Shown here: piece after piece, positions 1 to 64,000 of the stretch
Layout: every line of letters starts with the position of its first letter
Position numbering within the stretch: position 1 is the first letter of the stretch
Source of the DNA: Glaciozyma antarctica PI12
Taxonomy: Eukaryota > Basidiomycota > Microbotryomycetes > Kriegeriales > Camptobasidiaceae
Length of the DNA stretch: 64,000 nucleotides
Assembly (NCBI GenBank): GCA_002917775.1
Contig: KZ627161.1
Location: forward strand, 1,894,432-1,958,431
Direction: 5' to 3'
Position numbers and translations under genes: made by a program
Notes under the pieces: model-generated
Seen by the model: the letters and a program-made list of their open reading frames with translations, nothing else
The model's database searches: none
Told to the model about the DNA's origin: nothing

Positions 1-2616
1 TTCAACCTCCTATTCTCCTCCTCCCTCTCCCTCTGCCTCGTCTCCCAGCCCTCCCTCTCCGCCCTCCTCTTCTCAGTCCTCAGTCCCAGTTCCGTAGACT
101 CGACCGCCACGCGAGGGCGCTTGGCGAACGGGACTGGGTCGTCGAAGATCGGCATGGGGCGAGCGAGCGGGATGCGTTCGCGCGCTTGCCAGGTGGTGAG
201 ATGGGCGGGGGGGAGGCGAGGGGCGGTGAAGGTGAAGGGTTCGGATTTGGAGAGGGGCTTCTTGGCAGGAGCGGAGTGAGATGAGGAGAGAGGACGAGGC
301 TGCGAGGACATTAGCAGCGTACGGTTGTAGGGAGGAGAGATCCGGACCTTGTTGTGCGTCTCAATTGGCTGAAGAGGTCGTCGAGCTGGTACGGCCGCCT
401 TCGCAGTCTTCATCTTCGGCGCCTCGACGACTTCCACCTCGTCGTCCTCCTCATCAGCTCCCTCCGAAATCCCCTCGAGGTACATCGATACGCGTCGCTC
501 CAGATCGACCTTAGGTCCGACGACAGCGACGCTCGCTTCGAGAGCTTCCTTCGTCAACGCGGCACCTGGACCGGCGAGCGAAGAACGACGAGGACGGGAC
601 CGAGGCTCGCGAAGAGGACGAGTGGAAGTCGGAACGGGCGCAGAGGCTGCGGCGGACGAGCGGAGAGTCGTTGGAGGAGGTGCGGTTCGAGCAGCCGGGA
701 GAGAGGTCGCGAGTTTTTGTCTCTGCGCTCCAGGCGGTCAGTTCCTCACCTCCATGGCCACACACGGAAAAGAACACACCTTGTCTCCTGTGGGGACTCC
801 CCACCCACTCACCGTCTTCCTCTTCGCTCCCACCTGCTCCTCCTGCGCCCTCGCAAGCTTCTCCCTCTCCCTCTCCTCCGCCCTCTTCCTCCTCTCCGCC
901 TCTCGCTCCGCAGCCCTAGCGCCAAAATTGAAGTCTCGGGGCAATGTAAGTGCCGGTCCTGCCGCTGCTACTGGCGTGTTCTTCTTGGTCGGCTGCGATG
1001 AGCTCGCGCGGGTCGCTGCGGTGCGGGATTTGTTGAACTCTGAGAGAGGTCGGGAGGAGTGCGGGACGACAAGGCGGATGACGGAGAGGGGTGGCTCGGC
1101 GGAGCGCGAGAGGGGAGTCGGGGCAGGGGCGGGGGAGGGTGCAGGCGCTGAGGTGGCAACGATGCGGGCGGGAGCTGGCGGTGGGGGTTTGGGATGGAGG
1201 AGTTTGGGAGCGCGAAGGCGCGGGAGGCACGACGAGCGATGGTGGGTCGAGGGGAAGGGATGGAGACGGGGCCGGAGGCACTTGTAGCCGAGAGATCGGA
1301 GGGAGGGAGGGCGAGGAATGCCCTCGAGGCGCGTCGGCGCTGAGGTTGAGACTTCTCCAGCTCGGCGACAGGCTCCATCGTAAGGTCTCGTTCGAAGGAT
1401 TCCTCCTCCTCGTTCATCTTTCTCCTTGAGGATCACAGAAATCGCTTCCTCCATCTCAGGCAGCGCGAAATTGACCCCCCGTTCGATGCGCGGGGTGCTC
1501 GTCATTCCTCCCATCTCGACCTCCACTTCCTCCTCCACATCTAGATCGACCCCCCCTGTGAAGGGACGAGTCGCGCGCACGCCTGGCGAACATGTCGTCG
1601 GAATGAGCGGCGGGCGAAGGGAGTGAGAGGATGGGGGAGAAGGTGGGAGCGGCGAGGGATTGGCGCCGAATTGGGCGAGCGGCGGCGAGGGGAGTGGAAG
1701 TGGTGAGGGGGTTGGAGATTGAAGCTTCGCTTGCAAGGTTGCTTTGATTGGCGTAGCTGGCGGAGATGTTGTGTAGCGAGGTCGAGTGCGAAGGAGCGGC
1801 CGGGACGGTGGTGGGCTGAGAGGGGAGCGCGAGAGGACGAGGATGTGCGGGGTGATGCGCGGGGAGTATATGTGCGGGTCGGGAGAGGGATTGTCGACGG
1901 GAAGGGACGGGGATGGCAGCTGGGAGAGCGGCGGGGGGAGCTGAGAGGAGGGGAGTTGGGGTCGGGAGAGGCGCGAGGGAGGCCCGGCGGTTCAGCTTCG
2001 ATTGGATCGATGGTTCTATTGAAGACGGCATTAGCTTGAACGACACGAAGCTTGACAAGGCTGAGAGCGACGCCGCACCTGCTTGTTGATGTTGGGGCTC
2101 GGAAGAGCTCTCCTTCCTCATAGTCAACTGCTCCACCAAGCACTCCTTCGCAGCCTCCTTTGCCTTAGCTTTCCCTTTGCCATCTGTAGCCCCGGGCAAC
2201 ACCAGCAAGCTGTCCTCCGTCCAGAAGGAAGGAAGGTCCCCGTCATTCAACATGTCGAATCCGCCGTCTCCGCTGCTTTGCAGGAGCTCTCCAAAGTCGA
2301 CGATCGATTCGTCCATCTCGTGAAAAGCTGCAAGGTGTCCATAAGCTGCGGTGGACGTCCTGGTCGGCGGCGCAGGAGAGTCGGCGAAGAAGCGATCCAA
2401 GTTGGCGGGGGAGGGAGGGGCGGCGGAAGGCGGGAGCTTGAGCTTCTCCCGCCTCAGCGGAAGGAGAGAGAGGTAAGGCGCCAGGGTGGGCGAAGGTGGG
2501 GGTGCTGCGCGAGGAAGGCGGGAGGCAGAGATGAAGCGCTGAAGTCGAGCGCCGCCCGCGCCAAAAGGGAAGACTCGCGCCCCGACCTCTTCTTCCTCTC
2601 CCTTGTCGTCACCCAT
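1..2616 (-). CDS. TPX2-family spindle assembly factor-like protein (3' end outside window)
   Basis: TPX2 proteins bind microtubules, activate Aurora A and nucleate spindle microtubules near chromatin. Two stretches fit the repeated TPX2 C-terminal motif, an aromatic F-x-F pair followed by a basic/acidic helix: LPRDFNFGARAAEREAERRK near 780-850, and EPFTFTAPR followed by TELGLRTEKRRAERE at 40-230. The N-terminal half is low-complexity Pro/Ser/Ala with an acidic patch (DFGELLQSSGDGGFDML, about 2230-2320). The first ATG is at 2616; another in-frame ATG is at 2316. The frame changes near 1550 (at a run of seven C on the + strand, 1550-1556), near 1410 and near 1200. The first two look like one-base insertions and the last can be an intron. 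The gene runs off the left edge, so length is unknown. Family assignment rests on motif appearance only. Confidence 0.6.
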
Positions 2617-2876
2617 CTGCGTCGATGTATCGAAGACCGACAATTTCAGCAGCTCCCCTTCTTTTACTTCCCCCCGCCAGCCATACAGGCTGCTCTACAA
2701 GCCGAGTCGAGCGGTACTATGTCCTGCGAGAGCGCGCCGCTGAGACGCGTTGAGAGCACTCCACAACATTCTCCCAAACTCGCGACCGAAACCGACACTA
2801 CTGAGCAAAAAGAGGATGGTATTAAACACAGATTGGGGTATGCACAGCAGCTTCCTTCGTCCAACTCCTAACTCCA

Positions 2877-5800
2877 TCACTTGAACCAGTTCTTCCTCGC
2901 TTCCACGTTGAGTCCCTCCTCATCGTCCTCGACCCAAATGCACCCCGTCGTCCTCGCGCCCCCCTTCTCCCCGTTCTGCCACTCGACCGTATCCTCAAAC
3001 TCCTCTCCCTCAACCCACCTCTCCCACGCCTTGACGTACCCCTTCTCCATATTCCTCACCCACTTGCTCGTATCGAACAACGCGCTCTTCTCCCTCGTCA
3101 AGAAGAGCTTGCAGCGCAACTCGCTCAGCTCGCCTCGTCCCCTCCTCTGCGTCCTCCCGTCAATCTCGTTCGCCGCGGCTCCCTGACGGGGAGGAAGGAT
3201 GTCGTACGAGAGCCCAGAGGAGAACGCCAAAGCGCGAGCTTCGTACTTCTCTGGACTGCGTACGATCATCTCCTCCCCGAATCCGGTCGCGAGAGCGATG
3301 CTGGCAGCGACGCGAGAGCACATCTTGTGAAGGTGGCGAGGGAAGGTGAGGATGGGAGTGCCGGACCAGAGGATGTCGGCGGCGGTAGTGTGAGCGTTGA
3401 CCTGCGTAGCGAGCCATCAGCGAACCCCTCGAACCTTGGGAGGAACCGAACGCACCTCGGTCGTATCGAGGAACAGGTCGGCGATCCTCCCGCGGTGGAT
3501 GTGGTCGTTCTTCTGCGCGACGTCGGTGAAGATGACGCGGTCGGCGACTTCAGGACCGGCCCACTTGAGCGCCATCTCCTTGAGGTGCGATTCGCCCGGC
3601 GCAGGGAAGCGGAGGAGCCAGAGGATAGAGTTGCGGTGCTTGGCGAGGATCGAGAGCCAGATGCGGAAGACGTAGGGGTCGATCTGCTCGACCAGGGCCG
3701 TCAGCTGAGATCTGCGAGGTAGAGAGCATGGAGCGCACCTTGTAGAGCTGGTTCCAGTTCGCAAAGATGAACGTGTCGTCGCGGATATGAGGGAACATCT
3801 GCTTGCGCATCCTCCAGCGCTTGTCCTCCTCGATCGCCCAAATCGCCTCGGGAGAGCCGTCGTTCACCAGAGGAGCTTCGCCGGGGAGCAGGCCTTGGTT
3901 CTCGTTCTCGCGCCAGGCCTGCTTGTGGTCCGTGACAAAGTAGGAGTGCGGGAGGTAGATGACTGCGAGAGGAGAGGATCAGCAGGACGCTCGATGAACG
4001 AGCGATAAGACGTACGCTTCTCGGTGTAGACGAACGACTCGGAAAGTCCTTCGGGATCCGGATCGCCTTCCAAGTCGGTCGTCGAATCGACTTGCTCCTC
4101 GAGAACCGACCCTCCAGAATGACCGTGCTGCAGGCGCCATTGATTGCCCGAGACGAGTCCCGGAGGACAGACGACCGGATCTGCGACAGCGTCAGCGAAC
4201 GCTCCGCCGAACGAAAACTAGCAGAAATAAGGTACCGACGACAAAGTAATCGCACCACCCCGCTGCAAGCGTTCCCGCGAAGCCCATGTAGCTCATCTGA
4301 ACCGGCGCAGGCCTCGCCGCAAAGACTTCGTTCTTCGCGCCCTTCGTATAGCCCGAGAGGTTGACGAGGATGTGGATGCCGTCGTGAACGATTCGGTCGA
4401 CGATTTGCTGAGTCGAGTAGTCCGAGGCGTCGAGGAAGTACTGCGCTTCGGCTTCGACCTTGAGTCGGTACGAGGACTTGTCGCTGGGCGAGGTGGCGTA
4501 GCAGAAGACGTTGAACTTTTCGCGATCGTGGAGGCCAAAGACGCTCTGCATGAGGTGCGAAAGCGGGTGGTTGCCAAAGTCGCTGCGCGAATGCGGTTCG
4601 TCAGCGAGTGCACGATGAGGAGTCCCAGCTTTCGAACGCACCTCGAAACGTAGCCAATGTTGATGACGCCGTTGAGGGGAGGAGGCGGAGGAGGGTAGAC
4701 GTGCGGAGGTAGCCAAGGCTGGTTGAGAGTGTTGTGCGAGATGCGAAGGCCGGTGCGATGCGAGATGAGTCGAGTTTCGCGAGGACTGACGGGGTAGCTG
4801 AACGTGTGGAAGGGAAGGACGGTCGGGACCGAGATGGGAGGGAGGGAAGGCGGAAGGATTGGGCGACGATAGTTGGCGGCGTCCGCTTCGGTGACGAGGA
4901 TGCGGCGAACGTAGCCAGTACTTTGGAGCGTCATCCCGAACCGCTCGAGGTACCATCGACGCTGAACCCTTCGCATGAGACGTTCGATTAGTCGAATGAT
5001 GAACCCTCCCTCGTTAACGACGTAGCGCGGGCGATCGACGTCGTCCGTGTCGAGGAAAAAGGTGAGGCGAGCTCTCCAAATCGCGCTGGCAGCCCCGAGC
5101 TCGGCGGGAGGGATCCCCCAAATCGCCTGGCTGATGATGGTGAGCCACTGCTCCATCGATCCGGCGCTTCGCATCGCTCCGACGCCGTAGATCCTTCCGT
5201 CCGCCAGCTGCTTCGCGACGAGCTCCGAGATCTGACCCATGTAGCCCGAGCGATGGATCTGCCCTGCGACGACGAGAGCAGGCGGGGAGATGACGCCTTC
5301 GTTGTTGACGGTCCAGTCGCTGCCGACGCCGCCTCGTCCGATCCAGTCGCAGACGCCGCCGAGCGCGTTGACGAGTCCGCAAATCGCTTCGGGGAAGTGA
5401 GGGTTGATCTCGACCGCACGACGGTAGTACGGGATCGACTCCTGGATCTGCCCCGTGTCCTTGATAGCGTTGGCGAGGTTGGCGAGAGCGACGTCCTGCG
5501 GTTGCCAGCGAGTCAGCAGCTGCGAACAAACAAGACGGATTCCAGGGGACTCACGAAGGTAGGGTTGTACTCGACCGCCTGCTTGTACATGAGGACGGCT
5601 TGAGGAAGCTGACCCATGTCCTTGAGGAGCGAGCCGAGGTTGGTGAAGAGGTGGGGGTGTCGGGGGTCGAGCTGTAGTCCGGCCTTGTAGTACTTGAGCG
5701 CGAGTTGCTGCCCCGTGAGGGGTCGCGGCGGTTGATCCGGGTGCCCGTGCTGCCGAACGAGAGTCGTCGCGTTCATCGTCGAGAGGAGGATGCCGAGGTT

Positions 5801-8800
5801 GTTGCAGGTCGAAGGGGAGGGGTAGAGGGCGAGGGCGATGTAGTAGAGAGGAAGGAGGAGGGAGGGTGAGGGAGGAATGCCGCCGAGGGAGAGAGTCGAC
5901 GCTGCGCCAGGTTGTCCCATCGAGTCCTGGAGGACCTTGGCGAGAGTGAGGAGCATCGTCGAAGTCGTTTGGCACGCTTGCTGGAGGGCCTGCTGACGAG
6001 CATGAGCGGCTTCGGGCGCCGTCGCACCGCCTGACTCGATCATCGAGGGAAGAACGCCGCCCATCTGCTGGAAGAGCATCCCCATGACTTGCGAGAGGAT
6101 CTCGGGCGAGAGAAGGACGGTCGGAAGGACTCCACCGCCCATCGCGACGAGTCGAGCGGCGTAGGCGTCTCCTCCGGACCTAACGACGCGGAACAGCGAG
6201 TCGAAAGCGACGTGTCCTTCTCCATTCCCGATCCCAAAGTCGGTGATGGTGCGAAGGACGAGCTCCGAGTTGGCAGCGTCCGTCTCGGCGTGCGCTGCGA
6301 CGACCTTGCCTAGGACGGTCATGACGACGACGAGGTCCCGAACTGATACGCCCTCGCTAGGGTACTTGAGCGCCTCGCCTGCGGCCATCTTGACCCAGAC
6401 GGGGAGGGAGAGGGCGACTTCGACCGCCTTCTCGTACTCGTCCTTCGCGCCCGCCGCATCGCTCAGCGCTAGTCGCATGTTCCCCTTGGCGTAGAAGAGG
6501 TTCTGCAGGCGATGAACGTGGTTGTTGGGAATGATGCCGGGGAGGATTCGAGGACGGGCGAAAGCGCTGAGGGGATCCGAGTAGAGGGCGAAGCGGTCGG
6601 TCGTGGCGCCGGGTGCGATGGGCGACTGGGAGTAGACTTGAGTCTCGACGTAGTCGCAGAGGGCGAGAGCTTCTTGGTAGCTAGTGTTCGTGGTTCGGGG
6701 TTCGAGGTGTTGGTGGTGGAGGCGTTGGTGGTGGGCGTGCCCGGCGTGCAGAGCACTCCTAGGAGGTTCTCCGTAGCGTCCTGCACACCGTAACACGTTA
6801 GCGAGTTGTTCAGAGGGTGAGCGCAAGCCGAGAACGAACCCAGTAGCTGCGAGAGAAAGCAAATCAGCTATCGCATCGACGGAAAGAGAGCGAGGGGACG
6901 CACGTCGGTCGTAGCTTGATAGCTTTCCACCACCACGCCTCGGCATCCTTCCACTTGCCCATCGCTCGCAGCGTCGTCCCAATATTCGACATCGCCTCGA
7001 CCTGCGCACCCCTCAAATCAGCTCCAGCTCCACCATCGCAGCTCGAAACAAACTCACGTAATTCGGATCATAGCTCAGCAACCGACTGTTGTAGAAATAG
7101 CTGCTATCCAACTCGCCGCGAGTGTAATACACGCAGCTCATCAGGAGCAGCGTCGGCAGATGCTCCGGATGAATCGTCTCGAGAGTATGGAGCAAGCCCA
7201 GCAGCTCATTACTCCTCGGATCCCTCGCATAGACCTGATGCGCATACGCGAGGAGGAAGTCCCTCTTCTCCGGCGTGCACGTCCTCGTCGCATTCGCATT
7301 CGCGATGAGGGCCGAGACCTCCTCGCTCGGCTGAAGCGCCGCCGCGACTTCCTTCGACGAGGTCTTACGATGGACGGGGCGAGGAGCGGGGACGGCGAGA
7401 GCTTCGGGCTTGACGTCGAGCGAGGCGAGTCCTCCCGAGGAGCGTTCGGGGAGGAGAGGGAGGACGTCGAAGCCCATGTTGGCGATCTGCTCCCCCGCGA
7501 GACTCGCAATCTCGTTCGCCGCCATCACGTTCGCTGCGACTGCTGCCGCTGCGGCCGCTTGGACGTGCATCGCGCGACCTTGAGCCGTGCCGGCGATTTG
7601 GAGGCTGAAAGTCGAAGAAGGGGGCTGGGAGGAGGGGAAGACGCCGGTGGAGGAAGAGGTGGCGGAGATGGGAGGAGTGTTGGAAGGAGTTTCGGCGGCG
7701 GACATGAGGCGGTTGAGAGCTTCGCAATGGAGCTGGGCGAAGTAGCCCGAGGCGAGCGCGTCGAGCTCCTTTCGGTACTGGGCGGCGTAGGCTGAGAGAT
7801 CCATGTTCTGTATCGCCGACTCGATCGCCGAACTCGCTGCTGGTCCGCCCGAGACGACGATACTGGCAGCCGCGACGTCCGCGTCGCTGGCGCCGTTCAG
7901 TCGGGCTCCGTTCGTCATGATCGAGGAGGAGACAGCGGTGGCGACTTTGACGATGTTGGAGCGAGCGGCGGCTTGGGTGGCGAGAATGACGGCTGTTTCC
8001 TTGGAGGAATGGACCTGCTGAACGACCTGCTTCTCCTGCTCCCTCAACGCCCACTTCTTCATCTGCATCGCCATCTCGGTGATCTCTCGCTCGGTGAACG
8101 AATGCGACGAAGCGAGAGGAGGACGCTGAGGCGCCGAACCTCCCTGCAACGCCGCCTGTCCCCTCGACTTTCCCACCCTCTCCCTCGCAGCCCTGAGGCT
8201 CCAATCCTCGACGCTAGCGTAGATGGGCTCGAACGGGCGCGGGGCGGTAGGGTTCTCGGGAGCTACGATCCCTGGAGTTGGTGGGCAGAAAGCTTGGCCG
8301 AGGAGGAGGGGAATGGCGGGGTGGTCTCGAATCGTCGTCACGGGAGTCCCGGGTCCTGCGAGGCTTTGGACGAGTTGGTCGGGGGAGGGAGGGGGGAGGG
8401 ACATGGAGGAGAGGTAGGACTGAGCTTGGGCGGAGGAAGCGATGGCGTGCTGCTCTGCGTAGTCTGAGGTGCGGGCGAGGGAGAGGAGGAGAGGAGTCGG
8501 GAGGGAGAGGATCGCTTGAACTTGGGTGGGCGTTTGGAACGCTTGGTTCGGGAGAGGTTGCGAGGCGGGGAGGACGGGGAAAGAGGGTCGGCCGGTCTGG
8601 TGGGAAGGAGGTGCGGTGGGGGTGTTGGAGTTCCTGCGAGTCATCGGTGCTGATCCTCCCCTCGCTCCCTCGTGCGGTCCTCCCTGTCCCTGTCCAACCC
8701 CTCCCACCAGTCCCGCTCCCCTCCCCAGATTCTCATCCCGTCCCACACCCCTGCTAGGAACGTATCCCCCTCTCCCTCCAACGCCATTCTCCCTCCCCTG

Positions 8801-9031
8801 CTCCACCAGCGCGCCACTCCCAACTCCCAGCTGCTGCCCTCGCACCACCGTCGGTCCACTCGGAGCCGCGCTTCCTCCCCCCGCACTCGACTGGAGCTCC
8901 CGACTCGACGCCCGCGCGCTGACTACCTAGCTATCCGAGCCATCCTGTGTCGTTGCGCGCGAAGAACCGGCGCCCGGATGAGTAGGGTCTGTCGAAGGAG
9001 GGTAGCTCGGTCCGCCAGTCCCTTGGACCAT
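2877..9031 (-). CDS. OGT: UDP-GlcNAc:protein O-GlcNAc transferase-type protein (GT41, OGT/SPINDLY family)
   Basis: Predicted to move GlcNAc from UDP-GlcNAc to Ser/Thr of nuclear and cytosolic proteins. The N-terminal ~600 residues are Pro/Ala/Ser-rich and largely disordered. TPR repeats follow at about 5390-5720 (LALKYYKAGLQLDPRHPHLF, then ALANLANAIKDTGQIQESIP). The split catalytic part has the GT41 landmarks: DFGNHPLSHLMQSVFGLHD (about 4580), PAPVQMSYMGFAGT (about 4280), NQLYK joined across an intron to IDPYVFR (about 3740-3690; the Lys matches the UDP-contacting Lys of human OGT), and CNAHTTAADILWSGTP (about 3400-3350; the conserved His). It ends at the TGA at 2877. The ATG at 9031 follows a 5'UTR intron (9061-9120); a likely 45-nt intron near 8925-8970 is needed to skip an in-frame TAG. 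Many further ~50-nt introns. Catalytic identity is strong; the extreme N-terminus is uncertain. Confidence 0.9.
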
Positions 9032-9060
9032 GCTTGTGGTTGCCTGTCCTTCTGCTGTTT

Positions 9061-9120
9061 CTGTAAAGCGGTGCGTGAGAAGCCGGACGCGGGTGTTTAT
9101 AGAGGTTGGTGAGAACTCAC
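9061..9120 (-). other. 5' UTR intron of the GT41 gene
   Basis: On the minus strand a canonical donor (GTGAGTTCTC) at 9120 and acceptor (CGCTTTACAG) at 9061 enclose 60 nt. The acceptor lies 30 nt before the chosen ATG at 9031, so the intron is in the leader. Confidence 0.6.
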
Positions 9121-9445
9121 CTTGGCAAGCTAGAGAGGACCGAGACGGAGGACGCTACGACGGCCCTTGGACGCGCTGGCTGAGCTTGTGTTTGTGGTTC
9201 CTGCGTAGAGTGCGAGCCGAGTACAACTTTAGCTGAACGTTGCGAGAGGGAGAAAGCGCTCCAGGAACAAACGGAATTGCGGTCGGGCGGCGGTCATGCA
9301 TACACTCTTCCTCAAGATGCTTCTGTTTTGACGAGGGAAGGAGGACAGCTACAGAGTCCCTTTGCCACTCGTTAAGTGAACAGCTACAACACGGCGAAAT
9401 CGCCTCCTCAAAACTCAAAATTCTCGCTACTCGACGCGACCGTCT
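9121..9445. other. Intergenic: GT41 upstream region and 3' flank of the Sld7-like gene
   Basis: No gene is visible here. The stretch holds the first untranslated exon and promoter of the GT41 gene and the 3' flank of the Sld7-like gene, which ends at 9446 on the same strand. I see no repeat or RNA gene. Confidence 0.5.
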
Positions 9446-11315
9446 TCATTCCACCCTCATCTCCCTCTCCTCCTCCGCATCCACCTCCAAACTTTCCGGA
9501 CTAGGCATATGACACACTCCCCTCCTCTCCTCCTCCAGCGACTCAAGCTTGACGACCGCAGGCGAGTCGAGGACGTACATCTCGACGTGCGAATCTGCAA
9601 AGTTCGTAGCGAGGACTCGGTCTATAGGGACCGTTTTGAACGTATCTCGCTGCATCAAACGTTCAGCTAGCGAGTAGAGATGAGGAGGAAGAAATAACAC
9701 ACGAGAGCGAATTGAACGCCCTTGGAGGTCATCGCGAAAACGTCCTTGAACCGCTCGTCGTCCCTCCCTACTCCCCTCACCGTCAATCGCGCCAACACAA
9801 TCTTCCGTATCGCCTATTCCACATCTCATCAGTTCGTCCTCCTCCCAGATTCAGAAGCGGAACTCACAGCTTTGTTCCTCCCCTCGACCCCCTCTACACT
9901 CTTCCCCTGCTCGCTCATCCCAAACTTCCCCACCGGAACACTCACACTCCTCTTCATCCCTCTCGCCTTTCCAACCCCTCCTCCTCCCATTATCCCCCCT
10001 CTCCCAAGAACACTCTCCTCATCCTCCTCCTCCTCCCCTCCAAAAGTCGTCGCAATTGACGGCGTCGGACTCCCCGGCACGACCCCCTCCCGCCCATCAT
10101 CTTCGTCGTCGCTCAGCACCATCGTACGCCGCTTCGCGCCCCTCCTTCCGGGCGTCCCCACCCCGGGTGGTCTCGCGCGTTTCGCAGGGACTTTCGCAGG
10201 CGCTTTCTCCTTCCCTTTCGTCGAAACCACCTTCGTCGACGCTATTTTCTCCTGGGTCGAGGTACTGCGATCGAGCAGACTGAGAAGGGATTTAGAGGCG
10301 CGAGGTTTTGGTTTCGTGAGGGGTTTGGTCGGAGGAGGGGGGAAGCCGAATGCGAGAGCGGGGAGGGAGTTTGTGCGACGGAGTTTGGTGGCGAAGAGGG
10401 TTTCTGTGTGCGGGTTTAGTAGGATCCGTCAAGAGGGAGGGAAGGGGAAGGGGGAGAAGGGGAGGGACGAACCTCGGGGCATGGGGTCGTCAGGGCGGGG
10501 TTTTCGAGTGGCGAGGGCGGAGGCTCGGCCCAGGAGGAGGGTGAGAGGTTGTTTCATAGTGGTGGAGGTGGTCGCGGGGTAAGAAGCGAAGACGATTGAT
10601 TCCTCGCCTTGAAATAACAAGTCAGCAAGACGCACTCTTGTCGCGTGCTCAAACTCACCTCCCACATCCAGTTTGACTCCCATTCCCTCCCTCCCCTCCT
10701 CACAAAACATCTTTTCAAACCACTCCACCGTCTGAGGACATCGTGGGTCGATATAAACCCTAACATCCGTCGGCGTCTCAACCCTTACTCCCTCCCCCGT
10801 TCCCTCACGCAGCACCACCACCTGCTCGCGTGCTCGCAGATCCCGCCCTTTCATCATCTCGATTCCTAGACACATGTCGGCGCCGGAGGAGGCGGGGGAG
10901 AAGGGGTCGTCGAAGGGTGATGGCTGAGCTGTGATCTGCTGAGCTGAGATCAGGTGGACTGCGAAGAGGTGCGCAACGATGGCGATTCCTGTGCGTGTTC
11001 GTGCAGAGTTAGTTTGGAGCTGGAGCGGGGAAGAGAGCGCGATGGACCATGGAGAGCCTTGTTGTCGGCCGTCACAATCTTGCCTCGCCATAACAACCGA
11101 CAGCCCGCTGCGCCCGAAGCGAGCGGGGGAGCAGAGGGTTTTCCGGAGCAGAGGAGGCTGGATGGACGGGCGCTGGAGGTGGGGAGGACGCGAGAGGCGA
11201 CGCGTTTGGTTGGCGCGTGAGGGGAGGGGGAGGTGGGTCGTGTGGTGCGAGGAGGAGAGTTGGGCGGGGGGAGAGTCGAGGTGGATGCGACTGGGACTTC
11301 CTGCTCAGGTTCCAT
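9446..11315 (-). CDS. Probable DNA replication initiation factor, Sld7-like
   Basis: Sld7 partners Sld3 and helps load Cdc45 at origins. Spliced by eye, the protein starts MEPEQEVPVAS at 11315. After a Pro/Ser-rich leader it has CRLLWRGKIVTADNKALHG (about 11040-11110), which resembles the Sld7 N-terminal pattern. The end has AIRKIVLARLTVRG followed by DVFAMTSKGVQFALRDTF (about 9630-9810), which resembles the Sld7 C-terminal domain (helix, then a Tyr/Phe-Ala-x-Arg motif). Between them is a basic, disordered linker with an acidic SDDEDDG patch. Recognisable introns: one with donor GTGAGTTTGAG and acceptor TTTCAAG (about 10610-10660), one near 10410-10475 and one near 9827. It lies head to head with EFG1, starts 138 bp apart. 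The assignment is from memory of family patterns and is moderate; otherwise a hypothetical nuclear protein. Confidence 0.45.
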
Positions 11316-11452
11316 CCTTTGATTCGATAGCGAGATGGAAGGAGGAGGAGAGCGCGACGCCGAAGGAGGAAGCCCGAGCTCAGAGCTCAGATCTCAAAGC
11401 CGACTTGGGCTTGGAGCAGAGCCTCCTCTTCTTCCACCGACTCTCCTCGACA

Positions 11453-13019
11453 ATGTCAACCGCGTTCTTTCACCCCGACAGAGCAGCAGGAGTAGAAGCT
11501 TCCACCAGCCACCACACCGGAGAGGACTCGGCGCGAGGAAGAGGAGGAAGAGGGAGAGGAGGACCAAGAGGGAGAGGAAGGGGAGCTACCGGCGTCGCAC
11601 AGGGTTTCCCAGGGTCTATCCCAACCGGTTCGTCCGCGCTTACAATTCCAGGGAACGAGAGGCGCTAGCTGACCAGGTCCGGCGCACAGGATTCATCTCG
11701 AAACTCAAGTCCCAGCTCAGGCAAACGAAGAGGCTGCTCACGAGGGTACGCCCTCCCTCCTACCTCTCTTACAGCAGCTAACGAACCCACCAGGACGACC
11801 TAACTCCCGACGTGCGAATCACTACCGAGCGTCGCCTCAAGACTCTCGAAGTCGAGCTAGAAAAGGCGACCGAAGACACCGTCTCTCGAGAGCTGGAACA
11901 GAAGATGGCATCTCGCTACCGTGGTATCCGATTCTTCGGTGCGTCCCTCCCTTCTCCCCCATGCACCTAGCTGACGACCGAACAATCAGAACGCCAGAAG
12001 GTCCTTCGCAAGATCAAGCAGACCAAAAAAGGCCTCCTCGCCTCCCCCGACGACCCGACCCTCGTTCAAACCCTCTTCGACTCCCGCATAGACCTCTACT
12101 ACATCCTCGTCCGTCCTCCCCCCTCCCCTCCTTCCCCACTGACCCCCCGCGCGCAGAAATACCCCAAAACAGAAAAGTACATCGCCCTCTTCCCCGAAGG
12201 CACCTACGTCCCTCACCTCCCCCTCCCCAACTCCTCCACCGGCGCGGCGACGACGCGCGCTACGATGCGAGAGGTATTGAGGAAGAGGATGGAGAGAGGA
12301 GAGTTGGAGATGGAGGCTGAGGGAGGAGATTTGGGGATTGAGGGGGAGGAGGATGTGGGGAGTGGACCGGCGGGAGAGGGGGGGAGTGCGAAGAGGGGGC
12401 TTGAGGAGAAGGAGGTGGAGGTGGAGAGGCCTGCGAAGAAGGTTAAGATGGTCGCGTCGGTGGAGGTGAAGGAGGTGCCGGTTGTTGAGGAGGAGATGGT
12501 GGAGGAGGTCAAGGAGTACGTTCGCGATTTTGGCTGGGTGGAGGCTTCGCTGACGAAGTTTGCAGAGCTGCGATTGAGGAGAAGGAGGTGCGAGGAGTCC
12601 GGCAGTCGAAGAAGGACAAGAAGGATCTCAAGGACCAAAAGCGCAAGGCGAAGAAGGGGGACACCGCGCCTGCGCCCGTCGTCGAAGCTGCACCCATCAC
12701 AGTCGAGGAACCCACGCCGATGGACGTCGAGGAATCGTGCGTCCTTCCTCATCGCCACTCGGTGCGCTCGCTGACGATTCTGTGCCACAGAGCCCCGCCT
12801 GGCGAGACGGACGAAGCCCGTGGAGTTCGTTTGTCGAAGAAGGCGAAGAAGGACCTCAAGGATAAGAAACGCAAGGAGAAGAAGGACGCCGAGGCGGCTG
12901 CGAAGGCTGGGAACGTCCCTGCGAAGTCGGCGCCGCCGAAGGCTGGGGCGAACGGGAAGGAGGCCCCGGTGATGGCAAAAGCGGATCACTGGGTTGAGCA
13001 GGATGACTTCTTTGCGTAA
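11453..13019 (+). CDS. EFG1: rRNA-processing protein Efg1
   Basis: Efg1 is a nucleolar factor of the 90S/SSU processome needed for 18S maturation. The ATG at 11453 opens MSTAFFHPDRAAG and an RGG-like basic segment (GRGGRGRGGPRGRGRG). A 62-nt intron with acceptor GGCGCACAG joins ...GSIPTG to FISKLKSQLRQTKRLLTR. The conserved core follows: ITTERRLKTLEVELEKA, MASRYRGIRFFERQK, VLRKIKQTKKGL, LFDSRIDLYYIL and KYPKTEKYIALFPEG, interrupted by three short introns near 11770, 11940 and 12110. The C-terminal half is an acidic/basic charged tail with two copies of a (R/K)xSKKxKKDLKD-(Q/K)-KRK motif, split by introns near 12515 and 12740. It ends DHWVEQDDFFA, TAA at 13017. Spliced frames are continuous throughout, so the model is good. 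Confidence 0.92.
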
Positions 13020-13180
13020 GCGTAATTAGAGGCGGTTGAGACGAGCGTTCGGCTCGCTGGGAGAGGTCTACTCGCTCTTCCGCTCCCATTCAGACCTTCT
13101 GCTTCGAACGTTCGCAACTCTCTTGGTCCTGCACAATGTAACACCTATATTATAGCAACAGTTTGCGAGCCCAAGCTCCC

Positions 13181-15052
13181 TTAATACGAGCTAACGTCCT
13201 TGACCCTCCACCTCGCCACCACACCTCTCCACCAGCTTCTGCCCCCCTCCTCCTCTCGCGGCGCCCTCCTCACCCTCTCCTCCCCACCCACACTATCCTC
13301 ACTATCTTCCTCACTCGCATCGTCCTCCCAATCCTCTTCCAACCTCTCCCCTCCATCTCCCACAAACCCCGCCCTCCGTTCCCCAGCCTCCACCTCCCCC
13401 TCCCCCGTCTCTCCTCTCCGCTCCTCCCTCTCCCTCCTCCAGCGCATCATCAGCGCTCGAATCCCCCAGCCTCGTCTCACGTCGTCCGGAAGACCGGGCG
13501 GGAGGGCAGCGCGCGCTACGGCCGCTTCGTCGTGGGCTGAACGGAGGCGGAAGAAGAAGGTGGAGACGAGGAGGACGACGGGGGAGAACATGTGGGTAGG
13601 GGGGACGGGCGTCGAGCCTGACGAGACGGATTCGGTGATCGTTCCTCGAGTCGCTGGCCTCCGAATCTCCTGCAGTTCGATCTCCTCCGGCGCGCCGTTC
13701 TCCCTCTCCGTATTCCTCCTTCTCAATGCCGAAGGATTCCCACTCCTAGCACTCCCAACCGCACTCTCCACCTCGGTCCTCTCGCGCTCCTCCCGCCGTT
13801 CCCGCTTCGCAGCCTTCCCTTCGGCCCTCCTCTTCTTCTTCGCATTCTTCTTCTCCACCTCCTCCGCTTCGCCCGTCCACATCCCCGCGCCGACCCACCA
13901 CCAGAACCCGACCCAGCTCTGCCAAAGGAGGATACAGCTGACGAGGCCAGGAAGCCACTTCATCCTCTCCTCGACGACTTCGAGGAAATTGACGACCGTC
14001 CCCGTCACGCCTAGGAAGAGGGACAAGATCCCAAAAGTCGCTGTTCCGCCGTCGGTTCGCCAGGCCCGAGAACGGTTGAGGGTGAGGCCCCAGATGAAGA
14101 GGGCAAGAGTGTAGAGGAGCGTGAGGGCGCTGTTGGCGGTCGTGCGAATCGCGTCACTCAAATCGACGACTGTGTCGCTCGAGGCTAGGTCGGTGAAGGA
14201 AAGGAAGGCGGCGGCGACGGCTAGAGGACCTGTGAGAGGCGTTAGGGAGTGTGAGGAGGGGAGAGGGGAGGACGGACCGAGGAGACCCATGATTAGGCGA
14301 GTTTCGAGGTCCGAGGGGAAGAGCATGGTGAGGAATTGGATGTGGGTTGCGTGGACGCTGAAGGTGACGAGAGCTTGGAGGAAGAGCCACCCTCCGAGAG
14401 GACCTTCCCCCCACGACTCTGGCGGGATGTTGACTTCGACTGTGGTGGGGATCAGCTAGCTGCTCAGAACGCCCCAAAGAGGGAGGACAACGCACTAAAG
14501 TCGAACATGTAGGGCCACACTCGCGGTCGCGCGATGAGGGTCGACATGAGAACGTGCAGCTGTCCTGCCGTGTTTCCGAGAGAGAGGACGACGGCGGTTG
14601 TCTGCAGAGCCTGATTAGCTCCTCGTGTCAATCCCTTTGGCAACAGCGCACGCACTTGGAAGGCGTAGTTGAGCTTGGAGAGGGGGAGGTGATAGCGAAT
14701 CGTGAAGAGGAGGTGGATTAGAAGGACGATAAGGAGAGTCACGGTGATTCCCAGGATCAGGACCTGGATAGGCATGGCGTAGGTAAAGGCTGGGAGCGCC
14801 TCTGCGCGCAGAAAAGAGAGTGTCAGCCCTGGCCTTCCTCCACCAGCGGACCGAGGTGGGATCATGCGTCGACGCGAAGACTCACCCAGGTAGGGATCGG
14901 TGGTGCTGCTCCCGAGCGTCGGAGATAGAATCTCGCTGACATTGGTGATGAGCTCGATCCTGCAGCAAGTCAGCTGTCATCTTGATGCCAGGAACAACAC
15001 GAGAAGGGCAGTGGGCGCACTGGGAGTCAAGAACCGTCGAACCGGGGGCCAT
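13181..15052 (-). CDS. Seven-transmembrane orphan membrane protein with long charged cytosolic tail
   Basis: I do not recognise the family. Splicing by eye gives MAPGSTVLDSQ (ATG at 15052) joined to IELITNVSEILSPTLGS across an intron with donor GTGCGCCC and acceptor GCTGCAG, then further joins near 14880-14810, 14655-14605, 14500-14440 and 14280-14230, all in frame. The short N-terminus has one N-glycosylation sequon (NVS). Hydrophobic segments: IQVLILGITVTLLIVLLIHL; TTAVVLSLGNTAGQLHVLM; WLFLQALVTFSVHATHIQFL; GPLAVAAAFLSFTDL; ALTLLYTLALFIWGL; FGILSLFLGVTGTVVNFL; LVSCILLWQSWVGFWWWVG. That is seven, as in GPCR-like proteins, though no receptor motif is visible. The tail is very rich in Glu, Arg and Lys with one more hydrophobic patch (FSPVVLLVSTFFFRL). 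Stop TAA at 13181-13183. Function unknown. Confidence 0.8.
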
Positions 15053-15524
15053 CGAGAGCGCCTTCTGCGGGCTAGGAAAGCTGCCTTGACTGGGACAGAA
15101 TGGCGGGCCTGAGTTCTGCTGTCGAGTGAGGTGGAGGAGGGAGAAAGTCTCTGGTGGCGCCCTCCTCTCGAGACTCGAAAGCCGTGGATCAGGAGGGGCA
15201 CTCTCTTCGCTCTTCACCACGCCCGCTCACACTTCCTAATCAACCAAAGTTCGTGGTGCTCCGCTAATAGCAGCACGTGGTGCTCCAACGTACGGCGACG
15301 CGTTGCGTTCAGGTGAGCCCAAGCACTGCCCGAGCTCCGGCGTCGAATGATGGAGGTGGCGCACGGTACCTCACTGGCCAGGTTCCGAGAGTGGCAGGGC
15401 AGGAGCCTGGAGGCGTCTGATGGGTGCTCCGGCGAGACTCAACGCGCGAGGTGCACGCACTCGTACCACACCACGAGCTCGTTGTGTACAGCAAGCTGAC
15501 TTCCTCCTCTCGCAGCAGCTCTCG
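15053..15524. promoter_or_regulatory. Divergent promoter between the 7-TM gene and the arrestin gene
   Basis: The 472-bp gap is shared by two divergent genes. An 11-bp direct repeat (CGTGGTGCTCC) occurs at 15252-15262 and 15276-15286; the second copy overlaps a perfect E-box palindrome CACGTG at 15274-15279. A 65-nt leader intron of the arrestin gene lies at 15451-15515 (donor GTGCACGC, branch GCTGAC, acceptor CTCTCGCAG). Any binding factor is inference. Confidence 0.4.
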
Positions 15525-17496
15525 ATGGCGACCGACGCCAGCCCTCCACAGTACAACCTGCTCAGCCTTCCCAGAGAGCTCTCCACTATCCTCCTCAACC
15601 TCACTCCTCTGCAAAACGCTGTCTCTTTCCAACTCGGCGCACTCGGATATGGTGCCGCGTCTCTTGAAGGAGACGTACAGGTGAGCTGGCTGCTTCCATT
15701 CGCAGGGGTTAGGAGCTAAGGGAAAGAACGGTGTACCTACAGATCAAATTCGAAGGCGAGGGGTCACGACCGGCGTTCTCCAAGCTCGAAGTGGTGTTCC
15801 GAGGGGTGGAGCGGAGGGACGGCGCAGAGGAGATCGAGCTGGTGGAGCAGCGGAAGGTACTCTGGGGAGTTGGAGCTGCAGGGAGCTCCTCGCTCACAGA
15901 AGGCGACGGCAGCGGCGACTTTCCTCCCTCCTCGACTCGCTTCAAGCTCGACCTCACTCCCGACCTCCCTCACTGCATCCACCTTCCCTCCTCGTCCCTC
16001 GAATACACCCTCTCCGCCATCCTTTCCTACGCCGAGTCTTCCCATCTTCCTTTCACCAAATCCGCTCCAATCCATCTTGTACGAACCTCAGCGCCTGGCT
16101 CGTCCCTCCTCGCCGGAAGTCCCGTCGCAGCGTCCGCGGATCCCCCACCAAGCACAGCACCGCAGACGCTTTCGCTCGCAGAACCTGTCTCGCTGAGTGT
16201 TCGACTATCGAGGACGGTCTTCAGGAGATCAGAGCCTATCGAATTGCTCTGCCGGGTCGAGGTCCCAACTGCGAAGGTGGTCCACGAGGTTGAGGTTGAG
16301 GTTGAGGACTGTCAGTGCGGAGCTTGTACGGAAAGTACTGGTGGAAAGCGTGGATGTGGAGGATGAGCCGCTGGTCACGGAGATTGGGGAGGAGACTTTG
16401 AGGGAGAACGGCAAGCGCGCTGAGGTCGTTTCGAATGGAAACGAGGTCGAGGAGATCGCTCTTCCGCCATTACCGCAATCTCCAGCGCATCTCACCGTCC
16501 TCGCAAGGTCCGGCAAGTCCTGTCGCTTTTCTCCTACTCGTCCAGTCGTCATTCGACTGCTCCTTCACCCTCCTGCGGTCATCTCCTGCGAATCCATCAC
16601 TCAAGTGCGTCCGAATACCTCTCCCTCATTGCTCCCTCTAATCACTTCTCCACAGTCTACCATCCTCCACCAAATCTCCTTCGAACTTCGCGTCACCGTC
16701 GGCCTCTTCTCCCAGTCCACGTCCTCCCGCCACGACTGCATCCTCTCTCGCACCATCTTCATCGTCCCCGACTCTCCTTCCACCCGCACCGACAAGCAGC
16801 GCGTGGTCGAAACCGATGCAGAGACGCCCCCGCACTGGATGCCAGACGACGGCCCGGTTCCAGCTTACCACGAGTCGGTAGCGTCGAACGGGGAAGCCTC
16901 TGGGAGCTGGGGCGGTGGCGAGTCCTCGACGTCGTTTTGGTCCGGGATCTGGGATGCGGAAGACGAGCAAGAGGGGTACGACGGAGATACGACGGGTACC
17001 TTTCGGCTACGAGGAGCTTTCGGCGTCGCTTTCGACACGCGCTCCCCCGCCAACAATCGACGAGGACGTCTCCCCGCCTTCAGCGACCGAGGATCTTCCA
17101 CCCTCCCTCGATGCCCCTTTTGCACGACCCGACGACTCTCCTCCCACTTTCTCTCCTCCAAACCCCTTCCCCATCGACCTCGCCGCCGAATCCACCCCTT
17201 CCCACCCCACCACTCCAGAACCTTTCCTCCTCGACCTCTCCTCCCTTGTCCTCTCCTCCTCCATCCACTCCTCCTCCTCCTCAAGCTCTCCACCTTCCTC
17301 CCCACCCTCTCCGACCTTTGTGATACCCGGCCTCGAACTCCCACCGAGCGAGGAGGGGCTCCCACCGCCGTACGGAGGGACTTCCCCCGTCGTGGTGGTA
17401 GGGACCGCGAATGGACCTCCACCTTATACGAGTCATAGCACGGGAGATCTGGTGGGGTTGACGAGGGAGGGAGTGCTGGAGATGTTGAGAAGTTGA
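15525..17496 (+). CDS. Arrestin-domain protein with PPxY motifs (ART-type ubiquitin-ligase adaptor)
   Basis: Arrestin-related trafficking adaptors bind plasma-membrane transporters and recruit the Rsp5/NEDD4 ligase through PPxY motifs, causing endocytosis. The ATG at 15525 gives MATDASPPQYNLL, already with one PPxY. An intron (about 15681-15743) joins EGDVQ to IKFEGEG. The arrestin N-domain follows (FSKLEVVFRGVERRD, FKLDLTPDLPHCIHLP, YTLSAILSY), then an arrestin C-domain-like part (SLSVRLSRTVFRRSEPIELLC, AELVRKVLVE, FELRVTVGLF), with a 51-nt intron at about 16603-16653. The C-terminal third is Ser/Pro-rich and ends with LPPPYGG and GPPPYTS. The frame changes near 16280-16320 and again near 16975-17010, each corrected by dropping one base, with no good intron at either place. 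Stop TGA at 17494. Family by fold pattern and PPxY; cargo unknown. Confidence 0.7.
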
Positions 17497-18598
17497 AGAG
17501 GGGTAGCGAGGTTGGGATCGGCGAGGGGATTTTGTTGGAACGACTTGCGGTGCTGTAGAATCAGGTGGGCCTGCGCGTGGTTGCGATCTGTAGCGCTGGT
17601 TCGTGCGTGCTTCTTTCAAGTCGTGTGCTGGCTTCGCCGTTTGAAGGGTCGCAGCGACGTCGGGGTGCGATGCGGTACCTCTCAGCACGCCGATGTTTCC
17701 TGTACTGCTTCGCAGTCTACGAACCGGTTGAAGCGAGCGAGAAAGGAACTGCTCGAAGGGGGCAGACGCGCGACGACAAATCCATTGCGCTAGCGAAGGG
17801 AACTCTGACCGTCTTAACATCGCTCTGCCCCCCGGCTCCCTCCTCCTTCAGCTCTACCAGCTATCCTTTGCGACCATTCCTTCACCGTGCCCGCGACGAA
17901 CTTGCTGACATCTCATTTCCGCAATCTCACCCGCCGCCGTTACGCGGCAAGTGGCTTCCCTCCTCGCACGTCCGCGCCACGCTTCAACTCGCTGGGTACC
18001 AGTCCTCGAAAGCTTGGCAAGCTCGCTCTAGGAGTACCCTGGATCTCAATAGGAACAGACTTACGAACCTTACTTCGTAGGAGATGCGTTTGATAGGACC
18101 TCGCTCTCCTCGCTCAGCACGTCGTTCGTCTACAGCTTCGCTTTGCGCTCGCCTGCAAAGTCGCTTGCATTGCTGTATAGGAGATCAACAGGTTCCAGTG
18201 AAAGCAGGAGAGATGCATCCGTCCGTCCGGAGAGTCGCGAGAGGAGCGAAGCTAGAGGCGCCGAAAAGTACTTGCGGCGGGCGAACCGCGACACGTCGTC
18301 CGTTCGCAAAGCTCACTAGTTGTTCTCTCTCCCTAAAAGCGGCTGCGGGCATGGCGATGCGGATGATACCATTCGAGTGCGCTACGGAACACACGCCAGG
18401 GAGGGACTACAAGCGTATATCAAAGTCAGATGAGGGTGCGGTAAACAAGGCGACGATGGTGGAGAGGGCAAGGAGGGGGAGGAGGGTAATGCAGAAAAAC
18501 TGTAAGCAAGCGACGGACGAAAGAAGAAAAAGCCAAAGCAACGAAAAAGATACCGGAGCGACCGAAGCTCCCCCCATCCCCCAAAACTCCCTCCCCCC
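17497..18598. other. Convergent intergenic region, no gene seen
   Basis: About 1.1 kb separates the arrestin gene (+) from the WOPR gene (-), both ending here. Open frames such as 17565-18080 and 18084-18605 have arginine/serine-rich translations without domains, consistent with GC-rich non-coding DNA. I see no tRNA-like cloverleaf, repeat or mobile element. Confidence 0.5.
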
Positions 18599-20536
18599 TC
18601 ATTGATGGTACTCGGCCTTCGTACCCTGAGGCTGCCACGACTGGCATTCCGCACCCCACCACTGTCCCTGCTGGTCCACCGACCCAGTCTTGACATGCCC
18701 ACCCCCCGTGCGCATCACCAACCTCTCGCTCCCCTCCTGCTCGTACCTCCTCGCGCTCGACGATCCAGGCCTCTGAATCTCTCCCAGCGGTCCTTCGCCC
18801 ACCTCGTGATGCTCCTGCTCCACCGGATCTCCTCGCACCGATCCCGTCGACTGGCGAGGCTCGTACGAGTAGCTCGAACCTCGCGGCAAGGGAGGCGTCG
18901 AGATGGCGTAGTTGGGGTACGCGGGCTGGCTGAGGACTTGGTACTCGTATCCTGGTGCTGGGTTGGAGCGAATGCTGGCGAAGGACGACGCGCTCGAGTT
19001 GTGCGAGTGGTGAGCGTAGGCGGGGCGGGACGAGGAGCCTTGTTGTTGTTGCGCGGATAGGGGGGTGGGGCCGGAGAACTGGCTCGAGGTGGTGTACGAT
19101 TGAGAGTGTTCGATTGGAGGAGTGTTGAGCCCAGGAGCCAAACGAGGGCGATTCCTGGCCTGGCATCGAGGCGTGGCGACCTTGGGGTGGCGGAGGCTGG
19201 TAGGCGAAGACGTTCGACGAATTGGAAGGAGAGACGCCTTGATCGGCGGGGAGAGGGTACGAGTGGCGAGGCTGGTAATAGTCGGAGGGGCCCGAGGGCT
19301 GCTCCGCGTACGCCGCTCGAGAGATCACCATCGCCTGCTGAGCCGCCTGGCTCCATTGTCCCGTCGGCGCCGAGGTGCTCAAGAGCGGTGAAGCCGTTGC
19401 ACTTTTGCAGTTGTAGTACGAGTTGTCGGGTTGGTTCTGAACGAAGGAGGAGGGGTCGGGCGACTGCTGGAGGGACTGGTGGGTGGGGAAGGGGTACGCG
19501 GGGAAGGTCGTGATGTTGGGAGAGCCGCGACTGTTGTAGGGATCGAAGCGATTGACAGAGCGAAAGTTGGAGGCGGATTGGCCACGAGGAGATCCAGGGA
19601 TGGAGTCGCGGTGCGCGTTGTTGCCGACGGGAAGGGAGAGAGGTGGAAGGCGAGGGGAGGAGGAGCGACGTTTCGCATAGTCGGAGGAGTCCGTTCTTGA
19701 GCGATTCTGCAACACGGGAGTAGCGCGTTAGCTTGGGCAATCTCTCGAGGCAGCGAGCTAAGACTCACCCCGCTCGCATCTCCAGACGCAGACCTCATCA
19801 TCGGAGAGGGAGGCGTGTCCGCCTCGCTCTTGAAGCGCAGCTCGCCATCGGCTCCCATCTCGACAACAGGCGGTACGCGGAAGAAGGCGGGAGAGAGGAA
19901 GACGGAGGAGATCTCGAAAGACACGAGTTCGGCGTGAGAGGAGGGGGTCCTGAGGCGGCCTGACGTGACGTCCTCGATCTTGTAATAGCCGACGAGGTGC
20001 TGGCCCGCGAGGGAGATGGTCTTCTTGACGAGTCCATCGGAACGGAAGCGGTACGTCGAGGTGAGACTGCCGACGAGCTGGCGTTCGCGCGTCCGGTCGA
20101 GAGGGTTGGGTCCCGAAGCGCTGGCGATCACCTCGCCGTTGCTATCCCTCCGCAGCGTGTTGGGAAGAGGCGTCCTCTTGATCACTGGTCCCTCGGCGGC
20201 CGCGTCCTCGAGCGACTCCTTCTCCACCAGAGACCCGACGCCGCGCCCATCCTCCCCCTCTGCGCCGCTCCCCCCGGTCTTCTTGTCGAGTTCGCGGTAG
20301 ACGAGGAAGTTGCCGAGGGTACGGGAAGGGCTCCAGGAGAGTCCGTCTGTCCAGCGCTTGATCCCCGTCTCCTCCTCGTCGAACACGAAAACCGCGCCCG
20401 ACACAACAAGCGCGCGTTTTTCAAACTCTTGCAGGCGCCGCGAGATCTTGGGAAGAGCGCCGCGCCGGCAGCCTTCGAAGATGAGGAGGGCGTCCAGAGT
20501 CGACTCGACGAAGCCGTTGAAGGCTGGTTCTGCCAT
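18599..20536 (-). CDS. WOPR-domain transcription factor (Gti1/Pac2/Wor1/Ryp1 family)
   Basis: WOPR proteins are fungus-specific DNA-binding regulators that often control morphological switching, dimorphism and virulence or mating programmes. The ATG at 20536 follows a leader intron (about 20586-20680). The N-terminal WOPR box is clear: GFVESTLDALLIFEGCRRG, LPKISRRLQEFEKRALVVSG, VFVFDEEETGIKRWTDGL, SWSPSRTLGNFLVYRELDKK. The second WOPR part holds DGLVKKTISLAGQHLVGYYK. An intron near 19710-19770 leads into a Ser/Gln/Tyr/Pro-rich tail (FPAYPFPTHQSLQQ, YAHHSHNSSASSF), a likely activation domain. Near 19140 the frame moves by one base between ...GQESPSFGS and APGLNTPPIEHSQ. A 61-nt GT-AG removal would also fit but with a poor acceptor. 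Stop TGA at 18599-18601. Target and physiological role unknown. Confidence 0.9.
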
Positions 20537-20550
20537 GCCGGAGGGAGGGT

Positions 20551-20565
20551 GGGGGGGGGGGGGGG
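20551..20565. repeat. G15 homopolymer in the WOPR gene leader
   Basis: Fifteen consecutive G on the + strand (C15 in the transcript) lie 15 nt upstream of the ATG, in the exon after the leader intron. Such a run is prone to length change and to assembly error. Confidence 0.8.
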
Positions 20566-20585
20566 AGGTGGAGTGGTGAAGGATC

Positions 20586-20680
20586 TGCAACGCCGCCCCA
20601 ACCCAGTCAGCTTTCATGTCCCCTGAGCCCTGCTCCACCACACTACGCTGCGCTGTCCCTCGCGGATGAGGACTCACCTG
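20586..20680 (-). other. 5' UTR intron of the WOPR gene
   Basis: A GTGAGTCC donor near 20680 and a GCGTTGCAG acceptor near 20586, with a GCTGAC branch-like site, enclose about 95 nt in the leader. Confidence 0.55.
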
Positions 20681-20808
20681 CTTGAACGACTAGATCGCCT
20701 GGAACGGAGACCGCCGCGCTTGTTCTCTGCTGAAAGGCGAGGCGAGGAGGAGCAGGGTCCTTGCTTGGCGATAGGCTGAGGTCTGTGGACCTGGTGGAGT
20801 GCGGCACA

Positions 20809-20840
20809 AGACTGTGTTGGCGGTAGACTGTGTTGGCGGT
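20809..20840. repeat. 16-bp tandem duplication
   Basis: AGACTGTGTTGGCGGT occurs twice in immediate succession. Confidence 0.9.
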
Positions 20841-21600
20841 AGGCAGAAGGGACGACGCTGTCCTTGGGCCCAGTTTCAGGCAAACTCAAAATCCCGTGGC
20901 GCCGACAATTAGCGTACTTTCTCGGAGGATCTTCTGGACTGCGGTTACACTCTCTTCCCAGCCTTCTCGTCGGCCTCAACACCGACAAACACGCACGGAG
21001 GCCGAATCGAAAGAAGTCGAGGCGGCGCTCGCTCCCTCCGCAACGACCGTGCGGAATGCACTACTTTCTCGCTCCGTTCTCTTATACGAACGTTCTCGCT
21101 CCTCGCTCAGTCATGATACACGCAGTATACACGCCCAGGTCTTTGATTGCAAAGACCCTCTTCCTTCGCTAGCACGCCCTCGCTGACGTGCGCGTTCTCG
21201 CTCCCGTCTGGATCCCGCTTGGTTTCCTTCCCAGGAACACGTTGAGGACCACAGGCTCACAACAGCTCACAGGGAGTCACCAGGTGACCAGATCTTTTCC
21301 CCTTGTCCCAACGCGGCTTCCATCGCCCTTCTCGACTTCGGAACCCTTCTTTCAGTGTCTCACTTGAGTCGCGTGTCGCTTCTGGAAGGACCGCCGGCGT
21401 CCGAAATAGGTGAGCGATGCGAACGAAAGCCAGGAGAAGCACACGGCAGCAAGGTCACGACTGAAGGAGAACACAGCGAGGCTTGAGGTAGATACTCAGC
21501 GAGTACTCATTGAGCTTGCACCGAGATCTCAGATCTGGCAAGTCCAAGGAGCTCGAAGCCCATCTCGTCGCCGAATTAACGCCTTCTCGGCAGAAAAGAA

Positions 21601-21652
21601 GTTTCTCGCGCAACTGCCGGCCTGGCATCCAGCACCTGGCATCCGGCATCCA
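21601..21652 (+). repeat. 52-bp inverted repeat, left arm
   Basis: This arm matches the reverse complement of 22516-22567 at 49 of 52 positions. It contains an internal near-duplication of CTGGCATCC. All three differences between the arms are C/T or G/A transitions. Confidence 0.85.
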
Positions 21653-22515
21653 AGCCTCTTACCTACTCTCCCCTCCTGGCTAGAGCAGCGGTCCCGCCAG
21701 CTCTGCCGACCTCTCAAACTACCTGGGACACCCTCGCCTTGCCCCGCCCCTTCACCGAGTGCCCTCTCAAGCCTCCCAGGTCTCCCCAGATCCCCGCCGT
21801 CACCTCTCTTTTGGCGGTTGAAGGAACCAGCGCGCAGGCAAAGCGTCACTTCATACTTAGAATCCACGGTGAGTGTTCTGGGGAGGGGAGGAAAGGTGTG
21901 GTGCAGGAGGGAGCGGACTGGGATTATCAACGCCACACCGGAGGGATCGCGCTGTCTGTCCAGCTCGGCCGAATCCAGCTCATGTTGCAGCCGAGGATGC
22001 ATATTCAGAGCTACCGGCCTTCCTATCTGAAGAGAGCTAACGAGCTGCCGCAACTGCAGGACCGCTCTCGCCAACCCTCCTCCCTGTCTCACCCCGCGCC
22101 GCCCTTCCTCCTTTGCGCAACTCTCCCGGTGGACCTCTTCAGCCTGCACTTTACTGCCGCCGCCGAGTAGCAACCCTTGGAGGCTGGACCCACTGGAGAT
22201 CAAGGGAGCTGCTCGGGAGGTGGAGGAACGCCCACAGCCATCCGACTCTCTCCTGGATCTTGTGTAGCGCGCAGAAGGAAGGTGTATTGACAGGCCGTGA
22301 AGCTGATCAAGAAAGGGGAGGTGGGAGAGCAGAGTAGGGTCGCTGTGCGCTCTGGCGCATCAAGGCTCCCGCTTGCTGTTGGCACCTCACCAGCTCGAGT
22401 CGCTGCTGTTGTTCTTGCGCTCTGCTGTAGAGATAACTGGAATACGTTATATCGAGCAGCCTCCTTCCTACACCTCCAGCCAGGCACGAAGGCTCTGTGT
22501 GTCCTTGTAGCCCTG

Positions 22516-22567
22516 TGGATGTCGGATGCCAGGTGCTGGATGCCAGGCCGGCAGTTGCACGAAAAAC
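22516..22567 (-). repeat. 52-bp inverted repeat, right arm
   Basis: Reverse-complement partner of 21601-21652, with 863 bp between the arms. The flanking sequences do not match each other, so the homology is confined to the arms. Confidence 0.85.
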
Positions 22568-23612
22568 CTCCGTCCTCCTTCTCGGCCGTCCCATCCGCCG
22601 GGGGTGCTTCTCCTATTTCCCCACGGACACCTCCGTCTTTGTCTTCCGCCGAATCGCGTACTATCGCGCCCCGATGGGATTCTTTTCAACCTCGCTGGCC
22701 CCAGCGAATCGGCACTAGTACGGAGCAGGGCTAGGCGAACAAAAGCGCAGAGGGACAGAGACAAGGACTGGTACCGGTTGGGTCGTTGCTGGATTCGGAT
22801 ACAATGGCGAAGGGACGAGGGGAGGGAGCGAGGGCGGGAGAGAGTCGACCTTGCGATTCGCAACAAGCGACCGGAATGGTCGAATCATAGCTTATCAGGA
22901 CGGTCTGGCCTCGGTACCGCCAGCGTTGCCAATAGGAGAAGCGAGCGCGGATGCCGTCGAGGGAACAAGGAATATCGAGCGACAAGGAACAGCGAAGCCG
23001 CCCAAAGCGGCGTTCCCTCCAGCGTAGCAGCGACGAAGACTGAGCGCCCCTCTCGAGTAAAGCGACCCCGCTTCGACGGCAGATAAGCAGGAAGTGAGCT
23101 ACGAGTGTCTCACTTTCCGAGCCGACTCGGCAGGCGACTCGGAGGAGAGCAGCGTCGTGAGTGTCGCAAGCCCTTGTAGCGAGCCTCAGCCTTCCTGCAG
23201 CTGACCGCGTCTCCCTTCCCCACGCGGCTTTAATAGGGAGGGCAGGTGCTGTCAAGATCGCCTGTCGAGATTGCGCTGCATCGCAGCTGGTCCCCAGACG
23301 ATCCCGCTGATCTTGCGAAGAGTTCAGACCAACCAGCTGCACCGTGAAAGCTCTGCGCCTGGAGTGAAACGCGAGGCGTGGGTCGTCACAAGAGGGCGTG
23401 CGTCGTCACGAGAAGGAGCAGTGGTGTCGTGGAGTGGAAGAGCAGATCGAGCGAGGAGATCCACGAGCAGGTCGTTGAGGTCGAAGGCGAAGAGGACTCG
23501 GAGTTGCTCCCTCCCTTACTCCTCGAGTCCCTTCTCCCCCTTCTCCCGACCGAACGTCTCCTCCCAGCAGGCACATCAACAGTCCTTGCAAGTCGCACCA
23601 TCCGCCCCCCCT

Positions 23613-24439
23613 TCAAACGCCTCGCAATTTCCCCCTCTCTTCGACCCACGCCCTCATCCTCCCCTCCTCCCCACGCCCTTTAGCCGCGGCGTCAAAGAAG
23701 ACTTGCGAAGGATCCACCGTTTGTGGAAGGAGGAAGGAGGTTTCGTAGGGGCCGGGAGTGGGGATGCTGATGGGAGGGTGTGGGGGAGGGTAGAAAGAGG
23801 TGAGGGTGGCGTAGGACAGGGAATTGAGTAATGGGTAGGCTGAGATGCTGAGTGGGGGATGGGAAGGCTGAGGAAAGGCGTAGGAGGGATCGGGGTAGGG
23901 CGCGTGGAAGCTCGAGGCGAAGCTGAGGTCAAAGCCTGGGAGAAGCTGGGATGGGAGAAGGGAAGGGGACGAAGGTGTTGGAGAGGCGGTGCCAGGGGAG
24001 GTCCAGTCGAGTGGGGGGAGGTCGGGGGAGAGGGAGAGGTGCGGGGAGGGTGTCGGAGTAGGAAGGAGGAGAGCTACGACGACGGGGAGTTAGTGAATCC
24101 AGCTTGCCGTATCGTGAAGGAGGTGGACGAACCTGCTCGCTGCGTCGTCGCCTTCGCAAGGACGCCTCCTCGCTGCTTCGCCGGCTTCCTCGACTCGTAA
24201 GTGTTCACCAGCTCCCTCCGCCGAGCATTACTGCAATCGCATTCCTTCCCCAAATGCTTTGCGCTTCTCACGCAAGCCGCACAGGGGACTCCTTCGTCGC
24301 ATCTGACCTTCCTCGCCTGGAGAGACCGCACGTTAGCTCCCCGTCGCTCCCTCAAAGGGCTTCGTACCTTGCAAGCTCGACAAGAGGTGCCCTTCTTCAT
24401 CGCACTCAGGACGTGCGGCTTGGACGTCGTCTTGGCCAT
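23613..24439 (-). CDS. Small Zn2Cys6 (GAL4-type) transcription factor
   Basis: Fungal binuclear zinc cluster proteins bind DNA through six cysteines holding two zinc ions. The ATG at 24439 gives MAKTTSKPHVLSAMKKGTSC. A 50-nt intron (donor GTACGAAG, branch GCTAAC, acceptor CTCTCCAG) splits the cluster, which reads CRACK joined to ARKVRCDEGVPCAAC and then C-D-C, giving the spacing C-x2-C-x6-C-x5-C-x2-C-x10-C. A second intron near 24080-24140 joins TTQRA to ALLLPTPTPSPHLSL and a Pro/Ser/Tyr-rich tail ending KLRGV (TGA at 23613-23615). At about 215 residues it is short and lacks the usual middle homology region. It lies on the same strand as the WOPR gene, across the gene-free region. Targets unknown. 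Confidence 0.75.
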
Positions 24440-24849
24440 CGTAGCTCGATCTTGTGAGGGAGGGCAGGGTGGGGTGCGAAGCTTGGGAAGCGGACACGGT
24501 CGAGGTCTCTGCAAGGGAGGAGGTGAGAAGGAAACCTACGAGTACAGGAGTACCTAAACGTGCCGAGGACGTTATTACCGCGTCGTACTGTTCGTCGACT
24601 GTCGAGCCGCGACGAGGTGTCACGAAACCGGACGAGTTGGCCCGAGTGACTGAGGCGGAGTTATACTATCTCCTCTGCTCCTCAGACTGCTCGGCGCTCT
24701 CCTCCTGGTAAACAGCTGGCACAAGGAGTCGTCTGACTTGTCTCTGCATCACTGAACGAAAACTGTAAAGAGAATCGCTTGCAGCGCCATTTTGTCCCTC
24801 CTCCCTCCTTCCGCTCTCCGAAGTCCGATAATCGAGACGCTGAGATCCT
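24440..24849. other. Intergenic between YHM2 and the Zn2Cys6 gene
   Basis: About 410 bp between two genes on the minus strand, holding the YHM2 3' flank and the Zn2Cys6 promoter. No gene or repeat seen. Confidence 0.5.
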
Positions 24850-26290
24850 CTACTTGGGTCCCGCAATCCACTCCTTGACCTACGACGGAAGAACGTCAGT
24901 GAGAGCTCTTGGAGAAAGAAGCGAGAGGGAACGCACGACATCAGCGAACGAGACCATGCAGACCTGTAACGCCAGACACGTCAGCTTTCCGCTGCTCACG
25001 ACGCTGTTAGAGAACAACGTACAGTCTGCCAGATTCCGAGTCCGATACGGGGAGTTACTCCACGGTAGAGTCCCTTGATACCGTTCTCCTTGTAGATGTA
25101 ACCGAGCGTGTTAAAGACGGTGAGCTTGGCAGGTCGGTTGGCGCTCTCAGTCTTGGCCATCGACTGCATCTGCATTCCCCCATTCACGTCAGCGTTGTTC
25201 GTCACTAGCAAATGCACAAGTCCGCAGTAGAAACGAGAAAAGGCAAACGTACCTCGACGCGAACGACCTCGATAGGCTGGTTCCAGCATCCGAGAGCTCC
25301 TCCAATCGTACTGGCGGCGATGCGATCCATCGCACCGAGCTTCTCGCCCTCGGCGACTCCACGCGCTTTCCGGATAGACTGCTCGGCGAGACGGGCGAAT
25401 CCCATGCTGTAGCGTTGCCCAGCAGTTAGCGTGCGTTCTTGCAGGTAAGGTAGACGAAGGAAGAACGCACCGAGATCCCCAGTTGGTGCATTGACGAACC
25501 GCGACGGCGTTGACTCCCTTGTTGATGCCAGCGAGTCCCTCCTTCTTGTACATGTCGCCGAAGAGCTTCCAGCTGCGCGCAAGGGACAGAGGTCAGCTCA
25601 TAATCCATGACGTGCGCTTCCAGCAGGCGAACTCACGTCGAGGGAGGCTTGACTCCAGCAGACGCGATCTTGGTGCGCGTAATCTCAGCCGTCTTCATGC
25701 ACGTCGTGAATCCTGCGCGATAACCCCATCAGCTTCTCTCCTCTCCTGAGAAAGCACGAGACTCACCCATGGTAGCGTACGCCTGCGCGATACCACCTCC
25801 CATCCCACCGAGTAGACCTCCCAGAGCCGGGGAGACTCCCATTGACGCAGTGGCCGTCTCAATCTCCGCCGCCGTGAAGAGGAGAACAGCGCCCTTGGTC
25901 GAAGCCTCGATCCAAGCCCAGGGGATCAAACCCTGGTAGACTTTTTGAGGGGGGAGAAGAAGAAAGAGTCAGAACCCGGGGAAGGACGAGGAGCCCCCTC
26001 AGCTTGAGAGAGGAGCACGTACAGCCGTAGATTCCTCCACGAGCCCAGACCTTCTTGAGCGCGACGGCCATAGGGTCGTTACGCTGAGAAGCCATCTGCG
26101 TCTTGATGACCTCGAACGGCTGTCCCAACGTCGTGACCTGAGACGCTCGTGTCAGGTCCTCCCTCTCCCGACGAGCAAGCCGGCCTCGAGGCCGAGTACG
26201 CACCTCGAACATGTTCATCGTAGCTCCTACAGCGATGTTGGACCAGTTGATCCGCTTGCCACCCTTCGTACCGGCGTCCATGGCGACCAT
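24850..26290 (-). CDS. YHM2: Mitochondrial citrate/oxoglutarate carrier Yhm2
   Basis: Yhm2 exchanges citrate for 2-oxoglutarate across the inner mitochondrial membrane and supports cytosolic NADPH and acetyl-CoA supply; in an oleaginous red yeast that would feed lipid synthesis (inference). Exons spliced by eye match the family: [20 protein letters not shown] (a P-x-[DE]-x-[KR]-type signature), [83 protein letters not shown] and [18 protein letters not shown]. At least seven short introns. Start ATG at 26290 ([18 protein letters not shown]), stop TAG at 24850-24852 after EWIAGPK. No frame problems seen. Confidence 0.93.
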
Positions 26291-27442
26291 GTTGAGCTGA
26301 GAGGTTGAGGTTGAGGTGAGGTTGGGCTGGGGGGAAGCGGCGGGAACGACGGTGGACCGGCGTGTAAGGGAAGGAGGAGGAGGAGGAGGAGGAGGAGGGT
26401 GGAGATGGAGCTGGGGAGAGAAGAGTGAGGAGAAGATAAGAACAAGGCGAAGAAAGAACCTTTGGGGGAGACCGGAGAAGAGGAACCAACGCCAGCAGCG
26501 TCGTGCGCCCAGCTTGACCTCCTTCGCTTCGCCTGAGCTGACAAGGGACTACCAAGGAGCTAGTCGACCTTACAGATCAGTCCTACCAGCTACCGACTTG
26601 CAGAGGCGCGACAAGACCAGCCTCTCTTCGCCGCGGCTCAACCGGAGCACACTTGAGCTAGCGGTTGGGTCAACAGGGCCCTTATCCAGAGGAACTGATC
26701 TACGAGATGCTTGCAGAGCTTTCCCTGCTTAGTAACTTAACAGCGGCGCCCTCTCGTAGTCGACCTCGTCCGGAAGCGGTGGACGCGACGGAAGGCAGGG
26801 GGCTTGGTTGGGTGCTCGAGGGGAGACGTGAGCTGAGCAGCTCTCGAGCTGGGAGCAAAGCAGAGTTCGCGTAGTTGGTCTCGCCGAGCCTGGGAGGTCT
26901 GCAGGGGAGAAAGGAGCTGACCCTACCAGGCTGTTGTCTCGTCGAGGTTGCGTCGCAGGCTGCGAGTTGGAGCTGGTCGGAGAGCTCCTTGCGGACTTGA
27001 ACCTGCACCCAAAAGCCCCGTAGTGTGCTGTAATCAATACTGTTGCAGTCTTCCTCGCGAACGCGGCGTGTTTGCTGGAGGGCTGCGCGCTCTTGCAGTA
27101 AGTGCGAAGCGAGCGAGGGAGTTCTTTCTCAACTCGCTGTCCACGCCGCGAAGGCGCCAACCTTGCGCAATTTTGGGATACAGCTACACTCTCTTAGCCA
27201 GTCCAACGAACGTAAAAGATCCAGAGAGAGCCTGAGAGAACTCGCTGCTCAAGCGGAGCGCTCAAGGAGAATGCGCAGTAGGTACTCCGCTCTTGACTCC
27301 GACCAACTCGCTCCGCTCTACAAATCTGCTCCATCTGCTCCCCCGCTTCCCAGCCCTCCGGCGACCTCTCGTGCGTCTACGCCTCCGCCCTACGAACGCC
27401 CCATTCCCACCGCCGAGCTCCAAGTTCCTCCGAGTCCGAACG
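26291..27442. other. Divergent intergenic region, no gene seen
   Basis: About 1.15 kb between YHM2 (-) and the SPATA20-like gene (+). It contains an (AGG)9 tract at 26372-26398. The last 150 bp before 27443 read openly in the frame of the SPATA20-like gene and encode a basic, Arg/Leu-rich segment that could be an N-terminal extension. Nothing else recognisable. Confidence 0.5.
26372..26398. repeat. (AGG)n microsatellite
   Basis: Nine AGG units, about 80-105 bp upstream of the YHM2 ATG; on the transcript side it reads as a pyrimidine-rich CCT tract. Confidence 0.85.
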
Positions 27443-30124
27443 ATGGCGACGACGACGACGCCGCACCTGAACCGCCTCGCCCAATCCAAGTCCCCCTACC
27501 TCCTCCAGCACGCTACCAACCCCGTCGACTGGTACGAGTGGGGCGAGGAAGCGTTCGCCAAAGCACGCGAGGAGGATAAGCCCATCTTCCTCAGCGTCGG
27601 CTACTCGGCTTGTCACTGGTGTCACGTCCTTGCGCACGAGTCGTTTGAGAATGAGGAGATTGGGAGGTACTTGAGCGACAACTTTGTTTGTGTCAAGGTA
27701 GATAGGGAAGAGCGCCCCGACGTCGATAGGTGCCAAGTCTTTGCTGCTGGCTCGGCCTGGATCGCTGCTGATCTTCCTGCTCGCAGGTTGTACATGACCT
27801 TCATCCAAGCGACCGTTGGACGTGGGGGCTGGCCGATGTCCGTTTGTTCGTCGCATCTTCCCTCCAGAGATAATTCCGAGCTAACCTCTGAGCGTGGCAG
27901 TCCTCACTCCCTCCCTCCACCCCTTCTTCGGCGGCACCTACTTCCCTCCAGACAAGTTCTTTTCGCTCCTCCAGCGTATCACCCAGCTGTGGAAGGAGGA
28001 CGCGGACGACATGCGTGAGAGCGGGGAGAACGTCATGAGGCAGCTCGAGGAGATTTCGAAGGGGAGCGCGGCGGGGTCGTCGACTGCTTTCGAAGTCAAG
28101 GCCGTATCGGAGAAGGTGGCTGCGCATTGGGCAAAGAGCTTTGATGCGAAATATGGAGGATTCGGGGCGGCGCCAAAGGTGCGTGGATCGCTTCCTCTCA
28201 TGACTTGGACTGAAGTGGGCGCGCAGTTTCCGTCCCCTGCGATGACTTTCTACCCCCTCGCTCGCCACGGCTACTATTCTCGCGAGTCTTCGCCTGCGAC
28301 TGCTAAGAAGGCTCTTGAGATGTCGAGCTTCACTCTTCGCAAGAGTGCGTTCCATTCGCTCTCGCGCATAGTTCGACGCCTTACCAACGATACGAATCGC
28401 AGTTAACGACGGAGGGATTCACGACCACGTTGGTGGAGGATTCAGTCGCTACTCCGTCGACAACAAGTGGCTTCTTCCCCACTTCGAAAAGGTGAGCTGC
28501 CCTCTTCGCCATCCTCGCACCCCAGCTCACCCGATTCGCAGATGCTCTACGACCAAGGTCAGCTCCTTAGCTCCTCTCTCAGTACCTTGCTCCTCAGTAC
28601 CTCCTCTCCGTCGCACGCACCGAGCTCGAAAGCATGTCGGCCGACATCATCTCCTACCTCGCTCGCGACCTTGCGAATCCCGGCGGAGGGTTCTACAGCG
28701 CCGAGGATGCGGACTCGCTCGAGGTGGAGGGAGGGATTCTGAAGAAAGAGGGAGCGTTTTACCTCTGGGAGGAGCGTGAGCTGAAGGAGATTCTGGGGAA
28801 CGATGTCGAGGTGTTTGCGACGCATTTTGGTGTCAAGCTCAGCGGCAACGTTCCGTCTCAGCACGATATCCAGGGCGAGCTTGTCGGCAAGGTACGTCGT
28901 CTCTTCTCTCATCGTGGCGTTCGCTGAGTACCCGAGCAGAACGTTCTCGCACGCCAGCAATCCATCGAAGAGACTGCAAAGCTCCACAACCTCGCTCCCG
29001 AGTTCGCGCAGGCCCTCATCGACCGCTCGCTATCCGCGCTCAAGGCCTACCGCGACGCCCATCGTCCTCGCCCTCACCTCGACGACAAGGTCCGTCCTCC
29101 CTCACCCCTTTCATCCGCTGCTAACCCTCGAGCGCAGGTCCTCACCTACTGGAACGCCCTACTCATCTCAGCCCTCTCTCTCGCCTTGACCTCGCACCCC
29201 TCCGCCCAGATCCGCCAGGAATCCCTCAAGATGGCTCTCGGGACCGTCTCGTTCCTTCGCACGAACCTCTGGGACTCAGCGACGAAGACGCTTCTCAGGA
29301 GCTGGCGCGACGGACCTGGCCCGCGCGGAATGTCGGACGACTACGCTTTTCTCGTCCAAGGTACGCGGTTTCTTCTCATGTGCAGTGTGCACGAGCTGAG
29401 GGAGCGTAGGGATGCTGGATCTGTACGAAGCGAACGGAAGGTTCGATCACCTCCTCTTCGCTCACGAGCTACAAGCGCGCCAGGACGAGTTGTTCCTCGA
29501 CACGGAGAACGGGGGTTACTTCTGCTCTCCCGCTGACGACCCTTTCATCCTCGTTCGTTCCATCCCCCACCCCCTTCTCCGCTGGCTGACGCCCTCTCGC
29601 AGGTCCGCCTCAAGGACTCGCAAGACGGCGCAGAGCCCTCGGCGTCGGGAGTGGCGCTGGGGAACCTCCATCGCCTGGGAGCGTATTTCGACGACCCGAG
29701 TTACGCGGAGAAAGCGAAGGGCGTCTTACGAGCGAGTGGGGAGCTGCTCAGTCGTGCGCCGTACGCTCTCGGCACGACAGTCGGAGGGATGTGGTTGGGA
29801 AGCGGGGTGAAGCAGGTTCGTCCTTCTTATCGTGCGCGAAGGGAGGGAGCTGATGAGGAGCAGTTGATCGTCGTTGGGAATAGGAAAGAGGTCAAGACGC
29901 AGGAGTTGCTCGAGAGGATCTACAAGCATTGGATCCCGAACCGCCTTCTCGTCCATGTCGACCCGAAGGCTCTGCCGAGGAAGTTGGCGGAGGGAAATGA
30001 GGTGGTGAAGGCGTTGATTGAGGGAGGGGATTGGACGCCGTCGGTGAGGGTGTGCGAGGGAGGGGTTTGTGGGATGCCGATTACGAGTGTCGAGGAGCTG
30101 GAGAAGGAGTTGGCGAGGGTGTAG
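27443..30124 (+). CDS. SPATA20/DUF255 (YyaL) thioredoxin-domain protein
   Basis: The family couples an N-terminal thioredoxin-like domain to an (alpha/alpha)6-barrel like that of N-acylglucosamine epimerases; its reaction is not established. Clear family motifs: [38 protein letters not shown] (the CxxC site), [71 protein letters not shown] and SDDYAFL. Introns lie near 27730, 27852, 28180, 28340, 28490, 28545, 28890, 29090, 29360 and 29550. The ATG at 27443 is chosen because family homology begins about 10 residues later. An open in-frame segment upstream (27293-27442, basic with [19 protein letters not shown]) looks like a mitochondrial presequence but has no ATG, so an upstream exon is possible. 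Stop TAG at 30122. Confidence 0.9.
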
Positions 30125-30283
30125 GAGTGGCTTGAACATAGCTTGTTGGAATTTCGCTGTACATACGAACACTTGTCGTGGCGGAAGCGAGGAGCAGTGC
30201 GAGAGCGGGAGCAGTCTGTCGTCCAGCCTGTACGGCGCCACACCGCCCTGCTGTGCGTCCCAGGTACCGCGCACTCCATTTCT

Positions 30284-30998
30284 TTATCGCCTGATCAACA
30301 GGTACACGTACTCGCCGACCGTCACGCCGCTCACATGGCGGTAGTTGCCCGACAGCGCCATGAGGAGTCCACCAAAGGATGCGTATGCGGTGCTGCGAGA
30401 ACAGAACGCGTTAGCTCCTCCCTCCATCCCAGCGCAGGGAGGACTTACACCGACTCTCCAGTGCCCTCGTCAAACTTGTAGACCTGCAGAACGCGGAAGC
30501 AAAACACCATCAGCATGCGTCCCCGCCGCGCCTCTCCCTCCCTCCCTCCCCATCCTCCCCAGATCTACCCCCGGCTCAAAGCAAGCGCAAACTCACCTTT
30601 CCATACATGACATACTCCCAATCGTCCGCCAGCCCTCCCTCAATCCCCGCGCGCCATCCTCCCTCGCCCTCCTTCTCTCCATCAGGCAATAATGACGACG
30701 CGAGCGCAAAGGAGAAGGTCGACGAAGGGGTGATAGGTAGTAGGTCGGTGTTGATCTGCGCAAGTCCCTGTTAGCTTGGGGAGGAGGAGAAGGAGGGAGG
30801 AGCGAACGTCAAGAGTGAGGTCCATCTCGTGGTTCGACGAGTGGGCCGTAATGCGCGAGACTAGGAAGGGCGTTAGTCCTGTTTAAGAAGCAGGGAGGAG
30901 ACGCAAGTACCTCGGTCAAACTTCTTGCCGTCGCGGTCGACCTCCTTGACAGCGAAGGTGTCGTTGAAAAGGAGGGAAGAGCTCGTCGAGGCGGCCAT
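30284..30998 (-). CDS. RPB8: RNA polymerases I, II and III shared subunit Rpb8 (ABC14.5)
   Basis: A common subunit of all three nuclear RNA polymerases. Spliced by eye it runs MAASTSSSLLFNDTFAVKEV, DRDGKKFDRVSRITAHSS, NHEMDLTLDINTDLLPI, SFALASSLL, DDWEYVMYGKVYKFDEG, YASFGGLLMALSGN and VTVGEYVYLLIRR. These follow the family order VKEV-D-x-KKFDRVSR, MDL-LD-N, FEYVMYGKVY and SYGGLLM. Length of about 145 residues fits. Four introns near 30907-30860, 30810-30755, 30597-30485 and 30447-30390. Start ATG at 30998, stop TAA at 30284-30286. It converges with the SPATA20-like gene across 159 bp and is divergent from the GAF-domain gene. Confidence 0.95.
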
Positions 30999-31509
30999 TC
31001 GTGAGAGTTTGACGAGGGTGGAGGTGGTTGGTGGTGGGAGGGAGCTCACTGGGGCTGGAGAGGAGGTGGGAGGGCTGAGGTGGTGTTGGCGGGAGGAGGG
31101 AGGAGGTCAAGAGGGACAAATCTCCTCGCGAGTGCTTGTCTTCTTCCAACACCCTGCTCAAGTGATTTAACTCTCCTGTGCGCAGACTAACGCGATGCCC
31201 CAGTAAACTCATTCGTAGCTGGCTGCGTCGGCCAGATCGTGAGGGATCTCCTTGCTTGCTCACGATCCCTGCGCTGCTCCTGCTTCACCCCACCGCTGCT
31301 CCTTTCGCCCTGCAGGAGCACGCGCTGCCGGCGTTTCAGGCCTAGGCGTCGCACACGATGGAAGCCGTTCTCAGTCGGGGAGAAACTGCTCGAATCAAGC
31401 CCAAGCCGCTCTGCGATCGAGAAGGGTTGCTCGAGGAGGGGGATCTCCGGCGGAGTCCAGCGCGACTTCGATCTTCGTCTTTCGTCTTTCTCCCCTCGAC
31501 CGCTCGACG
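30999..31509. promoter_or_regulatory. Divergent promoter between RPB8 and the GAF-domain gene
   Basis: A 511-bp gap shared by two divergent genes. No repeat or recognisable binding site stands out. Confidence 0.35.
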
Positions 31510-33493
31510 ATGCCTTCGAAGGAATCAAGATCAAACTCTCCGTCTTCCAGCCCAAGTTCCAGCCGGCCCTTCTCTCTACGCAGGCTGTTCAAGAAGTCCT
31601 TGCTCGCCGGCGCACCTCCTTCGCCTCCCGAAGCTGGTTCCAAAAATCCGATCGACGACTCCGGACCCGCTCCTCAAGCCCAGCTCGCCTCAATCAACTC
31701 TTCCAGCCCTGCGAGCGAGATTCCTAGCACCTGGCCAGGGTGGGAGAGAGCGTACGCCGCCGTAAGTTAGAGTCTTCCGTGCGATGAGCGGGAGCTGACG
31801 ATGTCGCTCGCACAGGGCCTTATCGACTTCAACGATCCTCCCCCTCCTCCTTCCTGCCTTTCGACCTCGAACTCGACTACACCTTCCGGCCAATTCCGAG
31901 CTCCGCAACCTCTCAACGAGCGCCGGCGCCAGCGAGCCGTCAACAGCCTCAACGCCTCTCGCGGACGGAGTCAGACGAGGCGATCAGTCAGCGGAGGGCA
32001 GACCTTGCCCGAAGAATCAGCGTACATCTCCGACGTCTCGACCGTCCTTACCGGAGGCTCGTCGACCTCGAGCTACGTCGCCTCGGCGGACAGCAACGAA
32101 CTCTTTGGCCGACCCGTCTTTCAGAAGCTCGCTGCCGACGCTAGCAGGATCTTTCGAATTGAGTTCGCGGGGGTGTCACTGTTGGACGAGGGCGACTACG
32201 TTTTACTGGCAGAGGAGGGATTGGGAGTCGCTCCTGGGACATGCTTTCCTCGCGACAGTACGTTGGCTTCTCAACACCGAGGAGAGGACGGGGAGCTGAC
32301 TGCTGTGAGTATTGTAGCGTCGATTTGCAGCCACACTCTTCTGCAAGGTACGACGGGCCAGGACACCGGTCTGGTCGTTCTTGACATGTCCCGTGACTGG
32401 AGGTGAGTTTCGCTCCGTCCCTTCGCTCACTTCATTCTCGACGAGCCACTGGAATGTACGCTGATTCTCACCTTCTCTTTACAGGTTCGTTAAGAACAAC
32501 TACGCCGCCTACGATCATGGCTTCTACGCTGCGTTCCCCATCAAAGCTCCGGCTCCTTTCGGCGACGATTCGGCGGATCACTACGTGGTCGTGAGTTCAA
32601 AGTTCTCAATGCCATTTAACTCCAAGACTGAAAGCGGCAACAGGGCGTCTTCTGCATTGTCGATCAAGTTCCGCGAAGCAGCTTCTCTCAAGAGGATCGG
32701 GAACTTCTTCGCGAGCTGGCTCGTCAAGCAGGAGCGGAAATCGCGCGATGGAAAGACGAGCAGCAGAAGCGATTTAGCCTCGAGCTAGGAGGTGAAGCGG
32801 GAGGCGTGGAGAGGAATGAAGGCCGTCGTCGCTGCGGAGGTCGACTCGGGATTTGGCGAGCTCCCCCTCACGCCTCCGGGATCGCCAGGCGCCGTTGGTC
32901 GACAACGGAGCATCTCGGTACACCGTTCGTCGGCATCCTCACGGTCCTCAGCGCGCTACTCGTGGCGTCGAATCCCGGAACCCTTCACCGTCACCTCGAG
33001 CCCTCCGACATTCCGCCAGCGAAATTTCGCGGGAGAAGGGATACACTGCGTCCACGTTACCTCGACGAGCGTACCTCCGACCATCCAGTCCCTCTTCGAC
33101 CTCGCAACACAGCTCCTCGCCGAGTCCCTCAGCCTCGAATTCGCCTACCTCGTCGCCGTCGACCTCCCTTCATCCTCCAATCCCTCCCCCAACCCTTTCC
33201 GAATCCTCTCCGCACACAATTTCCCCATTCCTCCCCCTCTTTTTGACCTCGACTTGCACCGGGCGATGTTGGAGAATGGTGCGGTCCTGTACTCGGACCC
33301 GGAGTGGGACGGCGACGAGGGGAAATATACGACGGGAGTTCTCGCCAAGGTCTCGCTGGATCGGTCGGAGGAGATTATTTACGTTTTGGGGGCGTTCAGC
33401 GACGACAAGAGGACGGTGCTGGACAGGCCGGACGTGCTGTTCGTTGATAGCTTCGCTGCGGACCTCGCTCGCCACACATCTTGCTTAGATTAA
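31510..33493 (+). CDS. GAF-domain protein of unknown function
   Basis: GAF domains bind small molecules or act in signalling. The ATG at 31510 gives MPSKESRSNSPSSSPSSSRPF, a disordered Ser/Pro-rich N-terminus. Introns near 31763-31815, 32260-32318, 32402-32490 and 32591-32642 join FGRPVFQKLAADASRIFRIE, a first half of a GAF fold, to FVKNNYAAYDHGFYAAFPIK, GVFCIVDQVPRSSFSQEDREL and LARQAGAEIARWKDEQQ, which has the family's FC-x-D and helical end. A second GAF-like region follows (TIQSLFDLATQLLAESLSLE, AYLVAVDLPSS, GAFSDDKRTVLDRPDVLFVD). I see no kinase or cyclase domain. Near 32785-32795 the frame moves by one base, as if one base were inserted. Stop TAA at 33491. Similar GAF pairs occur at sensor histidine kinase N-termini, but here the protein ends. 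Confidence 0.7.
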
Positions 33494-33757
33494 GGAGCTG
33501 TAGACCTCGCTTTATCGTGTATAGTACACCCTGCTTTAATACACGCTTTTTGCAGCATCTCGAGCCAAAAAGAGAGAGCGAAAGGCTCTCGAGGTCTCCG
33601 CCTGCAGGCGCCAAAGTTGACGTGCGTGTTCGCGGGGCGCCTGCTGTCCCTCCTTCCACCTCGCCTCAGCTTCTTCCGCTCCAGACGCCTGCGCCAGCCG
33701 TTCCTCCTTCCCCTCCTCCACCCTTCCTTCCACGACCTCTCACGACAGCCTCTCGCA

Positions 33758-35140
33758 ATGATCATCCTGCTCGCAATCATCATCTCGCTCGCCTCTCCTG
33801 CCTTCTGCACAAGCTCTCTCGTCGGCGCCAAGGGCTCGAACCCCGCCGCGAAGGAAAGCAAGAACGCTGCAGCACCTTTCGTGCCTGGGGCAGTAGTGAG
33901 CTTGCGCGGGACGACGGAGAAGACGGTCCCTCTTCGAACCCACTCGCTCTACGCACGTACGTCCTTCGTCCTGCGCACGGCTGCAGCAGCCGCATACTGA
34001 CGGGTACAATGTGGGCTTGCAGCGTACGTGGATTCGGACCTGCAGAACCGGTGGTTCGACTTTGGCGGAAGTACCATCATCAACACGAACAAGCACGTCC
34101 GCCTCACGCAGGACCGCTCGTCGCAGGCCGGCTGGCTGTGGTCCCGCCTCGCTCTTGCGCCCAACTCGTACGAGATTGAGATCGAGTTCCGCGTCGACGG
34201 GAAGAGCAACACCATCTTTGGCGACGGGTTCGCCGTGTGGCTCACCAAGTCGCGCGCGGGGATGGGGCCGGTGTTTGGGAGCACAGATTACTGGGATGGA
34301 TTGGGCATCTTCTTTGACACCTAGTGAGTGGCGCCGAAGTTTGTGCAGGAAGCGGAAGAGAGCTGACGGGACCACCTAGCGCCAACTCGAGGCATCCCTA
34401 CTCGTTCCCTCGAATCTACGGCATCATGAACGATGGTACAAAGGCGTATGATGTAGGAAAGGACGGGAACGGACAGGAGGTTGGCAGCTGCTCCGTACGC
34501 TCGAGTTGTTTGGGTAAGTTGAGGGAGCAGGCGAGCTAACGAGCTGGGTGCATCGCGCAGCTTGACTTCCGGAGAACGGACGTGACGGCCAAGGCTCGTA
34601 TCACCTACTTCAAGGGCAAGTTCCTCGAGGTAAGTAGCTCACTAAACTTTGGCAGCAGAATTCAAGCTCACTAGCGCCGTCCAGCTTGCGATCCAGCACG
34701 ACAAATGGGACGAGTGGACGACCTGCTTCAGCGTAGAAAAGCTCGACCTTCCTTCGAATCCGTTCCTTGGATTCAGCGCGCACACTGGTGACGTGAGCGG
34801 TACGTCTTTCCGCATTCACGCTCACTGGCGAACGCTCAACTCCTCTCCGCAGACAACCACGACATTATCTCAATCACGACCAGCAACGTCGCGTATCACC
34901 CTCCTCTTCCGGGAGCCGTACGTCATTTTTGCACGCCCTGTATAGATCCGAGCTTGACGTTCGCTTCCTCCGAAGCAGCAGCAGAACAACACGAAACCAC
35001 CCCGGCGAGCGATCCCCGGCATGGCCGTCTTCTCCTTCATCTGGAAGCTCCTCAAATGGGCGCTACTTCTCGCCGCCATCGCTGGAGTAGTGATGGTCTT
35101 CCGAGCGTGGAAGGCGAAGCGGGATTCGAAGCGGTTCTAG
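33758..35140 (+). CDS. L-type lectin of the VIP36/ERGIC-53 family (ER-Golgi cargo receptor)
   Basis: These type I membrane lectins bind high-mannose glycans and escort glycoproteins between ER and Golgi. The ATG at 33758 starts a signal peptide (MIILLAIIISLASPAFC). The lectin domain follows: RWFDFGGSTIINTNKHVRLT, SQAGWLWSRLAL, IEIEFRVDGKS, IFGDGFAVWLTKSR, DYWDGLGIFFDTY, IYGIMNDGTKAYD, DFRRTDVTAKARITY, FSVEKLDLPSNPFLGFSAHTG and HDIISITTSNVAY. These include the acidic and Asn residues that bind calcium and sugar. After a short linker comes a transmembrane helix (LLKWALLLAAIAGVVMVF) and a short basic tail ending KAKRDSKRF, reminiscent of the VIP36 tail. Introns near 33957, 34323, 34490, 34630, 34800 and 34935. 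Stop TAG at 35138. Confidence 0.92.
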
Positions 35141-35222
35141 TCGATGGATGGAAGCAAAAGACCAACCCTCGGAAGCAGCTGTTCCTCTCGTGGTTCGTTC
35201 TCTGCTCCGGAAACTCTGCGCG

Positions 35223-36666
35223 TTAACACGACCAGACGTGTACGGTGTGATCGTAGAACGAGCAACTCGCCACTACGTCCTCCCCCTTCTCCGTCTGGCC
35301 CCCGCTCCAATCAACTCCGTATGCGAGCGACTCGTGCCCATCAAACTTGGCGTGCGTCTTCGGCTCAACGCTCCCGCTCCCTCCCAGCCCCTCGAAATCC
35401 ACGACGCGGAACCCGCCATGCATCGCTGCGACGAGCAATCGTTCGCTCCTGGTGGCGTGCCACTTGAGGCGCCAGATTCCTCCACCGACGTCGTGGTCGA
35501 ACAGCGGGACGAGAGGCTTTCGGCGGTCGAAGAGTCGGACGTGGGCGTCGTAACTGCGACGAGGGGTCAGCGTGCGGCGCGCGAGAAGCAGGAAGGGCTG
35601 TACCTTCCGACGGCGAAAAGGTTTTCGAGGAGAGGATGGCTTTGGATCGTCGTCACGCCGCCTTCGAACCTGTTTACAAAGTTGGAATGAGCGAGAAAGC
35701 TCTTGAGCTCCGAGAAGAAAGGACCGCACCGCTTGTTCACGAAGGTCGGCTGCTCGCAACCCTGTCGCAGATCCCAGCCCTTGAGCTTGCAATCGTCACC
35801 ACCTGCACGTCATGATTCAGTGGAGAAGCAAGAAGGAGGACGTAGCGAACGCACCAGTCCAAACTGTGTTGGGCTCCCAGCAGTCGAACGCTGCGATCCA
35901 CGGCTCAAAGTCATGAGCCTCCCACGTCGAAGTAACGGAGAGCTCCGTCTCTCCGCCCAGAGTGCAGATCGATCCATTTGAGAGGGAGACGACGATGCTC
36001 GCGGGGCTGAAAGTTGGACATCAGCTGCGAAGGAGATCGAGGGAGGGAAGTTCGTACCCAGCTTGTGCTCGACGGTTCGACCAGTCGAGGGAGAGGCAAA
36101 GTGTCTTGGCGTCTGCGCACTCGATGATCTGCGTCGGCGAGAGAAGTCCCTGCTCAAAAGAAGGAGCGTTAGGGAGGCGAGGAGCAGCCAGGTCGCTTGA
36201 CGCACAGTGGTATCGTCCAGGCCGTGCAGCTGGACTCTACCTTCAGCGTCGGCAATCGCCAGAGTCTTCTTATCGTTCCAGCGCGACGTCGACCTGCAAG
36301 TCCGTCAGTTGAGCCCGAAACGAAGGCGGCAAGGGAGCTCACCACTTCATGTCCAGAATCGCCGGCCCCTCGAACCGTTGAGCTTCTCGCCTGCACCCAA
36401 GCTCATTCAGCCATCATAATAACGCCCCAAAGCGTCGACAAAGCTCACAAGCTCCCTCCCTCCGCATCAATCTCGTACAGCAAGCACCTCCCGTACCGCT
36501 TCACCGTCGGCGCCTTCTTCTCCTCCCCCTCCTCCAGGACGACGCTCGACTCGTCCTTCTCAATCTGGTATGACCCGCAGGCGAAGAGGAGGGGGTTGTC
36601 GGGACAGAACTCGATCGCGTCGGCGGAGTAGACGGTGTCGACCGTGGAGAGCGATTTTGCGTCCAT
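35223..36666 (-). CDS. DPH7: Diphthamide biosynthesis protein 7 (diphthine methyl ester hydrolase)
   Basis: Dph7 is a WD40 protein that removes the methyl ester from diphthine on elongation factor 2, allowing the final amidation by Dph6. The ATG at 36666 gives MDAKSLSTVDTVYSADAIEF, then CPDNPLLFACGSYQIEKDES and KRYGRCLLYEID, close to the family start. WD-type strands follow: ILDMKW, TLAIADAEGRVQLHGLD, SIVVSLSNGSICTL, WIAAFDCWEPNTVWTGGDDC, LKGWDLRQ, GGVTTIQSHPLLENLFAVGS, YDAHVRLFDRRK, GGGIWRLKWHATRSERLLVA, AMHGGFRVVDFEG and DDVVASCSFYDHTVHVWSC. Introns near 36445, 36340, 36150, 35990, 35840, 35690 and 35560. Stop TAA at 35223-35225. Confidence 0.9.
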
Positions 36667-37115
36667 TCGCGGGAAGCAGAGGAGGGGAGAACGGTGCAAG
36701 GACGTGCGGGTGTCGAGTTGGCGGTGGGAGTACGCGAAATACGCAAGCAGTGTCCGAGCGAGGTGGTGGACGAGGACGAAGAGGGATCGAGTTCGCGACA
36801 CGCGAAGTCAACGCGAAGTCCTCTGTTCTCTCTCCGCGAGATTTCTCGCCGACGCCCAAGTAGTTTTCGACTTTCGCCTCCCAGGAGGTTTGTTTTGCAA
36901 GAGAAGGATCTAGATCGGACGCGCACTATGACGGAGAGTGAGAGAGGGAGAAGAAGTGAGGGGGTATCGATGGGTGGGGGGGTTTAACGAGATCGGAGAG
37001 AGGACTATTCATGATGATGAGCTAACAGCAGTGTAAAAAAGGTGGTGCACGTAAGGTGCCTAAACGAGGTAAGGTAATGGGGAGGCGAGAACGAGGGAGA
37101 AAGGCGAAGGAGCGA
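36667..37115. other. Intergenic between KAP104 and DPH7
   Basis: About 450 bp between two genes on the minus strand, made of the DPH7 promoter and KAP104 3' flank. No gene or repeat seen. Confidence 0.5.
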
Positions 37116-40100
37116 TCAAATACCGTACCGCTCGCGGAGCCGCGCGACGATAGGTGCTGGGAGCTGCGAGAGCTGCGCTTCCCATGCTGAGGGTTCCGTC
37201 ATGCCCTTGAAGGCGACGAGGATCTGTACACTGCGAGTCAGCACCTGCGCGCGGCGGGACGGGCGAGGAAAGAACGTACGGTCCTGAACATGTCGTTGAG
37301 CTGCTCTGAAGGTCGTGTCCAGCGAGCGATGGCGTTGAGGAAATAACCAAAGGACTACGCATCGTCAGCACCATCTTCATTTGCACTCAGCCACGAAATA
37401 CTTACTGTTGATACGCCGTTAGGGTTGAGCTGAATCGCCGCGCAGATTCCCCTGAACGCCGAATCCTTCTCCTCATTATCCTTAATCTCCGCCAACGCCG
37501 TGCACCTGCGACTCTATCAGCCCCGATCCCTTCCTCAAGCGCGGACGGACTCACCAAGCGCTAACGAACACCTGCAAATGCGGCGCAACAATCTCGGGGC
37601 ACACAATCGCCAACCGCCCAATCGTGACCGCCGAGTTCTCCGTCAAGCTCCTCGCCGCCTTGGCGCTCAACAGCACCGGTACGATCCTCTCCATGAGGGG
37701 CTGAACCCACGGCTCCATGTCCTTGCCCGCCTGCAGCGCGATCTCGCCCGCTGCCCACGCGGCGTTGTTGCAAACGCTGATGTCGGCGGGGCGGGGCTCG
37801 ATGTCGATGTGCGCGATGAGGCCCGGCATGAATTCGGGGAGGAGAGGCTTGAGGATCGGGAAGCACGAGATGGCCGTGTCGCCGAGGAGGGCGTACGAGG
37901 ATTGGCGAACGGGAGGGTGAGGGTGCTGCGGTCTCGAGTTCAGTCGCTGCTCGTTTCGGAGAGAGAAAAGGACGTACTTGGAGGCAGATGGCGAGGAGGT
38001 TGAGGACGGGCGGGTCGCTAGCCCGGTACAGCTCCGTGATGCTCGTGTTGAGGCCCTGCGTCAAGCCCGAAAGCAAATCGAGCGAGACGATGAGGAACGT
38101 CTTGTCGGGCTCATCGTACTGCGCCGGGTTGGAGCGGTAGTTCTGGAACTCGACGAGCGACTGCCGGACGATGCGCACGCAACGCTCGAAGACGGGTTGG
38201 GCGTAGGGGATGAAGCCTTGTCCGATGGCGATGACGACCGAGGAAAGGCACTGCGCCTGGCGTCAGCTGCGTTCCTGGGAGAAGAAGAAGCGGAAGACGA
38301 ACCTCGAGGAGAGGAATGAGATCAGGATCTCCATCCTGGAGCTGACCCCAGCGCGCGATGAGCGGGGGCATGAGCAAGTCGATGTAGGGCTTGTTGTTGA
38401 GTGCTGAGCCGACTGCGTCCGCAAGCGTTCCGATAGCGTCGTAGAGAATGAGGAGGTTCTTCTGCTGGTACTTGTTGAACGCAAAGACGAGGTTGCCGAG
38501 GATGGATCCAAGGAAGGGCTCGAGCTCGGCGCCGGCCTCCTCCTCTAGCGTGGCGAAGGCGGAGCAACCAGCTTCTTGAACGCGCTTGTTGTTGTCGAGG
38601 CACATCTTGAGAAGCTAAAAGAATCGCGGTCGTCAGCGGTGAGGAGAGAGAAGCAGCGAGAGGGAACGCACGCCCTCCATGGCGGGAACGAAGAACTGCT
38701 GCTTGTGCTCGGGCGTAGCGTCCTCCTTGATCGTCCAGCTCGAATAGCGACCTATTGTCCAGCAAGTAATTGATCGCACGAGAGGCTGCGACGAGAAGGT
38801 CAGCTTCGCAGTCATGAGCCGGGAAAGTCAAGACGCACCTTGGGGTCGGAGAGAGTGCTAATGAGGAAGTTCATGAGGATGGGAAGATGGGGTTCGATAC
38901 CAGTGATGCAGCCTGCGCACAACCAGCTCGTCAGTCCGTGCTCGAAGCGAAAGGAAGCGACGAAAGCGTACCTTCTGCGATAGCACCGAGAGCAAGGATT
39001 CCACTCTCGCGATCCAGCCAGTCGGCCGAGAAGAGCTTCTCCTTGAGGTACGGCAGAAGAACCTCCATCATCTCCGTCTCGAACGCGACCGCCATGACAT
39101 CGAGCGCGGCGGCCGAGCACTTGCGGAGGTTCCACTCGGTGTACGCCTCGTCGTCGTCCTCGTCTTCGTGATCGCTCTCGTCGCTCTCATCGTCGGCCTC
39201 CTCGTTCGTCCGACTCTTGCCTCCTCCTGCTGCTGTGCCCGCAACGTCCTCGGCCCGCTCGTTCGTGTGCGTCTTGGACGAGAGGAGATGAGGCTTGATG
39301 TCGCTCGCCTTGTCGGGTACCGCAGCGTCGTCATCTCCGCCATCGAGGATGATGATGTCGTCCTCGGAGTAGATCATGCACTCGAGGAGGACGGGAATGA
39401 CCTTGGGGAGGTACGGGCGAAGTTGGTGCACGAGTTCCGGGTCCTCGGCGAACGTGAGCCAGAACTCGCACGCCTCGAGCGCGACCTCCTCGTCGTCATT
39501 GTCCTGCGTCGAGAAGAGCATAAAGTCGACGACAGAGCCCATGTGCGGGACGAGGACGTCCGGTCGAGTCGCGAGGAGCTGGACCAGCGCTTGGCAGACC
39601 GTCTTGCGGACGTCCGAGGATTCGTCGGACGCGTGCTTGAAGAGCGCGACCATAAAGGGCTCGAGGTGGAGAGTGAGGGCGTTGTTGTCGGGAGAGATGA
39701 ACTGGATCGTGCAGCTCAGGGCGTGGGCGCGGATCTTGGGGTACGGCGAGTCGATGTGGGTGAGGAACTTGGGGATCATAAAGTCGAGAGGACGCGTGCC
39801 GCCGACTTCCATCAGCTCGAGTTTCTTGGGGATGTCCTGGCAGAGCTTGTCGAGAGTGCTGAAGGCTCCCTGTGCAAGTACGAAAGCCCGTCAGCTGCCG
39901 TCCTCCCTTCCTTCTTGCCTGCGGTCACTCTCCACTCTTCCAGCTGTTTCTCCAGCATTCTCTCCAGGTCTCTCCAGGAACGCAGTTCTCCATCTCCGAA
40001 TCTGGCTCCCTCGGACCCCCTGCTCTTCCTCCGGCTCCCTCCAGCTCAGCTCCCTCTCCCGCTCCCTCTAGCCCTCTGCTTCCCCACTCCCTTGCACCAG

Positions 40101-40643
40101 ATTCACACACGCACAACCACCCACCTCTTGTGCTGTCCGCTCGGGAGAATCCACTAGCGCCATGAGCTGCTGAAGGGCTTCGGGCCAGTTCGCAGGGCCG
40201 AGCTCGACGATGAGAGTATCGATGACGGTCGAGACGGTGTTGCGGATCATAGGGACGGGGTCTCCGATAGCGCTAAAGATGTGGGCCTTGACGTAGGCGA
40301 CGACTTGGGCGGGGAAGGCCTCGAGGCGCATCCGGATGTTGTTCTTGATCTTCAGGCCTGCCATGGATCGGACCGTGTCGTCCTCGGAGGGAAGTTGGGT
40401 GAGGACGTAGGTGAGGTAGTTGTTGTAATCGGGGATCTCATTGAAGGATTCAAGGCGCTGCGAAAGGGAGGGTGGGAGGAGAGAGGGCGTAGGCGCGGAG
40501 ATGAGCTCGTCGTCTCCTTCTCTTCAACGCCGGATGGAACGCACCTTTTGAACTTGTTCCTGGACTGCCGTGTTTGAGGCGCTCGAGTTGCGTAGGCACT
40601 GCAGTAGCTCGTCCAGGCCTTGAGGCTGAGGCTGCCAGGTCAT
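37116..40643 (-). CDS. KAP104: Karyopherin beta-2 / transportin (Kap104)
   Basis: Imports proteins with PY-type nuclear localisation signals, such as hnRNPs, releasing cargo on Ran-GTP binding. Start ATG at 40643 ([20 protein letters not shown]). HEAT repeats run throughout: [81 protein letters not shown] and [20 protein letters not shown]. An acidic loop ([20 protein letters not shown], about 39130-39190) matches the long H8 loop that couples Ran binding to cargo release. Further repeats include [18 protein letters not shown] and [20 protein letters not shown]. It ends [15 protein letters not shown] with TGA at 37116-37118. Introns lie near 40540-40460, 40120-39875, 38970-38915, 38845-38790 and several more downstream. 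Confidence 0.93.
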
Positions 40644-40897
40644 TGCTGGGCTGGGCGAAGGCGGTTCGAACTGAAGTTGGGCTGGCGCGGAGAGTGTCGG
40701 CGGGCGTTGGGCGTAGCTTAGCTGTTACTCGTCGTCTTCGCCGTCGTCGTTGCTGTCGCCTTTGAGCTCATCGTCTCCGACTAGAAAAGTTGGCGCGGGG
40801 AGCGAGCAGCGAGTGCTACCGAGATACTAGCAGCTCAACTCGGGCCTGTGCTGGCTTCGGTGAGCGACTCTCTCCCCAGCTTTGGAACAGGAAGGGA
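40644..40897. promoter_or_regulatory. Divergent promoter between KAP104 and ORC2
   Basis: A 254-bp gap between two divergent genes. No distinctive site is seen. Confidence 0.4.
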
Positions 40898-42375
40898 ATG
40901 GCGCCTAAACTCAAGCGAGCTCGTACAGACGATTCTCCTACAAAGGGAAAGGGAAAGGGCAAGGCGGCGTCCTCGAAACCCCAGCTCAAACGACGCGCTA
41001 GCTCTCCCTCACGCGCTCAACGCACTTACAACGACGAGGACTCGGAAGGAGACGACGACGACGACGGTGGAGAAGGTGAAGAGGAACCCCAGCAAGCTTC
41101 GTTCGTAACGGCTTCCTCGGGAGACGCCTACTTGATCGCCTCGGCTTCGACCTCCAAGACCAGCGACACTTTCCTCTTTTACTTCTTTTCTCCTCCGCTT
41201 TAGCCTCTCTTCTTTCGCCTCCGCCCTAGCCGCCTTCGACACTTCCACTCAACCAGCTCTAGTAGCTCAACGCGAGGCGATCGAGGCCAAGGAGGAGAGC
41301 TACGAGCTCAAGTTCCCCAAATGGCGCTACGAGCTCTCGCAGGGCTACTCGATCCTCCTGTATGGGTTCGGATCAAAGCAGCGCATCGTACAGGCGTTTG
41401 CGGACGAGGCAAGGAAGAGGGGGAACGTGGTGATGGTGAATGGGTTCGACGCGACGCTGGGATTCGGCGATATCGTTGGCGCGCTCTAGTAGCTCGTGAC
41501 GCGCGACGGAGGAGGGGGAGGGGGAGACTACGCGGGGGAAGAAGAGCCCTAGGAAGGGCAAAGGGAAGGCGACACCGTCCAAGCCCGTGGCACGAGGTGC
41601 AGTGGCCCCAGCCCCAGTCTCCGCCATCGAAGGCCGCGTCCGTCGACTCGTGGCCTCCCTCCCTCCTCCCAGCTCGACTACCCGACCTATCTACCTCCTC
41701 ATCCACTCGCTCGACGGCCCCGCCTTCCGCAATCCCAAGACCCTCTCCCTCCTTTCCCTCCTCGCCTCCCACCCCTCGCTCCACCTCCTCGCCTCCGTCT
41801 CGCACATCCGCTCCGCCCTCCTCTTCCCCACCTCCCTCGCTACTGCCCGCCCAGATCCAAGCGGCGACCAACGTTCTCTCAGCCTAATCTACCACGCCTG
41901 CCCTACTCTCCGTCCCTCCCCTCTCCCCATCCTCAACTCCACCTTATCCCTCCTCCTCCCTCCAGCCCTCTTTCCACCCCCTACGACCTCCACCACGATC
42001 CAAGCCCTCTCAACCGCCTCAGCAACTCACGTCCTCGTCTCCGTCTCTGCCCGCTCAAGAACCCTCTTCTCCCTCCTCGCGACCTCCCAACTCTCCCTCC
42101 CTCCCTCGCACACTCTCTCCCCACCCTCCCACGCCCCTTCTCCCTCTTTCGCCACCCTCCTCAATGCCCTCAAAGCGAGTGCGACGGATAAGATGGTGGC
42201 GAATTCGAACGAGCAGGTTGAGGCGCTTTTGGCGGAGTTTGTGGACCATGGAGTGGTGAGGAGGGGGCTGGTACCGCCTGTGGGGAGGGAGGATGAGGAT
42301 GATGGCGGGGAGTGGGTGTGGATACCGTTGGGGAGGGAGGAGTTGGAGGAGGTGGCGGAGGGGTTGGAGGAATGA
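40898..42375 (+). CDS. ORC2: Origin recognition complex subunit 2
   Basis: Orc2 is part of the six-subunit complex that marks replication origins and loads MCM. The ATG at 40898 starts a basic, disordered segment (MAPKLKRARTDDSPTKGKGK) with an acidic stretch. Then come SSGDAYLIAS, AAFDTSTQPALVAQREAIEA, KFPKWRYELSQGYSILLYGF and GSKQRIVQAFADEARKR, which match the Orc2 AAA+-like core (YEL-x-GFSLL-x-YG-x-GSK), then IYLLIHSLDGPAFR and the C-terminal winged helix (ALLAEFVDHGVVRRGLV). Two problems: the frame moves by one base near 41165-41205, and two adjacent in-frame TAG codons at 41487-41492 interrupt it just after GFGDIVGAL. Removing 41475-41511 (37 nt, GT...AG with a CGTGAC branch-like site) would restore the frame. 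Stop TGA at 42373. Identity strong, exact structure uncertain. Confidence 0.85.
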
Positions 42376-42466
42376 GCAGAGGGGACGAGCAGAGGGATGT
42401 CAGTGCGTAACGAATGTTGTTGGGCTGCGGATTGCGGTGCGATGGAATCTACTGCTTCGGGGGAGG

Positions 42467-43150
42467 CTAGAGGTATACCGCTGCTGTTGTCGAACGAGGC
42501 TTCGGCGGCGCGGCTTGCGGAATCGGGGTTGCGACGACCACTGGAGCCACCACCTCTCTCACAGGCTGCACCACCTGCACCTTCTCCTTCCCCATTGCCT
42601 TATCCTTCGCCTCGGCATCCGCATCCCGGAACACTGCGTTGATCCATCATCAGCTCCTCTCCTCCACCGCCGACGAGAGACGAGAACGCACCTTTCTCCC
42701 AATCCGTCTCATCCTTCTCATCCTCCCATTTCTTCCCCTTCTTCCCAAAGAACACCTCCCCCCACTCAACCTTCTCCTCCTCCTTCCTCTCCACCTCCCT
42801 CCCCTTCCCCCTCCCCAACCCGACCAACTCCAACTCCCTCTCCACCTCCTCCTCCCCCAACCCAGCCCCGTCTCTCAACCGCTCTACAAGCGACTCGAGT
42901 ACCGATCGTTGCGCCTCGAGAGACCCGACCTGAGCGGCGTGACGCGAGTGCGAGTGCCCGAGGTTCAGAGCTAGGGAGGTCACGGTCGAGAGGAGGAGGA
43001 AGGGGTATAGAGTTGATAGGGTGAAGTAGGAAGGGCGTTGGGGTGGGGAGGCCTGCGGGGTTGTTAGTGGGGAGGCGTGGCGGGAGGGCGAGGACGAACG
43101 GAGGAGGAGAAGCGCGGGTGCGGGAGACGGAGGCGTGGACGGGGGACCAT
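42467..43150 (-). CDS. Small probable mitochondrial single-pass membrane protein
   Basis: I do not recognise the family. Spliced by eye, the ATG at 43150 gives MVPRPRLRLPHPRFSSS, joined through a 47-nt intron (branch CACTAAC, acceptor CCGCAG) to ASPPQRPSYFTLSTL. The first 17 residues are basic without acids, typical of a mitochondrial presequence. One hydrophobic helix follows (LYPFLLLSTVTSLALNL), then a coiled-coil-like region (AAQVGSLEAQRSVLESLVER) and a Lys/Glu-rich stretch with VEWGEVFFGKKGKKWEDE. A second intron near 42695-42640 joins TDWEK to VFRDADAEAKDKAMGKEK. It ends RSTTAAVYL with TAG at 42467-42469, about 185 residues. Starts of this gene and BUD32 are 169 bp apart, head to head. 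Function unknown. Confidence 0.7.
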
Positions 43151-43319
43151 GGTAGAGTGCTGGTGCGGTAGAGTGGGAGTGTGCTGGGCCTTGGGTTCAG
43201 CGGGGCTTGGGGAGCTGAGAGCTGAGCTGAGTGGAGTGGTGGAGCAGAGATAGCAAAGACGAACGACGAACGCGCTCTTCGCTCCTTCGCCTCCCCCTTC
43301 CCCAGCAGAGTCCCCAGCA

Positions 43320-44419
43320 ATGACTCGCTCCTCCTCCAACGCCTTCGCATCCACATCCAAGCTCCCGGCTCCCCTGCTGGAGCTCATCTCCACCGCCCAG
43401 CTCATCAAGCAAGGCGCCGAAGCCGTTCGTCCTCCTCCCCTCTCTCCGCCCCTCTGACCCCCCTCCTCGAAACAGAAAGTCTACAAAGCCACTCTCTACC
43501 CCTCCCCCACCCAAGCCCTCGCCACTACTCCCTCCACCCCGCTGATCCCCGTCCTTCTCAAGCACCGTTTCCAAAAGACCTACCGACACCCAACCCTCGA
43601 CGCCCTCCTAACGCGCCAGCGATTGACTTCCGAAGCACGCGCGTTGGTACGGTGTAGGAAAGCGGGAGTGAGCGTACCGGGGTTGAGGGTGGTGGATGTT
43701 GGAGAGGGGGTACTGGGGATTGAGTGGGTGGAGGGGTGGAGTGTTAGGGAGGTGCTGGGGGGTGGACAGGATGACGATGAGGGGGTTTGGCAGGAGGGAG
43801 AGGAGGGAGAAGAGGAGGAGGAGGATGTGCAGGCGTTGTTGAGGGGGCGAGGGGTGGAGGAAGGTGAGTGCTGCGCTGGCTTGGTCTTTGGGCAGAAGGG
43901 GTGGGAGCTGATGGCGTTGGGCAGATTCGCTACTAGAGGCCATAGGGAGGGAGATTGGCAAGATGCATCTGGCGGACGTGATCCATGGAGACCTTACGAC
44001 GTCCAACATGATGGTTCGCCTCCTGGAGCCTTCCACCAACTCGCTCTCAACAGATGGCGCTCCGGAACGCGCAGCTCCAGTGTTCGAAGTCGTACGGCCT
44101 CCTCTCTCCTCATCTTGTCGCACGAAAGGCTCACACTCGCGTCCTCGGCTAGGTCATGATCGATTTCGGACTCTCCTCGACCTCCTCCGTCCCTGAAGAC
44201 CGCTCCGTCGACCTTTACGTCCTCGAGCGTGCCTTCTCCTCCACCCACCCCGTCCCTCTCCTTCCCTCTGGCGAAGAAGGCATACCGCATTTCGATCGAG
44301 TGCTGGAGGGGTACAAGGCTGCGTTGCTGGAGTTGGGGAAAAAGGGGGATTGGGCGAGAGTGGAGAAGAGGTTGGAGGACGTTAGAGGGCGGGGGAGGAA
44401 GAGGAGTATGATCGGATGA
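43320..44419 (+). CDS. BUD32: EKC/KEOPS complex kinase Bud32 (PRPK/TP53RK)
   Basis: Bud32 is the small atypical kinase/ATPase of KEOPS, which makes the t6A base on tRNAs reading ANN codons. Start ATG at 43320 (MTRSSSNAFASTSKLPAPLL). LISTAQLIKQGAEA is joined through an intron to KVYKATLYPS, the glycine-poor ATP loop of this family. VLLKHRFQKTYRHPTLDALL, RQRLTSEARALVRCRKAG and LGIEWVEGWSVREVL follow. A 66-nt intron near 43862-43925 leads to SLLEAIGREIGKMHLADVI, HGDLTTSNMM (catalytic HGD) and, after another intron, VMIDFGLSSTSSVPEDRSVD (DFG motif), LYVLERAFSSTHP, and a basic C-terminus GRGRKRSMIG. An acidic insertion (QEGEEGEEEEEDVQ) lies in the middle. Stop TGA at 44417. Catalytic residues intact. 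Confidence 0.93.
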
Positions 44420-44705
44420 GAGGAATCGAGGATTTTGGAAAGTGCGTGCGAAGGAGGGTGTGCGGCCTCGGACTTGCTTCGACGTTCCTTCGTTCCTCAG
44501 TCTCTCGTCGTTGTTGCTCTCTCTGTTCTCTCCCTACCGACACAAACCGATGCAGTTCAGCAGCTGCTCGTTACCTCTATTCGGAGGCCTCAGTGTATGC
44601 TTAATCTCGTCACCTGTCCGAGGAGGTCGCGTGCCCTGTTCTATCTAGCGCCTCTTGACCCTCGACCTCATCCAAAGGACAAGAATACACAACAACAGCT
44701 CAACC

Positions 44706-45150
44706 ATGTCCGACGCAGCAGCCCGACTCTCCACTCCTCGCTCCTCTCGCCCCTCGACTCCCCGTCCAGGCACTCCCAGCGGTCCGCGGACGGTAGTCAA
44801 CATGGCCGACGACTTTGTCAAGGTATGTTCTGCCTCCCTCCTCCCTGTACCATCTAACTCGTCCCTCCAGAACCCGCCGAACGTACGTCCTTCCCCGAGT
44901 CACCACTACAGCTGATCTGACGCTGGGAGTAGAACCTGAACTTGCGGGATCCGTCCGAGCAGTCTCGCGCGAACGACTTGATTGGAGTCGAAGGGACTGT
45001 TCCGGTGAGTCCTTTGAAACGCTGGAGAAGGTGGAAGAGCTGATGTGGGTTGAGGAGGCGGGGGTGGAGGCTCAGAGCAAGGAGGAGATTGCGAGGATCA
45101 GGGAGATGGCGGAGAAGCTGGAGCGGAAGAGGGGTGGGAAGGGAGAGTGA
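44706..45150 (+). CDS. Small protein of unknown function with a 12-nt microexon
   Basis: I do not recognise it. Four exons join to about 91 residues: 44706-44822 (MSDAAARLSTPRSSRPSTPR...MADDFVK), a 12-nt exon at 44871-44882 (NPPN), 44933-45004 (NLNLRDPSEQSRANDLIGVE...TVP) and 45076-45150 (SKEEIARIREMAEKLERKRG...). Each junction has good splice sites (donors GTATGT, GTACGT, GTGAGT; branch sites CTAAC/CTGAT; acceptors CCAG, GTAG, TCAG) and the frame is kept. The N-terminus carries several S/T-P sites that proline-directed kinases could use; the C-terminus is a charged helix. No signal peptide or membrane segment. Confidence 0.6.
44871..44882 (+). other. 12-nt microexon (NPPN)
   Basis: AACCCGCCGAAC lies between a CCAG acceptor and a GTACGT donor and encodes four residues in phase 0. 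Skipping it would keep the frame. Confidence 0.55.
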
Positions 45151-45203
45151 AGGAGCGGGTGCTGTAAATTAGCTGAGAAGAAGTCGTTTCCCCCCTTGAG
45201 AAC

Positions 45204-45221
45204 GTCGTCGTCGTCGTCGTC
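45204..45221. repeat. (GTC)6 microsatellite
   Basis: Six GTC units in the 202-bp gap between two small genes. Confidence 0.85.
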
Positions 45222-45352
45222 GGAGAGACAGCACCTAGGCTGAACTCAGGGCGAGCGAGATCCGAGATCGCAATGACGTTTCAAGCTTGGTCGACCTCGC
45301 GGGAGCTTCGTCTCTTGCTCCGCAACGCTCCCGATACTCAACCGCTCGTACA

Positions 45353-45607
45353 ATGTCCTCCAACACCTCCAACACCACTCCCGCCGGAAACACTTCTACC
45401 TCGCACAGCGCCGCGGACCATACTAGGCACTCGAGCGGCGAGGACTCGCACCATGGCGAGGAGAAGAAGGCACACTCGAAGCCGGCGCACGAGTTTGGAG
45501 CGACGGGGAAGCCGATGACGACTCAGGTGAGTTCATGCGAGGAGATGGAGGAGGAGGGAGCTGATGAGGTGCAGAGCGATTTGACGAAGCCGGTTGATGA
45601 GGAGTAA
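45353..45607 (+). CDS. Small hydrophilic disordered protein
   Basis: The ATG at 45353 starts MSSNTSNTTPAGNTSTSHSA, followed by DHTRHSSGEDSHHGEEKKAH and EFGATGKPMTTQ. A 48-nt intron (donor GTGAGTTC, branch GCTGATG, acceptor GTGCAG, about 45526-45573) joins it to SDLTKPVDEE with TAA at 45605-45607. About 70 residues, rich in Ser, Thr, His, Glu and Lys and almost free of large hydrophobics, so disordered and heat-soluble in character, like hydrophilins or other stress-related small proteins. That comparison is by composition only; no family is recognised. It converges with ESF2 across 98 bp. Confidence 0.5.
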   Translation: MSSNTSNTTPAGNTSTSHSAADHTRHSSGEDSHHGEEKKAHSKPAHEFGATGKPMTTQVSSCEEMEEEGADEVQSDLTKPVDEE

Positions 45608-45705
45608 AGCGTGCGGAGCGAGAATTCGGTGGAGCAGTGGGGGGAGAAAGGAGTGCATAGGAAAGGAGGAATGAATGATACTGGAAACCACGAACGTCGT
45701 CGTTA

Positions 45706-46845
45706 CTAGAACAGCCTGCTGAGAACCCCATCGAGCTGAGCCTTGCTCCCCTCCTTCTTGCTCCCTCCTCCACCACCAACCACCACCTCCCTCTGCCTGT
45801 ACGTCCTCTCCCTCTCCTTCCGAACCTTCTTCTCCCCCTCCGCCGGCGCCACTTCTCCCTTGAGCCGCTTCCCCTCCCGACGACTCTCGGCTTTGTCGGT
45901 GATGGCGGTCTTGACGCGAGCTTTTTCGACGGCCGAGAGGTAGGATTCTTGCTCGGTGCGAGAGTGTTGGAGGTGGAAACGAAGGAGGGAGGTTTGAGTC
46001 GCGCGTTCGAGAGCTGCGAGAGAGGGTCGGCGAGTGTTTTGGGAAAGAGTAAGGAAGGAGGACGTACCGACCTGCTCGCTGAGCATGTCCCAGCGGAAAC
46101 GAGGAAGGTACTTCATCGTCCAGACGTCGTCGCGCCAGCGGTTGCCCTTCTTGCCGCCTGCGAGAGAGAGAGGAATAAGCTGCTGTTCCAGTTTGACCGG
46201 CGTCGGCCTGGCTCAAGAGAACGAAAGTACGCACCGATGTTGTTCGCATTGAGCATCTCAGCCACGCTCCTCGCAACCTTCTTGTCCATGAACTCGACCC
46301 AGCCCTCTGCGAACCGGTGCTCGCGATGCTTGTCCTTCTGCCTCTTGCGCGAAGAAAGGTTCTGCGGCGGGTCCGGATCTGCCCCACCCATCTTTCATTA
46401 GCCATCTCCCCACAGAGCCCCAGCAGAGCTCAGAGCGGACTCAGTGAGAGAACGCACCACTCCTCGCCAGGAACACCCTCCCCACCTCCCCGTACGCGCT
46501 GAGCAGATGCTTGACCTTACTCGGTCCCATACCCGGTGGGATCCTCGAGAGGTAAATAAGCCCTGGCGTCCCATGTGCCTTCCCCTTCGACGGCAAGAGG
46601 TGAGCAGGAAGGGGGTTCGAGCTGGTCGTTGGGCCCGCCAGAGCGTCCCCCAGCTCGGTATCCTCCTCTTCCTCTTCTTCGTGGTCGGAAGCTACGGCGG
46701 GGGCGTCGTCGAGGTCCTCTGCGGCGAAGGAGAAGCGCGAGTCGACGGTAGGAGGAGGGGCGGAGAGCTTCCGTTTCTTGGATTTGGAAGCGCCGGAGAT
46801 GGGTTTGGTGGTTGTAGGTTGGTCTTGAGGTAGTTCAGAGGCCAT
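45706..46845 (-). CDS. ESF2: Pre-rRNA-processing protein Esf2 (ABT1 family)
   Basis: Esf2 is an RRM protein of the small-subunit processome that stimulates Dbp8 and is needed for 18S cleavage. Start ATG at 46845 (MASELPQDQPTTTKPISGAS), with an acidic linker EEEEEEDTELGD. The RRM then reads GLIYLSRIPPGMGPSKVKHL, LSAYGEVGRVFLAR, an intron (about 46455-46390), RFAEGWVEFMDKKVARSVAE, MLNANNIG, an intron, GNRWRDDVWTMKYLPRFRWD, MLSEQ, and after a third intron the helical basic tail (RATQTSLLRFHLQHSRTEQE...). These are the family's ABT1/Esf2 landmarks (IYLSRIPP, GWVEF, W-x-D-D-W-x-MKYLP-F-W). It ends LDGVLSRLF with the stop at 45706. Confidence 0.93.
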
Positions 46846-47121
46846 GGCTAGTCGATAGGCTCTGCCGAGGTGTTGCAGCGAGTTGGACGAAGGCGAAGAG
46901 CAAACTCGTCCGCCGGAGAGCGCGACTTTCTCCAGCAAGGCTTGACCTCGTCCACAACACCAGCAGGAGTCAGGAAGAGAAGGACTCAGTAACGAGCTCA
47001 GCCAGGCAACACCAGCCACTCCCCCCGACCCACCCTCGCCCATCCGCCCAGCTTCTCCGACTCAGCGACCCCCTTTCGCTCAAGTCCTCCCACTCCGCAC
47101 CTCCCTCCACACTCGCCCACG
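46846..47121. promoter_or_regulatory. Divergent promoter between ESF2 and RAT1
   Basis: A 276-bp gap separates the two start codons. Both genes act in ribosomal RNA maturation, so shared control is plausible. I do not see a confident RRPE or PAC-type element. Confidence 0.4.
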
Positions 47122-50100
47122 ATGGGAGTCCCAGCCTTGTTCCGATGGCTCTCCAAGAAGTACCCCAAGATTGTGCTACCCGTGAGTTCTCCATAGTTCG
47201 TGGCTTCAGAGCTGAGCTGACGCCCGCCACTCCTCTAGGTCATCGAGGATCTTCCGGTCAGCATCCCTGGACCTGATGGAACCACCGAGGAGATCGTAAG
47301 TAGCGATCCTGATGCCTGTGCTGGAGCTTCCGCGCTTGCAAGCTGGACGGTGGCGCGGCGGAAGCTGGAGACGAGGTGCTGACCATCCTTCTTCTCCCTC
47401 ACAGCCTGTCGATACCACCGGCCCCAATCCGAATGGCGAAGAGTTTGACAACCTGTATCTCGACATGAACGGTATCGTTCATCCCTGTACCCACCCCGAG
47501 GGCAAGGTAAGCTCTCTCTCTCCACCTCCCCGCCGACCCTTCGCTAAGCAAGCTTCCAACACCACGCAGCCCGCACCTAAAAACGAGGAGGAGATGATGA
47601 ACGAGATCTTCCTCTACACCGACCGAGTCGTCTCGATGGTCCGCCCGCGCAAGCTCCTCGTCATGGCTATCGACGGAGTCGCTCCTCGCGCCAAGATGAA
47701 CCAGCAGCGAAGCAGGCGGTTCAGGAGTGCGCAGGAGGCCAAGACGAAGGAGGAGGATAGGATTGCGGCTATTGCGGAGTGGGAAGGTGCGTGGAACTTT
47801 CTGGGGAAGGTGTGGAGGGAGGCTGATTGCGCGTCTTGGGGGAGCAGCTATGGGCAAGGACGTCTCGGACGAGTTTAGGAACGAGAAGGGATGGGATCAG
47901 AACGCCATTACGCCGGGAACGCCTTTCATGGACCTCCTCGCCAAGTCGCTGCGCTACTGGGTCGCGAAGAAGCTGAACGAGGACCCCGGATGGGCAGGAG
48001 TGCGTCTCCTTTCCGTGTTTGGCGTGCGAACGCAAGCTAACGAATCAACGATGAACAGCTCCAAGTCATCATCTCTGACGCGTCTGTTCCTGGAGAAGGA
48101 GAGCACAAGATCATGGACTTCATTCGTCGTCAACGCTCGCACGCCTCGCACGACCCCAACACGAAGCACGTTATATACGGACTCGACGCAGATCTTATCA
48201 TGCTGTCGCTCGCGACTCACGAGCCTCACTTCCGCGTCCTGCGGGAGGACGTGTTCGCGCAGGACAAAAAGGGACGCGGCTGCCACACGTGCGGACAGAT
48301 GGGTCACCACTCGAGCCAGTGCAAGGGTGCGTTGGCGTGCGCTGTAGTTGTGAGATCTGAGGAGCTAATGCATGACCGAGCAGGCAAGCCGAAGGAGAAG
48401 CAAGGCGAGGCCGACCTCGTCCAGAAGCCGACCCCTCACAAGCCCTTCATCTTCCTCGACGTTGCCATCCTCCGCGAGTACCTCGCTGTCGAACTCTCAG
48501 CACCTATCCACGCCTTCCCCTTCGACCTCGAGCGCGCCATCGACGATTGGGTCTTCCTGATCTTCTTCGTCGGGAACGATTTCCTGCCGCATCTCCCCTC
48601 GCTCGAAATTCGCGAAGGTGCGATCGACACGCTCATGAACATCTGGAAGTCGAGCTTGGAGCGCATGGGAGGTTACCTCGCTGAGCACGGCAAGGTCAAC
48701 CTCGCGAGGGCTCAGCTCATCCTCGAGGGACTCGCATCAAGGGAAGACGAGATCTTCCGCAAGCGTCGCGAAGGTGCGTTCCCCACTGTATTCGCTCTCA
48801 CAAAGCATCGCTGACGAGCCTTTCAATTTCAGCTGAAGAGCGTCAAGACCGCACCGACAAGCGCCGTCGCATCGACGCCGAGAACCGTCAAGGCGGCACG
48901 CACATGCAGAACGGCCACGACTACGTCCCCGTCAAGCCCACTCCCGCGCGCCCAGCTCTTCCCCCAGCCTCCTACGCTCTTCCGAACGACTCGACCCTCC
49001 CTCCCGGCCCGTCGTCCCTCCCCGCTCGACCCGCCTGGGTCGTCCCTCCCGTCATCGAGGAGCTCAAGCCCGACATTGCTGCTATGGTCGGGAGCAACTC
49101 GAGTATCGTCGCGAACCGGAAGGCGATCCGAATGGCGAACCTCTCGGCTGCGGAGATGATCAAGGCCGAGTTGGCGGGAGGCGTGGCGGTGGATACGACG
49201 GCTGTCAAGAAGAACCTCTCGGCGGCCGAGTTGCTGAAGAAGGAATTTGCGGGGGAGAGCGAGGATACGACGATGGGGGAACCGGAGAAGATTGTTGAGA
49301 TTGTCGAGGAGGCGATGGAGGCGGTTCCTGAGCCTGCGGTCGAGGTTGATGAGACGATGGGAGTTGACGGAGAGTCGAGGGGGCACAAGAGGAAGGCGGA
49401 CGAGGTGGAGGAGGAGAAGGTCGAGGAGGAGGAGGACGAGGATGAGGAAGCGGTCGACGCGTTCCTCGCTGCGTCGCTGCTGCCTCCCGTCGTCGTTCCT
49501 GGAATTCAGGTACCGGCGCCGCTCAAGCTCATGGGCAACAACGTTGTTGAGCAGGAGGATACGGTTCAGTGAGTCTTGTCTTCGCGTTGGGAGCGCGATT
49601 GCTGACTGACGTTCGTGCGTTCGCAGACTATGGGAGCCTGGGTACAAAGAGCGTTACTACCGACAAAAGTTCGGCATCGAGCTCAGCGATACCGAGTTCC
49701 GTCGATCGTGCGTCCTCTCCAGCATGCGAGGATTGAGCTTCTGCTGACCCGCAATTCCTGTGCAGGCTCGTCAAGTCCTACGTCGAAGGTCTTTGCTGGG
49801 TTCTCGAGTACTACTTCCAGGGCACGCCTTCGTGGCAGTGGTATTACCCTCACCACTTCTCGCCCTTCGCCTCCGACTTTACGGATCTCGCCACTCTCGA
49901 CATCAAGTTCGAAATCGGAGCGCCGTTCCGTCCCTACGAGCAGCTCATGGGTGTGTTCCCCGCAGCCAGGTGCGTTCTCCAGCCCTTCGTTCCACATTCC
50001 GTGGCTAACCTCTCGCACGCTCGCAGTCGATTCGCGCTCCCCGAGCCCTTCCACCCTCTCATGACCGACGAGGAGTCACCCATCATCGACTTTTACCCCG

Positions 50101-51290
50101 AGGAGTTCGACGTCGACATGAACGGCAAGAAGATGCTCTGGCAGGGAGTCGCTCTCCTCCCCTTCATCGACCCTGGACGACTTCTCGAAGCGATGGCGAC
50201 CAAGTACGGCGACCTTTCCGATGCTGAGATCAAGCGCAACACCCTCGGATCCGACACGCTCTTCGTTAGTCAGGACCATCCCTTGTACGATTACCTCGAG
50301 GGCCTTTACACGAAGCGCAAGATCAAGGAAGTGCGTTCTTCGTTTCGCGTTCTCCCTCTCCGTCGGTGCGCGTACTGACTACTTTGCTCGCAGCCCGTCG
50401 ACCTCGACACGAAGCGCAGCAAGGGTATCGCTGGCGCCGTCCTCCCCGACCCCGTCTGCATCCCCGGCTCGACCTTCGACTCTCCGCTCCCCTCCCTCCC
50501 CGACATTCCTACCGACAAGTCCATCTCAGCCTCTTTCTCTTTCCCTCCTCAGCGCTTCCCCCATCGCTCCATGCTCCTCCCCGGCGTCAAGCACGACCGA
50601 CCCGTTCTGAGCTCTTACGATAAGGACGGCGTGCGGCGAGGCGGGACTGGAGGGTACGAGAGCAACGGCTTCCACGCGCAGCGAGGTCGGGAGCAAAGTG
50701 GACCGGGATTCGCGAAGCTTGATCGCGGGAGTCGAGGTGGAGGAGGTGGTGGAGGAGGAGGCGGAGGGAGGCAGAGCTACCCTCCCCCTCAGAGCGGTGG
50801 AGGTGGAGGAGGAAGCTACGGCGGGCAGAGCAGTTACGGCGCGCCTCAGCAGCAGCAGGGAGGGCAACAGGGAGGACGCGACCCGTACGGCGGTTACGAC
50901 TCGCGGCGCGGAGGAGGAGGAGGAGGAGGGCAGGGAGGCTACGGTGGCGCGTCCTACGGTGGTCACCAGCAGCAGGCGCAGCAACCTTCGTACGGCGGAT
51001 ACGCACCAGCTCAAGGCGGTTACCGACCACCACCGATGACTGGCGGAGGGTACCAACCTCCTCCCGCTCCTCAGCAAGGCGGCTACGGCGGGTACGGTCA
51101 AGGCGCGCCTCCTCCTCCTCGCTACGGAGCTCCTCCGCCCGCGGCGTACGGCGCCCCTCCTCCTCCTGCTCCGGCGTACCAGGGCTACGGAGGGTATGGA
51201 GGGAACGGGCAGGGAGCACCACCACCGGCGTGGCAGCAGGGTGGGAGGGGAGGAGGACAAACGGGGAGGGGCCAGGAGCGACGGTACTGA
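47122..51290 (+). CDS. RAT1: 5'-3' exoribonuclease 2 (Rat1/Xrn2) with long glycine-rich tail
   Basis: Nuclear 5'-3' exoribonuclease that ends RNA polymerase II transcription and trims pre-rRNA and snoRNAs. Start ATG at 47122 ([20 protein letters not shown]). Catalytic landmarks: [74 protein letters not shown], a CCHC zinc knuckle ([14 protein letters not shown]), [48 protein letters not shown], and [21 protein letters not shown] charged linker with repeated NLSAAE(M/L)(I/L)K units lies at about 49130-49250. The last ~230 residues (50600-51290) are Gly/Tyr/Gln/Pro-rich with RGG-type ends ([16 protein letters not shown]), far more extended than I expect for the family. At least ten short introns. 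No frame break in the conserved part. Confidence 0.95.
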
Positions 51291-51659
51291 GCCTGGTGGG
51301 CGAGCAGTAGTATTGCGACGATGCAAAAAGTTGAACGTTCGCAGAGAGATATCGAGGGGGATCCAGACACGGTGCGCAGGCCGCGTTTTGACGGGCGCTT
51401 TGTCCTCGCTGGGCGCGGCGTGTCGTGGGGAGCGGTTCCCTCCGCTGAGAAGGGAGTCTAGGAAGGTCTGTTGCTGCTCTACATTCCACCAAGCATCTCC
51501 ACGAACACCCAATCCGCAGCTAATCTCACCAAGTCCAAGTTCGAAAGCCCAGGTCCCTTCTTCCTCCACCTCCTGCGACCCCGCAGGTTGATCGCAGCAC
51601 CAGCAGCAGGTGAGTTGAGCTCCCTATGAGTCCGTTATCAAGGAAGGCGGTGGAGGAAG

Positions 51660-54600
51660 ATGGGCAGGGACCTCAGCTGTCGCGGTTGCTCCACGGAATG
51701 GGGTGACAGCTCTCGGGGCCCTCGGGCGCCTTCTCACCTTCTCAGAGCTGATAGCAGCGGTCTGACCTTCCCCGTTCCCCCGCACAGAGCTTTGAACCGT
51801 CGAGGATCAATCGCCCAGCTAGCTCGTCTCCCCCCTCCCTCACCAGCACCGACCACTCCGTTCATCTCCACCCTGGCGCCTCTCCGCTCCAACGACTCGT
51901 CCAAGCACCGTAGATCAAGAAGCGCCTCCAGGGATTCATTCTCTTCACTCCCACTCCCCGCCTTCCCACCCACAGCTCCCGCCGATCTCTACTTCACTCC
52001 TTCGTCCCTCCCGCCTTCCGCCTCTCCGCCAGGCTACTACGATTACGCGGCACCGCACGAGCCACCGCCACCGCGATCAAGATCCGTGCCGCATCTCCCT
52101 GGACTCTCCTTCACCAGCATCACCACTCCTTCCAGCCGCACCCCTCCATGGCAAGGCCGTAGCGAGGAGCCTCCCTTTCCACGCGACTACGAACTCCGCC
52201 GCGCGTCCGTCTCGTCTCAAACGATCAACGACCTTATTGAGCAACCTCACGAGCACGGCGTGTACGACGACGGGGAGCAGGGATCAGGAGACGAGCCGCT
52301 GGAGATTAGGACGCGTAGAACCTCTGCTGCGCCGCCGCCCGCGTTCCAGCAGGTCACGAGGAGAAGCTCGAGCTCTGCCTTGTCTCGAAGGACTGGAACG
52401 GTGCCGCAGATGCCCCGCACAGGAGCCGTTTCGGGCGGAGGAGATGCAGATTCGACCTTTTCGGTGCGTCTTCCTCGAGGGTTGTTGTGGAAGGAGCTGG
52501 GGCTGGGAGCTGACTGGGAGCGTCGTTGCAGCCAAGCTTAGGTACAACGTATCGTCCTCCACCACCACTACCCACATCTCGCCTCTGGTCCTTCCTCTTC
52601 CTCTTCCTCCAATCCCTCTCCGTCCTCCCCTCCCTCTTCGGATTCTTCTACTCCGCCCATCGATTCTCCTCCTATCCATTTTCCCTCTCCTTTCCTCCGC
52701 CAGCACCTGGCTTCAAGGCGGTAACGCGGTCGGCGTCTCCCAAGGCCGCAGCACGAAGCTCGACTGGTTCATCTCGGGCCTGTGGGCGCTCGCATGCGCG
52801 TACTTTAGCCATTCGCTGGCAAAGGGCTTGCTTCGTCGATGGCTCGTCTACTATTCGCTCCTGCCGACGTTCATTCGGGTCGTCAGCTTGCAGGCGATCT
52901 GCTGGCCTCTGTGCCTTACGACCCATCGCGTGCTGTCGTTCGATCAGCCCGTCGCAGCTTGGCTCATCTGCGCCACGACGGCCGCCATCTCTGTGAGTTC
53001 CTGCTTTCTTTCTTCGCAAGAAACCGTCGCTCATTCGTCTTTTCCCGCAGAACGTCGTCCAAATCTGGGTCACGAGCAACATCGTCGAGCGGAAGGACCG
53101 CCGCGGAGACCAACGCTGGCGCTTCCTCTCCTTCCTCGTCTCCGCCGTCGTCGGCCCCGGCGTTCGAACGGAAAAGTACCGCAAAAGCGAGCGAGCTCTG
53201 AGCTGGAAGAGGGTGCTCTGGGGGACCGTCGTCCCCTTTGCGATCCTCGGCTGGATCACGACGGGCGCGCTGCTGTGGCAGCAGTTCGTGGCGCGGTACA
53301 AGGGCGGAGGAGGAGTCGGTATGGGGAGTGCGAGGCTGAATCACGTCGTTCGAGCGCACGCGGGAGGGATGAGCTTGACGGGGCTCGACAGCAAGGCCAA
53401 CGTTCGCATCGTCATGCTCGTTACTTCGTCCTGGACCGACCGATCTCTCGCCAACCGCAACACCTTCCGCCAATCCTCCGTCCTCATGATCCCTCCCTCC
53501 TCCTCCGCCGTCTCCATCACCTACCGCTTCCTCCTCGGCGCTGCCCCCTCCCCTCAGACCGCCGCTCGCGTCGGGCCTCTGATCGAAGCCGAGGCTGCAG
53601 AGTTCGGCGATATGCTCCTCGTACCCGCGCACGACGGCTACGGCGACCTGAGCAAGAAGATCTACGAGGGATGGAAGTGGGCGGCGGCGCTGGATGTCGA
53701 CTACGTTCTCAAGACGGACGACGACATGTTCCTCCGCATGGACGTGCTCGCGAAGGAGTTCAAGGAGCTCGGTCGACGGAGAGAGTACTGGCGAGGATTC
53801 GCCTACTGGTGCGTCGTTTCGAATGAAGTCCTGCGGCTCTGTGCTGACCGCTTCTCTTTGCAGGGCGATTCCAGCGATTCAGGACGCCTCGAACAAGAAC
53901 GCCGACTTTAGCTACGAGCTCATTTCACTTCCCTCGCTTTCTACCGCCGGCGCTCTCCACATTCTCTCCCACGACCTCATCAGCCTCATCGCCCCTCCCA
54001 ACACCTCCCGCCTCTTCGTCAAGAACGAGGACCAGAACCTCGGTCTCTGGCTCTACCCCTCCGCCGTTCGCCCAATCCACGACCGCCGCATTCAGCAAGG
54101 CCAAGTCTGCGAGAACGACATGATCGCCAAGCACTTCGGCGGGCAGTACAAGGAGGAAGGCGGGATCGGTCCGCTCGAGATGTACGCGAACGTCGTCAGC
54201 GGCCGCAAGATGTGCGAAGGGTTCCTCCAGCGGTGGTGCGGCGTCTGCTACCCGTCCTGCAGAAGTCGCGACAACCATTGGAGGGACTGGGGCTTCGCGT
54301 GCGACGGGATCAAGGGCGCGACGCTGTCGAGTCGACCCGCAGCAGTCGCGACGCTCGAAGCCCCCGTCAAGTCTCCGCCGGAAGCTCTCGTCATGGGCAG
54401 CGCCGACGACCCCTGGGTCATCCCCGGCCTACTCTCCCAGCATACCTCCCCCTTCTCCTCGTCCGCCGACTGGCGACTCCTCCACATGCTCTGCTGGACG
54501 ACGGGCGCCGAGACGTTCCAGGAACGACACTACCAAGCGCTCGAGACGATCTGGGCGCATGAACCTCGGGCGGTCCTCTTCATGATGTCGACCTCCCTCC

Positions 54601-55944
54601 CCCTCGACTTCTTCGACACGTACACTCAGCATGGCTATGCGATTCACGTCGTTAGGATCGGTGGGCCGGAGCTGCTCGAGCGTGAATGGTACCTCGGGCC
54701 TCAGAGTCGGAAGTGGCTTCTCGAGTGGGATCGCTGGTCGCTAGGCGTCAACTTGTGAGCCGTTCTCGCTATTTCCGGCCTGAGAAGCGCTCGCTGACGC
54801 TGCCGTTCCTTCAGCTACTCTCATCTCACCGACTACCTTCGCTACCTCTTCCTCTTCAAGTACGGCGGTACCTGTGAGTCGGCTTGACGAGCTGCGAAGC
54901 TTTGGAACGCTTTCTGACGCATCCTACTCTCGCAGACCTCGACATGGACGCTCCTTGGGTTCGTTCTCCTCCCGACTCGAACCTCGAATTCATCGGCGCC
55001 GACTACGCTACGCTCGCTAGCGACCTCGACTGGACCCTCGACGAGGACGGCATGTACCTCGCGCCGGGCGTCATGCGCTTCCGCAAAGGCTGGAACCTCT
55101 TCCGCGACATCATGGAGCAGGCGTTCGCGGTTACGACCTACCGAGTCGATTGCTTCAACTGCGTCGGCCCGCGTGCGATCACGCTCGGCGTCAAGTCGAA
55201 CCGCCGCCTCCTCGAACTCGCAGGCTTCACCATCCTCCCCAGCCATGTCCTCTACCCCAAGAACTGGATCACCTCGCACGAACTCGTCAAGGCTCTCCCA
55301 TCGGGCGAGGGCAAGTCGGAACTCGCCAAGATCGTCGAAGGGTCCTGGTCGATCCATCTTTTCGGCAAGATGACGAACCACCTTCGGATTCAGAAGGGGA
55401 GCATCGTCGACGAGGCGTTCGAGACGTTCTCCCTCAAGATTCCTCGTCCAGTCGGATTCCTCTCGTCGGCGGACCAAGAGCTCGGAAACGGCGCCGACCT
55501 CGGGCAAGGCCTTGAGCTTCGCCTGCCGTCGACCTACACCTTCCGCTCGCGTCTCGCACTGGCGACGCTCGAGGTTCCCGAGCTCGACTCGCTGGGATCC
55601 GTCGATGGTCGTTTCGACGGCTTGGACCTCATCTTCGTGCCCAAGCAGCCGAGCAGCCGAAGGTATCGCGCGCGACGATATTTGTCGAGACGACGAAGGG
55701 AGGAAGGATCGCATGGAGCGGCACGTCGGGACGGCCTGGAGGACGGTCAGGGACGGGCGATGGAGAGGTGGGAGGTGGGGCGGAGGTTAGAGTGGTGATT
55801 GAGGAGGCGACGGTCAAAGACGTTAATGCGGTGTTGGGATCGTTGGTGTACATACCTGGGACGAAGGGGAGGGACGAAGTGCTGCTGCGGGTGGTGTTTG
55901 GGGAGGAGGAAGCGCAGGGGAGGATTGTTGTCCGCTCGCAATGA
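51660..55944 (+). CDS. Multi-pass membrane protein fusing GT31-type and GT32/A4GT-type glycosyltransferase domains
   Basis: Probably a Golgi bifunctional glycosyltransferase. The N-terminus (~290 residues) is disordered Ser/Pro-rich. Several membrane helices follow (WSFLFLFLQSLSVLPSLFGF; FISGLWALACAYFSHSLA; IRVVSLQAICWPLCLTTH; VLWGTVVPFAILGWITTGAL). A GT31-like domain reads IVMLVTSSWTDRSLANRNTF, YGDLSKKIYEGWKWAAALDV, DYVLKTDDDMFLRMDVLAKE (DDD motif) and FVKNEDQNLGLWLYP (EDxxxG). Then a GT32-like domain: LYSHLTDYLRYLFLFKYGGT, YLDMDAPW (DxD) and, in the A4GT-like end, IHLFGKMTNHLRIQKGSIVD. Introns near 52462-52530, 52992-53050, 53811-53864, 54758-54814 and 54872-54933. The frame shifts near 52715, and near 55637-55680, after which a coherent tail (VETTKGGRIAWSG...RIVVRSQ) reaches TGA at 55942. 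The ATG at 51660 is the only early candidate. Substrates unknown. Confidence 0.75.
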
Positions 55945-56562
55945 GAATCCAAAGGACTTCTAGTTGGACCAGTGCTTCGGATTTGTGTTCCGGGGTCGCC
56001 AGTGGGATTGCACTAAATAAGAACCTCGAGCAGGACACCGCGAGCGGCGCGATCTGCTCGCTCCTCTTTGCTTCCTCCACAGCTCACGCGGACGGCACCT
56101 TCTACTGCGCAACTGGTGTTGTACCTACCCGACCACGTGTTTAAATTTGGGTTATTCCTGTGTAGGCAATCACGCCCCACGCTTGTGCGCCACAGTGACG
56201 ACGAAGCACAGTCTCGCGCCCGAGGTCCGTTCCTGAGCCTGCGCAGCTGCCTTCCGCCTTCTTAAGTTGGGCGAGGGCGTGTCACCGTTTAATCACGGCT
56301 TATTTCCAGCCCCGCAAGTTGTTCGACTCGCGTTGACCCCGAGGCAGCAGCGCTCGTCCCAGAAGCGAGGCAAGCGAAGGAGAGCCAAATCACTCCCGTC
56401 TTTCGTGTCGTTCTCGCAGTCTCAGTCAAGTTGCGCGACGCTCCACAGCTACAGTTTAATCACAGATAAGCGTCGATTGGCAATGCTTGATCGCTCGACG
56501 CCCACAACACACTTTGCAAGCAACCGAATTCCCCTCCTTCCCTTGTCGCTCCCGCCGAGATC
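55945..56562. other. Convergent intergenic region, no gene seen
   Basis: About 620 bp between the 3' ends of the glycosyltransferase gene (+) and DST1 (-). No open frame with domain content, repeat or RNA gene recognised. Confidence 0.5.
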
Positions 56563-58731
56563 CTACGAGAACTTCCACTTGTTGTTGCAGTTGAGCTGAA
56601 CGAAAAAAGGGAGGTCAGCATAGCACGTTTTGCGGAACGGGAGGAGGAGCCTACGCAGGTGACGAAGGTCTGCAGAAATACGAGAGTCAGCGGAGCACGA
56701 TAGAAAGAACGGCGTGCCATCTCACAGTCATCGGCTCATCCGCGGAACGTGTTTGCATCTGTGAAAAGGTAGAAGTTAGAATTGGCCTCGCCAGCTGGAC
56801 AGCGACATCGCGGACCTGGTAGTACCTGTCGCGAAAGAACAAGTCAGCGCTCGTGCACAAAAAACGGCAGCATCACGACCAAGAACTTACATCGTCCGAC
56901 GCTGCTTGCACTTGCCGCACTGGAAGCCGTCCGTCTCAGCCTGCTGAGGCGCGGCACCCTGCGCCAGGAAGAGGTTCTGCTCGACGATCTTGCGGTTGGT
57001 CGCCTGCTGCTCCTCGGACGCCATCTCCTGTCGACGCTAACGCATCAGAAACGACAGCGAAGGAGACGAAAGAGGGTGGAAGAACCGATGGACTCATGCT
57101 GTAGAGCCTCTGCACGCTGATCTCCCCGCTCACGACGTCCTCCCTCAGACTCGGATTGTTCTGCGCCTTGAGGTTGAGGAAGAGCGAACGCATCTTCGTC
57201 CGGTACACGCTCGTTCCTTCCGGTGGCAGGTTCTGCTCATGCACATGCCTCTCCAGCGCGCGAGCCCTCGAGAGAATCAAGTCCGTCGCTGTCGGCAACA
57301 ACGAAGGTCAGGTTCGCATGGCCGAGCAAGGAAGAAGTGAAGACGCACGCGCATCCGAAGTCGACGCCAGCGCGTCGTACACCATCTCCGCACACTTCTC
57401 CCTCGTCTTATCTCCCGTACTCCCCTCCCCGCTCCCAAACACGATGCCGTCCGTCTTGTGCGTGCGAGGCGCGCCATTCAAGCTTTCTCGGCGCTTCGAC
57501 GCTGCAGAAGAAGCAGGTGCTGGGGCGGGAGCGGCGGCAGGCTTGGGCTTGGACGAGGAGGCGACGGGAGCGGGGGTGGGGGCGGTGGCGACGCTGGGTT
57601 TTGATCCGGCCTTGGGAGCGCTTTTGGAGAGTTTGGAGGGTTCGGGCTTGATGGTGACGGGGGGAGAGCCGGGAGCGGGGGAAGGAGAGGGGAGAGCAGA
57701 TCCTGTCAGGGGAATCAGTTGCGAGAACGGGAGGAGCTGGAGAGAGGTGCGAACCGGATGGACTCTGAGCGCTGTCCTTCGCACTCGACGCGCGAGGAGC
57801 AGGAGTTCCAACGTCGGCCTTCCACTTGCGTACGATCTCCTTTGCGAGGTCGGCGATCTGCTTGCTCGTGTTCTGGCGCAGCTTGTTGACCGTCACGCCG
57901 ATCTTGGTTTCCTGCAGAACGAAGTCGCGTGAGTCGAGTGCAAGGGGGGAAAGACGGGAGGAACCTACCCTGATAAGCTCCTCGGTCGCAACGACCTCCT
58001 TCTTCAGCCGCTGGAGGATGCTCGTGACTTCCTGTGCGAGTAGAAACAGGTCAGCTTGTAGTCTGGAGAGGTCGATGTATGCAGACGCGCTGGACGCGTT
58101 TACGAAACGCACAAAAGCCTTGCCGGACCTCGACCTGGATAGGAAGAGATACGGCAAGGCTCGAGAGACGAGGAGAAGACGGCGAAGAGGGGGACGCGAG
58201 CTGGTCGAATCGTGCGGGGCTCCCTGAGGACGTGTCGAGGGAGAGTCCCGAACGCTGCTGAACGCGGAGGACCACGAGCGGATGCGCTGAATTGACTTGA
58301 CTGTCCAGCCAGCGCGAGCGTGCCCTGGAAGCGACACCACCACCCACGCCGAGCTCGTCTCCCTGCTTGCACCGTTCGTGCCCTCCGGCCTGCCACGCTA
58401 TGCCAGCTCCTGAACCCCCCCTCCCACTGCAAACAGTGAGCACCACTCTCCCCCCCCCCCCCCAAAAACTTGTCCCTCCGCCTCCCTCGAGCTGCGAACC
58501 CTGCGGCCCCTCCACAGGGCCTGAGAGTGCCCAAGAAAAGCGTTCTGCGCCTTCCTCGCAAGCTAGACCTCGTCCTTCCTGCTGAGCGAACACTGGACCC
58601 TCGTTTGCGAGCTGGAGGTGTGAGGTGCCCTACGCGCCCAGAGACGAACGTACCTCTGTTCGGTTCGCAGCCACGGCCGCCAGGAGACTCTTCTTGAGGG
58701 CCAGAACGGCAGTAGCGTTGGACGACGACAT
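56563..58731 (-). CDS. DST1: Transcription elongation factor TFIIS
   Basis: TFIIS rescues backtracked RNA polymerase II by stimulating transcript cleavage. Start ATG at 58731 (MSSSNATAVLALKKSLLAAV). After a 622-nt first intron come EVTSILQRLKKEVVATEELI, IGVTVNKLRQNTSKQIADLA and KEIVRKWKADV (TFIIS N-terminal LW domain), then an Ala/Pro/Lys linker. The central domain includes TREKCAEMVYDALAS, YRTKMRSLFLNLKAQNNPSL and REDVVSGEISVQRLYSMSP. The C-terminal zinc ribbon reads FQCGKCKQRRTMYYQ, MQTRSADEPMT (catalytic Asp-Glu hairpin) and, across the last intron, TFVTC joined to LNCNNKWKFS. Four zinc cysteines and both acidic residues are intact. Stop TAG at 56563-56565. Divergent from BUR6. Confidence 0.95.
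58032..58653 (-). other. Unusually long first intron of DST1
   Basis: Donor GTACGTTCG at 58653 and acceptor CTCGCACAG at 58032 bound 622 nt, about ten times the usual intron length here. It contains a run of fourteen C on the + strand at 58450-58463. No extra coding exon is recognisable inside, though one cannot be excluded. Confidence 0.6.
58450..58463. repeat. C14 homopolymer in DST1 intron 1
   Basis: Fourteen C on the + strand, followed by five A; G14 in the transcript. Confidence 0.85.
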
Positions 58732-58851
58732 CGAGACGAGTGGACGGAGGGAGAGAGGCGCCGAACCCAAACACCTCTTGCCGCTTTCCTTCTCAGCTTA
58801 TTTCCTTATTTCCTTCGCAACTTCGAACGTGCAGGTGCACTCCGCGCCGAG
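58732..58851. promoter_or_regulatory. Compact divergent promoter between DST1 and BUR6
   Basis: Only 120 bp separate the two start codons, so both promoters must overlap. Both genes serve RNA polymerase II transcription. Confidence 0.45.
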
Positions 58852-59591
58852 ATGGGAAAACCTAGTAACCAGTCCCGCTTCCCTGTTGTGAGTGTCCTCT
58901 GTCGGTCTCGTTCCTAGACGGCTCGGAACTCACGCCTCCTCCCGCAACAGGCTCGCATCAAGAAGATGATTCAAGCCGACGAGGACGTCGGTAAGGTTGC
59001 GCAGGCAACTCCCGTGGTAGTCTGTAAGCTTGCACCGGCACAGGCGCAGAGGCGAGGAGGGAGCTGACACCGTCTCCGCTCGCAGCCAAGGCGCTCGAGC
59101 TGTTCTTGGGAAGCCTCGTCGGCGAGTGCGTCAAGGATGCGCAAGAGCGAGGGAGCAAGAAGATTACTGCCTATGGACTGTGCGTCGTCTTCAGCTTCTC
59201 TAGAGGCTGGTGGGAGCTGACTGGCGCTGCAGGAAGCGCACCATCAACAATGTCGCGACCTTTGACTTCTGTGCCGATATCGTCGCGGGCGTTGCGGATC
59301 CTATCACGGACGAGGGAGGGGATGAGCCGAAGAAGAAGCGAGTGCGGAAGAAGGCTGCGCCGAAGAAGGAGGAGGGCGAGGAGGGGGACGAGGAGGAGAA
59401 GCCGAAGCGCAAGCCTAGGGCGAAGGCGAAGCCCAAGGCTGCGAAGAAGGAGGCGAAGGAGGAGGAGGAGGAGGAGGAGGAGGAGCATGAGGAGGAGCAT
59501 GCGGAGGAGGACAAGGACGTCAAGGGAAAGGACGTAGAGGGAGGGCGAAGAGGATCATGTGGACGACGGCGAGGACGACGACGAGATTTAG
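58852..59591 (+). CDS. BUR6: Negative cofactor 2 alpha (DRAP1/Bur6), histone-fold protein
   Basis: NC2-alpha pairs with NC2-beta through histone folds and locks TBP on DNA, repressing or modulating RNA polymerase II initiation. Start ATG at 58852 (MGKPSNQSRFPV), then across introns ARIKKMIQADEDVGKVAQAT, PVVVSKALELFLGSLVGECV, KDAQERGSKKITAYGL and KRTINNVATFDFCADIVAGV. This matches the DRAP1 order RFPPARIKK-Q-DE-IGKVA and ISRALELFL. A basic region (KKKRVRKKAAPKKEEG) and a long (GAG)n-encoded acidic tail follow. Near 59535 the frame moves by one base; dropping one base gives EEDHVDDGEDDDEI with TAG at 59589. A CHRAC/Dpb3-type histone-fold protein is the alternative. Confidence 0.82.
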
Positions 59592-60577
59592 GTGCCTGCT
59601 GTACTGTATGGATCGGGGTGTGTTTCTTCCCGCTGCCCATCTGCTCGCTGCTTTCTCTGAGCGCTACGACTTTACTGCTGAGCGAGCGCGACTACAACTT
59701 CCGACCCACCGAGATTCTGCTTGCTGAGCGTTCTCCCTTGCTTCTCTATCGTTCAGCCGTTTCGATAACCCGAATCAATTCCCACAGCTCGGTAGTTAGC
59801 CCGGAGCGGAATGCTTTCACCATCTTCGCAGCCCCTGCCTGCTTCGCATTCCTCATCCCGCCCCCAAACCGACCACGCGACTCACCTTCGCACGTTCAGC
59901 ACTTCGACCAGGCACATCACGAGGTTCGGACCTATGAGCAGCACCGTAGAACCCCGCGCTCTCTGCTGGCCAGCCACAGGGAAGCTACTCGAGCTAGACT
60001 CGGGGAGAAGCGAAGGATAGGAGACGCCGAATGAGGAGGTCGTTCACTTGCATTCCAGAGACGATTGACGGAACAGGTGGCTGTTGGGACTGAGAGTGAG
60101 CGTTTCGCCTTCCTTCGCACCCTTGTTATATCTTGAATACAACTACCGCTCTGCCCAGCACGAACGAGAAAGAAGGAGAGGAACACAACGAGGAAGAGGA
60201 ACAGCGACCTCGCGACGTCCGGCTTGGATCCGGGCAGGCCGGTTCCACTCGCCCTCGCGTTGTGTTCCTTCTCCCCTCCCCAGTTGCCCTCTCTCCGACT
60301 CCCCCAGCTCAACAACTCATCGCCCTCGCGCCTCTCAAGGACAGCACACCAGCAGTCCAACCCGTCCTTCAGCCTTACGCCCTGCATCGCTTGTCGGTCG
60401 CCCACTTCTCTCCAAACAAGACCTCTAACTCACTGTGAGTGCTCGTCTCCCCCTGCGCCACGCCCTGCGCGTCGTTCGCTTCTACTATTGGAACAGTGCG
60501 CTGACATCCCCCTCGTCCCCCTCCCTCCGCCCGCCTAGGTCCCTTTTCTTCTAAGCCAGAACCCACTTGGCTCAACA
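59592..60577. other. Intergenic region upstream of beta-tubulin
   Basis: About 990 bp with no convincing gene. It holds the BUR6 3' flank and the beta-tubulin promoter and leader. Leader introns are possible but I could not settle one. No repeat seen. Confidence 0.5.
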
Positions 60578-63245
<2,668 letters not shown>

Positions 63246-64000
63246 AGCATCTCGCTTCAAACGCGTGGCTACCCCTTCAATTGGAAAAGTATTCGGTCGT
63301 CGTCCCCCTTCTTCAGCCCTCTTCCACTTTCTCGAATGCAACCCCCTCTTTCTCCCCTCCCACCTCCGTAATCCCTCTACGCGGTTTTGGCAATGTTAGC
63401 CCATATTAGTCGCTCGTTTTCGCGGGTGCTGCTGGTGGAGAGAGTGGATGGGGACTTGTCGCGACCTCCTGGTCCTTTTCTGCCCTCGCTCCTTTATAGC
63501 TGATTCCTCGTAGGCTGTTCAAGAACGATATCCAATCCCTTGGGCACGCGTGAGAAGGTCTGTTTGTCGCGGTGCCTCACTGAGGAGGGGCGAGCAGGGC
63601 TAGTATCGCTACATCGTCGCTCCGAAGGAGACAAGACTCTGTGTGCTGAATGCTTGAGACTCGGCGTCTGCATGGTTCTGCTGAGTCTGTCTTTTGCTCT
63701 GTGAGGCCTCTGCGATGCCAGCTGCTTCGACGTCCTGTTTGCAAGGGCGGGCGCGCAGGCGAAATTTGGTTCGCGTTGCGAGGAGAATACAAGTTGGCGT
63801 CTTTTCCTGCGGTCGTCCTGTCTGAACGAGCCGGTGGGGATGTTTGTGGATTCTCCTAGCAAAGTCCAGCTATTTTGACGCCTCCACCGCCGGTCGAAAG
63901 AAGCGGCGTCGCAGCGGTTTTGGTGGCTTACAGTTGTCCTCACTTCTTCCCCTCGCTCCCGGAGCAGCACAAGTTATTCATATACGCCATACTCAACTAC
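63246..64000. other. Beta-tubulin 3' flank, no gene seen
   Basis: The last 755 bp contain the tubulin 3'UTR and flank. The open frame on the minus strand (63494-63970) has an Arg/Ser-rich translation without domains. No RNA gene or repeat seen. Confidence 0.5.

Follow-up and report, generated by a model that had tools for sequence, protein, structure and literature searches.

Described relatives of the fused domains

The Eos1 protein of Saccharomyces cerevisiae (YNL080C) is free-standing, whereas the EOS1 domain described here is fused to two glycosyltransferases; to our knowledge, animal A4GALT-type enzymes are single-domain type II proteins, and B3GALT6 and B3GALT5 have neither an EOS1 nor a GT32 domain. 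The nearest experimental parallel to such a tandem in the literature consulted comes from Cryptococcus neoformans, in which the putative GT31 protein Ggt2 is proposed to set a β-galactose and Cgm1 (GT139, with limited GT32 homology) places an α-1,4-mannose on the β-galactose of the same side chain. The likeness lies in the pairing of a GT31 enzyme for β-galactose with a GT32-related enzyme that mannosylates it, but Ggt2 and Cgm1 are two separate proteins, Ggt2 is predicted to be type II with one helix, and the passages at hand mention no EOS1 domain. Another Cryptococcus GT31 protein, Ggt1, makes the β-1,6-galactose of GIPC and is widely distributed in Basidiomycota; it is depicted with an "unknown domain", one predicted transmembrane helix (residues 338–360) and a GT-A domain after it (434–645); this architecture is not clearly that of the gene described here.

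The window analysed is a 64,000-nucleotide stretch of Glaciozyma antarctica PI12 contig KZ627161.1. Within it, one spliced plus-strand gene starts at 51660, and profile searches of the spliced protein find its domains in the order EOS1, GT31, GT32/A4GT-type. (For Ggt1, Wohlschlager in 2013 reportedly described an N-terminal domain whose function is unknown, and predicted no transmembrane helix.) The features of the gene are as follows:

51660..52463, + strand, exon 1 (ATG at 51660, open frame, GTGCGT donor, CTGAC branch)
52532..52702, + strand, exon 2 stretch with the upstream helix TM0 (acceptor 52531 or 52536)
52759..53281, + strand, EOS1 domain (PF12326), exons 3 and 4, intron 52993-53050
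53051-53808, + strand, exon E4
53456..54080, + strand, GT31 domain (PF01762), exons 4 and 5, intron 53809-53863
53711..53731, + strand, KTDDDMF, the acidic DDD motif of GT31, aligned with KADDDSF of B3GALT6
53864-54754, + strand, exon E5
54024..54044, + strand, NEDQNLG, the second acidic (ED) motif of GT31, aligned with SEDVSLG of B3GALT6
54213..54302, + strand, Cys-rich stretch between the GT31 and GT32-type domains
54714..54970, + strand, GT32 DxD region (PF04488), exons 5-7, TDYLR...YGGTYLDMD
54815-54873, + strand, exon E6
from 54936, + strand, exon E7
55085..55414, + strand, alpha-1,4-glycosyltransferase C-terminal region (PF04572), exon 7, containing IHLFGK
55415..55944, + strand, C-terminal extension, read in frame 2 up to about 55640 and perhaps in frame 1 from there to a TGA at 55942-55944

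Domains of the encoded protein

A sequence-only reading of this DNA had described a multi-pass membrane anchor ahead of the two transferases. The helices are present, but that reading missed what the anchor is, namely a complete EOS1 domain. It matches PF12326 over positions 2–163 of 163 (E=4.3e-41, 141 bits against a cut-off of 23), and it shares with yeast Eos1 both the full-length domain and the multi-pass character. This is the only PF12326 locus in the 20-Mb genome at E up to 1, the two matches there being two exons of this gene. A 19-residue hydropathy scan calls TM2, TM3 and TM4 and one upstream helix, TM0; TM1 (DWFISGLWALACAYFSHSLA) lies below the threshold and was assigned by eye. The scan found no hydrophobic segment after TM4, so the glycosyltransferase domains would have no anchor if the EOS1 helices were removed. 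The numbers of basic and acidic residues are 3/0 in loop 1-2, 1/1 in loop 2-3 and 13/5 in loop 3-4, a distribution that would fit a lumenal position of the glycosyltransferases if TM0 is real; the stretch that follows TM4 is also basic (6/1), which weakens this topology argument. The same reading had noted a disordered head ahead of the domains, and exon 1 indeed encodes a low-complexity one of 268 residues, with serine at 16%, proline at 16% and arginine at 11%; no Pfam family was found in it at E up to 1.

The GT31 half is joined to the EOS1 domain by a linker of 58 residues. It matches PF01762 at positions 3–193 of 195 (E=3.7e-16, 59.9 bits against a cut-off of 23), and its best solved relatives in a PDB search are B3GALT6 (9sp7; 3.4e-14) and B3GALT5 (1.1e-6). 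No other PF01762 match was found in the 20-Mb genome at E up to 0.001; a search for a further GT31-like gene with the Fringe profile gave one match below the cut-off (0.0247, locus L015), and the 200 bases at the start of that locus and one of its reading frames showed nothing recognisable.

The GT32-type half was identified by two weaker matches. PF04488 is matched with E=2.4e-7 and 31.8 bits against a cut-off of 23, but over profile positions 42–83 of 93 only, with YGGTYLDMD at 54861-54949 (spliced). The A4GALT/Gb3 synthase conserved region (PF04572), with IHLFGK at 55352-55369, scores above its cut-off of 22.3 bits on exon 7 (23.0) and in the genome search (25.1), and below it on the 952-residue protein (20.9). 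A PDB search with this half returned nothing significant, the best E values being 0.5 for an antibody and 0.86 for an Och1-type entry, 9n3s. The half has a D-x2-R and D-x15-DxD spacing which, compared by published residue numbers only, is the same as that of Cgm1. One frame was inspected at each of the five other GT32-type loci of the genome (L002-L006); D-x2-R...DxD occurs in two of them (L003 and L005), and in the frames inspected at L002, L004 and L006 the motif is either not reached or not seen. The spacing is thus not specific for a likeness to Cgm1.

These matches bear out the earlier proposal of one gene with GT31 followed by a GT32/A4GT-type domain: PF01762 and PF04488 lie in one spliced frame, and the profile searches place both halves (PF01762, PF04488 and PF04572) at the positions listed above. 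The comparison then made with LARGE and with hyaluronan or chondroitin synthases finds no support: at E up to 1, Pfam recognises nothing in the 952-residue protein beyond EOS1, PF01762, PF04488 and PF04572. A LARGE- or hyaluronan-like polymerase was rejected; the glycosyltransferase domains proper to such enzymes were not found in that search, and nothing suggests a repeating polymer.

Integrity of the gene and its reading frame

The five accepted introns are 55–68 nt long, with GTGCGT, GTGAGT or GTGAGC donors and CAG acceptors, and four of them carry CTGAC 16–18 nt before the intron end (the fifth has no CTRAY). The end of the EOS1 domain and the start of GT31 lie in the same exon, E4, and in exon E5 GT31 likewise ends and the GT32 DxD profile begins. 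By base composition, the chance that a preset frame would stay free of stops over the length of these exons is P = 3e-4 for E4 and 8e-5 for E5. Two or three adjacent genes might nonetheless have been read as one, with EOS1 standing alone and a GT31 and/or GT32 gene following under its own promoter; three in-frame methionines between EOS1 and GT31 (core residues 187, 203 and 218) could serve that arrangement, and the 58-residue linker taken alone would be free of stops by chance with P = 0.16. However, there are no stop codons between the domains, GT31 and GT32 would by themselves be without an anchor, and the location of both junctions inside single exons makes separate genes unlikely, so that we regard this arrangement as highly improbable.

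The reading frame is ambiguous in two places, both outside the Pfam-recognised EOS1, GT31 and GT32 regions. The first is exon 2, which belongs to a stretch (exons 2/3) that ends at 52992. With the CAG acceptor at 52531 exon 2 is read in frame 2 and encodes the helix FLFLFLQSLSVLPSLFGFF (hydropathy 1.89); the sequence downstream offers no convincing intron into the frame of EOS1, and all eight GT/GC candidates screened between 52540 and 52760 lack both a CTRAY branch and a GTGAGT/GTGCGT donor. If the donor is kept and the acceptor is the AAG at 52536, the exon lies in frame 1, encodes the helix LRILLLRPSILLLSIFPLL (hydropathy 1.93) and runs into EOS1 with no change of frame. Sixteen alternative introns, among them the one with donor 52464 and acceptor 52536, keep frame 1 free of stops. 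Codon usage favours frame 1 in windows starting at 52500-52604, with frame 2 reaching up to 1.09 at 52590-52649, and is not decisive. An upstream change of frame is thus not a necessity.

The second place is the C-terminal extension, which would stop at 55798 if it stayed in frame 2. The span first given for the gene, 51660..55944, starts at the ATG, but its end depends on a switch out of frame 2 into frame 1 near 55640-55700 for which there is no convincing intron. CTRAY branches and GTGAGT/GTGCGT donors are missing from all 28 GT candidates at 55590-55860, the least bad of which is 55663-55718, with a GTATCG donor. The codon-usage signal is weak after 55640, and the frame-1 piece matched no Pfam family. 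The gene could be decaying, with real mutations behind this frame change and behind a second one near 52700 that use of the CAG acceptor at 52531 would require. Against this, all three domains are complete, their motifs are kept and the introns are clean; the C-terminal change lies outside the recognised domains, and an assembly error or an atypical intron may account for it. The upstream change disappears with acceptor 52536, which keeps frame 1 and so lowers the probability of decay, and we consider a decaying gene quite improbable.

A possible two-step glycosyltransferase

The fusion suggests that one machine attaches two sugars in succession, and the earlier idea of a two-step glycan builder is a reasonable one. 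Judging from the domains and motifs, we give about an even chance to a membrane-bound bifunctional glycosyltransferase that would add a β-galactose and then an α-hexose to that galactose, with EOS1 as its membrane module. The Cryptococcus parallels Ggt2, Cgm1 and Ggt1 and the PF04572 match on exon 7 speak for it; the sub-threshold PF04572 score on the 952-residue protein, the PDB search of the GT32 half and the C-terminal frame change speak against it. The head would be cytosolic and the five helices TM0-TM4 would put both glycosyltransferase domains in the ER/Golgi lumen, where the inverting GT31 domain may move β-galactose from UDP-Gal to an acceptor and the retaining GT32-type domain may add an α-linked hexose to the new galactose, EOS1 perhaps keeping the tandem beside its acceptor. 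The hexose is most likely mannose in 1->4 linkage, which is a guess, because donor and linkage vary among GT32 members. We likewise infer that the product may be a capsule, wall or glycolipid glycan. As acceptor, mannosyl inositol phosphorylceramide is our first guess, at somewhat less than an even chance; a side chain of a wall or capsule heteropolysaccharide is possible at a lower level, and an N- or O-glycan is less probable again.

Both transferases keep their acidic motifs, which argues against the idea that only one domain is active and the other has a binding or structural role. Such a division of labour could be imagined, as recombinant Ggt2 had no detectable activity and Pvg3 is said to need partners, so that fungal GT31 proteins may need company; we think it unlikely.

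A variant of the bifunctional reading has another acceptor: the enzyme would add β-galactose and a further sugar to N-linked glycans, much as Schizosaccharomyces pombe Pvg3, a GT31 protein, acts in forming the pyruvylated β-1,3-galactose of N-linked oligosaccharides (according to a cited title), and EOS1 would be the link to N-glycosylation. Pfam and the literature annotate EOS1 as a protein of N-glycosylation and oxidative-stress tolerance; the passages at hand give no mechanism for Eos1 in N-glycosylation, and this variant seems to us a minor prospect.

Returning to the bifunctional enzyme in its fullest form, we hold it rather doubtful that it is a one-chain, two-step synthase of α-hexosyl-(1->4)-β-galactose on basidiomycete GIPC or wall glycan and also that EOS1 generally serves GT31/GT32-type transferases as a membrane partner, with free-standing yeast Eos1 as the separate counterpart of a GT32 enzyme, for instance of the MIPC synthases. 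In favour of the bifunctional reading as such, the yeast eos1 deletion is one of 25 caspofungin-resistant mutants, in a list that also has csg2 and sur1 of MIPC synthesis. Against it, the caspofungin link of eos1 is a single list, and eos1 is absent from the eight Congo red resistant strains, which include csg2 and sur1.

Among the matches listed from the open-licence literature, no EOS1-glycosyltransferase fusion is described. A 903-residue query, run against collections of genome contigs and of viral contigs that include no fungi, gave ten pattern-matched stretches in the former, none of them confirmed, and none in the latter; these results have no bearing on conservation.

A natural fusion of this kind indicates that EOS1 works beside glycosyltransferases and predicts of which kind they are, and so offers a handle on the function of EOS1. 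If the tandem does carry out the β-Gal/α-Man step in the glycolipids or wall glycans of basidiomycetes, this one gene would make that pathway cleanly testable by genetics and biochemistry.

The three-domain gene and its product

The gene lies in a window of 60.6% G+C that spans C16:1894432-1958431 of an assembly of 19.98 Mb in 18 contigs, in the following surroundings.

Features of the gene and its neighbours (window numbering; donors GTGCGT, GTGAGT or GTGAGC)
49740-51287, flanking gene, XRN-type exonuclease (XRN_M, PF17846 match)
ATG 51660, + strand, start of the spliced EOS1-GT31-GT32 gene, five introns
52464-52531 or 52464-52536, + strand, intron
52993-53050, + strand, intron
53809-53863, + strand, intron
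54755-54814, + strand, intron
54874-54935, + strand, intron
other flank, - strand, gene whose TFIIS helical-bundle-like domain matches PF08711

CTGAC is present 16-18 nt ahead of the CAG in four of the five introns. The XRN-type exonuclease carries a long C-terminal tail rich in Gly, Gln, Pro and Tyr.

Translating 52705 up to the stop of frame 2 at 55798 gives 952 residues, which we call "core"; a Pfam search of them (E up to 1) found four families: EOS1 (PF12326; 4.3e-41, 141 bits, profile positions 2-163 of 163), Galactosyl_T (PF01762; 3.7e-16), Gly_transf_sug (PF04488; 2.4e-7) and Gb3_synth (PF04572; 4.1e-4, 20.9 bits, below the cut-off of 22.3). On exon 7 alone PF04572 scores 23.0 or 25.1 bits, above that cut-off. 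The sequence-only reading had put a GT31-type and a GT32-type half behind a multi-pass membrane anchor; the profiles place the two halves in these families, and the anchor is borne out, the full-length PF12326 match identifying it as an EOS1 domain, which that reading had not recognised. Among solved structures the GT31 half matches B3GALT6 (3.4e-14) and B3GALT5 (1.1e-6), and its DDD and ED motifs line up with their B3GALT6 counterparts in the structure-database alignment; the GT32 half has no significant match there.

Exon 4 contains both the end of EOS1 (core 173) and the start of GT31 (core 232), and exon 5 both the end of GT31 (core 421) and the start of the GT32 DxD profile (core 633). 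Given the base composition, a preset frame would stay open by chance over the lengths of these exons with probabilities of 3e-4 and 8e-5, respectively. For the 58-residue EOS1-GT31 linker alone this chance is 0.16, so the case for one protein rests on the continuous domains, with the linker not counted. The three-domain gene is well supported as real, and its architecture may already be listed in public databases. Between GT31 and GT32 there is a Cys-rich stretch (CEGFLQRWCGVCYPSC...GFAC; core 466-495, 54213-54302), which may serve as a lumenal linker held by disulphide bonds.

Copy number

Searching the genome in six frames with PF01762 (E up to 0.001), PF12326 and PF04572 (both E up to 1) gives this locus as the sole match, and the whole protein matches only itself (E up to 1). 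A Fringe profile gives one match, below its cut-off. The PF04488 search matched five other places and missed this locus, presumably because the motif is split by introns here; the single-copy counts are therefore lower bounds, and an intron-cut GT31 gene could escape a six-frame search. Two further GT32-type genes, L003 (C17:191257-194364) and L005 (C8:984488-987589), carry the same D-x2-R...GG-x-YLD-x-D motif as this gene; neither was recovered by the whole-protein search at E up to 1.

Exon 2, the C-terminal frame and topology

Exon 2 can be read in two ways. Acceptor 52531 puts it in frame 2, from which the listed candidates include no intron of good quality leading to the EOS1 frame. The same strong donor with acceptor 52536 (AAG, intron of 73 nt) gives a frame-1 reading that runs on into EOS1 and includes a helix of hydropathy 1.93. 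Both readings encode a hydrophobic helix within a pyrimidine-rich stretch (52464-52705). A codon-usage scan, trained on nine long frames of the window (11.3 kb), favours frame 1 in windows starting at 52500-52545, frame 2 at 52560-52635 (up to 1.09) and frame 1 beyond; because its preference switches, it decides for neither. Farther on, the scores of frame 2 fall off around 55640, and frame 1 continues with weak scores to the TGA at 55944. No convincing GT intron was found for this change at 55640-55700, which could stem from a base that the assembly missed, a genuine mutation or an unusual intron. To our eye the frame-1 C-terminal piece (55650-55944; LGSLVYIPGTKGRDEVLLRV) resembles a beta-sandwich, but the Pfam search (E up to 1) assigned it to no family.

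A hydropathy scan calls the exon 2 helix (TM0, in either reading) and TM2, TM3 and TM4; TM1 was placed by eye. The basic/acidic charges are 3/0 in loop 1-2, 1/1 in loop 2-3 and 13/5 in loop 3-4. With TM0 counted, we infer a cytosolic head and lumenal GT domains, but the stretch after TM4 is also basic (6/1), which counts against this topology.

Comparison with other yeasts

GT31 enzymes are inverting and GT32-type enzymes retaining. D652, R655, D668 and D670 are spaced as D179, R182, D195 and D197, the residues named for Cryptococcus neoformans Cgm1 (PMC12493134), whose predicted metal-binding His lies 123 residues past the first Asp of DxD; the distance here is 138, if the His is that of IHLFGK. 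The D-x2-R...DxD spacing is shared by L003 and L005, and so does not single out Cgm1. Our GT31 domain, with B3GALT6 as best match, conflicts with the reported absence of a B3GALT6-like GT31 subfamily from Dikarya (PMC13161914), although the limits of that subfamily may differ.

In the literature examined, the role of Eos1 is described solely as N-glycosylation and oxidative-stress tolerance. One screen lists eos1 as one of 25 caspofungin-resistant deletions, along with the MIPC synthesis genes csg2 and sur1, and lacks it among eight Congo red resistant deletions (PMC4560923), so that a link between EOS1 and MIPC synthesis is slight. R. toruloides RTO4_12670 ("B3GALT1-like") is reported among decreased-lipid-accumulation mutants (buoyancy -0.9, FACS -3.1; PMC5922974), and a "glycosyltransferase family 31 protein" among the three genes most down-regulated at low temperature in R. 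kratochvilovae (-8.45; PMC8481953); both may be counterparts of our gene, if GT31 is single there too. The exopolysaccharide of R. mucilaginosa reportedly contains glucose, mannose, galactose and fucose (PMC7760879), making wall or capsule acceptors possible.

C. neoformans Ggt1 (GT31) reportedly adds beta-1,6-Gal to the mannose of GIPC, and a ggt1 mutant is reported to be without GIPC. This GIPC is extended by alpha-1,4-Man on the beta-1,6-Gal. The function of the three-domain gene is something we infer by reasoning. A beta-Gal transferase fused to an A4GT/Cgm-like enzyme would be expected under either Cryptococcus pathway, that of GIPC or that of the Ggt2/Cgm1 side chain.
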